Shown here: one piece after another, positions 1 to 64,000 of the stretch
Numbering within the stretch: the first letter of the stretch is position 1
How the letters are laid out: each line of letters opens with the position of its first letter
Source: Defluviitaleaceae bacterium
GTDB lineage: Bacteria; Bacillota; Clostridia; Lachnospirales; WQUN01
Assembly (NCBI GenBank): GCA_009780315.1
Contig: WRAH01000004.1
Span: 1-64,000, forward strand
Direction of reading: 5' to 3'
DNA: 64,000 bases
Program-made: the position numbers and the translations under genes
The notes under the pieces: generated by a model
Seen by the model: the letters and a program-made list of their open reading frames with translations, nothing else
Database searches by the model: none
Told to the model about the DNA's origin: nothing

Positions 1-87
1 CACTAATTGCAGTGCTGATGCTTTTCCTGTGACATACGCTTCGGCTACTGCCATTTTTGTTTCAAGACTGAATTTGAATTTGCTCAC
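1..87 (-). CDS. IS3-type transposase OrfA, N-terminal fragment
   Basis: Reading the minus strand from a GTG at 87 gives 29 open codons to the window edge, beginning (M)SKFKFSLETKMAVAEAY. This pattern, a short basic start and then LETK-x-AVAEAY-x-x-GKAS, resembles the first helices of the helix-turn-helix in IS3/IS150-type OrfA proteins, which bind the element ends. An AGAGGGGAG ribosome binding site lies about 8 bases upstream of the GTG. Only the first third of a typical OrfA is visible. Whether the transposase is intact cannot be judged here. Confidence 0.6.
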   Translation of the reverse strand, partial: MSKFKFSLETKMAVAEAYVTGKASALQLV

Positions 88-150
88 CGAAAAACTCCCC
101 TCTCTGCTCCAGTGGTTTTTTTCACTGTCTACTTTGAGGGGAGCTTATCA
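1..150 (-). mobile_element. IS3-family insertion sequence, one end (partial)
   Basis: The outer tip on the minus strand begins TGATAAGCTCCCC, the TG start expected of an IS3-family end, followed by about 60 bases and a GTG-started transposase OrfA-like frame that leaves the window. The tip lies 24 bases past the stop codon of the neighbouring anti-sigma-like gene, so the element inserted just downstream of that gene. The second end and any target duplication are outside the window, so the family call rests on the protein start and tip only. Confidence 0.55.
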
Positions 151-173
151 TTTTCCTAAAGCCGCTTTTTTTA

Positions 174-1502
174 TTACTCTACTGTAAATGTTATATTCCA
201 TTGTACAGGAAGGGTTTGATAACTGAAAGTGTGGGCAATGAGTACATATTCGTGGAGGGTATCAAAATCTATATCAAAAATATGCTCATCAAATCTAGAA
301 CTTCCTATGACTCGTGGGTCGTTTATCGTGTAAGCATGACCATCTTCACCGATACCCAATGGATTGTGGAAGAATGTCTCACCATTTGCATCAATGTAAA
401 ACCATACTGTCATATCTGCATTGCGGGTTCCATTCCAAAGTTCATATGCGTTGATTTCCCAAATCTCGTATCCTGCATCAAAATATGCTTGCCTTTCAGC
501 GCGGAGGAGATTGAGTTCTTCAAGTGAACCATGAAATAATGAAAGGCGTGAAAACCCTTCCCATCCTGCTTCTTCAAGCACTCTGCGCTCGGGGTGGTAT
601 ACTTGAATGTGAAGTCTTCCATCAATTACACCAATGCTGGAAATAGAAGCACGTGCATCGGCAAAGTCAAAGAAAGAGGCTAAAGAAATATCTGCGTTAC
701 CTGGTACAAGTACAGGGATACCTTCGGTGCGTATGCTTTCCTCATATGATGACCGTATGCTTTCTGCCATTTCCCAACTATCCACATTAAGGGTTTGTAT
801 TGCTGTACCCCATGGATTTGGGTTTTCATATTGATAAATGATATAGTCGCTATTGTTTAAAAAATTAGCCAAGTTGACTGCAACAGATGCGTGTTGTTCG
901 TCTTGTACATCAAACATGATTTCCCAAAGATGAAATGTAAGTTCCATACCTTCTACGTTTACGCCAAACTCATGACTGGCGTGCATTGTCACAATGCCAT
1001 TTTCATCGGTGTGAATCACCTCTGTTCCTCTGTATGAACCCGTCCATGCGTCCATTGGAAAATCATCATCTGTCGGTACTAAGGTGTTTTCAACGCGAAA
1101 GCCATTACTTAGGCGGTTGCCTGTCGTATCTTCTAGTGTGAAATATACGTCTACGGCATTACCCTCCACATTTACGGCAACAAGCTCCACCCGTATACCA
1201 TCATAAATGATCTCTTGGTCTGCGTCATCAGTGGCTATTTCAATGGGTGTGAGGTTTTCTGCGTATGTTTCACCAACAATATCACGCAAACGGTCAAAAC
1301 CACCAAGATACTGTGTAGCAAAGGCGGTTGTACCTAAAAGTAATACTGCTGCAATGGCAAGAATAACCCCTTTTTTTATAGGTCGTTTGGTTTTTTTCAT
1401 TTTTTCTTCAATCTCTTTCATCATATTAAAATCTTGAGTTTGTACGCTTTTTAGGGCGTTTAGGATGAGCATTTCATCTTGGTCATATCTATTTTTTTCC
1501 AT
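174..1502 (-). CDS. Membrane anti-sigma-like protein (DUF4179-type), partner of the upstream ECF sigma factor
   Basis: The protein has 442 residues. An acidic/basic cytoplasmic N-terminus of about 55 residues is followed by one membrane segment (KKGVILAIAAVLLLGTTAFA) and a large extracytoplasmic region of about 370 residues without a motif I can name. This architecture, encoded directly after an ECF sigma gene, is typical of clostridial anti-sigma factors with a DUF4179-like first extracellular domain. I chose the ATG at 1502 because GGAGGGG lies 5 bases upstream. It overlaps the sigma stop by 14 bases, which implies translational coupling. Longer in-frame starts would run through the sigma gene. 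Function is inferred from context: it would hold the sigma factor at the membrane until an envelope signal arrives. An IS end lies just past its stop. Confidence 0.7.
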   Translation of the reverse strand: MEKNRYDQDEMLILNALKSVQTQDFNMMKEIEEKMKKTKRPIKKGVILAIAAVLLLGTTAFATQYLGGFDRLRDIVGETYAENLTPIEIATDDADQEIIYDGIRVELVAVNVEGNAVDVYFTLEDTTGNRLSNGFRVENTLVPTDDDFPMDAWTGSYRGTEVIHTDENGIVTMHASHEFGVNVEGMELTFHLWEIMFDVQDEQHASVAVNLANFLNNSDYIIYQYENPNPWGTAIQTLNVDSWEMAESIRSSYEESIRTEGIPVLVPGNADISLASFFDFADARASISSIGVIDGRLHIQVYHPERRVLEEAGWEGFSRLSLFHGSLEELNLLRAERQAYFDAGYEIWEINAYELWNGTRNADMTVWFYIDANGETFFHNPLGIGEDGHAYTINDPRVIGSSRFDEHIFDIDFDTLHEYVLIAHTFSYQTLPVQWNITFTVE

Positions 1503-2031
1503 ATTGCCCCTCCAATCCTTGCTCACGTAATGCTTCTGCCAATCGCTTCTTTGCCCGCTCATATCGCTTACGCAATGTTGCGGCAGATACATTATAAATT
1601 TTGCTTAACTCGTCATAATCCATATCATCTATAAGACGGCTTATGACCAAAGCGCGGTCTTTTGGATTAAGTGTTCCTAGCGCGGTACTGACTTCCTCAC
1701 TCATGCCGTCTTCCATTTGATAAAATGTTTTGACAGTGTGTTTTTCGCGTTCCATAAAGCTGAAGAACCGCTTACGCTTGCGCAAAATATCTATACATTG
1801 ATTATAGGCAATTTTGTACAAAAGCGGAGAAAGTTCGCCATTCATATAATCGGCAGATGCATTAGAATAAAACGCTTTTAAAAATGTGGTTTGCACGACA
1901 TCTTGTGCCTCATGATAATCTCTAAGCAAAAGATGACAATATCTTAAAATGGCTTTTCCATGGGCATTTATCATTTGCTCCAAAGTGATGTCTACAGATG
2001 CCGCGGCTTTCGTATCCACTAAAATATCCAT
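1489..2031 (-). CDS. ECF-type RNA polymerase sigma factor
   Basis: The protein has 180 residues, the usual ECF length. Region 2 is recognisable around residues 20-85 (AILRYCHLLL, EAQDVVQTTFLKAF, LYKIAYNQCIDILRKRKR). Region 4 is at about 115-175 (LNPKDRALVISRLID, DYDELSKIYNVSAATLRKRYERAKKRL), a helix-turn-helix that would read the -35 element. No region 3 is present, as expected. GAGAGGAGA lies directly before the ATG. The next gene, an anti-sigma-like membrane protein, overlaps its end. A candidate self-dependent promoter and a 14-base perfect palindrome lie upstream. Confidence 0.9.
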   Translation of the reverse strand: MDILVDTKAAASVDITLEQMINAHGKAILRYCHLLLRDYHEAQDVVQTTFLKAFYSNASADYMNGELSPLLYKIAYNQCIDILRKRKRFFSFMEREKHTVKTFYQMEDGMSEEVSTALGTLNPKDRALVISRLIDDMDYDELSKIYNVSAATLRKRYERAKKRLAEALREQGLEGQYGKK

Positions 2032-2050
2032 TCTCCTCTCGTGTGTAGTT

Positions 2051-2064
2051 TACAATCGATTGTA
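2051..2064. repeat. Perfect 14-bp palindrome in the sigma gene leader
   Basis: The sequence TACAATCGATTGTA is its own reverse complement. It lies between the candidate ECF promoter and the start codon, 20 bases before the ATG. A dimeric repressor site is one reading. No regulator is identified. Confidence 0.5.
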
Positions 2065-2069
2065 CATGT

Positions 2070-2099
2070 ATAACGACTCATGAGAAGTGTTTTGTGACA
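2070..2099 (-). promoter_or_regulatory. Candidate ECF-dependent promoter of the sigma/anti-sigma pair
   Basis: On the minus strand TGTCAC (2094-2099), an 18-base spacer and CGTTAT (2070-2075) lie 39 bases before the sigma start. The elements resemble the AAC-like -35 and CGT -10 boxes of Firmicute ECF promoters, which would mean autoregulation. This is from visual matching only. Confidence 0.4.
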
Positions 2100-2138
2100 T
2101 GTTTGGGAAAAAGTTTTTTTATGTAAATAATATATAAA

Positions 2139-2170
2139 TAAAAGGACGGAAATTTTCCGTCCTTTTATTT
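2139..2170. terminator. Bidirectional rho-independent terminator
   Basis: AAAAGGACGGAAA pairs with TTTCCGTCCTTTT with almost no loop, with T-runs on both strands. It lies 22 bases past the stop of the VanW gene (minus strand) and also insulates the sigma gene. Confidence 0.8.
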
Positions 2171-2191
2171 TATGATTTTTTAAATGGGTGA

Positions 2192-3769
2192 TTATTCACT
2201 AGCGTTCGCTAAAGGTACTAAAAGAATACGATTTTGCGCACGGTATACATCTCTGGCAATAAACGTGCGGCTTATTTCATTACCCTCTGTGTCGTAGATA
2301 ACACGATATGTGCGTGTGACAAAACCATTTGCTCCTGCAAACTCCACTCTTGTTTCCCCATAAGGTACGCTGGCATCTGCGCGCCGAGTGGTTTCAAAAG
2401 GCGTTGCAGTAGAATATGATGCAATCCTTATTGTGTAATCACTGGTGCGTGTGCCAATGAAACGTGAGGTCATACTGCGTCCATCAAATTCAATTTCAAT
2501 TCTTATAGGGTAGGGGGTGTTATTTCTAAATTGTAGGTCAAGCTGTCCCCAGTATATTGCTGCATCATGCCCAAGGGGAAGATACGCAATTGGGCGTGAA
2601 TGGGCGCGTCGTGCAATGACTTCGAGATATGCATGAAGTACATTGTCATACAACGTGGACGATACTTGACAAATGCCCCCGCCTATCATATCAACCAGTT
2701 GCCCATCTCGAAATCCCCCTGCGTTTTGAAATCCCCGTTCTGCTGTGCGTCTGCCAACGACTTCATTAAAAGAAAATACATCGCCAGGGTTAAGCACAAG
2801 ACCGTCTATATATGAAGCCGCAAGTGTGACATTATTCAATCTGGCATTTGTTCCTGCAACATGGGTGGTTCTGCTGGCAAGTTCGTCACGGAAAAGTCTA
2901 TCTTGCAGATATTCAGTTGTAACTTCTGGTTCAGTAAATACGAGAGGAATGATAAATTCTTCTCCAATATTAGCGGCTGTTAATTGTGCCGTGGCTGCGT
3001 CTAAATCAAAACTTACACCTGTGGTGCTTTGCGTTGCGCTGAATGTTTCAGGGTCATAAACAGCATCAACAGCGTCTATGTGAAGCATATCATAAAGTCT
3101 ACTTAAATCAATGTCTATTGACTCAGATAAAGCAGGCATGAAATCCACAGTCAAATGTGTACCCTCTTGCAAAGCTATAAAAAGGGTCTCTTCAACAAGA
3201 TTAAATAATTCATTTTCATTAACAGGCTCAAAACCTGCCGTTACAATGGTAATCTTATAATCATCAATGATATATGATGCATTTTCATGAAGTGTCTCGT
3301 TAAAAGCTTGTGTATGTACGGCTACTTTCTCTCGTACAAAGTGTTCATTTAGCACAGGTTCACTGGTGCCATTCAAATCAGTTTCACCCAGTAATGAACC
3401 CACAAAAGCGAAAGTATTTCCAAAGAAAGAGCCGTTTCTGCCATGTGAAAATGCCGCCTGCACAGTCTCCTCTGCATTTAATGACAAACCAGCGTCATTG
3501 CCTAAGATGGTAAAGCTTATTCCATTAGGAAAATTCACCGTCACTGCAACAGAATCTGCGTTGGTCTCAAAGCCTAAGTTAATTAGTCGATTATTGGCTT
3601 CAGCAATCGTCATACCAGACAAATCCACCCCTTCAGCCGAAACATTTGGAAAAATGACATCACTGTCTGCCACAAAAAAACCTAATGCAACTGTTGCAGA
3701 TGCAATGATTAACGTAATGGTGGCAATAAATGCAATGAAAGTCTTTTTAATGGAACTTTTGTTCATCAT
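2192..3769 (-). CDS. VanW family protein with PG-binding and G5 domains
   Basis: The protein has about 525 residues. An N-terminal signal anchor (TFIAFIATITLIIASATVALGFF) is followed by about 200 residues resembling the putative peptidoglycan-binding PG_binding_4 region, which starts with the typical VDLSGMTIAEANNRL. The VanW core covers about residues 280-420 (FSFNEVVGRRTAERGF, GGGICQVSSTLYDNVLHA, HSRPIAYLPLGHDAAI). A C-terminal G5-like domain covers about 455-515 (YGETRVEFAGANG, YRVIYDTEGNEISR). It probably acts outside the membrane on peptidoglycan; its biochemical role in non-resistance settings is not known. Two adjacent ATGs (3769 and 3766) follow AAGGACG, and I take the first. It has its own promoter and terminator. 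Confidence 0.85.
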   Translation of the reverse strand: MMNKSSIKKTFIAFIATITLIIASATVALGFFVADSDVIFPNVSAEGVDLSGMTIAEANNRLINLGFETNADSVAVTVNFPNGISFTILGNDAGLSLNAEETVQAAFSHGRNGSFFGNTFAFVGSLLGETDLNGTSEPVLNEHFVREKVAVHTQAFNETLHENASYIIDDYKITIVTAGFEPVNENELFNLVEETLFIALQEGTHLTVDFMPALSESIDIDLSRLYDMLHIDAVDAVYDPETFSATQSTTGVSFDLDAATAQLTAANIGEEFIIPLVFTEPEVTTEYLQDRLFRDELASRTTHVAGTNARLNNVTLAASYIDGLVLNPGDVFSFNEVVGRRTAERGFQNAGGFRDGQLVDMIGGGICQVSSTLYDNVLHAYLEVIARRAHSRPIAYLPLGHDAAIYWGQLDLQFRNNTPYPIRIEIEFDGRSMTSRFIGTRTSDYTIRIASYSTATPFETTRRADASVPYGETRVEFAGANGFVTRTYRVIYDTEGNEISRTFIARDVYRAQNRILLVPLANASE

Positions 3770-3804
3770 TATCACGTCCTTAATCTTAGAAACTGTCACT
3801 TGTC

Positions 3805-3833
3805 AATATACCCTACAAAGAGAAAAAAGTCAA
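3805..3833 (-). promoter_or_regulatory. Sigma-A-type promoter of the VanW gene
   Basis: On the minus strand TTGACT (3828-3833), 17 bases, then TATATT (3805-3810), about 36 bases before the start codon. Spacing and both boxes fit a vegetative promoter. Confidence 0.65.
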
Positions 3834-3840
3834 AAAATTC

Positions 3841-4401
3841 TTAATCAAACATCATCTTTTTTAGTCCAGCCCTTGCCCGTGAAATACGTGACTTTACAGT
3901 ACCCACTGTTATCTTTAAAGTTTCTGCTATTTCATCATAACTAAGCCCTTGCATATCTCTAAGTATTATTACCATTCTATGGTCGTCTGGCAATTTGTTG
4001 ATAGCCATTAAAATTTCTTTTACACGTTCATTGCCTTCGGCAGAATTTTCAGCAGAGGGTAGGGGCGCAACTGGAGTGAGTTCAGTTAATTCGACAGTTT
4101 GAGGGCGGCGTTTGCGTAAAACATCTAGGCAAACCCGTGCAGTGATTGTACAAATCCATGCCTTTAAACTACCGTCTTCTTTAATTGTTACACGTGTTAA
4201 TCCATTATAAATTTTTATTGCCGCTTCTTGGCTAGCGTCCATGGCATCTTCCGCATTTTGAAAATATCTGCGGGAGACATGATAAATAAGCCGTTCATAC
4301 CGCCTTAAAATTTCTTCAAAGGCTTGAGAATTAGCGGCTTGTCCTAAGTTTAACTCCTCTTGAGCCTTTGCTAAAAGTGTAGCATCATTCAAAATATTCA
4401 C
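3841..4401 (-). CDS. ECF-type RNA polymerase sigma factor (SigW/RpoE-like)
   Basis: The protein has 186 residues. Region 2 lies at about 25-95 (AFEEILRRYERLIYHVSRRY, DAMDASQEAAIKIYNGL, LKAWICTITARVCLDVLRKR). A variable Pro/Ala/Glu linker follows, then region 4 at about 130-183 (LPDDHRMVIILRDMQGLSYD, TVGTVKSRISRARAGLKKM). No anti-sigma gene follows; the next gene downstream is the independently promoted VanW gene. The listed start is a GTG at 4401 with no clear SD of its own. A TTG at 4392 has AGGTG five bases upstream and may be the real start. The 6S-like RNA lies just upstream, so expression could depend on readthrough from that promoter. Confidence 0.85.
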   Translation of the reverse strand: MNILNDATLLAKAQEELNLGQAANSQAFEEILRRYERLIYHVSRRYFQNAEDAMDASQEAAIKIYNGLTRVTIKEDGSLKAWICTITARVCLDVLRKRRPQTVELTELTPVAPLPSAENSAEGNERVKEILMAINKLPDDHRMVIILRDMQGLSYDEIAETLKITVGTVKSRISRARAGLKKMMFD

Positions 4402-4435
4402 CTAAAAAACAATAAAATAACCCAGAATACCGGTC
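4402..4435 (-). terminator. Weak terminator-like hairpin between the 6S-like RNA and the sigma gene
   Basis: On the minus strand CCGG-TATT-CTGG is followed by a T-rich tail reaching the sigma start codon. The stem is only four base pairs, so partial readthrough into the sigma gene is plausible. Confidence 0.35.
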
Positions 4436-4442
4436 CTATATT

Positions 4443-4594
4443 TTGACACCTAGCCTTGGGCTAGGGGGGTGTCCGCAACAAGGCTTCCGCCTTCCACTCA
4501 AAGATGGCACGACGTAGACCTTGCAATAAATAAGACTCCCATTTTACATCTGTAGGTTCAAAATAATAGGGTGTCGAGCATCCCAGGCTCTGTA
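4443..4594 (-). ncRNA. ssrS: Candidate 6S RNA (SsrS)
   Basis: This intergenic stretch has a near-consensus promoter, no start codon in its open frame and strong RNA structure. The ends can form a closing stem (AGCCTGGG near the 5' end with CCCAAGGCT near the 3' end). TTTGAACC followed about 15 bases later by GGGAGTC recalls the conserved bubble segment of many 6S RNAs. AAGGC-GGAA-GCCTT makes a perfect tetraloop hairpin at 4480-4493. 6S RNA mimics an open promoter and binds the sigma-A holoenzyme. The length, about 152 bases, is short for the family (usually 180-200). The alternative is a structured leader of the downstream sigma factor gene. A covariance-model search would decide. Confidence 0.5.
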
Positions 4595-4600
4595 TTAAGT

Positions 4601-4629
4601 ATTATAATAGGGGTATAAGAATATTTCAA
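4601..4629 (-). promoter_or_regulatory. Strong sigma-A promoter driving the 6S-like RNA
   Basis: On the minus strand TTGAAA (4624-4629), exactly 17 bases, then a perfect TATAAT (4601-4606). The -35 box overlaps the last codons of ribF. The predicted start is near 4594, over 190 bases before the next coding start, which favours a non-coding product. Confidence 0.75.
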
Positions 4630-5519
4630 GTAGCAAAATGAATATCTTGCAAAATTTGTTGTTTTAGCTCGTCTAAAGTATCAAAACGCTTTTCCGAACG
4701 AATAAATTTTAAAAATTCAACTTTGATAGGACGATGATAAGTCTCTTCTTTAAAATGCCCAACACTGTTTAAAATATGCGTCTCCACTGAACGATGAACC
4801 ATAGCATGAGAAGCATTAACAGTCGGACGAAATCCAATATTTGTAATGCTTTGCATTGCTTCGCCATCCAGCGTCACACGTGTAGAATATACACCGTCTG
4901 CGGGCAAAAACTTATTTTCATCAGGATAAATATTTAATGTAGGAAAGCCTAATGTACGGCCAAGCTGACGGCCTTTTTCAGTAATTCCCATTGTAAAAAA
5001 AGGAAATCCAAGCATGGCATTTGCTTCTGGTAGCCGATTTTCAACAAGTAAGCTTCTTATGATGGATGTGCTAATAGGCAAGTTATCAATATTTTTTGCC
5101 ATTTTCACGACACTAACTTTTGCTCCAAACTTGGAAGCTTCATATTGCAAAGTTTCAACTGTGCCTTCTCGCTTGAATCCAAAGCGATAATTTTCTCCAA
5201 CAATAATTTCACGGGCTTTATATTCATTAAAAATTTTTTTGCAAAATGCAATAGGTGAAAGCTTGGAAAATGCTTTATCAAAGTGACAAGTTAAAATTTT
5301 ATCTACTCCACATTTTGTTATTAAATAAGTACGTTCAGCTTCTGTGAAGAGGGGTTTGTAATGGGTATTGCCAAGCACTTTACTTGGGTGAGGCTCAAAT
5401 ACCATTGCAGCAGGCGTAAGTTTTTTTTCTTTTGCATGGCGGACAGTTTCCACCAGCAAAGCCTTGTGTCCTTGATGGATACTTTCAAATTTGCCAATGG
5501 CAAGCACTACACCTGCCAT
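4626..5519 (-). CDS. ribF: Bifunctional riboflavin kinase / FMN adenylyltransferase
   Basis: The protein has 297 residues, close to the usual 300-315. The N-terminal nucleotidyltransferase (FAD synthetase) half has GKFESIHQGH at residues 9-18, the family's GxFDGxHxGH site with E for D and S for G. ISTSIIR near 150 is the second signature. The C-terminal flavokinase half has GRQLGRTLGFPTLN and DGVYSTRV and runs to the end. It makes FMN and FAD from riboflavin and ATP in the cytoplasm. Its ATG overlaps the stop of the NrnA-TruB gene (TAATG), so it is the translationally coupled last gene of the operon, as ribF is in many Firmicutes. Confidence 0.93.
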   Translation of the reverse strand: MAGVVLAIGKFESIHQGHKALLVETVRHAKEKKLTPAAMVFEPHPSKVLGNTHYKPLFTEAERTYLITKCGVDKILTCHFDKAFSKLSPIAFCKKIFNEYKAREIIVGENYRFGFKREGTVETLQYEASKFGAKVSVVKMAKNIDNLPISTSIIRSLLVENRLPEANAMLGFPFFTMGITEKGRQLGRTLGFPTLNIYPDENKFLPADGVYSTRVTLDGEAMQSITNIGFRPTVNASHAMVHRSVETHILNSVGHFKEETYHRPIKVEFLKFIRSEKRFDTLDELKQQILQDIHFAT

Positions 5520-7378
5520 TATAACATGACCTCTACACGTAACTTTTTGCCTTCTTTGCGAAAAAGTCCTGTAATACGATATGGGTCTTTAAGCCAGCAT
5601 TTTTCGCCATCCTCTAATGGCTTGTCTATTTCAACAGCACCAAGGAGTAATGGATTGCCATTTCTTGCGCGAACCAAATTATCTGGATTTATAATGCCCA
5701 TAGGGTAGGGCAGTACTTGGTTTACTGGCAAAATCATATCGTCAAGACTATAATCATTAGCGGCAGCTTGAATTTGAGCAAGTGTATATGCATTTTCTAT
5801 CGAAAAAACACCACTTTGGGTACGTTTTAAATGACCCATGGCTGCGCCGCAACCTAAATCGTTACCAATATCTTCACATAAAGTACGAATATACGTACCT
5901 TTTGAACAAGTCACTTCAATAGTAAATCTATCATCTGCAAAATTTATAACTTTTATATCATGGATAACAACAGGTCGTGCAGGTCGCTTCACTGTTTTAC
6001 CTTGGCGGGCAAGTTCATATAGTTTTTGTCCGTTAATTTTTACTGCAGAATACATCGGTGGTATTTGCATATATTGCCCGCGGTTTTCAAATTTGAAAGA
6101 TTCTACAGCGGCAATGATTTTTTCCTTATCATTGATTGCATCTTTTTGGGTTAATATTGCCCCTGTCATGTCACCTGTGTCAGTGGTTACACCTAAAATA
6201 ACTTCTGCTACATATGTTTTGCTTTCAGCCGTTATATAGTTTGAAAGCTTTGTGGCTCGTCCTAAGCATACTGGTAAAACACCCTCTGCTTCAGGGTCTA
6301 ATGTACCTGTATGACCAATTTGTTTGCCAAAAATCTTACGCAAAATAGCCACTACATCATGTGATGTATAGCCTTTTTCTTTGTACACATTGATGATACC
6401 TGGGTTGACCTCCATGGTATATGTCATGATTTCTTTCATGATAAGGGGAATTGTTTTTGACATAATCTCTGCAACATTACCCTTTGTCGTTGCACCTGCG
6501 GCTAAAGCATGACCGCCACCGCCAAGCACTTTTGCAACACGTCCTACATTTGGCCCTTTGGAACGTAAACTTACTTTGACTTCGTTTTCTCGATGCCGCT
6601 CGTAGATTAAAACTGCTGAAAGTGCCCCGCGGGTACTCATGAGATATTCAACAACACCATCTAAATCAGAAGGGTCTGCATTGATATCGGCCAGCATATC
6701 ACGGGTTATATATGAGTATACAATTCTTCCGTCATGAGATTGCATTGCATTCATCAACACAACACCCATAGCTTTTCCAGCAGAAAAACGATGCCTATGC
6801 ATCAATTCATTGTAAATTTCAGTGAAAGGAATCCCCATATCCATAAGTCTTGCAGCAATTTCCATTGTAGATTTGTGGGTAGCCCCATATCTAAATCCGC
6901 CTGTATCACTAACAATACCTGCATAAATAGCCGACGCAATATCTGCAGTCGGCTCTGTAAGTTGTTCTATAATGCGAAAAACCATTTCGCTTGTAGATGA
7001 TGCAGTGGATTCAATATAACTGAATTGTGCAAAACCTTCGTTTGTTTCGTGATGGTCAATGCAAACTGTAAATTCAGCACGGTCAAAAAGAGGGCGATAC
7101 ACTCCAAGCCGCTCATAATCGGCACAATCAAGTGCCACAAAAACTTCAATTGGAAAATCCTCTTTCAAACGAGGATAAAGAAAGTGACGCCCAGGGATAA
7201 CGTTATACTTTTGAGCATAGGGTTCTAGCATAACATGAACTTTTTTCCCCATCTTTTCTAATGCCAAAGCAAGCCCAAAGCATGAACCAATAGAATCACC
7301 ATCAGGCCCGCTATGTCCAGCAATCACAAAACTTTCACGTTCACGAAACAATTTTAATATTTCTTGCATAAAACACAT
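5519..7378 (-). CDS. NrnA (DHH phosphoesterase) fused to TruB (tRNA pseudouridine-55 synthase)
   Basis: The protein has 619 residues in one uninterrupted frame. Residues 1-318 are NrnA-like: GHSGPDGDSIGS, ALDCADYERLG, the DHH motif CIDHHETN, VSDTGGFRYG and the DHHA1 GGGGHALAAG. NrnA degrades nanoRNA and pAp. Residues 325-619 are TruB: GIINVYKEKGYTSHDVV, the catalytic-Asp motif GHTGTLDPEAEGVLPVCLG, SKTYVAEV and SKGTYIRTLCEDIG. The C-terminus is PUA-like. In most Firmicutes the two genes are adjacent but separate. A GGAGGT at 6408-6413 in the linker may be a relic of a former truB ribosome site. The start is uncertain between 7378 and 7369. It lies between rbfA (24-base gap) and ribF (1-base overlap). 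Confidence 0.9.
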   Translation of the reverse strand: MCFMQEILKLFRERESFVIAGHSGPDGDSIGSCFGLALALEKMGKKVHVMLEPYAQKYNVIPGRHFLYPRLKEDFPIEVFVALDCADYERLGVYRPLFDRAEFTVCIDHHETNEGFAQFSYIESTASSTSEMVFRIIEQLTEPTADIASAIYAGIVSDTGGFRYGATHKSTMEIAARLMDMGIPFTEIYNELMHRHRFSAGKAMGVVLMNAMQSHDGRIVYSYITRDMLADINADPSDLDGVVEYLMSTRGALSAVLIYERHRENEVKVSLRSKGPNVGRVAKVLGGGGHALAAGATTKGNVAEIMSKTIPLIMKEIMTYTMEVNPGIINVYKEKGYTSHDVVAILRKIFGKQIGHTGTLDPEAEGVLPVCLGRATKLSNYITAESKTYVAEVILGVTTDTGDMTGAILTQKDAINDKEKIIAAVESFKFENRGQYMQIPPMYSAVKINGQKLYELARQGKTVKRPARPVVIHDIKVINFADDRFTIEVTCSKGTYIRTLCEDIGNDLGCGAAMGHLKRTQSGVFSIENAYTLAQIQAAANDYSLDDMILPVNQVLPYPMGIINPDNLVRARNGNPLLLGAVEIDKPLEDGEKCWLKDPYRITGLFRKEGKKLRVEVML

Positions 7379-7402
7379 TCTTTCAATAGTTCTCTACCCT
7401 AA

Positions 7403-7774
7403 CTAAGCATGTGCATCGTTAGTCGTTTTTTCATCATCGGCAACGGAGACGGATTCAATGAGCTTGCGCATTCTCATGCCATGCTCTATTGAATCGTCAT
7501 ATTCAAACTTAATTTCAGGCGTTTGACGTAGATTGATTGTTTCTGCAATACGCTTGCGTATAAACCCTGAAGCTTTATTTAAAGCAGCCATGGTAGATTC
7601 TTGTGTATTTCCTAAAATACTCACTGAAATTTTACAGTGCTTTAAATCTGTAGTTGTTTCCGCTTTAATCACACTAACAACCGTGCCAATGCGTGGGTCA
7701 GAAAGCTCTGACCGAATGATATTTGCTGTTACGCGGGCTATTTCATCGTTAATGCGAGTTATACGCGTTTTCAT
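7403..7774 (-). CDS. rbfA: Ribosome-binding factor A
   Basis: The protein has 123 residues, the family's usual size. The single KH-like domain is recognisable from [49 protein letters not shown] and the C-terminal [20 protein letters not shown]. RbfA assists late 30S subunit maturation by binding near helix 44 of 16S rRNA. The start ATG overlaps the infB stop (ATGA), indicating coupled translation. The last 12 residues are an acidic/polar tail. Confidence 0.95.
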
Positions 7775-10644
7775 CGTGGAATCTCCTCCATGACGTAAGC
7801 TTCAACTTTGTCGCCTTCTTTGATATCATTATAGTTTTTAAATAACATACCGCATTCATAACCATGATTTACTTCACGCACATCATCTTTAAAACGCTTT
7901 AAGGTTTCAAGGTGTCCATCATAGATGACACGACCATCACGAACCAGTCTAACTTGTGCATTGCGAGTAATTTTTCCTTCTGTCACATAACATCCACCAA
8001 TTGTTCCAATACCAGACGCTTTGAAAATTTCGCGGATTTCTGCCTGCCCTAGAATCTTCTCTTCAAATTCAGGGTCAAGCATACCTTTCATCGCAGCTTC
8101 AATATCATCAATTGCAGAATAAATGACACTGTACATACGCACATCAACATTTTCAGACTCTGCTACAGATTTTGCAACAGGTTCTGGACGCACATTAAAG
8201 CCAATGATAATTGCATTGGAAGCAGACGCAAGCATTACATCTGATTCTGTCACTGCACCTACACCTGTGTGAATAATGCGTACACGTACCTCATCGTTTG
8301 TGAGTTTTTCTAAGCTTCCACGCAAGGCTTCAACAGAACCTTGAACGTCAGCTTTTACAACAATATTTAAATCCTTAACCTGTCCTGCTTGAATTTGGCT
8401 GAATAAATCATCCAGCGAAACTTTGCCTTGGGTGGATTTTATCATGTTTTCTCTGCCTTTAGCCACAACGGTTTCAGATAGCTGACGGGCTTGTTTGTCG
8501 CTGACTGCGGCATAAAGAATATCACCTGTAACAGGGACTTCTGCTAAACCAATAATTTCAACAGGCATAGATGGCCCTGCTTCTTTTACATTGCGTCCAC
8601 GACTGTCAACCATTGCGCGAACTTTACCAAAACACGCACCAGCTACAACTGGGTCACCAACTTTAAGCGTTCCCTCTTGTACCAAAACAGTTGCGACAGG
8701 CCCACGGCCTTTATCCAGTTTAGCTTCGATGATACTTCCTCGTGCAGGTTTATTAGGATTGGCTTTGAGTTCTTTCATTTCAGCCACTAAGAGAATCATC
8801 TCAAGAAGCTGCTCAATACCTATTTTTTCACGGGCTGAAACAGGCACAGTAATTGTCGAACCGCCCCAGTCTTCGGATTGAAGGTCATGGGTGGCAAGTT
8901 GTTGCTTTACTTTATCAGGGTTTGCATTTGGCTTATCCATCATAGTAATCGCAACAATAAGCTCGACACCTGCTGCTTTAGCATGGTTAATGGCTTCAAT
9001 GGTTTGCGGCATAACACCATCATCTGCTGCCACAACTAATATAGCAATATCTGTGACTTGCGCCCCGCGCATACGCATGGCTGTAAAAGCCTCATGCCCA
9101 GGGGTGTCTAGAAATGTGATACGTTTATTATCATTATCGCGCAACTTTACACTATACGCACCAATATGCTGGGTAATACCTCCTGCTTCAGACTGCTGAA
9201 CGCTGGCGTTACGAATAACGTCAAGCAAGGATGTTTTTCCATGGTCAACATGGCCCATTACAACAACAACAGGCGGACGCGAAAGCAGTGAGCTTTCGTC
9301 ATCAGGTGTATTTTCAAATGCTTCTTCAAACACGTCAACTTCTACATACTCTTCCACAAGGACATCAAAGGTTTCAGCTACATAAGATGCGGTTTCAAAG
9401 TCAATAGCCTGATTTGCTGTGACCATTACACCTTTTTTCATTAAAACCTTAATGATATCAGCATTGGAACGCAGTAGCTTTTCTGCTAAATCCCGCACAG
9501 TAATTTCAGGTGCTACGGTGATTAAAGAAACTGTAGGTTGTGGGCGTACAGGCATAACGCGTTTTGGAGGTCTGCTTTTAGTGCTTCTGCGTTCAAAGCC
9601 TTGTTGATTTTCTTTGCGCCCTGTATCTTTTTTATCTTTCTTTGCAGAACTTTCAAATTGATTGCGTGTCCATATATTGCGAGTGTTGTCTCTTGCTGGT
9701 TCTGGCTTTTTGTCGTCTTTGCGACCTCCACCAAACCCTCCTGGACGACCGCCACTTGCACCACCAGGTCTTCCACCTTGAGGACGATTTCCAAAGCCAC
9801 CTTGTCCTGCTGGGCGATTGCCTCCAAAGCCGCCTTGTGGACGACCTCCACCTGCGCCACCAGGGCGATTACCAAAGCCGCCTTGCCCTTGGGGTCTATT
9901 TCCATCACGTGGTGGACGTGAATCAGAACGTCCTTGACGATTACCAAAGCCGCCTTGTCCTTGGGGTCTGTTTCCATCACGTGGCGGCCGTCCTTCTCTT
10001 GAACCAATGTGTGGACGTTCTGTTGAAGCCGTTGAATGGGTTGCAGTTTTAGCGACTCCAGCAACGTCAGATGACTGTGTTGCTGGAGCAGAAGATGCAA
10101 CACGTGGGCGTGGCGGTAATGGTTTGCCATCAGGACCAAGGGGTCTTGGACGTGGAGGTAGTGGTTTACCATCTTCACCAAGGGGTCTTGGACGCGGAGG
10201 TAACGGTTTGCCATCAGGGCCAAGAGGTCTTGGACGTGGAGGTAGTGGTTTACCGTCAGGGCCAAGGGGTCTTGGACGCGGAGGTAATGGCTTGCCATCA
10301 GGGCCAAGAGGCCTTGGACGCGGAGGTAACGGTTTGCCATCAGGGCCAAGGGGTCTTGGGCGTGGAGGTAATGGTTTACCGTCAGGGCCAAGGGGTCTTG
10401 GGCGTAAAGGCTTACCATCTTCGCCAACAGGGCGTGGACGTGGTGGCGGATTTTCAGTATTTCTCTCTAAAGCAGGCTTTTCTGCCTGCCGCTTCATTTC
10501 ACTTTTTAGCCGAGACACGTCGGCATCTTCCAAAGAACTCATGTGGTTGGATACGGACTTGCCATACTCCTCCATTTTATTGATAATTTCCTTATTGCTC
10601 ACATTAAGCTCTTTAGCTAATTCGTGTACACGAATTTTTGGCAT
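7771..10644 (-). CDS. infB: Translation initiation factor IF-2 with long repetitive N-terminus and atypical G4 motif
   Basis: The protein has 957 residues. An IF2_N domain at about 1-55 ([19 protein letters not shown]) is followed by eight copies of a 14-residue Pro/Arg unit ([14 protein letters not shown]) and a Gly/Arg/Asn-rich segment to about 320. A second IF2_N-like domain lies at about 380-430. The GTPase follows (G1 GHVDHGKT near 461, G3 DTPGHEAF), then domains II, III and IV. The G4 guanine-specificity motif, NKxD in the family, reads TMMD here (8935-8946). IF-2 brings fMet-tRNA to the 30S subunit and promotes 50S joining. ATG at 10644 has AAGGTGG four bases upstream. It lies between ylxR and rbfA. 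Confidence 0.96.
10100..10440 (-). repeat. 42-bp tandem coding repeats in infB
   Basis: Eight imperfect 42-base units encode [14 protein letters not shown] and close variants ([16 protein letters not shown]). Differences are mostly synonymous or P/E swaps, which suggests recent expansion by slippage or unequal exchange. Long artefactual frames arise on the other frames because the period is a multiple of three. Confidence 0.95.
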
Positions 10645-10653
10645 CAAGCCACC

Positions 10654-10935
10654 TTACCTTTCCACTTCCGCCTTTAATTGCGTATATATTTCAGGGCAAG
10701 CACTACACTTTATAGAACGTTCAAGCCCTTTAGATTTTTGTGCTATTGCTATACATTCCCTGTTACGACACACGTATGCGCCGCGCCCAGGTGATTTTTG
10801 ATTTAAGTCTATTTGCAGACCTTCATTTGAAAATGTATGTGAGATAATACGAAATAAACTTGTTTTACTTTTCATTTCGCGGCAACCTACACAACGCCTT
10901 TGTGGTGTTTTTTTTATACTATTTTGCTGATTCAT
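10654..10935 (-). CDS. ylxR: YlxR family RNA-binding protein (DUF448)
   Basis: The protein has 93 residues. The signature RRCVGCREMKSKTSLFRI lies near residues 13-30, followed by the SPGRGAYVCRNRECI motif. This small basic protein is found in nearly all Firmicutes between nusA and infB; work in several species points to RNA binding or modulation of RNase P. ATG at 10935 overlaps the nusA stop by 17 bases; longer in-frame starts would lie entirely in the nusA repeat tail. It ends 9 bases before the infB start. Confidence 0.9.
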   Translation of the reverse strand: MNQQNSIKKTPQRRCVGCREMKSKTSLFRIISHTFSNEGLQIDLNQKSPGRGAYVCRNRECIAIAQKSKGLERSIKCSACPEIYTQLKAEVER

Positions 10936-12295
10936 CGGTGTTTTCGTCTGAACCTTCTTGCGCATAGTATTCCTCATCATAGTACTCGTCATCGTAGTAT
11001 TCCTCATCATAGTACGCATCATCATAATACTCGTCATCATAGTATTCCTCATCATAATACTCGTCATCGTAGTATTCATTTTCTGCGGCTACTTCTGGGA
11101 TTGGTACATCTGTAGTTTCCACAGCAGCAATTTCTTCTTCAGCATCTTTTTCTTCATAGAAATCAGCATAAGCAGCTTCTACTTCGGCTGGTTTGCTTTC
11201 TTCTTCTGATGAAGGCAATGGTTTTTCGGACTCGGGGAAGATTAAGAAATCAGTTCCACGGGCTAAAGATTCGCTCTTAATATCAATGCGCCATCCTGTC
11301 AAACGTGCGGCAAGACGTGCATTTTGCCCTTCTTTTCCGATTGCAAGTGAAAGCTGATTATCCGGAACAACGACGCGTGCTAACATTTCATGCTCATTTA
11401 CCGCAACATCTACAACCTTACTGGGGCTCATTGCATGAGAAATATATTTGACTGGGTCTTCGTTCCAAAGAATAATATCCAACTTTTCACCGCGTAGCTC
11501 TGAAGAGATTAGATTGACGCGTTGACCATTCTGTCCCACACATGAACCAATCGGGTCAACATGGGGGTGTTTTGTATAAACAGCAATTTTACTACGATTG
11601 CCGGCTTCACGTGCAATCGATTTTATTTCAACGATACCATCTGCTATTTCTGGTACTTCCTGCATAAAAAGCTTACGTAACAGTTCAGGATGGGTACGTG
11701 AAACATTGACAAGGGGCCCTTTATTACTTTGCGTGACTTCCATAACATACACTTTTATACGGTCACCAAACTGATATGATTCGCGGAATATTTGCTCAGA
11801 TGGTTGCATTGAGGCTTCTAATTTGCCGATGCTTACCATAACATTGCGTCGGTCACGTCTTTGTACGATTGCCGTCACAACGTCATGTTCTTTGCCAATG
11901 TATTCATTATATAAAATTTCCCGCTCTGCTTCGCGGAACTTTTGAACAACGACTTGTTTTGCTGTTTGGGCAGAAATCCGCCCAAAGTTTTTTGGTGTAA
12001 CATCAATCTCTACAATGTCTTCAAGTGCATATGTGGATTTTATTGCCCGCGCGTCCTCAAGACTTATTTCAATTAAAGGATTTTCTACAACTTCTGAAAC
12101 GACTTTGGCTGCTAGTACCGTGTATACGCCTGTTTCGCGGTTTATGGCTACCCGCACATTGGCTTCCTGTCCAAGCTGCTTTTTACATGCTGACACCAGA
12201 GAAGATTCAATGGCTTCAAAGATAACTTCTTTATCTATGCCTTTCTCCTCCGACACTTGTACCAGTGCGTCTATCAATTCACGGCCGTTATCCAT
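10919..12295 (-). CDS. nusA: Transcription termination/antitermination protein NusA with acidic Tyr-rich tail
   Basis: The protein has 458 residues. The N-terminal RNA polymerase-binding domain spans about 1-125, then S1 (about 130-200, HDVVTAIVQRRDRRNVMVSI), KH1 (DPIGSCVGQNGQRVNLISSEL) and KH2 (LSLAIGKEGQNARLAARLTGW, ending near 345). Most Firmicute NusA proteins stop about there. This one adds about 110 acidic residues ending in eight YYDDE-like pentapeptides. NusA controls pausing, termination and antitermination. AAGGAGG five bases before the ATG at 12295 sets the start. It overlaps the rimP stop by 8 bases. Confidence 0.95.
   Translation of the reverse strand: MDNGRELIDALVQVSEEKGIDKEVIFEAIESSLVSACKKQLGQEANVRVAINRETGVYTVLAAKVVSEVVENPLIEISLEDARAIKSTYALEDIVEIDVTPKNFGRISAQTAKQVVVQKFREAEREILYNEYIGKEHDVVTAIVQRRDRRNVMVSIGKLEASMQPSEQIFRESYQFGDRIKVYVMEVTQSNKGPLVNVSRTHPELLRKLFMQEVPEIADGIVEIKSIAREAGNRSKIAVYTKHPHVDPIGSCVGQNGQRVNLISSELRGEKLDIILWNEDPVKYISHAMSPSKVVDVAVNEHEMLARVVVPDNQLSLAIGKEGQNARLAARLTGWRIDIKSESLARGTDFLIFPESEKPLPSSEEESKPAEVEAAYADFYEEKDAEEEIAAVETTDVPIPEVAAENEYYDDEYYDEEYYDDEYYDDAYYDEEYYDDEYYDEEYYAQEGSDENTDESAK
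10955..11074 (-). repeat. 15-bp tandem coding repeats in the nusA tail
   Basis: Eight 15-base units encode YYDDE, YYDEE, YYDDA and YYAQE. Both base and residue sequence are near identical between units. The repeat sits just before the nusA stop codon and overlaps no other domain. Confidence 0.95.
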
Positions 12296-12791
12296 GAGTT
12301 CCTCCTTGCATAATGTTCGGGTCAAGCTTGCAAGACGATACTTGGTTTTGTTCAAAAATCCATTCTACTTTGTCTGCGTCTGTAAGCTTGATTGTTCCGA
12401 GTTCGTATCCTGACAAAATTCCTGTAAATTTTTTACGCCCTGTTGTAATGGACTCTGCTTGGGTTTCATCTTTGGGCGCATGGGGGGCAAATAATCTTAA
12501 CGATATTTTTTCGCCAATATATCGGGTAAAATGTTCCGGCTTTACAAGTTTTCTATCAATCCCTGGTGAACCTACTTGCAACCGATATGCGTTGGGAATT
12601 GGGTCATGTTCATCCAAAACCACTTCAACTGCGCGGCTTACCCGCTCACAATCATTTAAATCAACGCCGCCTTCCTTGTCGATAAAAAGCCGCAGAATAC
12701 GGTCGCCGCCTTCTTTTACATATTCCAAATCGTATAGTTCTACTCCACATGCTTTGGCAACAGGTTCAACCAACGACTCTATGTTTACCAT
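12288..12791 (-). CDS. rimP: Ribosome maturation factor RimP
   Basis: The protein is about 167 residues. The N-terminal alpha/beta domain begins IESLVEPVAKACGVELYDLEYVKEGGDRILRL-like and contains the family's DLNDCERVSRAVEVVLDE and YRLQVGSPGIDRKL motifs. The C-terminal SH3-like domain follows (TGILSGYELGTIKLTD). RimP helps 30S assembly. As in most bacteria it heads the nusA-infB operon. The start is uncertain: ATG at 12791 or 12800, with GAGGATG upstream. The consensus promoter at 12882-12910 lies about 85 bases away. Confidence 0.92.
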   Translation of the reverse strand: MVNIESLVEPVAKACGVELYDLEYVKEGGDRILRLFIDKEGGVDLNDCERVSRAVEVVLDEHDPIPNAYRLQVGSPGIDRKLVKPEHFTRYIGEKISLRLFAPHAPKDETQAESITTGRKKFTGILSGYELGTIKLTDADKVEWIFEQNQVSSCKLDPNIMQGGTHG

Positions 12792-12829
12792 GAAAAACAT
12801 CATCCTCATCTGATTACCAGACATAATAT

Positions 12830-12853
12830 AAGAGTGGGTAAGCACCCACTCTT
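12830..12853. promoter_or_regulatory. Ten-base-pair leader hairpin upstream of rimP
   Basis: AAGAGTGGGT-AAGC-ACCCACTCTT is a perfect stem in the predicted 5' leader of the rimP-nusA-infB transcript, about 22 bases after the transcription start. In the minus direction it lacks a good T-run. It may be an mRNA-stabilising or attenuating element. Confidence 0.5.
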
Positions 12854-12881
12854 TTGAAGTTAAATATTCATTTACTTAAAA

Positions 12882-12910
12882 ATAATACCACGTTTTGGTA
12901 TGCTTTGCAA
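12882..12910 (-). promoter_or_regulatory. Promoter of the rimP-nusA-infB-truB-ribF operon
   Basis: On the minus strand TTGCAA (12905-12910), 17 bases, then TATTAT (12882-12887). No other strong promoter was seen between here and ribF, so seven genes may share it. Confidence 0.7.
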
Positions 12911-12942
12911 CATTTTTTTATGAAATAATCTTATATTTTAGC

Positions 12943-12970
12943 TTGCGATAATAGTAAGATTAAGTATACA
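12943..12970 (+). promoter_or_regulatory. Promoter candidate of the MBL hydrolase gene
   Basis: TTGCGA, 16 bases, TATACA; the coding start follows 33 bases later, behind an AGGAGGGG ribosome site. Confidence 0.5.
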
Positions 12971-13002
12971 CTGGGGTTATATTATTTATAGGAGGGGAAG
13001 TT

Positions 13003-13836
13003 ATGGAAAACTATTACACAGTTTTGCAGCTCAAGGAAAATGTATATCGTATTTTTAGCCCAGAAAATACCTATTGTGAATTACTCATCGGTACTGAAAA
13101 AGCTTTGTTAATAGATACTGGGTATGGCTTTGGTGATTTAAAGCGTGTAGTAAAAGCGCACACAGGTAATAAACCACTTATCATCGTCAACACCCATGGT
13201 CATTATGACCATACTTGCGGCAATGGTCAGTTTGATGAAGATATTTACATTGGCAAAGATGATATTGTTCTATGCGGAAAACATACTTCTGAAAAAGCCC
13301 GTCGCAATGCGATAAAAAATGCAGAAGCACTTAACCGTTTACCAGAAAATTTTAATGAAGAGACATACCTTGTGCAAGGTTCTGGAAATTTAGTTCCGTT
13401 TCACGACGGGCATATTTTTAACTTAGGTGGAATCACTATGCGTGCTATATCTGCACCAGGACATTCTGCCGGTAGCATGTGCTTATTGTATGAAGAGGAA
13501 AATTGGTTGTATACAGGAGACGCAGCGAATGCCATGTGTTGGTTGTTTTTAAGAGAGTTTTGTGGGAAAGACGTGTACCTTAACACTTTGGATAAACTTG
13601 AGGAACTTAACCCAATAAAAATTTTCAGCGCGCACAGACCCAATCCATCTAATGCCAATGTATTGCAGCTTTATAAACGAGCCGCCATGGAAGCAGATTT
13701 TTCAAAAGGATTTCCATTTGAATCTCCTTTTGCCTCAGGTGACGAAGTGCGAGTTTGTCCAATTGATGGGTTAACACCTGATGATATAGATAATCCTGCA
13801 TTTGCGGCTGTGATAATCTGTGAGACTTTTTCCTAG
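13003..13836 (+). CDS. MBL-fold metallohydrolase
   Basis: The protein has 277 residues. The metal-binding motif THGHYDH lies near residue 65, the second ligand segment APGHSAGS near 152, TGDAANAM near 170 and a final SAHRP near 212, so all zinc ligands of the fold look present. Proteins of this type are glyoxalase II-like or lactonase-like hydrolases; the substrate cannot be told. No signal peptide is seen, so it should be cytoplasmic. AGGAGGGG lies 8 bases before the ATG. It stands alone, divergent from the rimP operon and upstream of ftsH, which has its own promoter. Confidence 0.85.
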   Translation: MENYYTVLQLKENVYRIFSPENTYCELLIGTEKALLIDTGYGFGDLKRVVKAHTGNKPLIIVNTHGHYDHTCGNGQFDEDIYIGKDDIVLCGKHTSEKARRNAIKNAEALNRLPENFNEETYLVQGSGNLVPFHDGHIFNLGGITMRAISAPGHSAGSMCLLYEEENWLYTGDAANAMCWLFLREFCGKDVYLNTLDKLEELNPIKIFSAHRPNPSNANVLQLYKRAAMEADFSKGFPFESPFASGDEVRVCPIDGLTPDDIDNPAFAAVIICETFS

Positions 13837-13841
13837 TGCAT

Positions 13842-13870
13842 TTGCATTTTGACTATTTTTTGATTATACT
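13842..13870 (+). promoter_or_regulatory. Promoter of ftsH
   Basis: TTGCAT (13842-13847), 17 bases, TATACT (13865-13870), 62 bases before the start codon. Confidence 0.55.
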
Positions 13871-13932
13871 TACTTTTGGTAAAAATTCGCAAAGCGTATA
13901 CCTAATACGATATCTGAAGAAGAGGTGAGATA

Positions 13933-15879
13933 TTGAACGACAATAAAAAAGATAAACTCCCTAGCAAATGGCCAAGTGGAATGACGATTGCCTTAGTGGC
14001 GGTTGCAGTTGTCTTTTTCTTAAATCTGTTTATGACTTCCATGACAGGAAACAGCATTGAACGAGTGACCTATGATGAATTTGTAGCGTTGCTTGCAGAT
14101 GGTAGAGTTGAGGAAGTGGAAGTTCAATCAGACAGGATTATGATAACCCTCCTGCCGGAAGAAGTGCTTGAATATAAATATCAAGCGGCAGAAGATGTAC
14201 CGCCTGTGCCAGTAAGCTTTTTTGATTTGATGACCCAGCGATTGCAGGGACAGCAAGAAGATGAACAAGCTGTACTTTATACAGGGCGTATGCCAGACCC
14301 TCAATTGCGCGAAATGCTTGACTATTATGGTGTCATTTATTCTGCTGCAATCGTTACAACCAACTGGCTTCAAGTGATATTTTTCCAAATTATACTGCCT
14401 ATTTTATTTCTGGTGATTATGTTTACGTTTTTAAGACGTATGGTTGGCGGAATGATGGGTGGACGCGGTGGCTTTATGTCTATTGGGCAAAGCAATGCAA
14501 AAGTTTACATGGAAAAGAAAACAGGTGTAACCTTTGAAGATGTGGCAGGACAAGAAGAGGCAAAAGAAAGCTTGACGGAAATTGTAGATTTTTTGCATAA
14601 TCCAGATAAATACGTGGAAATTGGTGCAGTTCAACCCAAGGGTGCCTTGCTTGTTGGCCCGCCGGGAACAGGAAAGACATTGCTTGCAAAAGCTGTAGCT
14701 GGTGAAGCCAATGTTGTATTCTTCTCATTGTCAGGTTCAGATTTTGTAGAAATGTTTGTGGGTGTTGGTGCGTCTCGTGTACGTGATTTGTTTAAACAGG
14801 CAAGTCAGCAATCTCCATGTATTATTTTTATAGATGAAATTGATGCCATAGGAAAAAGCCGTGACAATCAAATGAACTCTAATGATGAACGGGAACAAAC
14901 ACTCAATCAACTGCTTGCAGAAATGGATGGTTTTGATTCATCAAAAGGTGTAGTGATTCTAGGGGCAACCAATAGACCGGAAACATTAGATAAGGCATTG
15001 CTTCGTCCAGGTAGATTTGACCGAAGAATCAATGTGGAGCTTCCTGACTTAAAAGGACGTGTTGACATTTTACATGTTCATGCAAAAAAAGTGAAAATGA
15101 GTGATTCAGTAGATTTAAAACGTATCGCAGCAATAACACCTGGCGCGGCAGGTGCCGATTTGGCAAATATGATAAATGAAGCCGCCCTTAATGCTGTTAG
15201 AATGAAGCGTAAAGAAGTGCAACAAGAAGATTTAATGGAAGCTGTAGAAGTTGTCATTGCAGGTAAAGAAAAGAAAGACCGTATCATGAGTGAGAAAGAA
15301 AAGCGTATCGTTGCTTATCATGAAATAGGACATGCCCTAGCCCGTGTGGTGCAAAAAGATGATAAGCCTGTTGAAAAAATTACAATAATCCCGCGTACCA
15401 AAGGCACACTGGGGTATGTACTTGCGGCACCTGAAGAAGAGAAATTCATGCATTCCAAAGAAGAAATGCTAATGGAAATTATCGCAAGTTTGGCAGGGCG
15501 TGCCGCCGAAGAGGTACAATTTAACACCCAAACAACAGGCGCAGCCAATGATATTGAAAAAGCAACAAGGATGGCACGTTCAATGGTGAGTATGTATGGT
15601 ATGAGTGAAAAATTTGGAATGATGGGTTTAGAAAGTATCCAAAATCGCTATTTAGACGGACGTGCAGTTTTACAAGTATCAGACCAAACAGGGTCAGCAC
15701 TTGATGATGAAGTGAAAAAAATCTTACACGAATGTTATCAAAAAGCTATCAATTTACTCAAAGAAAATGAGCATAAGCTTAGAGAACTAGCCGAATATCT
15801 CTTTACAAAAGAAACGATTACAGGCGATGAATTTATGAAGTTATATAAAGGCGAATCTTCATGGTCAGTGACAGTCTAG
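13933..15879 (+). CDS. ftsH: ATP-dependent zinc metalloprotease FtsH
   Basis: The protein has 648 residues, the usual length. Membrane segments at about 15-35 and 145-165 flank the extracytoplasmic domain. The AAA module has Walker A GPPGTGKT near 242, Walker [12 protein letters not shown] and the SRH segment [21 protein letters not shown]. The protease zinc site is HEIGH near 463 (family HEAGH, with Ile for Ala). FtsH degrades membrane and regulatory proteins and forms a hexamer. The start is a TTG at 13933 with GAGGTGA upstream; no ATG is well placed. A strong terminator follows. Confidence 0.97.
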
Positions 15880-15897
15880 CGTAGTTTAAAAGGAATA

Positions 15898-15942
15898 AAA
15901 AAACCGCTTTTATGTTTTAAATAACGTAAAAGCGGTTTTTTG
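15898..15942. terminator. Terminator after ftsH, bidirectional
   Basis: AAAACCGCTTTTA pairs with TAAAAGCGGTTTT, followed by T6 on the plus strand and preceded by A-rich sequence that gives a T-run on the minus strand. It may also serve the convergent NUDIX gene. Confidence 0.85.
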
Positions 15943-16056
15943 TATGCTATAGTAAACGAATATAACAAGTCATAAAGAGTATGTGGCAGATGTTCGCTTG
16001 TGTGTGCGGTCGTCAATAATGCTTATACTGTGTGCCATCCATCAATCTACTTCAAT

Positions 16057-16560
16057 TCACTCAAACAATTCGTCAATGTATGTATAGAGTTCCCATGTTG
16101 TGAATGTTCCCTCATCAATCATACGGTTAATTTCATCACGACTTGCCCACATTGCATTGTGGGTTTCATCAGGAGCAAGAATTACGGTTGATATGTCTAC
16201 ATTTTGCCGAAATAACCAAACATCAACCAAACCATGGCATCCGACGCTGCCACACGGTAATTGATGTTGAATCATTCGTCCGTTCTGCGGCTGAAGAATA
16301 ATGCCTAATTCTTCTTTTGCTTCTTTCAATGCTGTGGCCAAGCTATCATCGCCTGCAACCGCATTTCCGCCTGTGCATTCCCACATATTGGGGAGCGTCT
16401 TGTTCGGAGACCTTTGCGATATCAGATATTCGCCGTTGTCATTCTCAATTAAAACATAAACTTCAAGATGATATTCGCTTTTGTTCATGGGTTTGCCACG
16501 TTCGTGAACACGCCCTGTTACATTGCCGTTTTTATCTAATATATCCCAAAGTTCAGCCAA
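16057..16560 (-). CDS. NUDIX hydrolase
   Basis: The protein has about 167 residues. It begins LAELWDILDKNGNVTGRVHERG, the typical start of the isopentenyl-diphosphate isomerase-like/YfcD branch of NUDIX proteins. The NUDIX box is GGNAVAGDDSLATALKEAKE-ELG, with D for the first E and K for the usual R. It should hydrolyse a nucleoside-diphosphate-linked substrate, which is not identifiable here. I chose the TTG at 16560 because AGGAGG lies 7 bases upstream; the in-frame ATGs further up lack a site. Convergent with ftsH. Confidence 0.85.
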   Translation of the reverse strand: MAELWDILDKNGNVTGRVHERGKPMNKSEYHLEVYVLIENDNGEYLISQRSPNKTLPNMWECTGGNAVAGDDSLATALKEAKEELGIILQPQNGRMIQHQLPCGSVGCHGLVDVWLFRQNVDISTVILAPDETHNAMWASRDEINRMIDEGTFTTWELYTYIDELFE

Positions 16561-16650
16561 GGTTATTCCTCCATTCGTGTGCATTCTACATATCAAATAT
16601 AAATTTGCTACACCTGCGCCGCCAACGGTGGCGAAAGTGTCTTTTGTTCT

Positions 16651-17925
16651 TTACTCACCCATGGCGGTAATCGTAAGTGGTTGTCCTTGTTGGATATTAT
16701 TGATATTTGTGATACCGTTGACAGAAGCAATATGTTGTGTTGCTTCTATAACATCTTCATTTGGAAAGAATCGTCTGGCGAGAATATTCAAGTTTTCACC
16801 CGAAGCAATGGTGTGTGTGAAAGGCATTGTAGGCCCTGCTGGGGCTTGTGTACCTCCAGTGCTGGCAGTGCCTTCTTCATTTACCGTTTGTCCATCTTCA
16901 CTTGGAATATTTCCTTGAGCGTGTATGGCATCCAGTTGGTCACGAAGATTGCCTGATTCAGCTTCTAATGTCCTAATTCTGCTCTCTGCAATTGCAAGGT
17001 CTGAACTTGCAGTGGCTAACTGTGATTGATAGTCTTCAACTTGGTCACGATATGATGTTAAGCCAATCACTTGCACAATAAGGAAAATCATCACTGCAAG
17101 CACAGCAACACCCACAAATGCCGCTACCCAGCGAAGGGGACTGACTGTTTCCATATCTCTGCTTTCAACCCTCATACGGTCTTTTCGCACGTCACGGGCT
17201 TGCCCTGACCTTATGGGGCGATTGGGATTTCGTGGTGAAGATACAAGTTCACCAGGATTATATTTTCTGCGAAACCCGTCTAAATCCTCTTCTGTAGGCG
17301 CACTGTCATGTTCTTCACGGCGCGCACGGCGAGATTCTTGCCCTTGATGTGCTTCTTGCATAGGGCGTTCTGACGCAACATTGACACGCACAGCAGGCTT
17401 TGGGTCGGGGTTGGTTATTCTGCTTCGGCGGTCACGTTCGCGTTCTCTACTGCTACGCCCCTCACGCAAACCTAACTCAAAAGCGTCTTCACCGCCCATA
17501 ATCAGACGCGCAGTTTCTGTGTCGCGCCGCCCACGAGGACGCTCTAAATGAGCCTCTCTTTCCCGTGGTGGTTCTTCACTCCAGGTCATAGGCTCTTCTG
17601 GTTCGCGTTCGCGTCTTGGTCTTGATTTAGGCACACGCTCATCTTTAACGAGACGGCCTTGGAATCCAGCTTCATTCACAGTCCAATCATGGACTTCTGG
17701 TTGTGGATTGGGTCGCTCTGCTTTACGCTCAATAGGCTTGGATGGCACTTGGTCATATCCAGTAACAAATGCACGTGCTACTGGTGGTTCTTCAAAGTCG
17801 TCACCATCATCAAATAATCTGCCTACAGCGGCACGGGACATTTCTTCATTGTAGGCGTTGTCATATCCCTCTTCTTCCAGCATTTCTTCATCAGTATCAA
17901 TATCTGGTGGTAGTAATTTGCTCAA
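16651..17925 (-). CDS. Membrane-anchored LysM protein with long charged cytoplasmic region
   Basis: The protein has 424 residues. Residues 1-265 are highly charged and low in complexity (many Arg, Glu and Pro runs). One membrane segment follows (WVAAFVGVAVLAVMIFLIVQVIG, about 267-290). A predicted coiled coil covers about 295-335 (SQLATASSDLAIAESRIRTLE), then a linker, and a C-terminal LysM domain is at about 370-420 (HTIASGENLNILARRFFPNED). LysM binds peptidoglycan N-acetylglucosamine, so the C-terminus should face the wall. The start is a TTG at 17925 preceded by GAGGGAGAG. The gene is monocistronic behind a near-perfect promoter. The cytoplasmic half could be a scaffold; its role is unknown. 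Confidence 0.8.
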   Translation of the reverse strand: MSKLLPPDIDTDEEMLEEEGYDNAYNEEMSRAAVGRLFDDGDDFEEPPVARAFVTGYDQVPSKPIERKAERPNPQPEVHDWTVNEAGFQGRLVKDERVPKSRPRREREPEEPMTWSEEPPREREAHLERPRGRRDTETARLIMGGEDAFELGLREGRSSRERERDRRSRITNPDPKPAVRVNVASERPMQEAHQGQESRRARREEHDSAPTEEDLDGFRRKYNPGELVSSPRNPNRPIRSGQARDVRKDRMRVESRDMETVSPLRWVAAFVGVAVLAVMIFLIVQVIGLTSYRDQVEDYQSQLATASSDLAIAESRIRTLEAESGNLRDQLDAIHAQGNIPSEDGQTVNEEGTASTGGTQAPAGPTMPFTHTIASGENLNILARRFFPNEDVIEATQHIASVNGITNINNIQQGQPLTITAMGE

Positions 17926-17960
17926 AGTTACACTCTCCCTCTAAATTAGAAGTTAGCTTA

Positions 17961-17989
17961 ATTGTAGTAGTTTTCTTAGAAAGTGTCAA
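17961..17989 (-). promoter_or_regulatory. Strong promoter of the LysM protein gene
   Basis: On the minus strand a perfect TTGACA (17984-17989), 17 bases, then TACAAT (17961-17966), 36 bases before the start codon. Confidence 0.75.
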
Positions 17990-18101
17990 CAAACAAGACG
18001 CTTCGCCATAAATTTCCATGAGTTTGTAGTAATATCTTTCTTTTTTCTCATCATTGGTGTACTATGATATGTAAGTAGAAAAAACTAAGGGAGATGAATT
18101 T

Positions 18102-18308
18102 ATGAAAAAGGAAGTATTGAACGTAAGCGGCATGAGTTGCGGACATTGTGAGAAAGCCGTAATCATGGCATTAGAAGATATAGGCGTTGCAGAAGTAATT
18201 GCTTCATCAACAGAGCAAAAGGTAGAAATTACTTTCGACCCAGCTAAACTTACACTAGAGACAATCGAAAAAGAAATTGCCGAAGCGGGATATATAGTAA
18301 TAAAATAA
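18102..18308 (+). CDS. CopZ-like heavy-metal-associated domain protein
   Basis: A 68-residue single HMA ferredoxin-like fold. The metal site GMSCGHC lies at residues 10-16, and the C-terminal half has the usual ITFDPAKLTLETIEKEIAEAGY pattern in broken form. CopZ proteins carry copper(I) to P-type ATPases and repressors; mercury-binding relatives look alike. No copper ATPase or CsoR gene is beside it, so its partner is elsewhere. AGGGAGATG precedes the ATG. Confidence 0.88.
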   Translation: MKKEVLNVSGMSCGHCEKAVIMALEDIGVAEVIASSTEQKVEITFDPAKLTLETIEKEIAEAGYIVIK

Positions 18309-18316
18309 TTTACTTG

Positions 18317-18345
18317 TTGCTTTGGGTTGAAACATGTAATATAAT
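18317..18345 (+). promoter_or_regulatory. Promoter of the hemerythrin gene
   Basis: TTGCTT (18317-18322), 17 bases, perfect TATAAT (18340-18345). It starts right after the copZ-like stop, so the two genes are separately promoted. Confidence 0.6.
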
Positions 18346-18398
18346 TGTAAATAAGGGGACTATTCTATTTAGTATACATTGAGGGAGATACAACGCAT

Positions 18399-18803
18399 AT
18401 GATGTGGGCAGAGGCTTATGAAACGGGCAATGCGCTTGTGGATAATGACCATAAAGAAATTTTCGGACTAGTGGCTAAAGTATTGAATGATGCTTTTGAA
18501 AGCAGAAAGGAAAAAATTGACCAATCAATACAGTTTCTTGTCTCATATACATTGCAACATTTTGTTAATGAAGAAAAATTGATGGAAGAATCGGGTTATT
18601 TTGAAAGGAAAGCACATAAAGAAGAACATAGCGGTTTTGTAAAACGCGTAGGTGCGCTTCAAGAAAGCATTTTGGAGAAGGGCAATTCAATTGATGTAAG
18701 TATTGAAATTAACAAAACAATTGTTGATTGGCTGGTTGACCATGTTCTAGGTAGCGATAAGAAATTTGCAGACCATTATAAGGCTTGGAAGCGTAACAAA
18801 TAA
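18399..18803 (+). CDS. Bacteriohemerythrin
   Basis: The protein has 134 residues, the usual length. Di-iron ligands are seen in order: VDNDHKEIF (His, Glu), LQHFVNEEKLM (His, Glu), HKEEH (two His) and DWLVDHVLGSDKKF (His, Asp). Single-domain hemerythrins bind oxygen reversibly; in anaerobes they are thought to deliver or scavenge oxygen. GAGGGAGAT lies upstream; either of two adjacent ATGs may start it. A strong terminator follows. Confidence 0.92.
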   Translation: MMWAEAYETGNALVDNDHKEIFGLVAKVLNDAFESRKEKIDQSIQFLVSYTLQHFVNEEKLMEESGYFERKAHKEEHSGFVKRVGALQESILEKGNSIDVSIEINKTIVDWLVDHVLGSDKKFADHYKAWKRNK

Positions 18804-18822
18804 GTTTTTTAAGGTTTTGCGA

Positions 18823-18852
18823 GCCGCGCGGAATAAACTGCGCGGCTTTTTT
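18823..18852 (+). terminator. Rho-independent terminator after hemerythrin
   Basis: GCCGCGC and GCGCGGC form a stable GC stem followed by T6. Confidence 0.9.
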
Positions 18853-18889
18853 GTAGACTAGGAAGCATAGGGGGTGGAAAAGAACTGAT

Positions 18890-20095
18890 ATGAAGCATAG
18901 TCGTAGTGTTCTTGTAAATGAATTAAAAGAAGATATGGAACTTGCCGATGCAATTTATGTAAATACAGGTAGCGGGCCGCCTATGTTAGTTGCACGAAAA
19001 GGCAGCTTTGTTAATGCTAGGTTGATAAATATTTTAACAAAGCATCAGTTTAAATCGGTCAAAATTGCGACTAGCTCCCCAGCGTCGCCACATCAAGAAA
19101 CCTCTGTTCCAAAGTCACCGCTTAAACCCATGTTGATACCTAAGCCTGAGCTTAGTCCTCAACCAGTACAAAAAGCTGACATTCGTGAAATTCTTGATAT
19201 TCCCGCGCCCCAACCAACTTTAAGCCCTAACTTGCGTGAAGAGACTATAAGCAGTATTAGTGAACTGTTTTCAGTGATGTCAAGTTCAGATGAAAATGTT
19301 AACATGACAACAGCTTATCAGGTTGTTAGAGGATTTGAAAATTCACTCAATCAAGTTTTGACGGCTGTAACTCAAGACTCTGCCGGGCTTATCCAAATCC
19401 ATGATTTAAAAAGTTATGATGAATATACGTACCACCATTCCCTTAGTGTATCATTGCTTGCGATTGCAACAGGGCAGGTTTTGGGTCTTGATGATAAGAC
19501 TTTAAAAAACCTTGGAAGATGTGCTATGTTGCATGACATTGGTAAACAAACCATTCCATTATCAATAACACAGAAGACTGGCAGGCTGACAGACGCAGAG
19601 GTTGCGATAATGAAGTTGCACCCTACAAACGGTGCAAAAGTATTGAAGCGGAAGTCTATGGGAAATAAAGAGCTATGGGGCGGGGTTATGTGTCATCATG
19701 AAAAGTATGACGGCACAGGGTATCCTATGGGATTGGCAGGGGATAAAATTCCCCTTTTTAGCCGAATCATTGCAGTTGCAGATGTTTATGATGCGGTAAC
19801 ATCATATCGCTCTTATCGTAGCCCTATGTCGCCTAGTGCGGCTTATTATTTGATTCGCAATGAGGTTGGTACGGCTTTTGATTATGATATTTTAAAAGCT
19901 TTTTCAAAAAGATTAGTATTATATCCAACAGGTACATTTGTTCAGCTTTCTGATTCAAGGATAGGGGTTGTTGTTGAAAATGAAAATGCAATGAGACCTG
20001 TTGTAAAGATTTTGAATACGAATGATTTGATTGATTTGTCAAATAAAAAAAATGTAGATTTATCTATATTGCGAGTGATTGAGTCTAAGCAATGA
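18890..20095 (+). CDS. HD-GYP domain protein, probable cyclic-di-GMP phosphodiesterase
   Basis: The protein has 401 residues. An N-terminal region of about 60 residues resembles the DUF3391-type domain often found before HD-GYP. A proline-rich linker follows (about 65-110). The HD-GYP domain covers about 175-340, with YHHSLSVS, MLHDIGKQT, HPTNGAKVL, CHHEKYDGTGYPMGL and AVADVYDAVTSYR. The HD pair and the GYP motif are intact, so c-di-GMP hydrolysis is likely. The last about 60 residues are a PilZ-unlike tail seen in many such proteins. No sensor domain is apparent. It has no partner gene in an operon. Confidence 0.88.
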   Translation: MKHSRSVLVNELKEDMELADAIYVNTGSGPPMLVARKGSFVNARLINILTKHQFKSVKIATSSPASPHQETSVPKSPLKPMLIPKPELSPQPVQKADIREILDIPAPQPTLSPNLREETISSISELFSVMSSSDENVNMTTAYQVVRGFENSLNQVLTAVTQDSAGLIQIHDLKSYDEYTYHHSLSVSLLAIATGQVLGLDDKTLKNLGRCAMLHDIGKQTIPLSITQKTGRLTDAEVAIMKLHPTNGAKVLKRKSMGNKELWGGVMCHHEKYDGTGYPMGLAGDKIPLFSRIIAVADVYDAVTSYRSYRSPMSPSAAYYLIRNEVGTAFDYDILKAFSKRLVLYPTGTFVQLSDSRIGVVVENENAMRPVVKILNTNDLIDLSNKKNVDLSILRVIESKQ

Positions 20096-20105
20096 GGTAG
20101 CCACG

Positions 20106-20528
20106 TTAGCTTCCGTAATCTTCTAAGATACGGATTAGGGCTTCTTCAGTATAGATGTTAATGCCTTGCTCTAATCGAACTTGCTCGATTAGGGGCAGGG
20201 CATTTATTTTTGTTGTTGTGACTTCTTTTAATATGCCTTTGCCCTCTGGAGCTGAGTGGTATACTGCGATATATCCGTCATAAATAGATACTACAAATAA
20301 ATGGGAAGGGATTGGTAGTGGTTCTGGGGTAGGGTTTATTGTGCTGTAGGCTTGCATTAGCTCTGGCTCAGAATCAATAGGTATATACTTTGGGAATACT
20401 TCATATTTAACTGCTGATGTTGATTCACTGGCAGAGATTGTTGCTGGCCCGAAGAAGAAGTAGCCCAGTCCTATTCCCGTCAGCGCGGATATTGTACAAA
20501 TGGTAATGAGTACATATTTTTTTTTCAT
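20106..20528 (-). CDS. BofC-like membrane-anchored protein
   Basis: The protein has 140 residues. A single N-terminal membrane anchor (VLITICTISALTGIGLGYFFF) precedes an extracytoplasmic tail. The C-terminal half (FVVSIYDGYIAVYH, INIYTEEALIRILEDYGS) resembles the C-terminal region of BofC, the forespore intermembrane protein that controls pro-sigma-K processing in Bacillus. The similarity is short and judged by eye. Its SD, AAGGGAG, lies inside the intercistronic hairpin at 20535-20572. It is the last gene after nadD-yqeK and rsfS, and it ends 10 bases from the convergent HD-GYP gene. Confidence 0.6.
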   Translation of the reverse strand: MKKKYVLITICTISALTGIGLGYFFFGPATISASESTSAVKYEVFPKYIPIDSEPELMQAYSTINPTPEPLPIPSHLFVVSIYDGYIAVYHSAPEGKGILKEVTTTKINALPLIEQVRLEQGINIYTEEALIRILEDYGS

Positions 20529-20534
20529 ATAATA

Positions 20535-20572
20535 AAACTCCCTTCATAGTGTTTAGTCTATAAAGGGAGTTT
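20535..20572 (-). terminator. Intercistronic hairpin after rsfS that also covers the next gene's ribosome site
   Basis: On the minus strand AAACTCCCTT pairs with AAGGGAGTTT, followed by TTATTAT. It could terminate part of the nadD-rsfS transcripts. Because AAGGGAG is also the SD of the BofC-like gene, the folded form would mask that site. Confidence 0.6.
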
Positions 20573-20597
20573 TGCCATTATTATTGGTAATTTATAC

Positions 20598-20939
20598 CTA
20601 GGGTGTTAATATTCTTGCATCGCCCCAAATACGCTCTAAATTATAGTACTCCCGCGATTCTTTGTCGAACAGATGTACTATAATTGTACCGAAGTCTAGC
20701 AATACCCAGTTTCCAGAGCGGATACCTTCAGTGTGGTTAAGTAAAAATCCGTGGGCTTTTAGGGTTTCTTCAGCGGCTTCCGTGAGTGCTGCAAGCTGAG
20801 GTGTGCTACCGCCTGTGGCAATTACGAAGTAGTCTGCAATGGGAGAAAGTTCGCTTAAATCCATGAGCAGGATGTCTTTAGCAAACTTTGTGTCCAATGC
20901 TTGATGTAATGCTAGTACTGCTGTTTTTTCGTCATTCAT
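20598..20939 (-). CDS. rsfS: Ribosomal silencing factor RsfS
   Basis: The protein has 113 residues. The family core is visible: DILLMDLSELSPIADYFVIATG, HTEGIRSGNWVLLDFGTIIVHLF and the C-terminal REYYNLERIWGDA. RsfS binds uL14 on the 50S subunit and blocks subunit joining in stationary phase. The ATG overlaps the nadD-yqeK stop (TAATG), matching the conserved gene pairing. Confidence 0.95.
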   Translation of the reverse strand: MNDEKTAVLALHQALDTKFAKDILLMDLSELSPIADYFVIATGGSTPQLAALTEAAEETLKAHGFLLNHTEGIRSGNWVLLDFGTIIVHLFDKESREYYNLERIWGDARILTP

Positions 20940-22123
20940 TAAATGTCCTCTTTCTGTTTAAGTTCCTTTAGCATTTCGCGGCTTTGAGGGTGGACTTTGT
21001 CGCCGCGGTCATTTATTTCTTGATTTGTGAATTTTGTTCCTATGATGATTGCTTTATTGATGTCAGTATATGCTAGGTTACGCATTTCGGCTAGAGGGGG
21101 GTATTCATCACGATGGGGCTCAATGTAGTCTGCCAGCATGATGATTTTATCAAGCATTGTCATACCTTTATTCCCCATGGAATGATAACGGATGGCTTGC
21201 AAAATGTCAGGGTCGGTGACTTGAAAATGACGGCGGGCGGATTCTGCACCAAGTAACCCATGGGTTAAGTCGATATGGCTTTCTAATATATCGTCTAGGG
21301 GAATGCCCCAATGTTTGCACAGAATTTTTTTCTTGTCTGTGGCAAATTCCTTTGCACAGTCATGAAGTAAAGCAGCCCACTTGGCTTTATTCACATCTAC
21401 ATGATAAATTTCTGCAAGGCGTATTGCTTCCTCTACTGTACCCATTGTGTGGTGATAACGGCGGGGGGACAGACGTTCTTGTAAGCGGGATTTTGCCCAT
21501 TCATAATTATTGGGGGCGTTGTAGAGGTTATGGGTTCTTGCATATGTTTCTGCTGTGTGAGGCATTAGACTGCTTACAGGCTTGTCCGCTTTAAATCGCT
21601 CACGGATATCTGTGCTGGATATTTCCAATTGTAAGCCTTCCAGCATATGCACTGTCGCACCGTGGGTTTCGTGGGTTATTTTATAGCCGGGACGGGATAC
21701 AACCACAAATTCACATAGGGTCAAAAGCTCTTCCACTTTATGCCACGAAAACATATCCTCGAACATATCTGCCCCGATTACAAAAAAAATTTTGCTTCCC
21801 AATGGGCAAATTTCCTTTAAACGCTTTAAGGTGTCAATCGTGTAGCTGTAGCCTGAACGGTCAATTTCCATGCGGGATACTTCAAAGCTTGGCGTTTCGC
21901 AAATGGCGGCTAGTGTCATTTTATACCGATGCTCGCCTTCTGTGATAGGTTGGTTTGGTTTATGCGGTGGGTTGCCGCTTGGTATAAACAGCACCCTACG
22001 TGGCTTAAACTGATGCATGACTGCTTCTGCAACTGCCATATGTCCCATGTGAATTGGGTCGAAAGTTCCACCCATGACAGCTAGGCGGTCGCAATGTTCT
22101 AGGAAATCATGTGGGCTGCCCAT
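20939..22123 (-). CDS. nadD: Nicotinate-nucleotide adenylyltransferase fused to YqeK HD hydrolase
   Basis: The protein has 394 residues. Residues 16-205 are NadD: GGTFDPIHMGHMAVAEA, FIPSGNPPHK, FVIGADMF and EISSTDIRERF. It adenylates nicotinate mononucleotide in NAD synthesis. Residues 207-390 are YqeK, an HD-domain diadenosine tetraphosphatase: YHHTMGTVEEAIRLA, LLHDCAKE, HGLLGAESARR and ADYIEPHRD. These two are separate neighbours in Bacillus; the fusion occurs in various Clostridia. GAAGGGGAT lies before the ATG. A promoter candidate sits 35 bases upstream. Confidence 0.94.
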   Translation of the reverse strand: MGSPHDFLEHCDRLAVMGGTFDPIHMGHMAVAEAVMHQFKPRRVLFIPSGNPPHKPNQPITEGEHRYKMTLAAICETPSFEVSRMEIDRSGYSYTIDTLKRLKEICPLGSKIFFVIGADMFEDMFSWHKVEELLTLCEFVVVSRPGYKITHETHGATVHMLEGLQLEISSTDIRERFKADKPVSSLMPHTAETYARTHNLYNAPNNYEWAKSRLQERLSPRRYHHTMGTVEEAIRLAEIYHVDVNKAKWAALLHDCAKEFATDKKKILCKHWGIPLDDILESHIDLTHGLLGAESARRHFQVTDPDILQAIRYHSMGNKGMTMLDKIIMLADYIEPHRDEYPPLAEMRNLAYTDINKAIIIGTKFTNQEINDRGDKVHPQSREMLKELKQKEDI

Positions 22124-22157
22124 TTTTTAAATCCCCTTCGTATTTTACATTTTTCTT

Positions 22158-22187
22158 ATCATACCACATTATTTAAAAATGTCACAA
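22158..22187 (-). promoter_or_regulatory. Promoter candidate of nadD-yqeK-rsfS
   Basis: On the minus strand TTGTGA (22182-22187), 18 bases, TATGAT (22158-22163). Confidence 0.5.
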
Positions 22188-22210
22188 TAGACCTTTCATT
22201 TTTAAATTAG

Positions 22211-22238
22211 CACATAAAAATGAGTTGTACATATATTA
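22211..22238 (+). promoter_or_regulatory. Possible sigma-K-type sporulation promoter
   Basis: CACA (22211-22214) and, 15 bases later, CATATATTA (22230-22238) resemble the AC/CATAnnnTA pattern of late mother-cell promoters, though the spacing is one base short. It fits the coat-like gene downstream. Visual match only. Confidence 0.3.
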
Positions 22239-22283
22239 TTAGCAGAATTGAATTGATTTGGGATTAAAAGTAGGAGGTTGTCA

Positions 22284-23102
22284 ATGAGCGCGTTTGAAAT
22301 GCAAGACACGATTGCCACAGAAGCGCAATCCATAGGATGCACAGACCACGACCGCAGAAGAGTAAAGGATGAATGCATTGTAGCATATAAAGTCTACGAT
22401 AGCTGCCGCCGTCAAAATTGCTTAACAGTACGGGAACTTGGCCCAGCACTGTGTGTAGAAGCCCCACATGTAGACTACCCACCGATGAAACCCGGAAAGC
22501 CATGTATACCACCAGTTCCACCACCATGCCCATTAGAGTGCAGTGAACATTTGGTTATTCCGCCACCTTGCGCGGTGTCAGTGACAATGGACAAAGTGGA
22601 AATAAAGAAAATTCAAGTTGTTGATAAGCAACCAAGTCCCTTCCGTACAGGATACTGGGATGTAGTGGTAAAGTATGTATTTGAATATCGTCTCACATTT
22701 CGTGATGCTGGCGGCTGCATACTTGAATGTGTTTCAGCGATGAACGTGTTTAATATGAAGGCGACTTTGTTTGGTTCAGTTGGCGGTGATTTGGTTATTG
22801 GCACTGACTTATACAGTGAATCCGATGGTTCAACCTTTGACGCAGCACCTTTCATTTGGGTAGAAGCCAAAAGCTTAGGGCTTGATGCCAGAATAGACCG
22901 CTGCCATGGACACAATGAAGTTCACGTGACAATTGGCTTGTTTTGTATTCTAAAACTCATTCGCATGGTTCACTTGAATGTTCAGTCAAAAGGCTTCTGC
23001 ATTCCTGATGAATGCGAAGACCAAGGCGATATAAACCCTTGTGAGTATTTTGCAGAATTAGAATTTCCAATGGATATCTTCGCCCCGCCTGAACGCGGAT
23101 AA
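22284..23102 (+). CDS. Cys-rich protein, probable spore coat or exosporium component
   Basis: The protein has 272 residues with no signal peptide. The N-terminal quarter has clustered cysteines (SIGCTDHDRRRVKDECIVAY, DSCRRQNC), followed by a Pro/Cys stretch (KPCIPPVPPPCPLEC). The rest is a beta-rich region (WDVVVKYVFEYRLTF, FNMKATLFGSVGGDLVIGTD). I do not recognise a named family. Cysteine content, lack of export signal, solitary transcription unit and a possible sigma-K-like promoter suggest a mother-cell spore-layer protein; this is inference. AGGAGG lies 7 bases before the ATG. Confidence 0.65.
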   Translation: MSAFEMQDTIATEAQSIGCTDHDRRRVKDECIVAYKVYDSCRRQNCLTVRELGPALCVEAPHVDYPPMKPGKPCIPPVPPPCPLECSEHLVIPPPCAVSVTMDKVEIKKIQVVDKQPSPFRTGYWDVVVKYVFEYRLTFRDAGGCILECVSAMNVFNMKATLFGSVGGDLVIGTDLYSESDGSTFDAAPFIWVEAKSLGLDARIDRCHGHNEVHVTIGLFCILKLIRMVHLNVQSKGFCIPDECEDQGDINPCEYFAELEFPMDIFAPPERG

Positions 23103-23106
23103 TCAG

Positions 23107-23152
23107 AAAAAACCAGTCATCGTGCATTTCAAATGCCGATGGCTGGTTTTTT
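23107..23152 (+). terminator. Rho-independent terminator after the coat-like gene
   Basis: AACCAGTCATCG pairs with CGATGGCTGGTT with one mismatch, followed by T6. It may also serve the convergent SLH gene. Confidence 0.85.
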
Positions 23153-23153
23153 G

Positions 23154-24716
23154 TTAAACTACAGTATTTACAATATGGTCAGCATAATCTCGGACAATAC
23201 CTTCACGCAAGTAGTCAATAAGATGATTGAGCAGTGTTGCAGCTTCTGCATTGGATATTGCACGGTTTGGATGGAGGTTTCCGTTTATATCAGGTGAAAT
23301 AAGCCCTAGGGTGTTGGCTACGCTTATGTCGCGCATTGCCCAACTGGCAATATCGTTACTGTCAACGAAGGGTGTAACAACAGTAGGATTTAATCCGATA
23401 TTTGTAAGCCCAAGTGCGCGTATTATTGTTGTAATGGCTTCTTGGCGAGAGATGAGATAATCAAAGTGGAATGAACCCCCTTCGCGTCCCTCTGCAACAC
23501 CTGCATCAACAATGGCTTGAATATATCTAAACTCAGGCCTGTCAGAATTGACATCATTAAATAGAACGACAGGTTCAATGGCTGTGCGTCCACGAGGCTG
23601 TGTGACCTCTTGCACAGGCAATTTAATAGCTCTTGCAAGTGCAGTCATGAATTGCCCTCGGGTGATGCCTTGTTCGGGAATAAAGAATTGCGGCTCACCT
23701 GTTAAAATTTCCATTGCAAAAAGCCTGTGAATGTCATCCTCAGCAGGATGTCCGCGCATGAAAGATAAATCAGGTGCAAAAAGCTGCTCAAAGACATTAA
23801 ATGTTTCTAGGCTGTGTGAGCCGAATAAGGGTTCATCCCACATAAATTGTGGACGAATAAAAATATCATAGCGAAGTCCTGCAAAGCTTTGGTGAAGCTC
23901 CATAAAGTTGCCTTCAAAACTAATGGCAAAGGGTTCATTGCTTTCAAACTGCAAAACTTTATTAACCGTTACACTTGGACGGATTTGATAAGTTAAAGCC
24001 CAGTTGTCATTCGTGATGGCAAAGTCCATACGATGAGTTTCTGTGGCAGACCATGCAGAAGTGAATCCATTGATTGTACCAACTTGCTCTACAATCGTCG
24101 TGCCATTCGCACTGCCGGTAAAGAACATTCGTGCAGAAACATTGCCGCGATAATAACTTACACCTGGTGTTTGGTCTTCTATAATGGCTGTAACAAAACT
24201 TGAGCGGGCATGGTCAAGGGTAAAAGTGTCTCCGGCAGCGGTTGAAATTGTTTCGCGCCAAGTTGCAGGGTTCACTTCATAGGTTTTAAGAATTTGCGAA
24301 CCTACACGACGGTAAGACACTGTAAAAATCATTGTACGGTTTATGCTTGTTTCACTTGCATCTGCACCTGCATGTGGGCGGACGCGATGTTCTATTGTAA
24401 AAGTTCCTGCTTGAGAATTAGGGTCTGGCGCACCTGCGCGGATTTCCAAAATTCCTTCAAAAAGCTCTGGTCTACCGCTTAGAAATATAACCTCACGATA
24501 TTCTAAAGTGATGGCATTGCGGTTATTGGGTCTTCTGGCACCTTGTTCCATGATGATAGTCTCTGTTGTGCCAGGAAGGCGGCGGCCTTCACTGATTCCT
24601 CCTGAAAAGCCCATATATCTTCCTGTGCGTGCATTTGATTGGGCATTTGCTTCCATGGGGGTGGCAAATATCGCCATCACCCCAAGAAGCAATGCAATCA
24701 ATAGAAATTTTTTCAT
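23154..24716 (-). CDS. Secreted S-layer-homology (SLH) domain protein
   Basis: The protein has 520 residues. The signal peptide is MKKFLLIALLLGVMAIFATP, cut near ANAQ. Residues 30-320 are a beta-rich region without a known motif. Three SLH repeats occupy the C-terminus: about 335-390 (IHRLFAMEILTGEPQFFIPE, ITRGQFMTALARAI), 400-455 (FRYIQAIVDAGVAEGREGG, ISRQEAITTIIRALG) and 462-510 (MRDISVANTLGLI, ISNAEAATLLNHLI). SLH domains bind pyruvylated wall polymers, so the protein should coat the cell. It lies 18 bases after the 1013-residue SLH gene and likely shares its transcript. Confidence 0.88.
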   Translation of the reverse strand: MKKFLLIALLLGVMAIFATPMEANAQSNARTGRYMGFSGGISEGRRLPGTTETIIMEQGARRPNNRNAITLEYREVIFLSGRPELFEGILEIRAGAPDPNSQAGTFTIEHRVRPHAGADASETSINRTMIFTVSYRRVGSQILKTYEVNPATWRETISTAAGDTFTLDHARSSFVTAIIEDQTPGVSYYRGNVSARMFFTGSANGTTIVEQVGTINGFTSAWSATETHRMDFAITNDNWALTYQIRPSVTVNKVLQFESNEPFAISFEGNFMELHQSFAGLRYDIFIRPQFMWDEPLFGSHSLETFNVFEQLFAPDLSFMRGHPAEDDIHRLFAMEILTGEPQFFIPEQGITRGQFMTALARAIKLPVQEVTQPRGRTAIEPVVLFNDVNSDRPEFRYIQAIVDAGVAEGREGGSFHFDYLISRQEAITTIIRALGLTNIGLNPTVVTPFVDSNDIASWAMRDISVANTLGLISPDINGNLHPNRAISNAEAATLLNHLIDYLREGIVRDYADHIVNTVV

Positions 24717-24733
24717 CTTATAAAATCCCCCTT

Positions 24734-27700
24734 TTAACTTTCTACCAACAGAATATACACATCTGCGGTAATGCCTGGTTCAAGCGTAACGCCAAGTCTA
24801 TTGTCGGAACTTAGGGCTAAAATTTGCTGACCAACTTGTAAACCATTTGTGCCAACGACTTGATTGCGGTCTACAATAATTGTATTTGGTTGAACGGTTA
24901 CTGTGCCTGTGGCATTTGTATTGCTTACAATATTCCATTGTGCAGTGCGTCCGTTAAATACATGCATGTCACGCAGGTGTACTGTTGAACCATTGATTGC
25001 ATAAATGGTTCCCCGTACAGTTAAATGTCCTTGGGCTGGAGGCGGTAAATCTGGCGTTGGGTTTGTAAATGGTGCATCAATAACCCTTACAGCGCGACTG
25101 CCATCTACAACGACATTGAATACATCACCTATAACGCTGTTCTCACCCCAGCCAATGAAGTCGGTCATGTTTGTGACACCATTTTCTCCAATAAAGAGTG
25201 TGTCATGGTCGATTGCAAACTCTCTGCCTATTGGGGCAAAATTCCAACGCAATCCATCAAAAATACTCATGGCGGTGACTCTAAAGCTTTGATTTGGCTC
25301 TACCCTGTCAATGCGTCCGCGTATAATTTGCACGCCTGATGTTGCAGGTGCAGGCTCAATATTAACCACTGCGGCAGTGTTGTGTCCGTTTAACGCAACC
25401 CTTGCCCAATCTGGTGCAGAAATGTGATTTTGCTCTACAAGCCGTCCATTGCGTACTACAATTGTGCCTGCATCTGTTTGGATTGCACCGGGAATCTCTA
25501 ACAAGTGAAATTCATTTGCAGATGCACCAAGTACTGTACCTGCACGAATAAGCTCATCACGTCCGCTTCGGATACTCACCACAACTGCACGTTCTCCTGC
25601 GTGGTGGTTTTCCATTGCCAAATATACTGTTGCCCCAGAACGTTGCAAATATCTTTGTACATGTGCCAAAGACACGGCGCGTCCATCATGGTAGTAGCGC
25701 ACATTTGGTCCGCTTATATTAAATGAAGCCAGTGGACTATGATTGCTCCACCCTGCGGGGGTAAGTTCCTGTGCATGTTCAATTTGAATGAGATTTTGTG
25801 CATGATGGAATCCAGCAACACGTCCCATGACGATACTGCTGATATGATGTCCACCGCTATCCAGTGAAATTTCTCTAACGGTTTCCATCATGACACCAGG
25901 GGCGAGTACGGCTTGATTAACGATGATTCGCGCCCAGTCACCCATTTGAATTTGATTTGGGTTTACAGGCCGCCCTCTATCCATGACAAGGACTTGGTTA
26001 GGCACGGAAAACCATGCAGTTTGCCCATTTTCAAATTCCATAAGCATGTCAAAGAAGCCGCCTTGGTCACGAAATTCTAAAATTCTGCCATAGCGTTGGA
26101 TGATGTTTTCTGCAGAGCTTATGGCAGTGATACGGGTTGGGTCTTCGCTATCTACACGGAATACAACAAGGTCACCGGGAATAATTGCATTTATACTGGT
26201 TTCACGAGGATTAAAATTTCCTGGGAACATTTCATGTATTCCACCTATGGTATCACGCATGTCAAAAAATTCACGGCGTTGCACCATTAGCGCACCGGGA
26301 ATATAGTTAAAACTGCGTTCTTGGCGGTTTTCATCTAGGATGGTTAAACTGCCTAGCATAGCATTATTATCTATAACGATACCGCGAATTTCAGGGGTAA
26401 CTACAGGGTCTCCCACAAAAGTAATATCCGTAATCAAGTTGCCTACAAGGGTTACGTCATAATATGTGCCCCTTGGTAAGGAGGACGCAGGACGTAGAAT
26501 ATTTGTAAAACGAATAAATGGCTGACCATCTGCGCCAATGCCATACATTCCTTCAATCATTGGAAAGGTAATGGCTGTGTTTGTATTGTCAGTGAAAGTC
26601 ATTGTGCCGTTTTCAATATTGATGATTTGAAGCCTTCCACGGAAGTTCGCTGTGGAAGTCGTACCTGTTACCCGTACATACCATACTGTTCCTGTTTCAG
26701 GGTGAACGAGATATTCAATCTGGTCGCCTGTTTGCAAAGCGGTTAGACCAACCACTTCTCCATTGCGAAAGACAACGGCATCAAGGGGAACACCTTGAGG
26801 TGATGCTGTTCCTGGTAAGGTGAATTGCAAGTGGTCTACAGAACCATCTGCACGGCGTACATGAATATGCCGCCATGCATAGCTTGCACCTGTTTGGATA
26901 AATTGCTCATTGGAAGTATCAATGACTGCACCCATTGCACGTTCAAGACCCATCAGTTCAAAGTGAAATCCATCTAAATGACTGATGATTTGAGCCATTT
27001 CTTGGCGAGGTACCGTACTATTGGGCGCGAAATTGGTTGGGGTTTGTCCATTCATAATATTGTGGCGAAGTACAGTTTCTACTGCTGATGCATGTATGGG
27101 GCTGATTGTGCCCCAGTCTGTAAAGCTTTGCAGCGACACACCAGCAGTGGCTGGAACATCAAAAATATCATCTTCAACAGACTCAAATGCGCCAACAAGC
27201 CATGATGCTATTTCTTGACGTGTGGCTGAGACAGTACTATCGAAAACAGGAGCGATTGGCGGTACAGGTGCTTCTTCATCATCGTTGTCAATTGGCTGGG
27301 TTGTAGCTACTGTTTGCGCAGAGGTAAACTGGTCGGCAGTAATCATTCCAATTTGCTGTGCAAGTTGCATATATCCAAAATTCCATACGCGGTTGAGCGG
27401 CAACCCCTGTAAATCATCAGCCATGGCTTCACCAAGGGCGCGGGCTTCATCACTTCTTCCTGCGGCGCGCAGGGCAAAAGCAATGGCTTCTTCACGGCTT
27501 ACAGGTGCATTGGGGCGAAATTGGGCGGCTTCAGGATGGATAACTTCAAGCGCACCACCGCGAATAATCGCTTCACGAAACCCCTCCCCAGCAGGTAAGT
27601 CTGTAAATTGTAATTGGGTAATAAGCTGTGCTGCCTGCGGCCGCCCGGTGTATGTATTCGACACCGGGTCTATATGGATAAGTTCATCTTGTGCCACTGC

Positions 27701-27775
27701 CACAGATGCTGGTAACAACATGATTGTCGCAAGGGCTAGAGAAACCGCTTGCGTTAAAAATTTTTTCTTCATCAT
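24734..27775 (-). CDS. Large SLH-domain surface protein, possible S-layer protein
   Basis: The protein has about 1013 residues. The signal peptide is FLTQAVSLALATIMLLPASVAVAQ. SLH repeats are N-terminal, near residues 50-110 (VSREEAIAFALRAAG), 125-195 (MQLAQQIGMIT) and 215-270 (AVETVLRHNIMNGQTPTNFA, VPRQEMAQIISHL). About 740 residues of beta-strand-rich sequence follow, with no named domain. N-terminal SLH plus a long unknown body is the layout of many S-layer proteins. GTGAGGT precedes two adjacent ATGs. It is divergent from the 1612-residue adhesin; a promoter lies at 27816-27845. Confidence 0.85.
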   Translation of the reverse strand: MMKKKFLTQAVSLALATIMLLPASVAVAQDELIHIDPVSNTYTGRPQAAQLITQLQFTDLPAGEGFREAIIRGGALEVIHPEAAQFRPNAPVSREEAIAFALRAAGRSDEARALGEAMADDLQGLPLNRVWNFGYMQLAQQIGMITADQFTSAQTVATTQPIDNDDEEAPVPPIAPVFDSTVSATRQEIASWLVGAFESVEDDIFDVPATAGVSLQSFTDWGTISPIHASAVETVLRHNIMNGQTPTNFAPNSTVPRQEMAQIISHLDGFHFELMGLERAMGAVIDTSNEQFIQTGASYAWRHIHVRRADGSVDHLQFTLPGTASPQGVPLDAVVFRNGEVVGLTALQTGDQIEYLVHPETGTVWYVRVTGTTSTANFRGRLQIINIENGTMTFTDNTNTAITFPMIEGMYGIGADGQPFIRFTNILRPASSLPRGTYYDVTLVGNLITDITFVGDPVVTPEIRGIVIDNNAMLGSLTILDENRQERSFNYIPGALMVQRREFFDMRDTIGGIHEMFPGNFNPRETSINAIIPGDLVVFRVDSEDPTRITAISSAENIIQRYGRILEFRDQGGFFDMLMEFENGQTAWFSVPNQVLVMDRGRPVNPNQIQMGDWARIIVNQAVLAPGVMMETVREISLDSGGHHISSIVMGRVAGFHHAQNLIQIEHAQELTPAGWSNHSPLASFNISGPNVRYYHDGRAVSLAHVQRYLQRSGATVYLAMENHHAGERAVVVSIRSGRDELIRAGTVLGASANEFHLLEIPGAIQTDAGTIVVRNGRLVEQNHISAPDWARVALNGHNTAAVVNIEPAPATSGVQIIRGRIDRVEPNQSFRVTAMSIFDGLRWNFAPIGREFAIDHDTLFIGENGVTNMTDFIGWGENSVIGDVFNVVVDGSRAVRVIDAPFTNPTPDLPPPAQGHLTVRGTIYAINGSTVHLRDMHVFNGRTAQWNIVSNTNATGTVTVQPNTIIVDRNQVVGTNGLQVGQQILALSSDNRLGVTLEPGITADVYILLVES

Positions 27776-27815
27776 ATATAACCTCACTTTACGGATATTT
27801 TCTAAGACCTTTGCT

Positions 27816-27845
27816 ATTATACATTATCGGGTAAACTGATGTCCA
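27816..27845 (-). promoter_or_regulatory. Promoter of the two SLH genes
   Basis: On the minus strand TGGACA (27840-27845), 18 bases, perfect TATAAT (27816-27821), 41 bases before the start. Confidence 0.6.
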
Positions 27846-27914
27846 TGATTAGCATATGTTTATTTTAGGGGTTTTATAATGTCTTATTTTGGTAGTCACT
27901 GTGGAAAAATCCTA

Positions 27915-27943
27915 TTGAATTATTCTTAAGAGATTGTTAAAAT
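27915..27943 (+). promoter_or_regulatory. Promoter of the large adhesin gene
   Basis: TTGAAT (27915-27920), 17 bases, TAAAAT (27938-27943), 70 bases before the start codon. The rest of the 238-base divergent region shows no other clear element. Confidence 0.5.
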
Positions 27944-28013
27944 ATTATCAAAATTGTGAAGTAGTCATGCTTATTTATTTTGCGATTTCATATAAAAATT
28001 AAGGGGGCGTACC

Positions 28014-31000
28014 ATGCCAAGTAAAGAAATGTTTAAAAAGTTTGTTGCACTAATGATGGTGTTTTTTATTGTTTTGAGCGTAATGCCAGTAACAGTATTT
28101 AATGCTGAAGCATTTTATGATTCACATGATGATATTTCAAGTGAAGCAGTAAGTGGTGTAGATGAGTTTTATTATAACCATGCGTCTGCAACGGCTACAC
28201 CAGGTGCGCTTGAGATAATGCTTTTATCCTCAACGGATGTAGGGGATTTTGTTGAGCTTCAAAATGCTATCAATGATGTTTCTGTTGATATGATTCGGAT
28301 TATTGATGATATTGCAATGACGGCAGTGCTTACAATTAACCGTGAAATGACAATCATAGCTGATGATGATTTTTCGATTACAACAAATCAGCTTAGACAC
28401 TTTAATATAAATGCTTCTGGAGTGCTTAACCTGGGGCGCATGGGTGATACACATTTTGCTAATTTTTCTGGCGGAAGACATAGCAGCAGTACTCATGCAG
28501 GCGGCAGTATTTTAATAGAAAACGGCGGAACTCTGAATATGTGGGGTGGCGAAATTTTTAACAATACTTCATACTCTGGTGGGGCTGTAGCTGTTTTGGG
28601 TACATTTAATATGTATGACGGTGTAATAAGGGGTAATTCTGCAACAAGCGGCGGCGGTGTTTTTATTGAGAATGGAGGCGTATTTAGCTTATTGGGTGGC
28701 AGAATAGAAAATAATGACGCGCCTGGCTTTGGCGGCGGTGTTCATGTTTTTTATTTATCCCGTTTTGACATGTCAGGCACTGCGGTTATATCAGGGAACA
28801 CATCTGGTACAGGCGGCGGTGTTTTTGTTCTAGATTCTGAATTTAACATGCAGGGTGGTCTTATAGATAATAATACTTCTGCTGGGCAAGGCGGTGGTGT
28901 AGTACTTGCAGACCTTTCTATTGTAAATAATACACTTTTTAATATGTCTAATGGTGTAATTAGTAATAATAATGCTGGCACTTTTGGCGGCGGTTTGGCG
29001 GCTCGTGATAGGTCTGAATTTAATTTAGCAGGGGGTACATTACTAGCCAATGAAGCCGCCTACGATGGTGGCGGTGTTTGGATGGGGGCATATGCACGGC
29101 TTAACATGAGTAGCGGAACAATAAGCGGAAATTTAGCACAGCGTAGTGGTGGCGGTATTCGAGCTGAATGGCAAACTGTCATTACAATAACAGGCGGTTT
29201 GATAGATGACAATGAAGCGAGTGGCGGTGACGGCGGAGGTATTTTTTCTGGTGCAGTAACTTCTGCACAACCTGGGCGGCTTTTAATCAGTGGTGGAACA
29301 ATAAGCAATAACCGTGTGACGTTTGCAACAGGTCGGGGCGGAGGGATTTATAGTGCTGCTGGTGCGGCTTCATTTCCAGAGGTTGTTAATATTGGACATG
29401 TAAATGGGATAGATACATCGGCAAGTATTCACTTTACAGGAAACAGCACGGTTATCCCTCCGCGTTTTTATGATAGAGTAACAGGAAATGGTGTGTTTGG
29501 GGCGCATATAAGGTGGAATGGCTGGAATGTGTCAACACAAAGTACAAGTGTTGTAGGCAATGAAGTGCATTTGCTTAATGGGTATGATATTGATAGTGCG
29601 GCAACGATTCATACTGTTACATTTATTTTAAATGGAGGTACGTCATCAGCTATTCCTGCACAAGATGTACTTGAACACACGATGGTCACAAGACCGACAG
29701 ACCCAACCCGTTCACATTATGTATTTCAAGGATGGTTTACTGCTCCAACAGGAGGGGCAGCATGGAATTTTAATAATGTAGTGACAAGTAGTTTTAATCT
29801 TTATGCCCAATGGCAACCGCGTAGTTATAATGTAACCTTTGATTTGGCAAGCGGCACTCACACTGGCGGTCAATCACTTGAACAAGCGGTTCTTTACAAT
29901 ACAAATGCAATTTTGCCAACAGGGGTATCTCGTGTAGGGCATGACTTTGCAAGTTGGACACCAGCCAATGGTCATATAGCAGTCAATAGTGATAGAACAA
30001 TTACAGCAACATGGACACCAAGAAATTATACTGTAAGCTTTAATGTCAATGGTGGTAATTTACCTGCGCCTGTGAACCAAACCATACCCTTTGGTACATT
30101 GGTTACAATGCCGCCCACCCCAACGCGAACAGGCTATACTTTTTCTGGGTGGTTTATGTCTGGTGACGGTGTAGGCAATGTATCAGGTGTAGGCTGGAAT
30201 TTTGCCAGTGATACGATGCCTGACATGAATATAACCCTTTATGCAGGATGGAATGTTAATTACTACACAGTTATATTCGACACAAATATTCCCGGAACAA
30301 TAGCGGGTAATATTACGCAAGTCGTTGTATACAATTATCCAGCAAATGAGCCATCAACCCCAATTCGTGAAGGCTTTAACTTTACAGGCTGGTACACAGC
30401 AAGAACAGGCGGTACACTTTGGAATTTTGCAAATCCAGTGACAAGTGACAGAACATTGTATGCTCGTTGGGAGGCAAGAACATATACAGTTACGATTGAC
30501 TTAGATGGTGGTAATGTAAGTGGTGACTCAAGTTTAATTGTAAGAACTGATGTACCCCATGGGTCAAATATTGTTTTACCAGATAACCCAAGAAAACAAG
30601 GCTATACTTTTGTTGGTTGGCTTCCAGTGAATGGCCACTTAAATATCACAAGTGATATTACAATTACAGCCCAGTGGATGTTAGTTACAGCATTTGATTT
30701 GCAAGTATATGGCGGAAAACGAGAACCTCAATTGGGCTATCTTCCTGCAAATACTGTTGCAACTGTGCTTATTGACGAACTTCCTATGGACAACAGGATT
30801 TTTACCCATTTCACATTTTACAACATGGATGATGGCTATAATGAAGTAACACATAGTATCAATTTTTTTGCAGGTAGTGATATGTATGCACCTTACTCTA
30901 TGTTTTTTATGCCTCCTCACAATACTTTAGTTATAGCGCATTATATAAATCCCCATACAATATATTTTAATCTTAACGCTTCTTCTATAGCACCTGCAAT

Positions 31001-32852
31001 ACCATCCTATATATCCCCACAATATGTCCATAGTGGGGCGCAAGTCATAAGACCGACAGACCCAGTGCGTGAAATGTATAGACTAAGGGGGTGGCGTGTT
31101 CATAGTTCGACAGGTGTTTTATGGAATTTTAACGACTCGGTTAGCAGTTCTATGATTTTGTTTGCAAGTTGGATTGGGCTTATCGAAGTTGAAGAAAATG
31201 AAACAGGTGGCGGCAATGTATCAAGACCACCGGGTTGGATTGTAGATACAGACAATGAGACAGGGATAATTACCGTAACACCATCACCTAGTACGCCTGA
31301 AAATGATATTGACGTTATTGCAATTCCTCCAGGATGGACATGGGTATTTGGCAGAGATGATGATAATAATGTTATTGTTATCATCACACCACCTAGAACA
31401 GGTAGCGGTGGTTCGGGTGGTGGAGGCTCTGGCGGAGGTGGCGGAGGAACTCCAACATCTCCACCTTCAACAACAATACCAAATAATACAGATGATAATA
31501 ATTTAATAGACTTAGCTGACCCAGGGATTACAATAATCACAGATGGATTAGTCATACCTGCAAACTTAGATGACGATGGTTTTACATTCTATTTTAATGC
31601 AGAAGAGTTAACTCCGTTTTTTAGGTACACGGGCGTACATGTCATAGAGATTTATGGTTTTAATCCAGTAGGGCTTAGGTTGCCAATAGATGCACTTAGG
31701 TATGAGGATTTAGAAATCGTGGTTGATTTTGGGGCGGTTTTAATTCCAAATGCTAGTTTGCAGAACATGCGAAACCTCATGGGAGATACTTTTCATTTGT
31801 TTATGCAAAGTACAGAATTTGGTATGATTGAGATGAGGTTAATCAATGAAAGCGGTATGGAATTGCCTTATCATTATATTGATTTTCCGTTATTTGTTCG
31901 TATTCCTATGTTAACCTTGGCAAGTGAAGATGCAGTAGGTTATGTTGCGATAAATATGAATAGTGCAGATACTATCATGCCATATAGCGTATTGTTTACA
32001 ACACGTAGCACAAATGCTAGTGAAGTAGTGTTTGCCACACAAAGTACAGGTAGATTTAGGATTACTTATAATCCGAGATACTACAACGATACTTCTGCCC
32101 ATTGGGCAACAGAATATATCAACTTTGTTTCCGCAAGAGAGCTTTTTCAAGGGGTTGGTGATAATAGCTTTGCTCCAAATATACCAATGACACGCGGCAT
32201 GTTTGCACAAGTTCTTGCAAATATTTACCGTGCAGATTTGACTTTGGTTGCTAATATATCTGATTTTGATGATGTGGATATAGATAGTTGGTATGCACTA
32301 GCCATTACATGGGCGGCAAGTACTGGTAAGCTTCAAGGATATGGTGATGGCACATTTGGGCCAATGGACTATATTACACGCGAGCAAATGGCAGTCATGA
32401 TGGCAAACTACATTCAGTTTAGGAATCATGATATGCCGTCAAATCCTACTATGCATTTTGAGGATGATAGTCAAATTTCTGCATGGGCATATGATTCTGT
32501 AAGATTTTTGCAAGAAACAGATATACTCCTAGGCAGACCAGGTTATGTTTTTGAACCGCAAAACATTGCAACCCGTGCAGAAGTTGCGGCTGTATTTACA
32601 AGGTTGATTGAAGTTTATGTACAGCATATGGTTCATCACGAATACTATCCTTTGCGCCGCAACCCATTAGCCCATGGCGAGTATTACTACGCCGCAGCGA
32701 TGATTGACAGAAGAGAAGACTTTGAGCCTGTTGTGGACGAAGATAGCATAGATGATGATAATGAGGATAATAATAATGATACAATTTTAAGTTTAGAGGA
32801 ACTTGACGAAATAATTTATGAAGACGGTGTTTGGCTGCAAGATTACAGGTAA
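28014..32852 (+). CDS. Giant cell-surface adhesin: beta-helix, InlB-type B-repeats and SLH anchor
   Basis: The protein has 1612 residues. A signal peptide (about 1-32) is followed by a right-handed beta-helix (about 130-450) with repeated GGG-V-x-N, FNMSGG and ISGN turns as in polymorphic outer-surface and pectate-lyase-like repeats. Six Listeria-Bacteroides (InlB B-type) repeats lie at about 532-1000, each with an x-VTFDxNGG start, a GYTFxGWxT core and a final LYAxW. A Gly-rich linker sits at about 1130-1146. An unknown domain follows, then three SLH repeats at about 1356-1540 and an acidic tail. It should be held to the wall by SLH and contact surfaces or cells. AAGGGGGCG precedes the ATG. 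Terminator at 32857. Confidence 0.9.
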   Translation: MPSKEMFKKFVALMMVFFIVLSVMPVTVFNAEAFYDSHDDISSEAVSGVDEFYYNHASATATPGALEIMLLSSTDVGDFVELQNAINDVSVDMIRIIDDIAMTAVLTINREMTIIADDDFSITTNQLRHFNINASGVLNLGRMGDTHFANFSGGRHSSSTHAGGSILIENGGTLNMWGGEIFNNTSYSGGAVAVLGTFNMYDGVIRGNSATSGGGVFIENGGVFSLLGGRIENNDAPGFGGGVHVFYLSRFDMSGTAVISGNTSGTGGGVFVLDSEFNMQGGLIDNNTSAGQGGGVVLADLSIVNNTLFNMSNGVISNNNAGTFGGGLAARDRSEFNLAGGTLLANEAAYDGGGVWMGAYARLNMSSGTISGNLAQRSGGGIRAEWQTVITITGGLIDDNEASGGDGGGIFSGAVTSAQPGRLLISGGTISNNRVTFATGRGGGIYSAAGAASFPEVVNIGHVNGIDTSASIHFTGNSTVIPPRFYDRVTGNGVFGAHIRWNGWNVSTQSTSVVGNEVHLLNGYDIDSAATIHTVTFILNGGTSSAIPAQDVLEHTMVTRPTDPTRSHYVFQGWFTAPTGGAAWNFNNVVTSSFNLYAQWQPRSYNVTFDLASGTHTGGQSLEQAVLYNTNAILPTGVSRVGHDFASWTPANGHIAVNSDRTITATWTPRNYTVSFNVNGGNLPAPVNQTIPFGTLVTMPPTPTRTGYTFSGWFMSGDGVGNVSGVGWNFASDTMPDMNITLYAGWNVNYYTVIFDTNIPGTIAGNITQVVVYNYPANEPSTPIREGFNFTGWYTARTGGTLWNFANPVTSDRTLYARWEARTYTVTIDLDGGNVSGDSSLIVRTDVPHGSNIVLPDNPRKQGYTFVGWLPVNGHLNITSDITITAQWMLVTAFDLQVYGGKREPQLGYLPANTVATVLIDELPMDNRIFTHFTFYNMDDGYNEVTHSINFFAGSDMYAPYSMFFMPPHNTLVIAHYINPHTIYFNLNASSIAPAIPSYISPQYVHSGAQVIRPTDPVREMYRLRGWRVHSSTGVLWNFNDSVSSSMILFASWIGLIEVEENETGGGNVSRPPGWIVDTDNETGIITVTPSPSTPENDIDVIAIPPGWTWVFGRDDDNNVIVIITPPRTGSGGSGGGGSGGGGGGTPTSPPSTTIPNNTDDNNLIDLADPGITIITDGLVIPANLDDDGFTFYFNAEELTPFFRYTGVHVIEIYGFNPVGLRLPIDALRYEDLEIVVDFGAVLIPNASLQNMRNLMGDTFHLFMQSTEFGMIEMRLINESGMELPYHYIDFPLFVRIPMLTLASEDAVGYVAINMNSADTIMPYSVLFTTRSTNASEVVFATQSTGRFRITYNPRYYNDTSAHWATEYINFVSARELFQGVGDNSFAPNIPMTRGMFAQVLANIYRADLTLVANISDFDDVDIDSWYALAITWAASTGKLQGYGDGTFGPMDYITREQMAVMMANYIQFRNHDMPSNPTMHFEDDSQISAWAYDSVRFLQETDILLGRPGYVFEPQNIATRAEVAAVFTRLIEVYVQHMVHHEYYPLRRNPLAHGEYYYAAAMIDRREDFEPVVDEDSIDDDNEDNNNDTILSLEELDEIIYEDGVWLQDYR

Positions 32853-32856
32853 ATAG

Positions 32857-32892
32857 AATACCCTTTATGCAAAAGCATTAAGGGTATTTTTT
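32857..32892 (+). terminator. Rho-independent terminator after the adhesin gene
   Basis: AATACCCTTTATGC-AAAA-GCATTAAGGGTATT followed by T-run. Confidence 0.9.
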
Positions 32893-33025
32893 TTATAAGT
32901 TGCTGAAATTTACAATGTTACAAAAATGTAAAAAAAAGCTTTAATATTTTGCGAAGAGATGTTATAATTCCATGAACAAGCTCTAAGATTATGTCATTCA
33001 TTTAAATAAAGGATGTGCGTAGCAC

Positions 33026-34288
33026 ATGGATTATATCGTTATAAATGGTCAAAAACCTTTAAATGGAACAGTCAATATAAGTGGCGCAAAGAATGCCGCT
33101 GTTGCAATCTTGCCTGCGGCAATCGCTTCCAATGGGATTTGTGTGATAGATAATTTGCCCCAAATTGAAGATGTGACGACCCTAATCACTGCAATGGAAT
33201 CTTTTGGTGCCCAATGTACCCTTACTGCGCCAGATACCCTTGTTGTAGATGCAAGGGGTGTAAATAGTTGGACTTTGGATGATAAATTAGCAAAGAATAT
33301 GCGTGCTTCCTATTATTTTATGGGTGCGCTCTTGGGCAAATTTAAAGAAGCTGTCGTTCCGCTTCCTGGTGGGTGTGATTTTGGTTCTCGTCCAATTGAT
33401 TATCATTTAAAAGGTTTTATTGCCCTTGGTGCAACATGCGTGCAAGAACATGGTGCAGTTAAGATTAAAGCGGATAAATTGCGTGGTGCAAATATTTATT
33501 TAGATTGCCCTAGTGTTGGTGCTACAATCAATATTATGATTGCCGCCGTTTTTGCTGAAGGCACGACGATTATTGAAAATGCTGCAAAAGAACCTCATGT
33601 TGTTGATACTGCCAACTTTTTAAATAAACTTGGTGCAAAAATAGGCGGTGCAGGTACAAATACTATTCGTATAACTGGTGTGTCTGCCCTTGGCGGTGGT
33701 GAATACACTGTCATTCCAGACCCCATTGAAACGGGTACATATATGATTGCCGCGGCGATTACCGGCGGCGATGTAACCGTTGAAAATATTATTCCAAAGC
33801 ATATGGACTCTGTCACTGCAAAACTTAGGGAAATGGGATGTGCCATTACCGAGGGCGGCGATTGGATTCGTATTCAAAGTGATTCAACGCTTCGTCCTTG
33901 TGAAATAAAAACGGCGTACTATCCTGGTTTTCCCACAGACTTACAACCACAAATGGCTACACTTTTGTGCCGCGCAAATGGGACAAGTACGATTACAGAA
34001 AATATTTTCGAGCAACGTTTTCGTTATATTGGTGAACTTAAACGTTTAGGCGCGCAGCTTAAAGTTGAAGGGCGTATGGCAGTGACCGAAGGTGATTGCG
34101 AATTTACAGGTACTCGTGTTATTGCTTCAGATTTACGTGCAGGTGCGGCACTTGTCATTGCAGGGCTTTGTGCAAAGGGTGAAACCATCATTGGCGGTGT
34201 ACACCATCTTGACCGAGGCTATGAAAAATTTGAAGAGAAATTTCGTACCCTAGGTGCAGATATAAAAAGAATTCAACGGGACGGGTAA
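33026..34288 (+). CDS. murA: UDP-N-acetylglucosamine 1-carboxyvinyltransferase
   Basis: The protein has 420 residues, the usual length. Family motifs: NGQKPLNGTVNISGAKNAAV at the N-terminus, LPGGCDFGSRPIDYHL around the active-site Cys117, and FEQRFRYIGELKRLGA near the end. It transfers enolpyruvate from PEP to UDP-GlcNAc, the first committed step of peptidoglycan synthesis. Because the Cys is present the enzyme should be sensitive to fosfomycin. Firmicutes often have two copies; which paralogue this is cannot be told. It heads a murA-walJ-addA run, with only 5 bases to the next gene. Confidence 0.96.
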   Translation: MDYIVINGQKPLNGTVNISGAKNAAVAILPAAIASNGICVIDNLPQIEDVTTLITAMESFGAQCTLTAPDTLVVDARGVNSWTLDDKLAKNMRASYYFMGALLGKFKEAVVPLPGGCDFGSRPIDYHLKGFIALGATCVQEHGAVKIKADKLRGANIYLDCPSVGATINIMIAAVFAEGTTIIENAAKEPHVVDTANFLNKLGAKIGGAGTNTIRITGVSALGGGEYTVIPDPIETGTYMIAAAITGGDVTVENIIPKHMDSVTAKLREMGCAITEGGDWIRIQSDSTLRPCEIKTAYYPGFPTDLQPQMATLLCRANGTSTITENIFEQRFRYIGELKRLGAQLKVEGRMAVTEGDCEFTGTRVIASDLRAGAALVIAGLCAKGETIIGGVHHLDRGYEKFEEKFRTLGADIKRIQRDG

Positions 34289-34293
34289 AAACT

Positions 34294-35076
34294 ATGCAGT
34301 TCAAAACAATTGCCAGCGGTTCAAGTGGTAATGCTTATTATTTGGGTCTTGCTGGGAAGCATTTTTTAATTGATGCAGGTGTCAGCGGCAAACGTATTCA
34401 AAATGCCTTGTATGATATCAATGTTCACAGTTTAGACGCTATTTTTATCACCCATGAACATCGTGACCATATTACAGGCGCAGGGGTACTGGCGCGTAAG
34501 TTTAAGACAGATATTTACGCCACGCCATATACGTGGCGTTATTTTTTGCGGCATGGTGTCATTGGTACTGTGAAGGAATCGCAAGTAAAGTTTATTGAAC
34601 AAGGCTGTCCTGTTTCTGTTGGAAATGTGGAAATTTCAGCTTTTGATATTGCCCATGACGCATCACAACCTGTGGGATATACTTTTTGTTGTGGTTTTGA
34701 AAAGCTGGCATTTGCTACTGATTTAGGACATGTAACAGAATCAGTAAAAGAACACCTAAAGGGTGCAAGAATTTTACTTTTAGAAAGTAATTATGACCCT
34801 GAAATGTTGGCAAAGGGGCGTTACCACGCCATATTGAAAGAACGTGTAGCCAGTAATCGCGGACACTTATCGAATGCCCAAGCGGGTATGATTTTGGCAG
34901 AAGTTGTGGTGCCAAGTTTTACACATGTATTTTTGGCACATTTAAGTGAAGAAAATAATACACCTATGTTAGCCTTTGATACAGTAAAACGTGTGCTTGA
35001 TGCAAATGATGTAACGGTTTTACATTTGGAAGTAGCAGAGCGGCATATCCCAGGGGAGCTGATTGTTTATGAGTAA
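34294..35076 (+). CDS. WalJ/YycJ-type MBL-fold hydrolase
   Basis: The protein has 260 residues. It starts with the family's ASGSSGNAYYL motif; the metal-binding motif THEHRDH lies near residue 56, with DIAHDASQP, FATDLGHVTE and LLLESNYDPEML following. YycJ proteins are cytoplasmic MBL nucleases of the RNase Z/beta-CASP-like superfamily. In Bacilli the gene belongs to the walRK locus, where it influences wall homeostasis and replication-division coordination. Here the walRK genes are absent; the neighbours are murA and addA. Its last 8 bases overlap addA. Confidence 0.9.
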   Translation: MQFKTIASGSSGNAYYLGLAGKHFLIDAGVSGKRIQNALYDINVHSLDAIFITHEHRDHITGAGVLARKFKTDIYATPYTWRYFLRHGVIGTVKESQVKFIEQGCPVSVGNVEISAFDIAHDASQPVGYTFCCGFEKLAFATDLGHVTESVKEHLKGARILLLESNYDPEMLAKGRYHAILKERVASNRGHLSNAQAGMILAEVVVPSFTHVFLAHLSEENNTPMLAFDTVKRVLDANDVTVLHLEVAERHIPGELIVYE

Positions 35077-38000
35077 GTTTACTCCTGCGCAAGAAACTGC
35101 TGTGATGTGCAATGCACAGGAAATTTTAGTGAGTGCCGCTGCGGGTTCGGGTAAAACATATGTATTGACAGAACGGATTTTGCGTCATATTAGTGATGGC
35201 ATTGATATTGACCGTTTACTTGTTGTCACTTTTACAGAGGCTGCTTCGGCAGAAATGCGCGAACGTGTTACTAAAAAACTTCAAGCTAACCCAAAACTAT
35301 CTCATCAAGCTGCGCTTTTACCTATCGCTGATATTTCTACAATTCATTCTTTTTGCCGTAAGCTGGTAAAAGAGCATTTTCAAGTGGTGGAACTTGACCC
35401 TGCTTTTAGGGTAGGGGATGATGCCGAATTAAGCCTAGTAAAATCTCAAGTCATAGATGAACTTTTTGAGTCGGAATATGCCCGGGAAAATAACGAGGAT
35501 TTTTTAGACTTAGTTGATGTATACGGCGGAAAAACTATGGACGGGCGGCTGGATGCCCTGGTTCGTGGAATATATGACTTCATGGAAAGTGACCCTTTTC
35601 CAATAGTGGCAGCACAGCGTTATGCCGCTTTTTTTAATGAAGATATTTCTGACTTAGATGACACGCCATGGGCAAAAGCCGCACGTGAAGAATTAGGCAT
35701 TGGTTTACAAGGTGTACTTGAAGGATTGCGTCAAGCAATAGAAATTTGCCAAATGCCAAGCGCACCACACAAATACATAGCCCGTCTAGAAGAAGAAAGG
35801 TCGCTGATACTCACCTTATTGGATGTTATTGATAAACCATTTATAACAATGTATGGGGCATTTCAAAGTATCACATGGGGACGTTTACCCTCTGTAACAG
35901 CCAAAGATATGGTAGACGATGAAATTAAAAAGCGCGTTCAACGTATACGGGATACAGCAGTAAAAAAGCGTATGAAAGTATTAACTCAGGGTATATTCTT
36001 TGCCCCGCCTGAAAAAATGCGGGATGATTTAATTGCTGTTACCCCAAGAGTCAAGGCACTCATGAGCTTATCAACCCGCTTTGCCGAAGCATATGCGGCT
36101 GAAAAACGAGCCAGAAATATTTTGGACTTTACTGACCTAGAGCATTTTGCCATAAAAATTTTATATCCAAATGGCCCGGAAGATATGACACCTGACCCAG
36201 CGCATAAGCTGTATCACGAAGTACTCATAGACGAATATCAAGACTCAAACGAAGTACAAGACCTTATCCTTTCTGCTGTGGCAGAACGCCGCTTTATGGT
36301 AGGCGATGTTAAGCAAAGTATCTATCGTTTTCGTCGCGCCAATCCAGGGTTATTTATAAAAAAGTATAAATCCTTCGCGGCTTATACTCAAAATAATGAA
36401 AACTGTGTTCGTATAGACCTTTCCCACAATTTCCGCAGTCGCCCAGAAGTACTCAATGCGGTTAATTTCTTCTTTTCAAAACTCATGTGTTCAGAGGTTG
36501 GGGAGGTTAAATATGACGAAAATGCCGCCCTATATGCAGGGCTTGCAGAATACCCTATCTTGCCAATAAATTCTCGCCCACAAATGCAGATAGAACTGCT
36601 TGACCAAGGTGAAGAAACTGAATTTGAAACAGATGACGAACCCATCAGTAATGTCATTGCTGAAACAAAAGTTATAGCAAAATGCATACAAGAAGCATTA
36701 GCCAGCCGCAAAGTATGGGATTCAACCCTAGCTGATTTTCGTCCATGCCAACAAGGCGATATTGCCATATTAACACGTGGGTTATCCACTATAGCCGCTG
36801 AGGTGATTGAAACATTAAAAAATCACGGAATTGATGCAATAGCTGACATGAACGCAGGCTTTTTCCAGCAACAAGAAATTAAAGTTGCCCTATCCCTTTT
36901 GCGTATTATAGACAATCCCCGTCAAGATATAGATTTAATTGCAGTTTTATCAAGTCCAATATATGCATTCACTCCTGATGAATTATATGAAATCAGTCAA
37001 TCAACAAAGGAAGCTGCAAATTTTTATGACAGGTTATTGGCTGTAGAAAGTAAAAATGGAAAAGTTCAAAAATTCCTAAAAGACTTAGAAGGTTGGCGCA
37101 CTGCGGCTGTTTATATGCCAATAAGCCGTCTCATTGGTTTCATTTATGACACTACCCGCTATCCAGCCCATGTTGTCCATATGACAGGCGGTACGATTCG
37201 TCAAGGGAATTTGAGACTGCTTTTAGAACGTGCAATAGAATTTGAAGAAACCAGCCTAAAAGGGCTGTTTCATTTCATTCATTATATAGAACGTTTAAGT
37301 ACAAGTGGTAGTATTGCCAGCGCGTCAGAGCCAGCCATAGAAGGCAGTAATAAAGTGCGGTTAATGACTATCCATAAATCAAAAGGGTTGGAATTTCCAA
37401 TCGTTATTTGTGCGTTTCTTTCTAAGCAATTTAATATAGAAGATGAGCGTCGCCCAGTCATTTTGCATTCGGAAATGGGTATTGGTCCATACTATGTAAA
37501 TTCTACTTTGCGCACACGTTCAAACACTTTAGCACGTTTTAGCCTAGCCAGAATGACTCGCCGTGAAAATTTATCTGAAGAATTACGCTGTTTATATGTA
37601 GCAATGACCCGTGCGCAAGAGCTTTTAATTTTAACTGCCAGGTGCAAAAATTTAGAAAAATCCCGTGAAAAGTGGATAGATAATGTTGCTTTGCCCCTTT
37701 ATTATCGTATAGGCGCAAGGAGTTATTTAGATTGGATAATGCCCTGTTTAACAGAGCAATATAACGAATCACTTTTCCGTATAACAGTACATCATCTCAG
37801 TGACATGCCAGAGTCTGAAAAAAACATAATCATGCCAAAGGCTCTTGCCGCAAATATAAAAACCAACTTGCTCCAGCCTTATGAAAACACCCAATCACTT
37901 CCATCAAAACTATCTATTTCAGAAATAAAACGTCTGTATGACATAACCCCTGACAGCACCTCTGCCATAAACCAGTCGCCAAACTTCGAGCCGCCTGAGT

Positions 38001-38539
38001 TTATTCAAGCAGAGCAAGGTATAACCCCCATGAAAATGGGTTCAGCAATTCACACAGTCGTAGAGCATTTAGACTACCACATGCACACAACGTCCGAATC
38101 TATCGAATTATTTTTGCAAGAGTTAGTCATAAAAAACCTCTTAGATTCAGATGATGGGGCGGCAATTTCTCGTGAAAAGATTTTAGAATATACTAAATCC
38201 CCAATCGCAGACCGTCTACGCAATGCAAAGATAATATATAGAGAAACCCCCTTTGTACTCACTTTACCTGCACAAACCCTCTATCCTGAAGAGAATAATC
38301 TGCAAGAAACCATTTTAGTCCATGGCATAATAGATTGCCATTTTGAAGAAAATGGTAAAATAATCCTGCTAGACTTTAAAAGTGATAATATCCCAAAAAA
38401 CATCTCACTGGCAAAATGGGCAGAAAGCCACCGCTTTCAACTAGAAATCTACAAGCAAGCATTAACCCAATCTACACAAATGGAAGTGAGTGAAATGCTA
38501 TTGTATTCCTTCTCAAGAGGGCAGACTGTGTCTCTGTAA
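35069..38539 (+). CDS. addA: AddA-type helicase-nuclease
   Basis: The protein has 1156 residues. The UvrD-family helicase has motif I SAAAGSGKTYVLTERI, DFTDLEHFA, motif II VLIDEYQDSN, motif III VGDVKQSIYRFRRA, motif V VRLMTIHKSKGLEFP and motif VI LRCLYVAMTRAQE. A C-terminal PD-(D/E)xK nuclease follows: MKMGSAIHTVVEHLDY, HGIIDCHFEENGKIILLDFK and HRFQLEIYKQAL. AddA works with AddB in end resection for recombination. In most Firmicutes addB lies directly upstream; here the upstream gene is walJ and no addB is in the window. ATG at 35069 overlaps the walJ stop; GGGGAG lies upstream. The length is slightly under the usual 1200 or more. Confidence 0.92.
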   Translation: MSKFTPAQETAVMCNAQEILVSAAAGSGKTYVLTERILRHISDGIDIDRLLVVTFTEAASAEMRERVTKKLQANPKLSHQAALLPIADISTIHSFCRKLVKEHFQVVELDPAFRVGDDAELSLVKSQVIDELFESEYARENNEDFLDLVDVYGGKTMDGRLDALVRGIYDFMESDPFPIVAAQRYAAFFNEDISDLDDTPWAKAAREELGIGLQGVLEGLRQAIEICQMPSAPHKYIARLEEERSLILTLLDVIDKPFITMYGAFQSITWGRLPSVTAKDMVDDEIKKRVQRIRDTAVKKRMKVLTQGIFFAPPEKMRDDLIAVTPRVKALMSLSTRFAEAYAAEKRARNILDFTDLEHFAIKILYPNGPEDMTPDPAHKLYHEVLIDEYQDSNEVQDLILSAVAERRFMVGDVKQSIYRFRRANPGLFIKKYKSFAAYTQNNENCVRIDLSHNFRSRPEVLNAVNFFFSKLMCSEVGEVKYDENAALYAGLAEYPILPINSRPQMQIELLDQGEETEFETDDEPISNVIAETKVIAKCIQEALASRKVWDSTLADFRPCQQGDIAILTRGLSTIAAEVIETLKNHGIDAIADMNAGFFQQQEIKVALSLLRIIDNPRQDIDLIAVLSSPIYAFTPDELYEISQSTKEAANFYDRLLAVESKNGKVQKFLKDLEGWRTAAVYMPISRLIGFIYDTTRYPAHVVHMTGGTIRQGNLRLLLERAIEFEETSLKGLFHFIHYIERLSTSGSIASASEPAIEGSNKVRLMTIHKSKGLEFPIVICAFLSKQFNIEDERRPVILHSEMGIGPYYVNSTLRTRSNTLARFSLARMTRRENLSEELRCLYVAMTRAQELLILTARCKNLEKSREKWIDNVALPLYYRIGARSYLDWIMPCLTEQYNESLFRITVHHLSDMPESEKNIIMPKALAANIKTNLLQPYENTQSLPSKLSISEIKRLYDITPDSTSAINQSPNFEPPEFIQAEQGITPMKMGSAIHTVVEHLDYHMHTTSESIELFLQELVIKNLLDSDDGAAISREKILEYTKSPIADRLRNAKIIYRETPFVLTLPAQTLYPEENNLQETILVHGIIDCHFEENGKIILLDFKSDNIPKNISLAKWAESHRFQLEIYKQALTQSTQMEVSEMLLYSFSRGQTVSL

Positions 38540-38563
38540 ATCTATATGAAAAGAGGAAATTAA

Positions 38564-38869
38564 ATGGAAAAAATAAGACTTAACACAGACAAACTATATT
38601 ATGGCTTTCCAATTTTTATTATTGGCTATAAAGATGTAGCCCATGGATACAATTTTACAACGATAAGTTCATCATATTCACTTGGAGACATGGTTGTAAT
38701 TGGTATTTATAAATTGGGTAACGCTATAAAACAATTAAAAGATGCCAAATGCTTTACAATGAACATCCTGGATAAAAATTTGATGAATGAAATTGAAATT
38801 GGTGGTTTTTATTCAGGAAAAGATAAATTTAAGATTGCGTCGAAGCTTAAATACTCAATATCCAGTTAA
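38564..38869 (+). pseudogene. Flavin reductase-like gene, truncated after about 100 codons
   Basis: The 101-residue frame begins like clostridial flavoredoxin/flavin reductase proteins: DKLYYGFPIFIIGYKD, GYNFTTISSSYSLGDM, FTMNILDKNLMNEIEIGGFYSGKDKF. Those proteins normally run to about 200 residues; here the frame stops after KLKYSISS and the downstream bases do not continue the domain in any frame I could read. It has a good SD (AGAGGAAAT), so a shortened product may still be made. FMN binding would be incomplete. It follows addA by 24 bases. The alternative is a natural short family member. Confidence 0.55.
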
Positions 38870-38954
38870 TTTCTATAGTTAAAGCGAGCGCGCTTATACA
38901 GTATCAACGAATGTGGTACATACGCAAAATTTATATTTTCGGGAGCGTAATAGC

Positions 38955-39449
38955 ATGGAACAGTTTTCAATACCGGGTGTTGGCGGAATCATTGAAAAAG
39001 ATATAAATGGTATAAAAAATATACTTATGCAAACACGCATCAAATCGAATATGCCCTGCGAAAATGGACTTATTGAGATACCTGCTGGAAAAATTCGGGC
39101 ATTTGAATGCATATTCGATACGCTAAAAAGGGAAATCAAAGAGGAAACAGGTTTAGAAGTTGTTGAGATAAAGGGTGAAAATATATCTGCGATTTACGAA
39201 AGCAACTCATATAAAGTCATAAATTTTATGCCTTTTTCTTGTTCGCAAAATCTCACTGGTGACTACCCGATAATGGTTTTTGTGTTCATTTGTAAAGTTA
39301 AAGGCGAACTTCTGCCATTTTCTGACGAGTCGCAAGATTATAAGTGGATACCGCTTGCAGAAGTAAAGCGGATTGTTGAAAATTCACCACAACTTTTATA
39401 TCCTATGCACGTAGATACCTTGAAGAAATACATCTATTCTTGCGAATAG
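38955..39449 (+). CDS. NUDIX hydrolase (ADP-ribose pyrophosphatase-like)
   Basis: The protein has 164 residues. NUDIX box: IPAGKIRAFECIFDTLKREI-KEETGL, with intact REIKEETG, followed by YKWIPLAEV, the usual late strand. The IPAGK start of the box resembles the ADP-sugar pyrophosphatase branch. I chose ATG 38955 over an upstream GTG because GGGAGCG lies 7 bases before it. It lies between two gene remnants, in an area with signs of turnover. Confidence 0.82.
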   Translation: MEQFSIPGVGGIIEKDINGIKNILMQTRIKSNMPCENGLIEIPAGKIRAFECIFDTLKREIKEETGLEVVEIKGENISAIYESNSYKVINFMPFSCSQNLTGDYPIMVFVFICKVKGELLPFSDESQDYKWIPLAEVKRIVENSPQLLYPMHVDTLKKYIYSCE

Positions 39450-39477
39450 TATAAGCATTAGCAACGTTAGCTTCACC

Positions 39478-39507
39478 CTACATAGCTTATATCATATAGC
39501 TATGTAG
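39478..39507. repeat. Perfect 10-bp inverted repeat
   Basis: CTACATAGCT and AGCTATGTAG flank a 10-base AT loop, 28 bases past the NUDIX stop. There is no T-run, so it is a poor terminator. It lies at the broken 5' edge of the M23 remnant and could mark a rearrangement. Confidence 0.6.
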
Positions 39508-39779
39508 GAAACCTTATGCCAAATAGTATTACAGTAAAAGTTGGAGATAAGGTGAAGTAAGGGAAAGTCATTGGAAAGTGCGGTAACTCTGGCTATACAA
39601 ATGAACCTCATCTGCATTTTCAGCTTCAATCAAGCAAAAGTTTTAATATGCCAGCAGGTTTGCCCATTGCTTTTACCAATATTAAAGCAACGGATTCCGT
39701 TGGGTACAAAGTGTGGCATCAAAATGCAGGCGTGGAACACCCCACCACCAAGGGCAATTTAGAGATAAATAGGAAATAA
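39501..39779 (+). pseudogene. M23 (LytM-type) peptidase, C-terminal remnant with internal stop
   Basis: In one frame the sequence reads YVGNLMPNSITVKVGDKVK, then a TAA stop at 39558-39560, then GKVIGKCGNSGYTNEPHLHF and further family-like sequence to a stop at 39777. This is the end of a lysostaphin-type metallopeptidase: the VKVGDKVxxGxVIGxxGNSG turn and the HLHF zinc/catalytic motif. The TAA replaces what is usually CAA (VKQG). The N-terminal two thirds, including the first metal ligands, are missing. It cannot make an active enzyme. No SD is seen. Confidence 0.8.
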
Positions 39780-39799
39780 AGCCTATGTTGGGCGTGGGC

Positions 39800-39830
39800 T
39801 TGACGTTGACCTTACGTTAACGTGTATAAT
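39800..39830 (+). promoter_or_regulatory. MerR-type promoter/operator of the merR-family gene
   Basis: TTGACG (39800-39805) and TATAAT (39825-39830) are separated by 19 bases, the over-long spacing typical of promoters untwisted by MerR activators. The spacer contains the palindrome ACGTTAACGT (39814-39823). It lies 20 bases before the merR-family start, so autoregulation is likely. Confidence 0.75.
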
Positions 39831-39849
39831 GGATTTACGAGGTGATTTT

Positions 39850-40767
39850 ATGGAGTTGGTTAGGATAAATGAAGTGGTAGAAACATTTGGTGTTTCAAGT
39901 AGAACATTGAGGTATTATGAAGAAAAAGGATTGCTTTGGAGCCAACACCCTGAAAATAAGGCACAAAGATATTATGATACAACAGCTTTGGAAAGATTAA
40001 AGCAAATCATAGTTTTACGTAAATTGCAAATTCCCATAAAGGATATAGTTATAATATTTGAGAGTGAAAGCATGTCGGCGTTAATACAGTCTTTTGTAGA
40101 TAAGTTGGATGCACTTGATGTTGAAATTACGGCTTTATCTGAATTGCGGAGACTTGTAGATGATTTTTTGCATAAAATGCTGATAAGTGGGATTAAGAAA
40201 ATATCAGCTATAACTTTGCTTTACGAAGAGACAGAGAAACGTCTTACAACCACAGAAGCAAAGGAATCTATCACATTTGAAAGGCTTTCGGAGATAAGTC
40301 GTAAAGCGTTAAAGTTGCATGATATCAGAATTATTCGTTTGCCATCTATGCGTATGTTGACTTCTCGGTTGAAAACAGGGCAAATAGAAAACTTAGACTT
40401 AGATAAAATGCAGAATCTCTTTGCTGGTTATGGTTTTAAACCTAACCCTGGGTTCCATAACTGCTTTTATTATAAGATAAGTAATGACGAATGGGTCATG
40501 ATGATAGCCGTTTCTTCAGACTATGAAAATCAAACCCAATATGTAGATGAGCCTTTTCAAGGTGGCTTATATGCTGTAACTAGTGCTTTTATGGAGGACA
40601 TGGACGATACATTTATTCTATTAAGGGATTGGATTGATAGAAGCGATGATTTTATGCTTGAAGTTGGTGCGGAAATGATTGAGGAAATTTTGCCTTGGGA
40701 TATTGCAGTAAATTTTAACCGATACCAACAAGATGTATGTATCCCAATAAAAATACGAGAGGATTAG
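39850..40767 (+). CDS. MerR family transcriptional regulator with effector-binding domain
   Basis: The protein has 305 residues. The N-terminal winged helix is clear (VRINEVVETFGVSSRTLRYYEEKGLL, RYYDTTALERLKQIIVLRKL). A dimerisation helix runs over about 80-125. The C-terminal about 150 residues resemble the GyrI-like/BmrR effector-binding fold (IRIIRLPSMRMLTSRL, GGLYAVTSAF, LPWDIAVNFN). Such proteins bind drugs or small hydrophobic cations and activate promoters with 19-base spacers. GAGGTG precedes the ATG. It has its own MerR-type promoter; the MFS gene after it has an ordinary 17-base promoter. Confidence 0.88.
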   Translation: MELVRINEVVETFGVSSRTLRYYEEKGLLWSQHPENKAQRYYDTTALERLKQIIVLRKLQIPIKDIVIIFESESMSALIQSFVDKLDALDVEITALSELRRLVDDFLHKMLISGIKKISAITLLYEETEKRLTTTEAKESITFERLSEISRKALKLHDIRIIRLPSMRMLTSRLKTGQIENLDLDKMQNLFAGYGFKPNPGFHNCFYYKISNDEWVMMIAVSSDYENQTQYVDEPFQGGLYAVTSAFMEDMDDTFILLRDWIDRSDDFMLEVGAEMIEEILPWDIAVNFNRYQQDVCIPIKIRED

Positions 40768-40888
40768 AATAATTGAATAAGTAATAAAAGACCTGAACAA
40801 ACCCTTGTGGTCAAAGATGTAATTGGCATAAAAATACCTATCGCTTGTTTTATTGTTGGAAAAACTCCATATAGTATATCTAATGTTT

Positions 40889-40917
40889 TTGACCGTTCCC
40901 ATCTCTCATGATACAAT
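40889..40917 (+). promoter_or_regulatory. Promoter of the MFS efflux gene and its leader
   Basis: TTGACC (40889-40894), 17 bases, TACAAT (40912-40917). Start predicted near 40924, giving a 160-base leader. The 120 bases between the merR-family stop and this promoter show nothing else I can name. Confidence 0.7.
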
Positions 40918-40974
40918 GATAAGTAACATTTCAACAAAAAATAAAATCCATACTAATAAAAGGGGATAATACAA

Positions 40975-41001
40975 TTGAATATAATTAGACCTCCCTGCTA
41001 A
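40975..41001 (+). CDS. Leader peptide MNIIRPPC upstream of the MFS efflux gene
   Basis: A TTG start preceded at 9 bases by AAAGGGGAT opens an eight-codon frame, MNIIRPPC, ending in TAA. It sits in the transcribed leader of the MFS gene. Arg-Pro-Pro near a stop codon is a sequence expected to slow ribosomes. Its Pro codons contain CCTCC, complementary to the downstream ribosome site. This arrangement fits drug-induced ribosome-stalling attenuation as known for erm, cat and ABC-F resistance genes. The function is inferred. Confidence 0.55.
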   Translation: MNIIRPPC

Positions 41002-41027
41002 TCCTCTAATGGATATAAAATTCGAGG

Positions 41028-41077
41028 GCCTCCAAATGAATCGTTACTGTCTTTTTTATTAAGATAAAATTTGGAGG
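41028..41077 (+). promoter_or_regulatory. RBS-masking hairpin before the MFS gene
   Basis: GCCTCCAAAT (41028-41037) is complementary to ATTTGGAGG (41069-41077), which is the SD of the MFS gene. The loop ends in CTTTTTTATT. In the folded state translation of the transporter should be blocked. An alternative partner for the SD is CCTCC within the leader-peptide codons. Confidence 0.6.
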
Positions 41078-41084
41078 AGATAAA

Positions 41085-42269
41085 ATGAAAATATTTAATG
41101 ATAAGATACTATATATCTACAAATTTATAGGGCAATGTTTGCCCATCTATGCTTTTTACACGATTTTATTTCTTGAGCGGGGTAAGACGGTTAGTGATAT
41201 TGCCGTACTGATTGCGCTTTGGAGCGTATTTACCATAGTATTTGAGATTCCAGCTGGCATTCTGGCTGATAGATGGAATAGAAGAAATATACTTGCTATG
41301 GCAGCGGTCTTACAAGGTATATGTTTTGTTATATGGTTTTTTTCTCATACGTTTATTATGTTTGCTCTTGGATTCTTTTTTTGGGCTATTGCAGGAGCAT
41401 TTACATCTGGAACAGAGGAAGGCTTGATATACGATAATCTCAAGAGCGATGGACGCGAAGATAGCTTTACTAAAATATATGGAAAAGCTCAATTCTATGC
41501 AACCATAGGGGCTCTTGTCGGGATTGTTTCAGCAGGTATAATCGCTGTCTTTATTAGTGTAGAAGCCATTGCACTCATATCCGCTGTGATATGTTTTACT
41601 AATGGGATATTTGCCTTACAAATAAGAGAGCGAAATTTCTATTCAGCCCAGCTAGGCAAAGAATCCATAGGATTTTTTGAAACATTCAAAAAAGCAATCT
41701 TTTTTATTAAAAGGAGCGGCTTTGCTTTAGTGGTCATTTTGTTCTTGGTGTTTTTTGCAAGTATTGGGTCTTATTTAGATGAGTTTGATGCCTTTATTGC
41801 CGATGATTGGAATATTAGTGAATTGTGGGTTAGTGGTATTCTAGTCATAAGATTTGCCTTTGTTGCTTTAGGTGATATGCTTGCGCCAATAGTAGAAAAG
41901 AAGATTTCATCTGTTCGCCAGATATTTCTTCTTAATGGGCTGGCGTGTATCACACTCATCACATTTGCGGCAATATGGAATTGGTATGCCATTTTGTTTT
42001 TTGGTATTTCATGTATGTTTATGGCTATAACACAAATTTTGTTGGTCAATGCTTTACAGAACGAAATAAAAGAAGAGGGCAGAGCAACAGTAATGTCATT
42101 TTATAGCGTAGGCCAAAATATAGTCATGATTTGCCTTAGCTTAATTTTTGCTTTATTAGCAGGGATATTTCATTTGCAACAAGTCTACATTATCATATCC
42201 ATTTATGGCATTATAGGATGTTCGATTTTCTATGTGTTGTTTTTTAAAATCAGACTGAAAAAAATTTAA
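41085..42269 (+). CDS. MFS transporter, probable drug efflux pump
   Basis: The protein has 394 residues with about 12 hydrophobic segments. MFS motif A, GILADRWNRRNIL, lies near residues 58-70, between the second and third helices. The N-terminal half has the FEIPAG and GTEEGLIYDNL segments common to a clostridial/bacillar efflux subgroup. It is a proton-coupled exporter by family; the substrate is unknown. A MerR-family multidrug-type regulator upstream, a leader peptide and an SD-masking hairpin all suggest inducible resistance to a compound, possibly a ribosome inhibitor. GGAGGAG precedes the ATG. Confidence 0.87.
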   Translation: MKIFNDKILYIYKFIGQCLPIYAFYTILFLERGKTVSDIAVLIALWSVFTIVFEIPAGILADRWNRRNILAMAAVLQGICFVIWFFSHTFIMFALGFFFWAIAGAFTSGTEEGLIYDNLKSDGREDSFTKIYGKAQFYATIGALVGIVSAGIIAVFISVEAIALISAVICFTNGIFALQIRERNFYSAQLGKESIGFFETFKKAIFFIKRSGFALVVILFLVFFASIGSYLDEFDAFIADDWNISELWVSGILVIRFAFVALGDMLAPIVEKKISSVRQIFLLNGLACITLITFAAIWNWYAILFFGISCMFMAITQILLVNALQNEIKEEGRATVMSFYSVGQNIVMICLSLIFALLAGIFHLQQVYIIISIYGIIGCSIFYVLFFKIRLKKI

Positions 42270-42285
42270 TTGGGTTACGAACATC

Positions 42286-42320
42286 AAAAACCAAAACGTT
42301 TTATACGTTTTGGTTTTTTT
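42286..42320 (+). terminator. Rho-independent terminator after the MFS gene
   Basis: AAAACCAAAACG and CGTTTTGGTTTT form a long stem followed by T-run. Confidence 0.88.
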
Positions 42321-42414
42321 ATGCCACTCATAAATGAGTACTCGAAACCTTTATCTGTGAATTTCGTATTTGATATCAGGAATAAAGTTATAGATGAATT
42401 ATGAGGTGTGTGGC

Positions 42415-43296
42415 ATGAGGTTTTTATTCAAAAATAAATATGATGAAATTCGCTCAGGTTGGGCGTTATTTCTATCAGTCATAGTACTTTTTATAGTTAT
42501 ATTATTGGTTGGATTTTCAGTTGCACTTATCACAGGTAATGGGGCTGTTAGACTTTTCAATACGCCATTTGCTGATTATCTCTTGATGAGTATTGCCGTA
42601 TTATTGCTGTTTTGGTTAATTTACAAACGACCATTAAAGCAGATGGGGCTTCACTCCAACAAATGGTTTAAGCAACTGATGCTAGGTATGGCATTCGGAA
42701 CAATCTTGATAACCTTGATTATTGTTATCATGTTAGCGAGTGGATTGATACAGTTTGTTGATGTAAATTTTAATAATTTAACTAATCACTTGTTTTGGAC
42801 TGGCCTATTAGTATTTGTGGGCGTAGGTTTTTTTGAGGAGCTATTTGCTCGCGGTTTTATCATGACTGTTCTAAAAACCACAAGAAATAAATGGGTAATT
42901 TTGCTATTGTCTTCATTTATATTTGGGATTTTGCACGTTGCAAACCCATCAGTCACCCCATTTGCGTTAATCAACATAACGCTCATTGGGATACTTATTG
43001 GGTATTTGTTCATTAAAACTGGACGATTATGGGCAGCTATAGGAATCCATTTTGCTTGGAATTTTGTACAGGGTAATATTTTTGGTAGCCTTGTTAGTGG
43101 CATAGATACCATTTCTATAGTTCATATAGAAGTTACTGGGGCAGAGTGGTTAACAGGTGGTGAATTCGGATTAGAAGGTGGGATTATATGTACATTTGTA
43201 GTATTGCTTGGTTTAGCTTATGTTCATTTTTGTATTAAGCAGAATAAAAATTTTTGGCGAATAGATAGCGATATGCCTTTAACGAGGGGCTTATAA
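42415..43296 (+). CDS. CPBP family intramembrane metalloprotease
   Basis: The protein has 293 residues and about eight membrane segments. The CPBP (Abi/CAAX protease-like) motifs are present: FFEELFARGFI (EExxxR) near 145, FGILHVANP near 177 and HFAWNFVQGN near 220. These give the Glu, His and Asn ligands of the family. Members act in prenyl-protein-like cleavage, bacteriocin self-immunity or stress signalling; which applies cannot be told. I chose ATG 42415 because GAGGTG lies 7 bases before it; an ATG at 42394 has no site. It follows the efflux gene after a terminator. Confidence 0.85.
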   Translation: MRFLFKNKYDEIRSGWALFLSVIVLFIVILLVGFSVALITGNGAVRLFNTPFADYLLMSIAVLLLFWLIYKRPLKQMGLHSNKWFKQLMLGMAFGTILITLIIVIMLASGLIQFVDVNFNNLTNHLFWTGLLVFVGVGFFEELFARGFIMTVLKTTRNKWVILLLSSFIFGILHVANPSVTPFALINITLIGILIGYLFIKTGRLWAAIGIHFAWNFVQGNIFGSLVSGIDTISIVHIEVTGAEWLTGGEFGLEGGIICTFVVLLGLAYVHFCIKQNKNFWRIDSDMPLTRGL

Positions 43297-43438
43297 TAGT
43301 GTCACTCCACCTACTTTTGAACTTTGATTAAAGATGTTCTTAATTAAAATATACATTGCAACTCTATCTGAAACGATACAATCAATAGCTATATAACTTG
43401 CAATATAATCATTGTTTTAAGTTATGTTTTTATATAAT

Positions 43439-44020
43439 TCAAGAGATGTTTTTATCATCTAATAAACGTAATGCACTTATTGCCAATAAAGCTTGTGAAG
43501 GTAAATAAAAAATCCAAATTAACGGAAATATAGCTTGTAAGCTTTCATCTACATTAAAATACTGTGGCAGATTAAAAATTAAAACATTAACATCACATAA
43601 TGCAAATAAACAAAGACCAGTAAAAATCAAAGCACGATTAAGCTTTGGAATACTCGTCTTTTTATTTTGTAAAAATTTAAAATTTACATAAAGATTAACA
43701 AGAAACAATGCTGCGTAAATACCAGCCAGCATAATAACGGAACCATTCCAAACTGCAATAAAAACTAGCCCAGCTACCAGTGGTATTAAAAATAATTTAC
43801 GTTTATCTGCCCTTATAATATAGCATACATGTGCAAAGCAAAATACAGCGATACCCACTAAATGATTATTGTGTAGAACCAAAAAATAATCTGCACCTAA
43901 AGTAAAGGCGAGACCAGAAACTAGCCACGCCCAATCTTTTTTAGAATTACAACGAAAAAATGAAATCAATGCAATGAAAAAACACATTGCAACAAAAGCA
44001 AATTTAAACGCTATTGTCAT
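43439..44020 (-). CDS. YhhN-like multi-pass membrane protein
   Basis: The protein has 193 residues and about seven or eight membrane segments. LGADYFLVLHNNHLVGIAVF followed by FAHVCYIIRA recalls the YhhN/TMEM86 family (lysoplasmalogenase-like), where a GDxxL, then G...F...HxxY pattern is seen. The match is partial: GD is GAD. The start at 44020 is set by ATGA overlap with the upstream gene's stop, so translation is coupled. Cellular role uncertain; plasmalogen-lipid turnover is possible, since clostridia make plasmalogens. Confidence 0.6.
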   Translation of the reverse strand: MTIAFKFAFVAMCFFIALISFFRCNSKKDWAWLVSGLAFTLGADYFLVLHNNHLVGIAVFCFAHVCYIIRADKRKLFLIPLVAGLVFIAVWNGSVIMLAGIYAALFLVNLYVNFKFLQNKKTSIPKLNRALIFTGLCLFALCDVNVLIFNLPQYFNVDESLQAIFPLIWIFYLPSQALLAISALRLLDDKNIS

Positions 44021-45999
44021 ATTTGTTGAACATCCACAATAGACCAAATGCCGTCTTGACTTCGTGAAATGACCTGAAATATGGCATGGAAATACTCTAT
44101 ACTATCACCAAATCCAGATACCCATTGAATTTCGACAACTGAGAGATAATCGTAATTGCTAACCATGTCACCAGTAACAACCCTTGCACCAAACATTGGA
44201 CGATACTGGGTATACACAGGCGAAAACATACCCATAAATTCTGAATCATGGCGTAATACATCAGAAATTCCAAAAATACCGTCAATAGCAATATCACTAG
44301 ATTTATATGCCAGTAAACTTAAAAAAGTTTCAGTTGTTGCCGCTTCTGCCCTAAATCTTCGGGCATTTGGTAAATTATTGTAAATGGGTGACATTTGAAG
44401 CGGTATACTAATTTGAGGTAAAATATATTCAACCGAATGAATAATCAAATTATAGTTTGAAATATGCACATCTCTAATATGCTGTAAATGTGGGGCAAGA
44501 TTAAAAAGAACGTCAGAACCACGTTCCGAAGAACGGGTATCTCCGGGTATATCAAAAATTCTGCCATTTGCATTGATACGCAAAGTCATGTTGGGGATAG
44601 TTTCCCGACGACGATTTCCTTCATCTAAACCATGTAAAGTAAGCACAACTAGTGTACCCTGTTGTTCCATTGCTTCAAGATTTAATGTGTATGGCCCAGT
44701 TTGAATAGAAAATGGATGAGACTGGTCATTTGCAAATAAATGCTGTGGTGTCACATTAAAATCAGGATAAGGATAGAAAAATGCCACATCATTAAAATTC
44801 ACATGCATTGGTGCGTCAAGACTAAGGAGTGCGCCAAAATTCGCCGTGCCAAGGGTAATATCAAAGTCCTCATAATATACGGCAGACATCCCATTGGTTA
44901 AATTATTTATTGTAGAGAAGAAATCGCCAAGTGTCACAAGAGGTTCATTTTCTTCAAGTCTTGGATTCAATCTCAGCCCAGCAGCGTGTGGGTCAGCAGT
45001 AAAGCTATAATGAATTTGACTGCTGGTATTGTCAAAAGTGGCATGACGAATCATTAGCCCAGAAAAATCATCAAGTGCTATGGCATTAACACCACGTGAA
45101 AGATAAAGGGGTGCAGAATGAGTAGGCGGTGAAAGAAAACGATACTCAAACCGCATAAACTCATGACTGGTGCGGCACTGAATATGCAAAGTCAAAAACA
45201 ACGTATTTCGCCCAAGGGAGCCAAATTGTAAAACAGTACCATTTCCTTCAGATGCCTGTGTAGCAAATGTAGTCAGGGGATACATATGATGCGCCTGATT
45301 GTATAATAAAATAATATAATCATCCACATTAAAGCTTTCATCAAAAAAGAAAAACGTACCAGTATATCCAGCAGAAATACGGCTTAATGTAAATCGCTCT
45401 CCTCTTAAATACATGGGCTGATTTAAAAAAACAAAGTTTGCATTATTAGCAACATCTGTAGGCAATATAATAGGCTCAAAGTGCGACACCGCAGCAATAG
45501 CCTCTTCTTGACTACGTATAGCCAATGTTACAAAAATGACTGAAGCAACGCCTACAAAAATAAATAAAATACCAATACCAGCAGTCGCAAGCATTTTCCA
45601 TGGAGAAATATCCTCAAAAAATCCTCGTTTAGTCTGCTCACCTTCAGCTTTAAATGTGCCTTTTACATACTGAAATACACCCATATCCTCAACCTCAGGG
45701 TCATATACCGATTGGTTTTGGGGCGTTATACTGATGTCTCTAATTTCAAAATCTTCATCTGCACTTTGGTCTGCGCTTAAAAGTGCCTCAAGTTGTGCAT
45801 CAAGATCTAATCCGCCATCACCCATTGTTGTAGGTTCAGCCGTTGTACCTTCGCTTTTATCCATAGACTCAAGCATTGAAAAAGGGTCATCATCATTATC
45901 ATCATCCAGTATGCCAAGTGCGGCTAATTGGGATTCCAAATCATCCATACCATCATTGTCATCGCCGCCGCTTAATAAACTTTCTAAATCATCTGGCAT
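44017..45999 (-). CDS. Single-pass membrane protein with acidic N-terminus and large external domain, unknown
   Basis: The protein has 660 residues. The first about 135 are strongly acidic with repeated DDLESLL/DDLESQLAAL/LDAQLEALL heptad-like units. One membrane segment follows (MLATAGIGILFIFVGVASVIFVTLAI, about 137-162), then about 490 residues of beta-rich sequence with no cysteine-rich or catalytic motif that I recognise. I do not know this family. ATG at 45999 has GTAGGTGG upstream; that site overlaps the stop of a 34-residue membrane miniprotein. The YhhN-like gene is coupled downstream, so three membrane proteins are made together. Confidence 0.75.
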   Translation of the reverse strand: MPDDLESLLSGGDDNDGMDDLESQLAALGILDDDNDDDPFSMLESMDKSEGTTAEPTTMGDGGLDLDAQLEALLSADQSADEDFEIRDISITPQNQSVYDPEVEDMGVFQYVKGTFKAEGEQTKRGFFEDISPWKMLATAGIGILFIFVGVASVIFVTLAIRSQEEAIAAVSHFEPIILPTDVANNANFVFLNQPMYLRGERFTLSRISAGYTGTFFFFDESFNVDDYIILLYNQAHHMYPLTTFATQASEGNGTVLQFGSLGRNTLFLTLHIQCRTSHEFMRFEYRFLSPPTHSAPLYLSRGVNAIALDDFSGLMIRHATFDNTSSQIHYSFTADPHAAGLRLNPRLEENEPLVTLGDFFSTINNLTNGMSAVYYEDFDITLGTANFGALLSLDAPMHVNFNDVAFFYPYPDFNVTPQHLFANDQSHPFSIQTGPYTLNLEAMEQQGTLVVLTLHGLDEGNRRRETIPNMTLRINANGRIFDIPGDTRSSERGSDVLFNLAPHLQHIRDVHISNYNLIIHSVEYILPQISIPLQMSPIYNNLPNARRFRAEAATTETFLSLLAYKSSDIAIDGIFGISDVLRHDSEFMGMFSPVYTQYRPMFGARVVTGDMVSNYDYLSVVEIQWVSGFGDSIEYFHAIFQVISRSQDGIWSIVDVQQI

Positions 46000-46011
46000 A
46001 TTGTTCACCAC

Positions 46012-46116
46012 CTACATAAAGAATCCTGCAATTGGAGCAAATAAGAGTAAAAATGCAAGTAGTGCTGCAACTACGATTGCAAAAATACGTTTGTTTTTTC
46101 TAAACCATTTGTTCAT
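46012..46116 (-). CDS. Single-TM miniprotein of 34 residues
   Basis: The frame begins MNKWFRKNKRIFAIVV and continues as one hydrophobic segment ending in GFFM. A basic start of about 10 residues plus one membrane helix gives an N-in orientation. AAAGGAA lies about 8 bases before the ATG. It lies between the helicase gene and the 660-residue membrane protein, 12 bases from the latter. The layout recalls Prli42-type Firmicute miniproteins, but sequence similarity is not evident. Too short for routine annotation. Confidence 0.7.
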   Translation of the reverse strand: MNKWFRKNKRIFAIVVAALLAFLLLFAPIAGFFM

Positions 46117-46131
46117 GAGATAAATTCCTTT

Positions 46132-47973
46132 CTAATTTAAAAACCGCGAAGGTTTCGCAAGTTTGTCATATCTTGTTTTTAACGTGGACAGGTACAGTTC
46201 TTGTTTTGCGCGGGTAACACCTACATAAAATAAACGGCGTTCTTCCTCTATTTCTACCGTGGTTTTACTATGAAGGGATGGTAAAACATCCTCTACAACA
46301 CCAGCAATAAATACACGTTCAAATTCCAACCCCTTTGCACTGTGCAAGGTTGTGAGTGTACAACATGGCCCAGTTTGACCTTGTTCTTTTGATGCAGAAG
46401 ATGCTTGTACTGCATGGGCTATGAAATCCATTGGATTTGGAAATTGTTTCGCAGCTTCTTGTAACTCATCCGCAATTTCATTTAATCCTACAGGGTTTAG
46501 CTTTCTGTATTGGCAAGTCTCAACTATATGCTCATTATACCCTAAACGGCGGCGTATGTAACGTATCGCGTCTACAGTTTTTTCATGAGATAAAGTCAAA
46601 AGGTCATCATATACTTCTTCTATGCGGTTTTTCGTAGCAATATGCAGATTTGGCGCACGCTGATAGGCTGCAAATAAGTCAAGATTGTCTTTTTTTAATC
46701 CCTGCAAAAACGCCTTACTTATAAATCTGTAGGGTTTATTGATGATGCGTACAGCGTCGGGGTCATATCCTACTTTTTGTCTCAAGCCGATTCGTCGTGC
46801 AAGGCGCATGTACGCAAAAAGGTCTTCAGCTATCCAATGCTCATATATTGTGGGCATTTCATCGCGGCTTCGGAAGGGGATATTCATATTTAAAAATGCA
46901 TCCATAAAGGCACGGGATTGCATGTTTAAGCGAAAAGCTACTGCAATTTCATCTAAATTAGCACCACGTTTCCACAACTCACGAATACGCTCTGCAATGA
47001 GTATGGCTTCATGGTTTTGGTCTTCTGCTTTTAATAAGATGGGGGGCGTACCATGGTGCCCTGTACCAATGATTTCTTTTTCATATCTTAGTTCATTTGC
47101 TTTAATAAGATTGTTTGCATAATTGATAATGGTATCTGTTGAGCGATAATTTGTTGACAGGGTGACACTACTGGTTTCAGGATAATCATTTGGAAAATTC
47201 AGCAAAAATTCAGGACGTGAACCACGAAAACGATAAATACTTTGGTCATCATCGCCTACAATGAAGAGATTGTTTGCAGGCGCGGCAAGTAATTTAACCG
47301 CTTCATACTGTACTCGGTTTATATCTTGAAACTCGTCTATCATAATATATTGAAAGCGATTGCGCCAGTATTCAAGCACCTGTGGATTGGTTTTAAGCTT
47401 ATTGTATGCATGGCACAACATATCATCAAAATCTATTTTATTTCTTGATTCTTTATAGTTTTCATATTGTTCACATAAGTGACGAAAATCTGACCCACCT
47501 ATGTTATTTGAATGGTAATGCTCCAGCTCATGTAGTTCGTTTCTAACCAACGACATTTCGCTTATGACGGAAGAAAGTAGTTCATCTTCTAAATCGTATT
47601 GCATTTCCATCAAAAATCCACGAATGGCAGTACGACGTTCGCCTTCATTTAAAATCTGCCCTAGGTCATAATTGCCGCTGTGCCGAAGGATTCGGAAAAA
47701 TACCGAGTGAAATGTTCCAAAGGTCACAGGCACAGCTTGCGGCATGAGTGTTTTAAAGCGGCGTTCCATTTCTCCTGCGGCTGCTTTTGAGTAGGTGATG
47801 ACTAAAATATTTTGTGGTGCAATTTCACCACTGGTTGACAAGTATGCGGCACGAGCTGTGATTACGGCAGTTTTACCACTGCCTGGCCCTGCAAGCACCA
47901 TCATAGGCCCTATCTTATGCCGTGCGGCTATATTTTGGTTTTCATTCAAATCATTCATGTCCTTATTATACAT
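46132..47973 (-). CDS. UvrD/PcrA-like ATP-dependent DNA helicase
   Basis: The protein has 613 residues, short for PcrA (about 740). Superfamily 1A motifs: LNENQNIAARH (Q motif), VLAGPGSGKTAVITARAAYL (I), ITYSKAAAGEMERRF (Ia), IMIDEFQDINRVQYE (II), VGDDDQSIYRFRGSRPEF (III), TLSTNYRS (IV), TTLHSAKGLEFERVFI (V) and FYVGVTRAKQELYLS (VI). The C-terminal PcrA tail that binds RNA polymerase is missing, so it is a second, shorter UvrD-like protein. The start may be 47958 (MNDLNENQN), as AAGGAC is close to that ATG. It lies 15 bases before the miniprotein gene. Confidence 0.92.
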   Translation of the reverse strand: MYNKDMNDLNENQNIAARHKIGPMMVLAGPGSGKTAVITARAAYLSTSGEIAPQNILVITYSKAAAGEMERRFKTLMPQAVPVTFGTFHSVFFRILRHSGNYDLGQILNEGERRTAIRGFLMEMQYDLEDELLSSVISEMSLVRNELHELEHYHSNNIGGSDFRHLCEQYENYKESRNKIDFDDMLCHAYNKLKTNPQVLEYWRNRFQYIMIDEFQDINRVQYEAVKLLAAPANNLFIVGDDDQSIYRFRGSRPEFLLNFPNDYPETSSVTLSTNYRSTDTIINYANNLIKANELRYEKEIIGTGHHGTPPILLKAEDQNHEAILIAERIRELWKRGANLDEIAVAFRLNMQSRAFMDAFLNMNIPFRSRDEMPTIYEHWIAEDLFAYMRLARRIGLRQKVGYDPDAVRIINKPYRFISKAFLQGLKKDNLDLFAAYQRAPNLHIATKNRIEEVYDDLLTLSHEKTVDAIRYIRRRLGYNEHIVETCQYRKLNPVGLNEIADELQEAAKQFPNPMDFIAHAVQASSASKEQGQTGPCCTLTTLHSAKGLEFERVFIAGVVEDVLPSLHSKTTVEIEEERRLFYVGVTRAKQELYLSTLKTRYDKLAKPSRFLN

Positions 47974-48022
47974 GAAATCTTAGAAAATTTCACTATCCAA
48001 TCATTCCAACACCCATTTAGAT

Positions 48023-48493
48023 TCAACCTCTTTCTTTTATTTCATGTTCGATAAAGGATTGAATGTATGGATTATTGCCTTCTGTTACATGAAAATCAAA
48101 ACAGCCGTATTTACACTTTTGCATAAATGCATTGTCTAGCATAAACTCGTATCCTGCACATCTTGAGTTGCATGTATTATGCACTAACCGTTTGCATATT
48201 CCCCAATCTTTGATGTGCTGTGTCATTTCTTCTGGTAGTGTGTCTAAGAAATGTGGGTATTTGCTTGCGTTTTCGCCATACACACGTACAAGCATACCTG
48301 TTTTTCTAAATAGAAAGTTGATGATGGATTTTTTATTATATTTATATGATGCCATGAAGCCACTTTTCTTTTCCTCAATGGTTAACTTGCAGGATTTTTC
48401 CATAAGAAAATCATGTAATGCTTGAATAAATATTTTGTTGTCTGCCTCTACGGCTTCCATAAATTGTGTAAAGCTAATGGTTTCTTTTGGCAT
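48023..48493 (-). CDS. Conserved-looking protein with C-terminal cysteines, unknown
   Basis: The protein has 156 residues and no signal or membrane segment. It is alpha-helical at first (SFTQFMEAVEADNKIFIQAL) and ends in a cysteine cluster (GICKRLVHNTCNSRCAGY, KCKYGCFDFHV) that could bind a metal. I do not recognise a family. GGAGGT lies before the ATG at 48493, which excludes longer frames that run into the flavoprotein gene. It probably follows the flavoprotein gene on the same transcript. Confidence 0.7.
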   Translation of the reverse strand: MPKETISFTQFMEAVEADNKIFIQALHDFLMEKSCKLTIEEKKSGFMASYKYNKKSIINFLFRKTGMLVRVYGENASKYPHFLDTLPEEMTQHIKDWGICKRLVHNTCNSRCAGYEFMLDNAFMQKCKYGCFDFHVTEGNNPYIQSFIEHEIKERG

Positions 48494-48527
48494 AATGTGA
48501 CCTCCGTGAAATTTTCTTATCATCATA

Positions 48528-49925
48528 TCATAGTTTGATTGCCCGTGAAACATGAACGCCCGCTGCACTTGCTTGTGCCAGACCTCTTGTAATGCCCGCA
48601 CCATCACCAATGCAGTAAAGTCCCTTGATAGCAGTCATAAAGTTTTCATCCAAATTAGGGCGGGCAGAGTAAAACTTTGCTTCAACGCCATAAAAAAGTG
48701 TGTGTTCTGACGCGAAACCCGGGGTGATTTTATCCAGTGCATGGGTCATTTCTACTAGACTAGCCATTGTGTTGTATGGCAACACCAGCCCTAAATCTCC
48801 TGGAAAAGCCTCTTTTAATGTTGGTTCAACAAAACCTTCTGCAATGCGCTTTTTGGTGGAACGCCGTCCACCCATGATATCCCCGAAGCGTTGAACAATG
48901 ACTCCTCCGCCAGAAAGGTCATTGGCACGGCGGCAGATTTCCCGTGCGTAATCATTGGGCTTTTGAAAAGTATCATCAAATTTATGGGAAACAAGCAACG
49001 CAAAGTTTGTGTTTGCTGAACCCAGTTTAGGGTCAGAATAAGCATGTCCATTGGCTGCCATAATGCCGGAATGGTTTTCGACAACAACATGACCTGATGG
49101 ATTCGCGCAAAATGTCCGCACTATCATGCCTTTTGATGAGTTGAAAACCAGTTTCGCTTCGTATAAATGCTTATTGAGCCGTGCCATAACGATATCTGAA
49201 ACTTCTGCACGAACACCAATGTCAACTTGATTACATGTGACTGGAACGCCATGCTGTGAAAGCATGTTTGCAAGCCAAGCAGAACCATCTCGCCCTGGTG
49301 CAAGTACAATATGCTTACCACGATATTCCTTATGATTAGATATAACACCTATGGCAGTTTTGCCATCGATTAAAATATCTGTGACGGTTTGTTTAAATTC
49401 CATTTGTACATGATTTTTTAAATATTCATAGATGGATTGTAAAACCTTTAAGTTAATTTCTGTACCAAGATGACGTACTTGTGCGCGTAAAAGCTTCATA
49501 CTTGCGCCATAAGCTTCCTGTTCAATTTTGCGGACGGCTTCTGTTGTTGGGTCTGTGATATCTTGGGGTGCGCCATGTTCTAAATTGATTTTGTCTACAT
49601 AGTTGATAAGTTCCAAAAGTTTTGACCCAGACATATAATCTCCAAGCCATCCCCCAAACTCTGTAGTGATGTTAAATTTACCGTCAGAATATGCACCTGC
49701 ACCGCCAAACCCGGAAGTGATTGAACATGAGGGCTCACAGCCTTGCTGGCCGTTTTTTCCTTTTGGACACTGCTTGATTTTTCCTTGTAAAATGGGACAT
49801 GCGCGGTTATATATGTCATTTCCTTTATCCAGTATTAAAATTTTTGCACTGGGTGATTTCCTTACCGCTTCATATGCTGCAAAAATACCTGCGGGCCCTG
49901 CGCCTACAATGATTAAATCGTACAT
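48528..49925 (-). CDS. FAD-dependent oxidoreductase (COG2509-like)
   Basis: The protein has 465 residues. The N-terminal Rossmann motif is IIVGAGPAGIFAAYEA (GxGxxG at 8-13), then LDKGNDIYNR; a Cys-rich loop (CPILQGKIKQCPKGKNGQQG, then CEPSCS) and SGFGGAGAYSDGKFN follow. The C-terminal FAD segment is GLYCIGDGAGITRGLAQASA. This matches the uncharacterised FAD-dependent dehydrogenase group COG2509 of anaerobes; no substrate is known. The cysteines might hold a cluster or disulfide. It is divergent from the htrA gene. Confidence 0.85.
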   Translation of the reverse strand: MYDLIIVGAGPAGIFAAYEAVRKSPSAKILILDKGNDIYNRACPILQGKIKQCPKGKNGQQGCEPSCSITSGFGGAGAYSDGKFNITTEFGGWLGDYMSGSKLLELINYVDKINLEHGAPQDITDPTTEAVRKIEQEAYGASMKLLRAQVRHLGTEINLKVLQSIYEYLKNHVQMEFKQTVTDILIDGKTAIGVISNHKEYRGKHIVLAPGRDGSAWLANMLSQHGVPVTCNQVDIGVRAEVSDIVMARLNKHLYEAKLVFNSSKGMIVRTFCANPSGHVVVENHSGIMAANGHAYSDPKLGSANTNFALLVSHKFDDTFQKPNDYAREICRRANDLSGGGVIVQRFGDIMGGRRSTKKRIAEGFVEPTLKEAFPGDLGLVLPYNTMASLVEMTHALDKITPGFASEHTLFYGVEAKFYSARPNLDENFMTAIKGLYCIGDGAGITRGLAQASAAGVHVSRAIKL

Positions 49926-50047
49926 TAAGTCACATCCGTTTTTTCTTAGATTATATCATCTTGCCACAATTTCGCCACACTTTTTCGGAGATTTTTCCTA
50001 AGTTAGACGTATAAAATAGTCATCAGTAAGCAAAAGGAGTGGATACC

Positions 50048-51178
50048 ATGAAAAACACAATGATTGCATTATGTATGATTTTAACCATTATTTTGTCTAT
50101 GGTTGCAGGGTTTGCAGGGGCGACTTTAGCCATGCGCAATGATTTGCAATATGTGTATCCTGCTTTGGATAATATGGCAGAAGCAGAAACAGCATTTGAA
50201 TTTGAGTATTTGCATACTTCTGCAACAGGGTTAAATATGATAGTTGATGATTCAAGTACCCAATCAATTGCATCTCTTGTAGAAACCATTGTAGATACTG
50301 TGGTAGAAATTGATACCCAAAGCGTGGTTACACACCGGGCAGGGCAAAGAATACAGCCGGGCGCAGGCAGTGGCATAATCATTTCCGAAGATGGATTGAT
50401 TGTGACAAATAATCATGTCATTGCAAATGCTGACGGCAGTATTGCTGACAAAATTACTGTGCGTTTACGAAGCGGTGAATCTTATGAAGCAACAGTCGTA
50501 GGACGTGACGCAGAAACAGATTTGGCTGTACTTAGAATAGACGCGGACGGATTAACCCCTGCTTATTTTGGCGATTCATCTCAACTATCCGTGGGTGAAC
50601 TTGCAATTGCCATAGGTAATCCTTTAGGAAATCTAGGCGGTACAGTGACCGAAGGGATAATATCTGCCTTGAATCGTGACATTGTCATTGATGGTGAAAC
50701 AATGCACGTCTTGCAAACTTCTGCTGCAATCAATCAAGGTAACTCTGGCGGTGGATTATTTAATGCTTATGGTGAACTCATTGGCGTAGTAAATGCAAAA
50801 CCAATTGGGATGGGCATTGAAGGGATTGGTTTTGCTATCCCCAGCAATGTGGCTCTGTCTATCACAAACCAGTTAATAGAACATGGCTTTGTTACTGGAC
50901 GTGTAGACTTTGGTATAGAGTTAATAGACATCAATGACCCAATTACTGCAATGTTTAGCGGTTTACGCACCATGGGGTTGTATGTTGCACAAAACGATGA
51001 CGCAAGTGGTTTACAAGCAGGCGACCGTATCATAAGCATTGCAGGTACAAATGTAAACAACCGTGCCGAAGCCCGCGCCGTTTATCTCAATTACAATGTG
51101 GGTGATGCGCTTGAAGTTACTATTGCCCGCAACGGACAATTTTACCGCACTCAAGTAATATTGCAACAAATGATATAA
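50048..51178 (+). CDS. HtrA/DegP-type membrane-anchored serine protease
   Basis: The protein has 376 residues. An N-terminal anchor (MIALCMILTIILSMVAGFAGATLAM) is followed by a trypsin-like domain with the S1C triad: His in VTNNHVIA near 122, Asp in ETDLAVLRI near 158 and Ser in GNSGGGL near 233. A C-terminal PDZ domain follows (GLYVAQNDDASGLQAGDRII). It degrades or refolds damaged exported proteins outside the membrane. AAAGGAG precedes ATG 50048; a GTG three codons earlier lacks spacing. It stands alone before a terminator. Confidence 0.92.
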   Translation: MKNTMIALCMILTIILSMVAGFAGATLAMRNDLQYVYPALDNMAEAETAFEFEYLHTSATGLNMIVDDSSTQSIASLVETIVDTVVEIDTQSVVTHRAGQRIQPGAGSGIIISEDGLIVTNNHVIANADGSIADKITVRLRSGESYEATVVGRDAETDLAVLRIDADGLTPAYFGDSSQLSVGELAIAIGNPLGNLGGTVTEGIISALNRDIVIDGETMHVLQTSAAINQGNSGGGLFNAYGELIGVVNAKPIGMGIEGIGFAIPSNVALSITNQLIEHGFVTGRVDFGIELIDINDPITAMFSGLRTMGLYVAQNDDASGLQAGDRIISIAGTNVNNRAEARAVYLNYNVGDALEVTIARNGQFYRTQVILQQMI

Positions 51179-51213
51179 GTGTAACACTTTAAAGCTGTAT
51201 GCCCTCTTATTTT

Positions 51214-51240
51214 GTCGCTGATGATATCAGCGATTTTTTT
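51214..51240 (+). terminator. Rho-independent terminator after the HtrA gene
   Basis: TCGCTGA-TGA-TATCAGCGA followed by T7. Confidence 0.88.
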
Positions 51241-51272
51241 ATGCCATTTACTTATAGTTGTGAGACAATCAA

Positions 51273-51293
51273 TAGAAAATTGTCCCAAATACT
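51273..51293. repeat. Inverted repeat before the signalling operon promoter
   Basis: GACAAT and ATTGTC flank 9 bases, ending just upstream of the -35 box at 51296. It is a possible activator or repressor site. Confidence 0.4.
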
Positions 51294-51295
51294 AC

Positions 51296-51324
51296 TTGAG
51301 AGAAAGACTTAATCATAGTATAAT
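51296..51324 (+). promoter_or_regulatory. Promoter of the REC-HD-GYP / lipid kinase / histidine kinase operon
   Basis: TTGAGA (51296-51301), 17 bases, perfect TATAAT (51319-51324), 61 bases before the first start codon. Confidence 0.65.
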
Positions 51325-51384
51325 GGCAAAATACTAAATATCCACTGAATTATCTGCGAACTAGCCAGTAAGGGGGGATGATTT

Positions 51385-52461
51385 GTGAATAATAAACAAA
51401 AGACTATATTTTTGGTTGATGATGACATTACAAACCTCAAGATTGGAAAACGCACGCTTTCCAATGTATACAGAGTATTTGTATTAGACTCTGGCGAATC
51501 AATGTTTGAGTTGCTTGAAAATATACAACCTGATTTAATTTTGCTAGATGTAAATATGCCTAACATGAATGGGTATGAGGCGATTAAGATACTCAAGTCT
51601 AATGAGAAAACATCTGCCATACCCGTCATTTTTTTAACTGCTTTACGTGACGAAGAAATGGAGTTAAAAGGACTATCCTTGGGTGCAATAGATTATATTG
51701 CAAAACCATTTTCACCACCACTGCTTTTGAAGCGCATTGAAGTACACTTGCTTGTTGAGGCACAAAAGCATGAACTTATGCGCTTTAATAATAACCTTGC
51801 ACAAATGGTAGATGAGAAAACGAAAACGGTTGTCACCCTTAAAAATGCTATTCTTTCAACAATGGCTGAACTGGTAGAATATAGGGATGAAATTACAGGT
51901 GGACATATTGCTAGAACTCAAAAATATATTGAAGTACTTATTGATGCTATAACAGTAGAAGGATTTTATGCTAAAGAAATGTCACTGTTCGACAAGGATT
52001 TAATTTTACAATCATCACAGCTTCACGATGTTGGAAAAATAGCCATCAGTGATACTATCCTCAATAAACCTGATAAACTCACACCAGAAGAGTTTGAAAT
52101 CATAAAAACACACACTATCATTGGTGGGAATGTTATCATGCGTCTTAAAGAAAAAGCGATGGATAGTGACTTTTTAGAATATGCAAGCATTATTGCCACA
52201 ACCCATCATGAGAAGTGGGATGGAAGTGGTTATCCTTATGGACTTGCAGGGCAAGATATTCCACTGTTGGGTCGGTTAATGGCAGTTGCAGATGTCTACG
52301 ATGCATTGGTTGAATCTCGTCCATATAAAAAAGCCTTTTCTCACGAAAAGGCTACGGGTATTATTGTCGAAGGAAAAGGTAGTCATTTTGACCCTATTCT
52401 CATTGAAGTTTTTGAAAAAAACCATAGAAAGTTTGAAAAAATTACAATTGAGGTGATGTAA
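51385..52461 (+). CDS. Response regulator with HD-GYP output, probable c-di-GMP phosphodiesterase
   Basis: The protein has 358 residues. The REC domain spans 1-125: IFLVDDDITN acidic pocket, LILLDVNMPN with the phospho-accepting Asp near 55, FLTA and IAKPFSPP. A coiled-coil linker follows. HD-GYP lies at about 155-345, with GGHIARTQKY, SSQLHDVGKIAIS, THHEKWDGSGYPYGL and AVADVYDALVESRPY, all catalytic residues present. Start GTG at 51385 with AAGGGGGG upstream. Its stop overlaps the next ATG (TAATG). Likely receives phosphate from the hybrid kinase encoded two genes later. Confidence 0.92.
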   Translation: MNNKQKTIFLVDDDITNLKIGKRTLSNVYRVFVLDSGESMFELLENIQPDLILLDVNMPNMNGYEAIKILKSNEKTSAIPVIFLTALRDEEMELKGLSLGAIDYIAKPFSPPLLLKRIEVHLLVEAQKHELMRFNNNLAQMVDEKTKTVVTLKNAILSTMAELVEYRDEITGGHIARTQKYIEVLIDAITVEGFYAKEMSLFDKDLILQSSQLHDVGKIAISDTILNKPDKLTPEEFEIIKTHTIIGGNVIMRLKEKAMDSDFLEYASIIATTHHEKWDGSGYPYGLAGQDIPLLGRLMAVADVYDALVESRPYKKAFSHEKATGIIVEGKGSHFDPILIEVFEKNHRKFEKITIEVM

Positions 52462-53423
52462 TGAGGCACTTTGTTGTAGTAAATCCCCAATCTTTTCACA
52501 AAAAAGAAGAATATATGTCATCTGTTATCGGCAATATCAGTGCATATTTTGAAAATGTTGCTAAAGCTGAATATACAATATACATCTCTCGTTATCCTAG
52601 GGATGCAATAAATGCTGTCAATGAATACGTCACCGCCACGGAAGATACTGTACGTGTATATTCTGTTGGCGGTGATGGCATATTATCTGATTGTCTTAAT
52701 GGCTTGGTTAAACTGCCTAATGCAGAACTTGCCATTATACCCTATGGTACTTCTAATGATTTTGTGCGCGCATTTGGGGAAGGAAAGAATGCAATTTTTA
52801 GAGACATTGCAAAGCAAGCCGTTGCCCCATCTATACCTACAGATATTATTAGTATAAGCGGAAAGTATGTGCTTAATTTTTGTAGTATCGGCTTTGGGGC
52901 TGCTGTTGTAATAAAGTATTATGAACTTTGCAAACGATATCCTTTACTTTTAAAAATACTTGGGAAATCTTTATATACCGCTGGCATACCCTTTGCTTTT
53001 TTTGATAAGAATATCACCCTCCAAAAATATGAAGTGCTTATTGACGGAGAGCGGTATGACGGTGTTTATATGGGGATTGACCTTGCGAATGGCTCACGTT
53101 ATGGTGGCACCCAAACGCCTTTTCCTATGGCTCACCCAGCAGACGGACAAATGGAAATTATGCTTCATAGTTGTAGAGCAAATCCTTATTTTTTTATTGT
53201 AGCCAAGGACTTTATTAAAGGAAGGTACTACAAACACCCCAAGGTTTTGCATCATAAAAGCGCGAAAGAAGTGGTCATACGCTCTAATGCGCCTATCTAT
53301 GTCAATGTTGATGGTGAGACTTTTTGCTCCGCTAAAATAGATGCTAAAATTATTCCTTCTGCTGTGAAAATTGTTGCGCCTGATAGACTTGAATATGTGA
53401 GGAGCATCAAAGATGATAACTAA
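52461..53423 (+). CDS. Diacylglycerol kinase-family lipid kinase
   Basis: The protein has 320 residues. It starts with MRHFVVVNPQS and has the nucleotide-binding VGGDGILSDCLNGL (family GGDGT, here GGDGI) and IPYGTSNDFVRAF (family PxGTxNDFAR). NFCSIGFGAAV and HPADGQMEIML follow, as in YegS/DgkB proteins. It should phosphorylate a diacylglycerol or similar lipid at the inner membrane face. Placement between a response regulator and a histidine kinase, with overlaps on both sides, is unusual and suggests lipid-linked signalling. The Thr-to-Ile change in GGDGT is noted. Confidence 0.87.
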   Translation: MRHFVVVNPQSFHKKEEYMSSVIGNISAYFENVAKAEYTIYISRYPRDAINAVNEYVTATEDTVRVYSVGGDGILSDCLNGLVKLPNAELAIIPYGTSNDFVRAFGEGKNAIFRDIAKQAVAPSIPTDIISISGKYVLNFCSIGFGAAVVIKYYELCKRYPLLLKILGKSLYTAGIPFAFFDKNITLQKYEVLIDGERYDGVYMGIDLANGSRYGGTQTPFPMAHPADGQMEIMLHSCRANPYFFIVAKDFIKGRYYKHPKVLHHKSAKEVVIRSNAPIYVNVDGETFCSAKIDAKIIPSAVKIVAPDRLEYVRSIKDDN

Positions 53424-56400
53424 AAAAGGTTTTGACCGGATACATGCCCGTTGGGCAAATGTACTTGCCTTGTTAATGGTTGTCTTTTATGCCGCAATAC
53501 GAGGGATACATTTTAGTTCTTTTGAATATTCATATTTTACAACAATTTTTATTGTGTCTGTTGTTAGTGTACTTATTTTGATGATGGTCATACTAATTTT
53601 TATTAAAAAAGTTGCAATAATTGCTTTTTTAATACCGTCAATTATGACTTCAGGACTATTTTTTTCAATCTTTTTGGCAAATGGCATACAAATGCCTTAT
53701 TTTTTCGTTGCTTTAGTCACATGTTGTGCTTTAAGCATAGCGTATCTTCAGTTAAGGTCTTTTGTTAAATTTGCTTTATTTCTTAATGTCCTTGTGTTTG
53801 TTTTTCTTGTGCTTTTAGAACATATTATTGAGGGATGGTCACCAACAGATAGGGTTGCTTATTTCAGTTGGGTTTTTGTTGTATTTTGTCAGTTTGCTCT
53901 TTTTATAGCACTTAGGCACGTTACAAACAGGCAGTCAGTATCCAATGTCTCTATGACAACTTTTTACACCATGCTTATGACAACGCCTAATTTGGTTGTG
54001 ATGGTTGATGCATTAAACAGAGTCACTTTCCTAAGTGATAGACTAACAAAACTTGCAAATATAGATAATGCAGATTACGCCATTGGAAGACCCTTATTAG
54101 ATTTGTTTCATAACCGTGATATGGCAAAGATGATTGCAAATGTTCTAAAAGTAGAAGGAAATCAAGTGAATACTGCCCGTGTCATAGTGGACGGAGAAAC
54201 GAGACACTTTAAGGTTAATTCTATTTGCTTAAAGGGGAATATTAAAGGCAGATTCATTGATATTACTGATGTGACATCAAGTATGCGAGTTAGGGAAATA
54301 GAACGGGTTGCATTTGCGAAGGAACTCAATAATGTATTGGCCAAAATTGTTAAATCTCCGGAGTTTACAAACGGAAGTTTAGATGAGGCTGCAAAAGTTG
54401 TCAGTCGAGAAGGTTGCCTTGCGTTAAATGTTAGCCGTGTTGGGATTTGGCTTTTAAATGAAGAAAAGAATATGCTAAAGGCAATAAGTTATTACTGTTA
54501 TACCCATGGGAATACATTTTCTCGTGATGATTTTGCTTTATCAGATGTTCCTGAATATACAGAATTACTCAAATATGAACGTCTTATTGTTATAAATGAT
54601 ACCAGTAAGCCTAATCCCCTTGACGGTATTTGGGATACTTTTGACCCTAATATATGCTCGATACTTGAAGCAACTATACGTGTCGGCAGTGAGTTTGTAG
54701 GCATGGTATGTATTGAGCAGCTTCGCAATAAACAATATCCTAATATGCGTGAATGGAGCATTGATGAGCAAAATTTTGCAACCAGTCTTGGGGATTTTAT
54801 GGCAATGGCATTGTCAAGTGTCGAACAACGCGCATTGATAAGGCGGAATCAATATGTCTTAAATAATCTACCCGGTATGGCGTATCAATGCACTAATAAT
54901 CCGCCAGACTTTACCCTTGTATTCGTGAGTATGGGCAGTGAAGAACTCACTGGCTATACATCAGAGGAATTGATGAGTGGTAGTTTTGACTTTCTTGACA
55001 TAGTGCATTCTGATGATAGAGATGAACTGTTCCGTCTCAATGAAGAGACACTCCATATCGGTCTGCCTCTGGATACAGTTTTTAGAATAATCACAAAGAA
55101 CGGTACAGAAAAATGGATATGGGAACGCAGTCATGTTGCGACAAGGACATCGGATGGTACGCCCTTGTTGCTTGAAGGTTTTTATTTTGATATTACAAAA
55201 CAACACCGTGCCGAAATAGCAGAGCATGAGAATCGTGCGAAATCAGACTTTTTAGCGAGAATGAGCCATGAAATACGTACACCAATGAATGCTATTTTGG
55301 GAATGACCGAAATTATTTTACGAGATAAAATTACCAAAGAAACCCGTGAGCAAGCACTGGTCATAAAACATTCTGGTGACCATCTGCTTTCCATTATCAA
55401 TGATATTTTGGATTTTTCTAAAATTGAAAGCGGTAAATTGGAAATTATGAATACGCCATATCTTTTCCATTCTGTTATCAATGATGTAATCAGCATCATA
55501 AAAATGCGCCTTAGCAATCCAGATGTACGATTTATGGTATACATCGGGCGTGATGTACCCAATGCGCTTTTCGGGGATGCGGTTAGGTTGCGGCAAGTGA
55601 TATTAAACTTGCTGGCCAACGCCGCCAAGTATACAAAAAAAGGGCATTTTGCATTGGAGATTACCAGTAAGAAGGCTGACGATAACTTCGTTCGTCTTTG
55701 TATAAGGGTAAACGATACAGGGATAGGTATAAAACCTGAGGACATGGGCAGGCTCTTCGATGAATTTGCGCAGTTTGATTTAGATAAAAATATGAATGTT
55801 GAGGGTACAGGTTTAGGGCTTGCCATAACAAAAAACCTTGTTAAGCTCATGGGCGGAAGTATTGAAGCCTACTCAAAATATGATAAAGGCAGTGAATTTA
55901 TCATTAACCTTGCCCAGAAAGTAGGCGTGTCTGGATATGAAAAACTTGGGCAGTGGAACAAGCGTGTGCTGGTGTACTGTAGAACACCAATAGAAATAGT
56001 TTATATTTTACGTTCTCTTCAAGCCCTTGATGTAGATTTTAGTATTGCTACAGACGAAGCCGACTTACAGTTTAAACTTTTAGAAGAGGATTTTGACTAT
56101 ATTTTTGCAGAAGCAGATTATGTCTATACTGCGCAAAATATAGTAAAGCATAATAAGCTGAAGGTTGAAGTTGTGATGTTAATAGATTCATATGAGGCGT
56201 TTTATAATGTAAATGAGGGCGATAGCTTCCCTATCATAAGAATGCCTGTTTATTTATTGCCAATCGTTAATTTATTTAGCGGTGAACAACGTATCAATTC
56301 TGCTGATTCGCGCCAACATAAATACTTTGTCATGCCAGAAGCAAAAATATTGGTGGTTGATGATATAAAAACCAATTTAAAAGTATGTGAAGGATTGATG

Positions 56401-57360
56401 AGACCTTATGAAGTAGGTATCACCACATGTTTAAGCGGAAAAGAAGCCATAGCCGCAGTTAAAGTGAATCATTACGACCTTGTGCTTATGGACCACATGA
56501 TGCCAGAGATGGATGGACTTGAAACTGTTAAGATTATCAGAAGCCTTAATCATGGTGCATACGAAAATCTGCCGATTATTGCTCTTACTGCCAATGCGAT
56601 TGTTGGTGCAAGGGAAATGTTCCTGCAAAATGGTTTTGATGATTTTCTTTCAAAGCCTATTGAAATAATTAAATTAAATGAAATATTAGCAAAGTGGATA
56701 CCAAAGGAAAAGCAACAATATACCCAACCTGTGACTATACACACGAGAGAATCTGTTGATATTCATATAGAAGGTGTAGATACAACCAATGGATTATTAC
56801 TATCAGGGGGCGATATAAAAAGGTATATAGACATCCTTACAACATTTCATAAAGATAGCCTAACAAAAATAATCGAGTTATCAAATTGCCTTAAAACAAA
56901 TAATTTGCTCCTTTATGCCACTTATATTCATGCCTTAAAATCAGCCAGTGCCAACATTGGTGCGAAAGTGTTTTCTGAAAAAGCAAAAATTATGGAAGAA
57001 GCGAGCATAAGAAATGACATAGATTTCATAGTCAATTATCATGATGATTTTGCTATGGAACTTGAAGCATTGCTTGAAAATATCAACATGTTTTTAGACA
57101 ACAATGCAAAAAACTATGATGAAAAGGTTTTTAATATTGATTTTATGAAAGATAATCTGCTTGCGTTAAAAAGGGCACTTGATGATTTTGATGTAGATGG
57201 GATTGAAGTGATTTCGGAAAGTTTACAGGATTTTACCCACCATCCTGATATGGGTGATACGATTCATGATATACTACAAAACGCATTTTTAAACAAATAT
57301 AAACAAGCTGAAATACAAATAGAAGATATCATTAAGCGTTCATCCCAACCCATTGAATAA
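53413..57360 (+). CDS. Hybrid sensor histidine kinase with 7TM-like input, GAF, PAS, REC and HPt domains
   Basis: The protein has 1315 residues. Six to seven membrane segments lie at about 12-185. A PAS-like domain covers about 188-285. A GAF domain covers about 295-470 (CLALNVSRVGIWLL, MVCIEQLRNKQYP). A PAS/PAC pair lies at about 480-595. HisKA follows with FLARMSHEIRTPMNAILGM (His near 619), then HATPase (QVILNLLANAAKYTKKG, GTGLGLAITKNLV). A degenerate receiver is at about 835-955. A true REC is at 975-1095 (ILVVDDIKTN, LVLMDHMMPEMDG, Asp near 1026). HPt lies at 1115-1215 (THALKSA-like IHALKSASANIG, His near 1173). It supports a full phosphorelay. It overlaps the lipid kinase end by 11 bases. 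Confidence 0.92.
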   Translation: MITKKGFDRIHARWANVLALLMVVFYAAIRGIHFSSFEYSYFTTIFIVSVVSVLILMMVILIFIKKVAIIAFLIPSIMTSGLFFSIFLANGIQMPYFFVALVTCCALSIAYLQLRSFVKFALFLNVLVFVFLVLLEHIIEGWSPTDRVAYFSWVFVVFCQFALFIALRHVTNRQSVSNVSMTTFYTMLMTTPNLVVMVDALNRVTFLSDRLTKLANIDNADYAIGRPLLDLFHNRDMAKMIANVLKVEGNQVNTARVIVDGETRHFKVNSICLKGNIKGRFIDITDVTSSMRVREIERVAFAKELNNVLAKIVKSPEFTNGSLDEAAKVVSREGCLALNVSRVGIWLLNEEKNMLKAISYYCYTHGNTFSRDDFALSDVPEYTELLKYERLIVINDTSKPNPLDGIWDTFDPNICSILEATIRVGSEFVGMVCIEQLRNKQYPNMREWSIDEQNFATSLGDFMAMALSSVEQRALIRRNQYVLNNLPGMAYQCTNNPPDFTLVFVSMGSEELTGYTSEELMSGSFDFLDIVHSDDRDELFRLNEETLHIGLPLDTVFRIITKNGTEKWIWERSHVATRTSDGTPLLLEGFYFDITKQHRAEIAEHENRAKSDFLARMSHEIRTPMNAILGMTEIILRDKITKETREQALVIKHSGDHLLSIINDILDFSKIESGKLEIMNTPYLFHSVINDVISIIKMRLSNPDVRFMVYIGRDVPNALFGDAVRLRQVILNLLANAAKYTKKGHFALEITSKKADDNFVRLCIRVNDTGIGIKPEDMGRLFDEFAQFDLDKNMNVEGTGLGLAITKNLVKLMGGSIEAYSKYDKGSEFIINLAQKVGVSGYEKLGQWNKRVLVYCRTPIEIVYILRSLQALDVDFSIATDEADLQFKLLEEDFDYIFAEADYVYTAQNIVKHNKLKVEVVMLIDSYEAFYNVNEGDSFPIIRMPVYLLPIVNLFSGEQRINSADSRQHKYFVMPEAKILVVDDIKTNLKVCEGLMRPYEVGITTCLSGKEAIAAVKVNHYDLVLMDHMMPEMDGLETVKIIRSLNHGAYENLPIIALTANAIVGAREMFLQNGFDDFLSKPIEIIKLNEILAKWIPKEKQQYTQPVTIHTRESVDIHIEGVDTTNGLLLSGGDIKRYIDILTTFHKDSLTKIIELSNCLKTNNLLLYATYIHALKSASANIGAKVFSEKAKIMEEASIRNDIDFIVNYHDDFAMELEALLENINMFLDNNAKNYDEKVFNIDFMKDNLLALKRALDDFDVDGIEVISESLQDFTHHPDMGDTIHDILQNAFLNKYKQAEIQIEDIIKRSSQPIE

Positions 57361-57374
57361 AATCGCCTTTGTAC

Positions 57375-57413
57375 AAAAAACCGCCTAGAATGTTGATTCT
57401 AAGCGGTTTTTTG
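57375..57413. terminator. Terminator after the histidine kinase gene
   Basis: AAAACCGCCTAGAAT and ATTCTAAGCGGTTTT pair with one mismatch, with T-runs on both sides. Confidence 0.85.
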
Positions 57414-57435
57414 ATTTAGCATTCAGAAAATTGCT

Positions 57436-57585
57436 TTAATCTGGTATTATCTCATCATCCATTGCGACTTGGTTCGTAATCTCAATTCCAGAGCGGTAGT
57501 TTTCAAACCCGTCACGGGGGTCTTCGTAGACAGCAACACTAGCATATTTTTCTTTGGTTTTATCACTACGTTTCTTTTTTTCCAT
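57436..57585 (-). CDS. Small hydrophilic protein of 49 residues, unknown
   Basis: The frame begins MEKKKRSDKTKEKYASVAVY and continues EDPRDGFENYRSGIEITNQ to an acidic end (DDEIIPD). GGAGTG lies 7 bases before the ATG. There is no membrane segment. A basic start, a central aromatic YEDPRDGFENY patch and an acidic tail are seen. No family is recognised. It lies alone between the histidine kinase terminator and the divergent RNase H-like gene; both coding bias and the SD support reality. Confidence 0.6.
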   Translation of the reverse strand: MEKKKRSDKTKEKYASVAVYEDPRDGFENYRSGIEITNQVAMDDEIIPD

Positions 57586-57678
57586 ATCAATCACTCCAAA
57601 ATAATCTTAATGACCTAAGTATTCCCCAATATAAGGTTTATAATATAGGTGATTTGTGGAGAATGTTTTTCTTATGTA

Positions 57679-57708
57679 TTTACCAGCATGTACAACTCCG
57701 TGTATAAT
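57679..57708 (+). promoter_or_regulatory. Promoter candidate of the tandem RNase H-like gene
   Basis: TTTACC, 18 bases, perfect TATAAT, 48 bases before the start. The -35 box is weak. Confidence 0.4.
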
Positions 57709-57756
57709 AAAGCGTGAGATGTTCCTTAAATATAACATTGGAGATGGTAATATAAA

Positions 57757-59061
57757 ATGACATATGTTTACTCTGATATGAGCGCAAACGAGACGCTTTA
57801 TGCATGGGGCTGTGTTATTGTTCACAATCGTGTAGAGCATACATTTTCTGGACATAGCTTGATGGACAAAATGTTGAATCATGGAGAGTTTTTTGCAATA
57901 GTGCAAGCACTTGAAAAACTATCCTCATTTGATGATGTAAGTGATGTAATACTTTTTACCGACCATTCGCCCATTGTGGCTCACTTCAATAAACTGAAAT
58001 TAGATTCAGACCAGAAACACAAGGGGCAACATGGTCATTTTATCATTCAGTTGACTCAGTATCAGCACAAATACAATTTAGATGTTCGTAAAATTCGTAG
58101 AACGCGAAATCCTGCACACAAAATTGCATATAAAGAATTATTGAAAGCAATACAAAAAAACATTACAGAGATTGAACCCCCTGAAATGTTTACTTTTATG
58201 GCTAATCCACAATTACTTACCAATAGGCTATTGCCCATAGTAGGAAAATTAACCTCTGTGTATTGTGATTCTAAAATCAACAAGGATAAAAATATTTTTG
58301 TATGGAGCTGTGTTATTCTTCATAACAATATTCAACATGTGTTTTCAGGACATTACACAATGCACAGTCTATTTAAGCAAGGGGATTTTTTTTCTGCGAT
58401 ACAAGCACTTGAAAAATTATCGTTATTTGATGTGCGTAATGTCATACTATATACCAATGATTCTTCTTTCGTTTTTCATTTTGAAGGACTAAAAAAGAAT
58501 GTTAAACTACGTATGAAAGGTCAATACGCTCGTTACTTTCATTATCTATCAGAATATATGGATAAGTATAATTTATTTATTTATAAAATGCCTCCAAACT
58601 ATAATCCTGCGAATAGTATTTTGGATGATGAGCTATTTGAATCTCAAGATAAACCCTTGGAGCTTGAGTATGTAACCATGCTTGAGTCATTGATTCCTAC
58701 ACAAAATGATGAAAATAAAAATGAAATAACACAGCGTGGGATTATAAAAGAAGCTTTACCAGCAAAGTTTTCCTCTGAACTTGATTTTAGTGTTCAAATC
58801 GTTCAAGTGCTGGATAAATGCGCCACACATGAACGTTTCCACGCGCTATTAAGTACCCAAGGCGTTAATTTATCTAGCTTTTACCAACTTTTAAAGAATA
58901 AATTTCAAAAAGCAGTTTCATATAAAAAAAATGGCGAAAAAAAATTACATCACTCCTTTGCAAAAGCTTTAAGTGATAGTAAATTTTGTATTTGTGAAAC
59001 CAATGACTTGTTTTTTATTTTTTATAAAAATGCAGTCCCAGAGTTATACAAGATAATTTAG
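57757..59061 (+). CDS. Tandem RNase H-fold protein, second unit degenerate
   Basis: The protein has 434 residues. Two homologous units lie at about 1-145 and 165-300. Unit 1: VYSDMSA (Asp), HGEFFAIVQALEKL (Glu), VILFTDHSPIV (Asp) and RTRNPAHKIAYKEL, where RNase H usually has Asp in NPAD-x-x-A. Unit 2: VYCDSKI, QGDFFSAIQALEKL (Glu to Asp), VILYTNDSSFV (Asp to Asn) and YNPANSI. Unit 1 keeps the first three acidic residues and may cut RNA of hybrids; unit 2 looks inactive. The last about 130 residues are a separate helical/basic domain (FHALLSTQGVNLSSFYQLLK). I know no protein with this layout. GGAGATGG precedes the ATG. Confidence 0.65.
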   Translation: MTYVYSDMSANETLYAWGCVIVHNRVEHTFSGHSLMDKMLNHGEFFAIVQALEKLSSFDDVSDVILFTDHSPIVAHFNKLKLDSDQKHKGQHGHFIIQLTQYQHKYNLDVRKIRRTRNPAHKIAYKELLKAIQKNITEIEPPEMFTFMANPQLLTNRLLPIVGKLTSVYCDSKINKDKNIFVWSCVILHNNIQHVFSGHYTMHSLFKQGDFFSAIQALEKLSLFDVRNVILYTNDSSFVFHFEGLKKNVKLRMKGQYARYFHYLSEYMDKYNLFIYKMPPNYNPANSILDDELFESQDKPLELEYVTMLESLIPTQNDENKNEITQRGIIKEALPAKFSSELDFSVQIVQVLDKCATHERFHALLSTQGVNLSSFYQLLKNKFQKAVSYKKNGEKKLHHSFAKALSDSKFCICETNDLFFIFYKNAVPELYKII

Positions 59062-59107
59062 ATTAAATATATTTTGCAGGGATTTATGGAAGAAACTAAT
59101 ATTGTGG

Positions 59108-59608
59108 TTAGCTTTCAATTTTATAGTGACTAGGTTCAGCCAAAACTAATCCATTGTCGGGGACATTTTTTATTACAAGGGCGTGCGCACCGATTTTTGC
59201 GTGATTACCGATGGTGATTGCCCCAAGAATTGTTGCGTTTGCGCCGATGATAACATGATTACCGATGATGGGGTGCCGCTGAATTTTCTCACTGCTTGTT
59301 GCACCAAGGGTAACACCATGATACATTTGTACATGATTGCCAATTTTACATGTTTCTCCAATGACTACACCCATGCCATGGTCGATAAATACTGCGTTGC
59401 CAATTTGCGCACCAGGATGTATTTCTATGCCTGTAAAAAAGCGCGTGCATTGGGAAATAAGCCGTGCGATAAAAAACAACTTACATCTGTATAAAAGATG
59501 TGCAGGTCTATGGAAAACAATTGCCCATAATCCAGGGTATAAAAGCGTCTCCAGCCATGAATGAATGGCTGGGTCGCGTTTTTTTATAGTTTTTATTAGT
59601 TGAAGCAT
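59108..59608 (-). CDS. cysE: Serine O-acetyltransferase (short form)
   Basis: The protein has 166 residues, the short EpsC/CysE form lacking the long N-terminal helical region. Left-handed beta-helix hexapeptides run from about 60 on: [63 protein letters not shown]. The catalytic His lies in FIDHGMG and in MYHGVTLG. It makes O-acetylserine from serine and acetyl-CoA. The ATG overlaps the cysK stop by 13 bases, giving a two-gene cysteine synthesis unit. Confidence 0.93.
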
Positions 59609-60513
59609 GATAAATACCGCTCTCCCGTGTCAGGTAAGACAGTTACAATGGTTTTGGTTGCGTTTTCTGGACGTTTAGCGATTTGCAAAGCAGCATAGGC
59701 GGCTGCACCAGAAGAAATGCCGCATAGGAGGCCTTCAACTTGAGCAAGCTGACCCATTGTAGTCAATGCATTTTCATTACTTACTGTAATGATTTCATCA
59801 TAAATTTTTGTATCTAAAATATCTGGAATAAAACCTGCACCGATACCTTGTATTTTGTGTGGGGCAGGTTTTCCTTGGGATAAAACAGGTGAAGCCGCAG
59901 GTTCTACGGCGATGATTTGTATGTTGGAGTTCTTTTGCTTTAAGAAATTGCCAACCCCTGTTATTGTACCTCCTGTGCCAACCCCTGCGACAAAGATATC
60001 TATTTCACCTTGCATGTCTTCCCATATTTCTGGTCCAGTGGATGTTTGGTGAATCATGGGGTTCGCTGAATTTGTAAATTGACTTGGCATGAAGGTATTT
60101 GGTATTTCTGCGATGAGTTGTTCAGCTTTTTCTATTGCGCCCTTCATTCCTTTTGCACCATCCGTCAGGATGAGTTCCGCACCATAAATATTAAGCAAAT
60201 TTCTGCGCTCAATGCTCATGGTTTCCGGCATAGTTAAAATGAGACGATACCCTTTGGCTGCCGATAAAGCGGCGAGTGCAATGCCTGTATTGCCGCTGGT
60301 AGGTTCAATGATGACAGTATCAGGTGATATCATTCCGCATTTTTCTGCATGGATAAGCATTGCTGATGCAGCACGGTCTTTTACACTGCCAGTGAGATTG
60401 AAGCTTTCCAGCTTACCTACAATGGGAGTAGTTATATGATGAATGCTAGTAAGCCGTTTAAGCTCCAGCATAGGTGTGTTACCTATTAGTTCTAAAATAT
60501 TTTTACATAACAT
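59596..60513 (-). CDS. cysK: Cysteine synthase A
   Basis: The protein has 305 residues, the usual length. PLP-dependent fold type II motifs: [11 protein letters not shown], the PLP lysine in [12 protein letters not shown] (near 45), [24 protein letters not shown] and [11 protein letters not shown]. It converts O-acetylserine and sulfide to cysteine. It precedes cysE with overlap; a terminator of the upstream cupin gene lies just before it, and no CymR-like or T-box element was found in the 94-base gap. Confidence 0.95.
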
Positions 60514-60536
60514 GGTTATTTCACCTTTCTACAACT

Positions 60537-60585
60537 ATAAAAAAACGTAATCCTTAATAACTTATGTTAGTTTTAGAATTACGTT
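60537..60585 (-). terminator. Terminator between the cupin gene and cysK
   Basis: On the minus strand AACGTAAT and ATTACGTT form the stem, followed by T7. The loop is long (26 bases) and AT-rich and contains the small dyad TAAC...GTTA. Confidence 0.65.
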
Positions 60586-60607
60586 AATCTTAGCTACTTT
60601 TATTTGA

Positions 60608-61060
60608 TTACTTTTTAGGCAAGTCTAATGTATAAGTCGGTATATGCTGACCATAAATTGCGACTTGATTTGTGTCTGGTTCTATTGCAATGTCTACTTT
60701 AGGTTTTGAAGCAAAATCAATGTAAATAAGCGGCTCCGTATCAGACGCATTTGCAATATGATGGACACCTTTTTCTCCTGTTGGGAAGCACAACATATCA
60801 CCGGCTTTTACATCTTTTTCACCATAAAAGGTACGAAGTTTTCCTTTACCGCTGATGATATAGAAAACTTCTTCACTTTGTACATGCCAATGGTTGACAT
60901 ATGAACATTGACCTACAGGTACCTCAATAAATGCCGCCGAGCAGCTATCTACATCGTCCCATGGAATCACTGGTTTTGCTAAAAAATGATTTTTACCCTC
61001 GTAATTTTTATAAGTCATAGGTTCGATGTCGCTGATATTTTTGATGATTAAATCTTTCAT
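60608..61060 (-). CDS. Cupin domain protein
   Basis: The protein has 150 residues. Cupin motif 1 is near 58-80 (NHWHVQSEEVFYIISGKGKL) with the metal His/His/Glu set, and motif 2 near 95-112 (AGDMLCFPTGEKGVHHIAN). Single-domain cupins of this sort bind a divalent metal and act as small isomerases, dioxygenases or sensors; the substrate is unknown. It lies 13 bases after the PNPOx-VOC gene and likely shares its transcript, so a common detoxification or sugar/flavin task is possible. Confidence 0.85.
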   Translation of the reverse strand: MKDLIIKNISDIEPMTYKNYEGKNHFLAKPVIPWDDVDSCSAAFIEVPVGQCSYVNHWHVQSEEVFYIISGKGKLRTFYGEKDVKAGDMLCFPTGEKGVHHIANASDTEPLIYIDFASKPKVDIAIEPDTNQVAIYGQHIPTYTLDLPKK

Positions 61061-61073
61061 ATTTTCATCCTTT

Positions 61074-61943
61074 CTATTGAGCCATTAAATCCCAGTGTAT
61101 ACCGAATTTATCAACAAGAGAACCGATACAGGCACTATATGTTGTTTTTCCTAGAGGAGTTTTAATGGTTGCGCCGTCAGCAAGAATATTGTAAGCGGCT
61201 TTAACTTCGTCAACTGTCTTAAATGTGATAACGGGATACACAGAATGTCCTCTGGGTAAGTCATTAAAAAGATTGTCGCATAGAAGAATACGCTGACTGC
61301 CAATCATGATTTGTGCATGATATACTAAATCTTTAGTATCTTCGACAGATTGCCAATCTTGCGGGTCTGCTTCAGAGAAACGCATGAAATGAATCAGTTT
61401 TGCACCAAAAGCTTTTTGGTATACTTCGATTGCTTCTTCACAATCCCCATCGAATTGAATCATAGGCTCGACTACAGGTTCTGCCTTTTTCTCTGTACCC
61501 TTTAAGCTTTCACTGACATAGCTACCGTCATCAAAAAATATACTATACCGTTCTGTTGTAAAACGTATCACTAGCATTCCTGGGTCTTCAGGCCCACTAA
61601 AATGTTCCTCCATACCTGAAACCGAAAGCCAATTGGCTTTTTTAGTTTCGATGTCGGTTAAAGCTTCAACTGTACCAACAAGGTTAATAGTATACTTACT
61701 GGAATTGATACATACACAAGCCTTGTTATTTTTGTGGATTCTATCGATATACGGTCTTTCAATTCCCGTGGCAAATGTTATCCAATTTATGCCGTCTGCT
61801 TTTACAATGGCAAATGTTGTAGCAGAAGGATATCCGTTTTCATCAATAAGAGAAAGTGCGGCATATCCCTCCATTCCACCGCCTACAAAATCTGTTTTTG
61901 AGTTAATAATATCCCCTGCTTTTTTAGTAATTTCTTTGCTCAT
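61074..61943 (-). CDS. Pyridoxamine 5'-phosphate oxidase-like domain fused to PhnB-like VOC domain
   Basis: The protein has 289 residues. Residues 1-140 form a split-barrel flavin-binding domain of the general-stress PNPOx-like type (GYAALSLIDENGYPSATTFAI, FATGIERPYIDRIHKNNKAC). Residues 155-289 form a VOC/glyoxalase-fold domain of the PhnB type (PMIQFDGDCEEAIEVYQKAF, HAQIMIGSQRILLCD, DKFGIHWDLM). Such domains occur separately more often than fused. FMN or F420 binding by the first and a metal-free VOC fold for the second are family inferences. ATG 61943 follows AGAGAGGTG. Confidence 0.85.
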   Translation of the reverse strand: MSKEITKKAGDIINSKTDFVGGGMEGYAALSLIDENGYPSATTFAIVKADGINWITFATGIERPYIDRIHKNNKACVCINSSKYTINLVGTVEALTDIETKKANWLSVSGMEEHFSGPEDPGMLVIRFTTERYSIFFDDGSYVSESLKGTEKKAEPVVEPMIQFDGDCEEAIEVYQKAFGAKLIHFMRFSEADPQDWQSVEDTKDLVYHAQIMIGSQRILLCDNLFNDLPRGHSVYPVITFKTVDEVKAAYNILADGATIKTPLGKTTYSACIGSLVDKFGIHWDLMAQ

Positions 61944-61966
61944 TTTTTTCACCTCTCTAAAGTTTT

Positions 61967-61995
61967 TTAATATCCTAGCAGGATTAACAGGACAA
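61967..61995 (-). promoter_or_regulatory. Promoter of the PNPOx-VOC and cupin genes
   Basis: On the minus strand TTGTCC (61990-61995), 17 bases, TATTAA (61967-61972), leaving a short leader before the start codon. Confidence 0.45.
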
Positions 61996-62327
61996 CAGTA
62001 TGTCTTATTTCATAGAAGCATATAAAATTATTTTCACTTGCACTTGTTTCAACATCACCTCCTTGCTCGTCAACCTCGCCTATGTTTAGTGGAGTTGTTT
62101 TCATTTACGGAAGCCTACATTTCTTTCTTTTAGGCTTTGTGCTGATATATGTAATTTCATCATGGGAGTATAATAATTGTCAAGCACAAAATACTAAACG
62201 GAGGCAATCTTATAATCGCTTTTTAATTGCTCATTTACTTTGTGATACGCTTTATCAGTCATCATTTTAGGTTACGGTTGATGAATGAGGAAAGCGATGG
62301 GGCGCGTGCTTTGTGAAAAAATCTTTC
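61996..62327. other. Intergenic stretch without a convincing gene
   Basis: A 16-codon minus-strand frame (62005-62055) behind a very strong AAGGAGGTGATG ribosome site reads MLKQVQVKIILYASMK and stops; it resembles the start of flavodoxin-like proteins and may be a gene relic. AAGCCTA/TAGGCTT at 62111-62137 makes a small stem. A 62-codon plus-strand frame here has no ribosome site. Otherwise nothing is seen. Confidence 0.4.
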
Positions 62328-62373
62328 AAAAAAATACAAAAACACCCGAAGAGGGTAAGTCTCTTCGGGTGTT
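62328..62373 (-). terminator. Terminator of the copper-amine-oxidase-domain gene
   Basis: AACACCCGAAGAG and CTCTTCGGGTGTT form a perfect 13-bp stem; on the minus strand it is followed by TTTTTGTATTTTTTTG. It lies 109 bases after the stop codon. Confidence 0.9.
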
Positions 62374-62481
62374 TGAATAAAACATAGCATCGTAAAAACA
62401 AAACAGTAAAAGTGACTTGCAAATCTTAATGTTTTTGGTAATTTGTAAGGTTCTAAACTTGGATTACTTCATTCTTTATCT

Positions 62482-63999
62482 TTATCCCACCTTCATAGCT
62501 TCAACAAACCTAAACAAGCGTGACTCGGTGTTGTATTCATGAGTAATCATTGTATTTGTATCAGGCGTTGTAATTACTTGTGTAAAAACTTCGCCGACAG
62601 CATCTAGCATAATATGCATCAAAATATTATCTTCCGTGTTTTCAAATGAGACAGTGCCTATATCCCAAAAACGCCAGACATCATTTCCTAAGTATTCTCT
62701 TGGAACACCCTGAAAGTCCTCTGCCGCAGGCGGCATTTCCCATGTAGAGCGGGTGGACATCTTGAAGACATCACCTTCGATAATCATTAAAACCTCTGAT
62801 GGCAACCCACCGCTATAAATCCACATGCCGTTCATGTCATGTAAAATGCCGTCATGTAGACTGGGTCTGTCAAAAATAATATATTGCCCAACATCTCTGC
62901 GTCCCCAACCATATGCCCCCATGTTAAAAGATGCAAAAGATGCAGGGATAAATACTCTGCCGTCAACCATAGTCGGAATATTGATAACATCAGGACGCAT
63001 CTCGCCGATGACTTGCACACCTACCGTAACGACAATTACTTCATCACTTCGTGTCATCGTCACGCTTTGTGTTTGTCCATCCCATTCAACCTCAAAACCT
63101 AAAGCTTCTGCTACAATGCGCAGTGGAAGCATGTATTGGTTTACTTCAACGTCATCAAACATTGCCACAGGGCTTTCTTGCTCTTCACCTCTATAAAGAT
63201 AGGTTGTGCTATTAAGATTGAACACAAGCAAGGGTGTCCTCTCAAGCAAATCAGTATTAAAGAGTGATGAATTAAATGGAAAGGCTGGGTCAAAGTTTGG
63301 CACATAAGGTGCATCAATTCCTGCCTTCATACTCCGTATCACGGTAAAAGCTTCATTTATTGTGATATTGCCAGTATTACTTAAAAACTCAAAAGAAAGC
63401 TCTTTTTCTAAATATTCAACAATAGCAAAAGCATCTCTAAAAACCAAAACAGGTGTCCAATCCTTTGGCGCACTCCCTAAGCTTGCGTCCCATTGATGCC
63501 CTTGCACAAAGTCAAATACTATGTCTCTGCCCAATATCTGTCTCACTATGCCTTCGGCAGATTCTTTATTTAGCATGGCATCATGTATACTTAAAATCCA
63601 GCCCGCTTCTATCATCATCCATGTTTCGGCAGAAATAAATGCTTCAAAATCGTCAACAGCAAAATCATATTCAGGTAAGACACTTTGTAATAATGTAACA
63701 AAATCACCTAATACAATTGCTACATTACCAAAATTGCTTTTAACCATAGCATCTACAGCATCTTTCTGTTCTTGTGTGAAAACATGGTTAAATTCGGGTA
63801 AATCACTTTCTTCAAAATGGTCTAAAAGTAGTTGAAGCGGATTTGTAATTTCTTGTGTGAACCTTATTTGCCAATCAAACCTGTCAATGTATCTATCCAG
63901 TAAAAAACCCGCCAAAGAGCCTATAATATACGCTTCACGAACAGCTCCTACAGATTGTGTCCACCAAGTTCCTTCTCTGTGGTATCTCGCTATAAAGCT
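62482..63999 (-). CDS. Copper amine oxidase N-terminal domain protein, 5' end beyond window
   Basis: At least 505 residues are visible; the frame stays open to the right edge, so the start is missing and an internal TTG at 63915 should not be taken as the start. The recognisable part is a copper amine oxidase N-terminal-like domain at about two thirds along (YMLPLRIVAEALGFEVEWDG, VTMTRSDEVIVVTVG, FIPASFA), a stalk module common in secreted clostridial proteins that is not itself an oxidase. The preceding about 290 residues are helical (FDWQIRFTQEITNPLQLLLD) and the last about 110 have no known domain. Probably secreted or wall-associated. Confidence 0.75.
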   Translation of the reverse strand, partial: SFIARYHREGTWWTQSVGAVREAYIIGSLAGFLLDRYIDRFDWQIRFTQEITNPLQLLLDHFEESDLPEFNHVFTQEQKDAVDAMVKSNFGNVAIVLGDFVTLLQSVLPEYDFAVDDFEAFISAETWMMIEAGWILSIHDAMLNKESAEGIVRQILGRDIVFDFVQGHQWDASLGSAPKDWTPVLVFRDAFAIVEYLEKELSFEFLSNTGNITINEAFTVIRSMKAGIDAPYVPNFDPAFPFNSSLFNTDLLERTPLLVFNLNSTTYLYRGEEQESPVAMFDDVEVNQYMLPLRIVAEALGFEVEWDGQTQSVTMTRSDEVIVVTVGVQVIGEMRPDVINIPTMVDGRVFIPASFASFNMGAYGWGRRDVGQYIIFDRPSLHDGILHDMNGMWIYSGGLPSEVLMIIEGDVFKMSTRSTWEMPPAAEDFQGVPREYLGNDVWRFWDIGTVSFENTEDNILMHIMLDAVGEVFTQVITTPDTNTMITHEYNTESRLFRFVEAMKVG

Positions 64000-64000
64000 A

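Follow-up and report, generated by a model that had tools for sequence, protein, structure and literature searches.

A conserved candidate arrest peptide behind an in-frame stop codon in leaders of MFS exporter and AAC(6') genes suggests a readthrough-gated attenuator

We found that the gene for an MFS exporter in a Defluviitaleaceae bacterium is preceded by a short translated leader whose conserved part continues, in the same frame, beyond its stop codon. The window analysed here comprises 64,000 nucleotides of contig WRAH01000004.1, and the exporter gene (394 aa) occupies positions 41085..42269 of its forward strand. The working part of the leader is probably a conserved arrest peptide, the in-frame R-G-P-P codons at 41023-41034, which lie behind the stop and were overlooked by an earlier note on this DNA. 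We consider it likely that the leader is a stop-gated arrest-peptide attenuator, in which drug-caused readthrough of a UAA codon leads to intrinsic ribosome arrest and so switches resistance on.

The leader is compact, and all its elements are on the forward strand. A promoter (TTGACC-17-TACAAT, 10 of 12 consensus matches) with an extended -10, that is, TG before the -10, lies at 40889..40917, and is followed by a Shine-Dalgarno (SD) sequence read as AAAGGGG at 40959..40965 and by ORF1 at 40975..41001 (TTG AAT ATA ATT AGA CCT CCC TGC TAA), which encodes MNIIRPPC. The UAA stop at 40999-41001 is the proposed gate, and a stop was present in all 48 distinct leaders collected. Behind it, a linker of seven codons without a stop (SSNGYKI, 41002..41022) leads in frame to the predicted arrest core Arg-Gly-Pro-Pro (CGA GGG CCT CCA, 41023..41034). 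The Pro-Pro codons of the core overlap an anti-SD strand assigned by folding, CCTCCAAAT (41029..41037), which is fully complementary to the exporter SD ATTTGGAGG (41069..41077) and sequesters it in the folds. The promoter, the TTG-initiated frame with its SD and the hairpin hiding the exporter SD had been described in the earlier note, and each was recovered at the position given there. That note had also suggested that the Pro-Pro codons of ORF1 pair with the exporter SD; such pairing is possible, but the strand at 41029-41037 dominated the folds. Promoter-like sites in the region were not above chance (10 found versus 13 expected from shuffles), and no Rfam family (release 15) exceeded its gathering score in the leader. 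Taken by themselves, the leader features read from the window would be weak evidence; comparison lifts them far above chance. Promoters scoring at least 10 were found in 13 of the 48 homologous leaders, compared with 3% of shuffles.

The earlier note had proposed a search for related leaders before efflux or ABC-F genes in Clostridia. Homologous leaders were uncovered in Clostridia and also in Enterococcus, Bacillus and Paenibacillus. A contig scan with the single exporter protein as query returned no match, while the exporter alignment as query yielded 80 loci. The leader preceded close exporter homologs in termite-gut Clostridia (the metagenome assemblies named Lab288, Emb289 or Th196, which we take to be from termite guts), Eisenbergiella tayi, Enterococcus malodoratus and E. 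raffinosus. A covariance model built from nine leaders reached more distant cases in Bacillus, Metabacillus, Rossellomorea and Paenibacillus, where the exporters share just 23-28% identity and the leader peptides include MTNARPPC, MPHTRPPC and MITYARPPC. Furthermore, three TetA(P)-like exporters (L031 515-577, L032 2390-2440 and L033 2396-2458) had the stop-gated RGPP layout with another first peptide, WFDSGP-stop or W-I/N-D-T-G-Q-stop, which makes at least two forms of the gate peptide. The leader was absent from two closely related exporters, L030 (74% identical) and L018 (70%), indicating that the pump can function without it. At L018 2440-2501 a near-consensus promoter (TTGACA, TATAAT) ends a few bases before the ATG, as if the gene were almost leaderless, and in E. 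raffinosus DSM 5633 (L029 2501-3671) the exporter lies in two frames, owing either to a genuine frameshift or to an assembly error, with an intact leader. No leader was found before the actinobacterial and spirochaete homologs. Searches of Lactobacillales and of the family of Eisenbergiella gave few matches, mainly leaders already known, and the matches of loose patterns in viral contigs were mostly due to chance. One phage contig (L129 14350-14993) carried the leader MNYTRPPC-stop-NLTLVRGPP, in frame, before a gene for a class I SAM-dependent methyltransferase; the closest relatives of this methyltransferase lacked the leader. Leader and methyltransferase gene sit just behind a large terminase-like gene.

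The block behind the stop has the properties of a coding sequence in the frame of ORF1. The 48 leaders were chosen by their ORF1 pattern and by presence of the block, not by frame (an SD was also a search criterion, so that its presence in them is by selection), and in all 48 the block was in the ORF1 frame. R-x-P-P itself was present in 47, the remaining leader having RGSP. Linkers had eight different lengths, 9, 12, 15, 18, 21, 24, 27 and 30 nt, all multiples of 3, and the exporter tree required at least ten changes of linker length, each again a multiple of 3. With few exceptions, the block conformed to CGN-G(C/G)N-CCN-CCN, which encodes Arg-Ala/Gly-Pro-Pro, and one leader used AGA in place of CGA for Arg. 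Third codon positions of the R-x-P-P block varied by 1.2-1.8 bits, while first and second positions varied by 0-0.15 bit except at the Ala/Gly position. In-frame stops were depleted in the linkers of homologous leaders (4 in 322 codons versus 17 expected, p = 1e-4), with 35 in 274 and 22 in 274 codons in the other two frames. An uninterrupted reading frame from start to core was found in none of the 48, since a stop intervened in every leader (TAA in 46, TGA in one and TAG in one). Patterns blind to frame, run over the genomes of 398 Bacilli and 197 Paenibacillaceae, recovered further in-frame cases there, with no match for a reversed control pattern, and the phage contig supplied one more. 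These sequence data indicate that the conserved block is coding, in the ORF1 frame. A helix between a post-stop CCTC and GAGG, similar to the 1:2 helix of erm leaders, seemed plausible in some leaders, yet it was variable, and the GAGG or GTGG considered as an RNA pairing element turned out to be codons (CGA GGN, CGT GGN).

The thermodynamic predictions support locking of the exporter SD. Opening the SD cost a median of 7.9 kcal/mol in the leader-controlled genes, compared with 3.55 kcal/mol for 55 further genes from these loci (p = 1e-8). Together with the conservation of the leader before homologous exporters, this sustains the claim of the earlier note that a short translated leader and SD sequestration control the exporter. 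The fold energy of the whole leader was unremarkable against shuffles (z -0.85), and that of its 3' half gave z -2.1. Covariation of the SD helix was not significant in nine close relatives because its core pairs are nearly invariant. We then modelled the ribosome as a footprint barred from pairing, assuming 15 nt on each side. In 48 folded leaders the median opening cost was 7.9 kcal/mol when free, 7.8 with a ribosome at the last codon of ORF1 and 3.0 with a ribosome at RAP/P, a lowering with paired p = 2e-12. For the leader of the window the values were 7.8 when free, 5.2 at the ORF1 stop and 2.2 at RGP/P. In this model, the exporter SD is predicted to become roughly as accessible as in ordinary genes, and to do so through arrest behind the stop only. 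The earlier note had regarded the leader as an antibiotic-sensing stalling attenuator. An antibiotic-responsive attenuator is likely, since I/A-R-P-P-C-stop is kept at the amino-acid level while codon choice varies and the same leader occurs before AAC(6') genes; stalling at RPPC as the switch is not supported, because the median opening cost hardly changes there.

Based on these findings, we propose the following course of events. Ribosomes would load at the leader SD, synthesize MNIIRPPC and normally terminate at the UAA (40999), and the exporter SD would stay locked in its hairpin as long as ORF1 is terminated in this way. A miscoding drug, most likely an aminoglycoside, would cause termination to fail by letting a near-cognate tRNA decode the stop. 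The readthrough ribosome would remain in frame through SSNGYKI and arrive at R-G-P-P, where intrinsic arrest would set in once the first Pro codon occupied the P site, as on ApdA, ApdP and SecM. The arrested ribosome would cover the anti-SD strand CCTCC, the hairpin would open and following ribosomes could translate the exporter. Since such an arrest would be long-lived, a single rare readthrough event could be amplified. Readthrough of the stop is the sole in-frame route to the core. Several observations count against the proposal. UAA is the least leaky stop codon, and no readthrough-promoting context was evident around the leader stop. Four leaders (L032, L071, L077 and L114) contain a second in-frame stop, so that two readthroughs would be needed, and the RGSP of one leader and the RSPP of the AAC leaders are not among the two strongest cores. 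The methyltransferase of the phage contig is a third kind of downstream gene, without a known drug link. The leaderless exporters L030 and L018, the lack of significant covariation in the SD helix and the single gene lineage behind the AAC link weigh on the same side. Published work favours two of the steps: among cores of this type, RAPP and RGPP arrest ribosomes most robustly, are refractory to EF-P and require little N-terminal context (PMC12992588, PMC10951233), and amikacin raises readthrough in Escherichia coli, in relative terms most strongly for reporters whose basal readthrough is low, such as TAA (PMC10959953).

The drug class is suggested by the acetyltransferase genes. The same covariance model detected, in the genome locus L095, the leader MLCIRYPC-stop-SEVYARARSPP before a gene that encodes no exporter; its product resembles the aminoglycoside acetyltransferase AAC(6')-Ii (NCBIfam E 1e-37; PDB 1n71 E 1e-30). 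In three Klebsiella plasmids, the leader MFYIRYPC-stop-FAIKAKARSPP was found before a gene 79% identical to it, and in this leader (L117 578-700) the predicted SD opening cost fell from 9.8 to 0.1 kcal/mol with a ribosome at RSP/P. As the leader is carried by AAC(6') and aminoglycosides cause readthrough, an aminoglycoside or another miscoding drug would be the most likely inducer. In nine Citrobacter plasmids just the last 35 nt of the leader, with the SD, were left before the AAC gene, and this loss may leave the gene unregulated; in the one such plasmid inspected, aph(6)-Id lies directly upstream (L118, about 640-700). Klebsiella with and Citrobacter without the leader offer a natural comparison of a regulated with a possibly unregulated AAC(6'). 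A 47% identical AAC (L120) had no leader, and the AAC link comes from one gene lineage. More broadly, we lean towards the view that these leaders form a family of fidelity-loss sensors in Bacillota and, with AAC(6'), on Enterobacteriaceae plasmids, in which an in-frame UAA senses and readthrough into RAPP or RGPP arrest unlocks AAC or exporter genes.

The same architecture might respond to another signal, namely impaired termination in general rather than miscoding of the aminoglycoside type. The signals would then be a shortage of release factor, drugs that block the release of the peptide, or readthrough-raising macrolides, phenicols and oxazolidinones. We regard this as a possible, though clearly less probable, explanation. 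Peptide release might be slowed by the RPPC conserved ahead of the stop (that RPPC slows termination is a guess), macrolides, chloramphenicol and oxazolidinones are described as causing readthrough (introduction of PMC10959953), and the downstream genes are mostly generic MFS exporters. However, among the downstream genes only that for the AAC(6')-Ii-like acetyltransferase points to a recognisable class of drugs, namely aminoglycosides, and the tetracycline exporter gene tetA(P) itself has no such leader. The retention of I/A-R-P-P-C-stop at the amino-acid level, together with the size and layout shared with erm-type leaders, would fit a classical attenuator, where a drug-bound ribosome stalls inside MNIIRPPC and frees the exporter SD. 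This is improbable, given that a ribosome at the end of ORF1 left the SD hairpin closed in the folds and that stalling there gives no reason for in-frame R-A/G-P-P codons behind the stop.

Two further readings dispense with decoding of the stop, and both appear very improbable. A ribosome might take off at CCT CCC before the stop and land on the downstream CCT, skipping the linker; similar Pro codons do occur on either side of the stop, and the second stops in four linkers would become irrelevant. Such bypass needs no fixed frame, yet the linkers are all multiples of 3 and depleted of in-frame stops, and the WIDTGQ-type leaders (L031-L033) lack Pro-Pro take-off codons. Equally far down the scale is the idea that the conserved block acts as an RNA element, an anti-SD or a protein site, with nothing translated past the stop. 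The block does overlap the anti-SD strand, but its variation tracks third codon positions, with CCG, CCC or CCA even spoiling perfect pairing to the SD, and the common frame with a stop depletion specific to that frame also argues against an RNA element.

The proposed readthrough-gated attenuator resembles known arrest-peptide systems in part. As with the RAPP/RGPP peptides (ApdA and ApdP, and the related SecM with RAGP), a C-terminal R-A/G-P-P is encoded upstream of the regulated gene, the predicted arrest places the first Pro codon in the P site, and the arrested ribosome would expose the downstream SD. In contrast to them, the core here follows a conserved in-frame stop; the leader, about 20 codons long, has no secretion signal and stands in front of genes for drug exporters and AAC(6') in Bacillota. 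RAPP/RGPP uORFs have been reported absent from many Gram-positives including Bacillota, with Actinomycetota excepted (Fujiwara et al. 2025, PMC12992588). Because the stop cuts the frame, scans for uninterrupted ORFs would pass over the present leaders, and we infer that this is why those of Bacillota were missed. With the erm-type and ABC-F attenuators (ErmCL, MsrDL and the CplR uORF) the leaders share a short ORF, here with its own SD, before a resistance gene whose SD is sequestered. In those systems the drug stalls the ribosome inside the short ORF, whereas here a stall in ORF1 did not open the hairpin in silico (7.8 versus 7.9 kcal/mol) and the proposed effect of the drug is passage of the ribosome beyond the ORF, with an arrest that is intrinsic. 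As in genes with functional readthrough, the extension carries a conserved coding signature in the frame of the upstream ORF. In the human AMD1 C-tail, readthrough of the stop likewise leads into a conserved arrest peptide; this eukaryotic system (PMC13025110) belongs to the 3' end of a long coding gene and is neither an SD-opening leader nor a drug sensor. The PA5471.1 leader of armZ (Pseudomonas MexXY) is similar in controlling efflux through a leader peptide with aminoglycosides among the inducers. It differs in that transcription attenuation is proposed and that it lies upstream of an anti-repressor gene, and no stop-gated core is described in the review (PMC12057347). Literature searches on RPPC and ARPPC leaders turned up no such peptide. 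In the open-access literature, to which the search extended, we found no description of a readthrough-gated bacterial leader and could not find arrest-peptide attenuation with stop-codon readthrough as its sensing principle described in bacteria.

Known drug-responsive leaders sense drugs whose stalling of ribosomes is sequence-specific, and translational sensing of error-inducing drugs is much less clear. If the proposed mechanism is true, placing a stop codon ahead of an arrest core would give a fidelity sensor that is both direct and general. It would also account for inducible resistance of Bacillota to miscoding drugs and hint at the kind of substrate handled by an uncharacterised MFS family. 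That scans for uninterrupted ORFs miss such peptides would be explained as well.

The exporter itself matched the Pfam family MFS_1 (E 7e-24) and fell far under the cut-off of every specific NCBIfam model, with 46 and 28 bits against the TetA(P) and Tet(40) models, whose cut-off is 750 or 800 bits; a sequence search of the PDB found no relative. On the same strand, a gene for a MerR-type regulator lies upstream of it (39829-40767) and one for a CPBP-family membrane protease downstream (42394-43296). Elsewhere in the window, a 6S RNA gene was identified on the reverse strand at 4415-4592 (Rfam RF00013, 61.7 bits).
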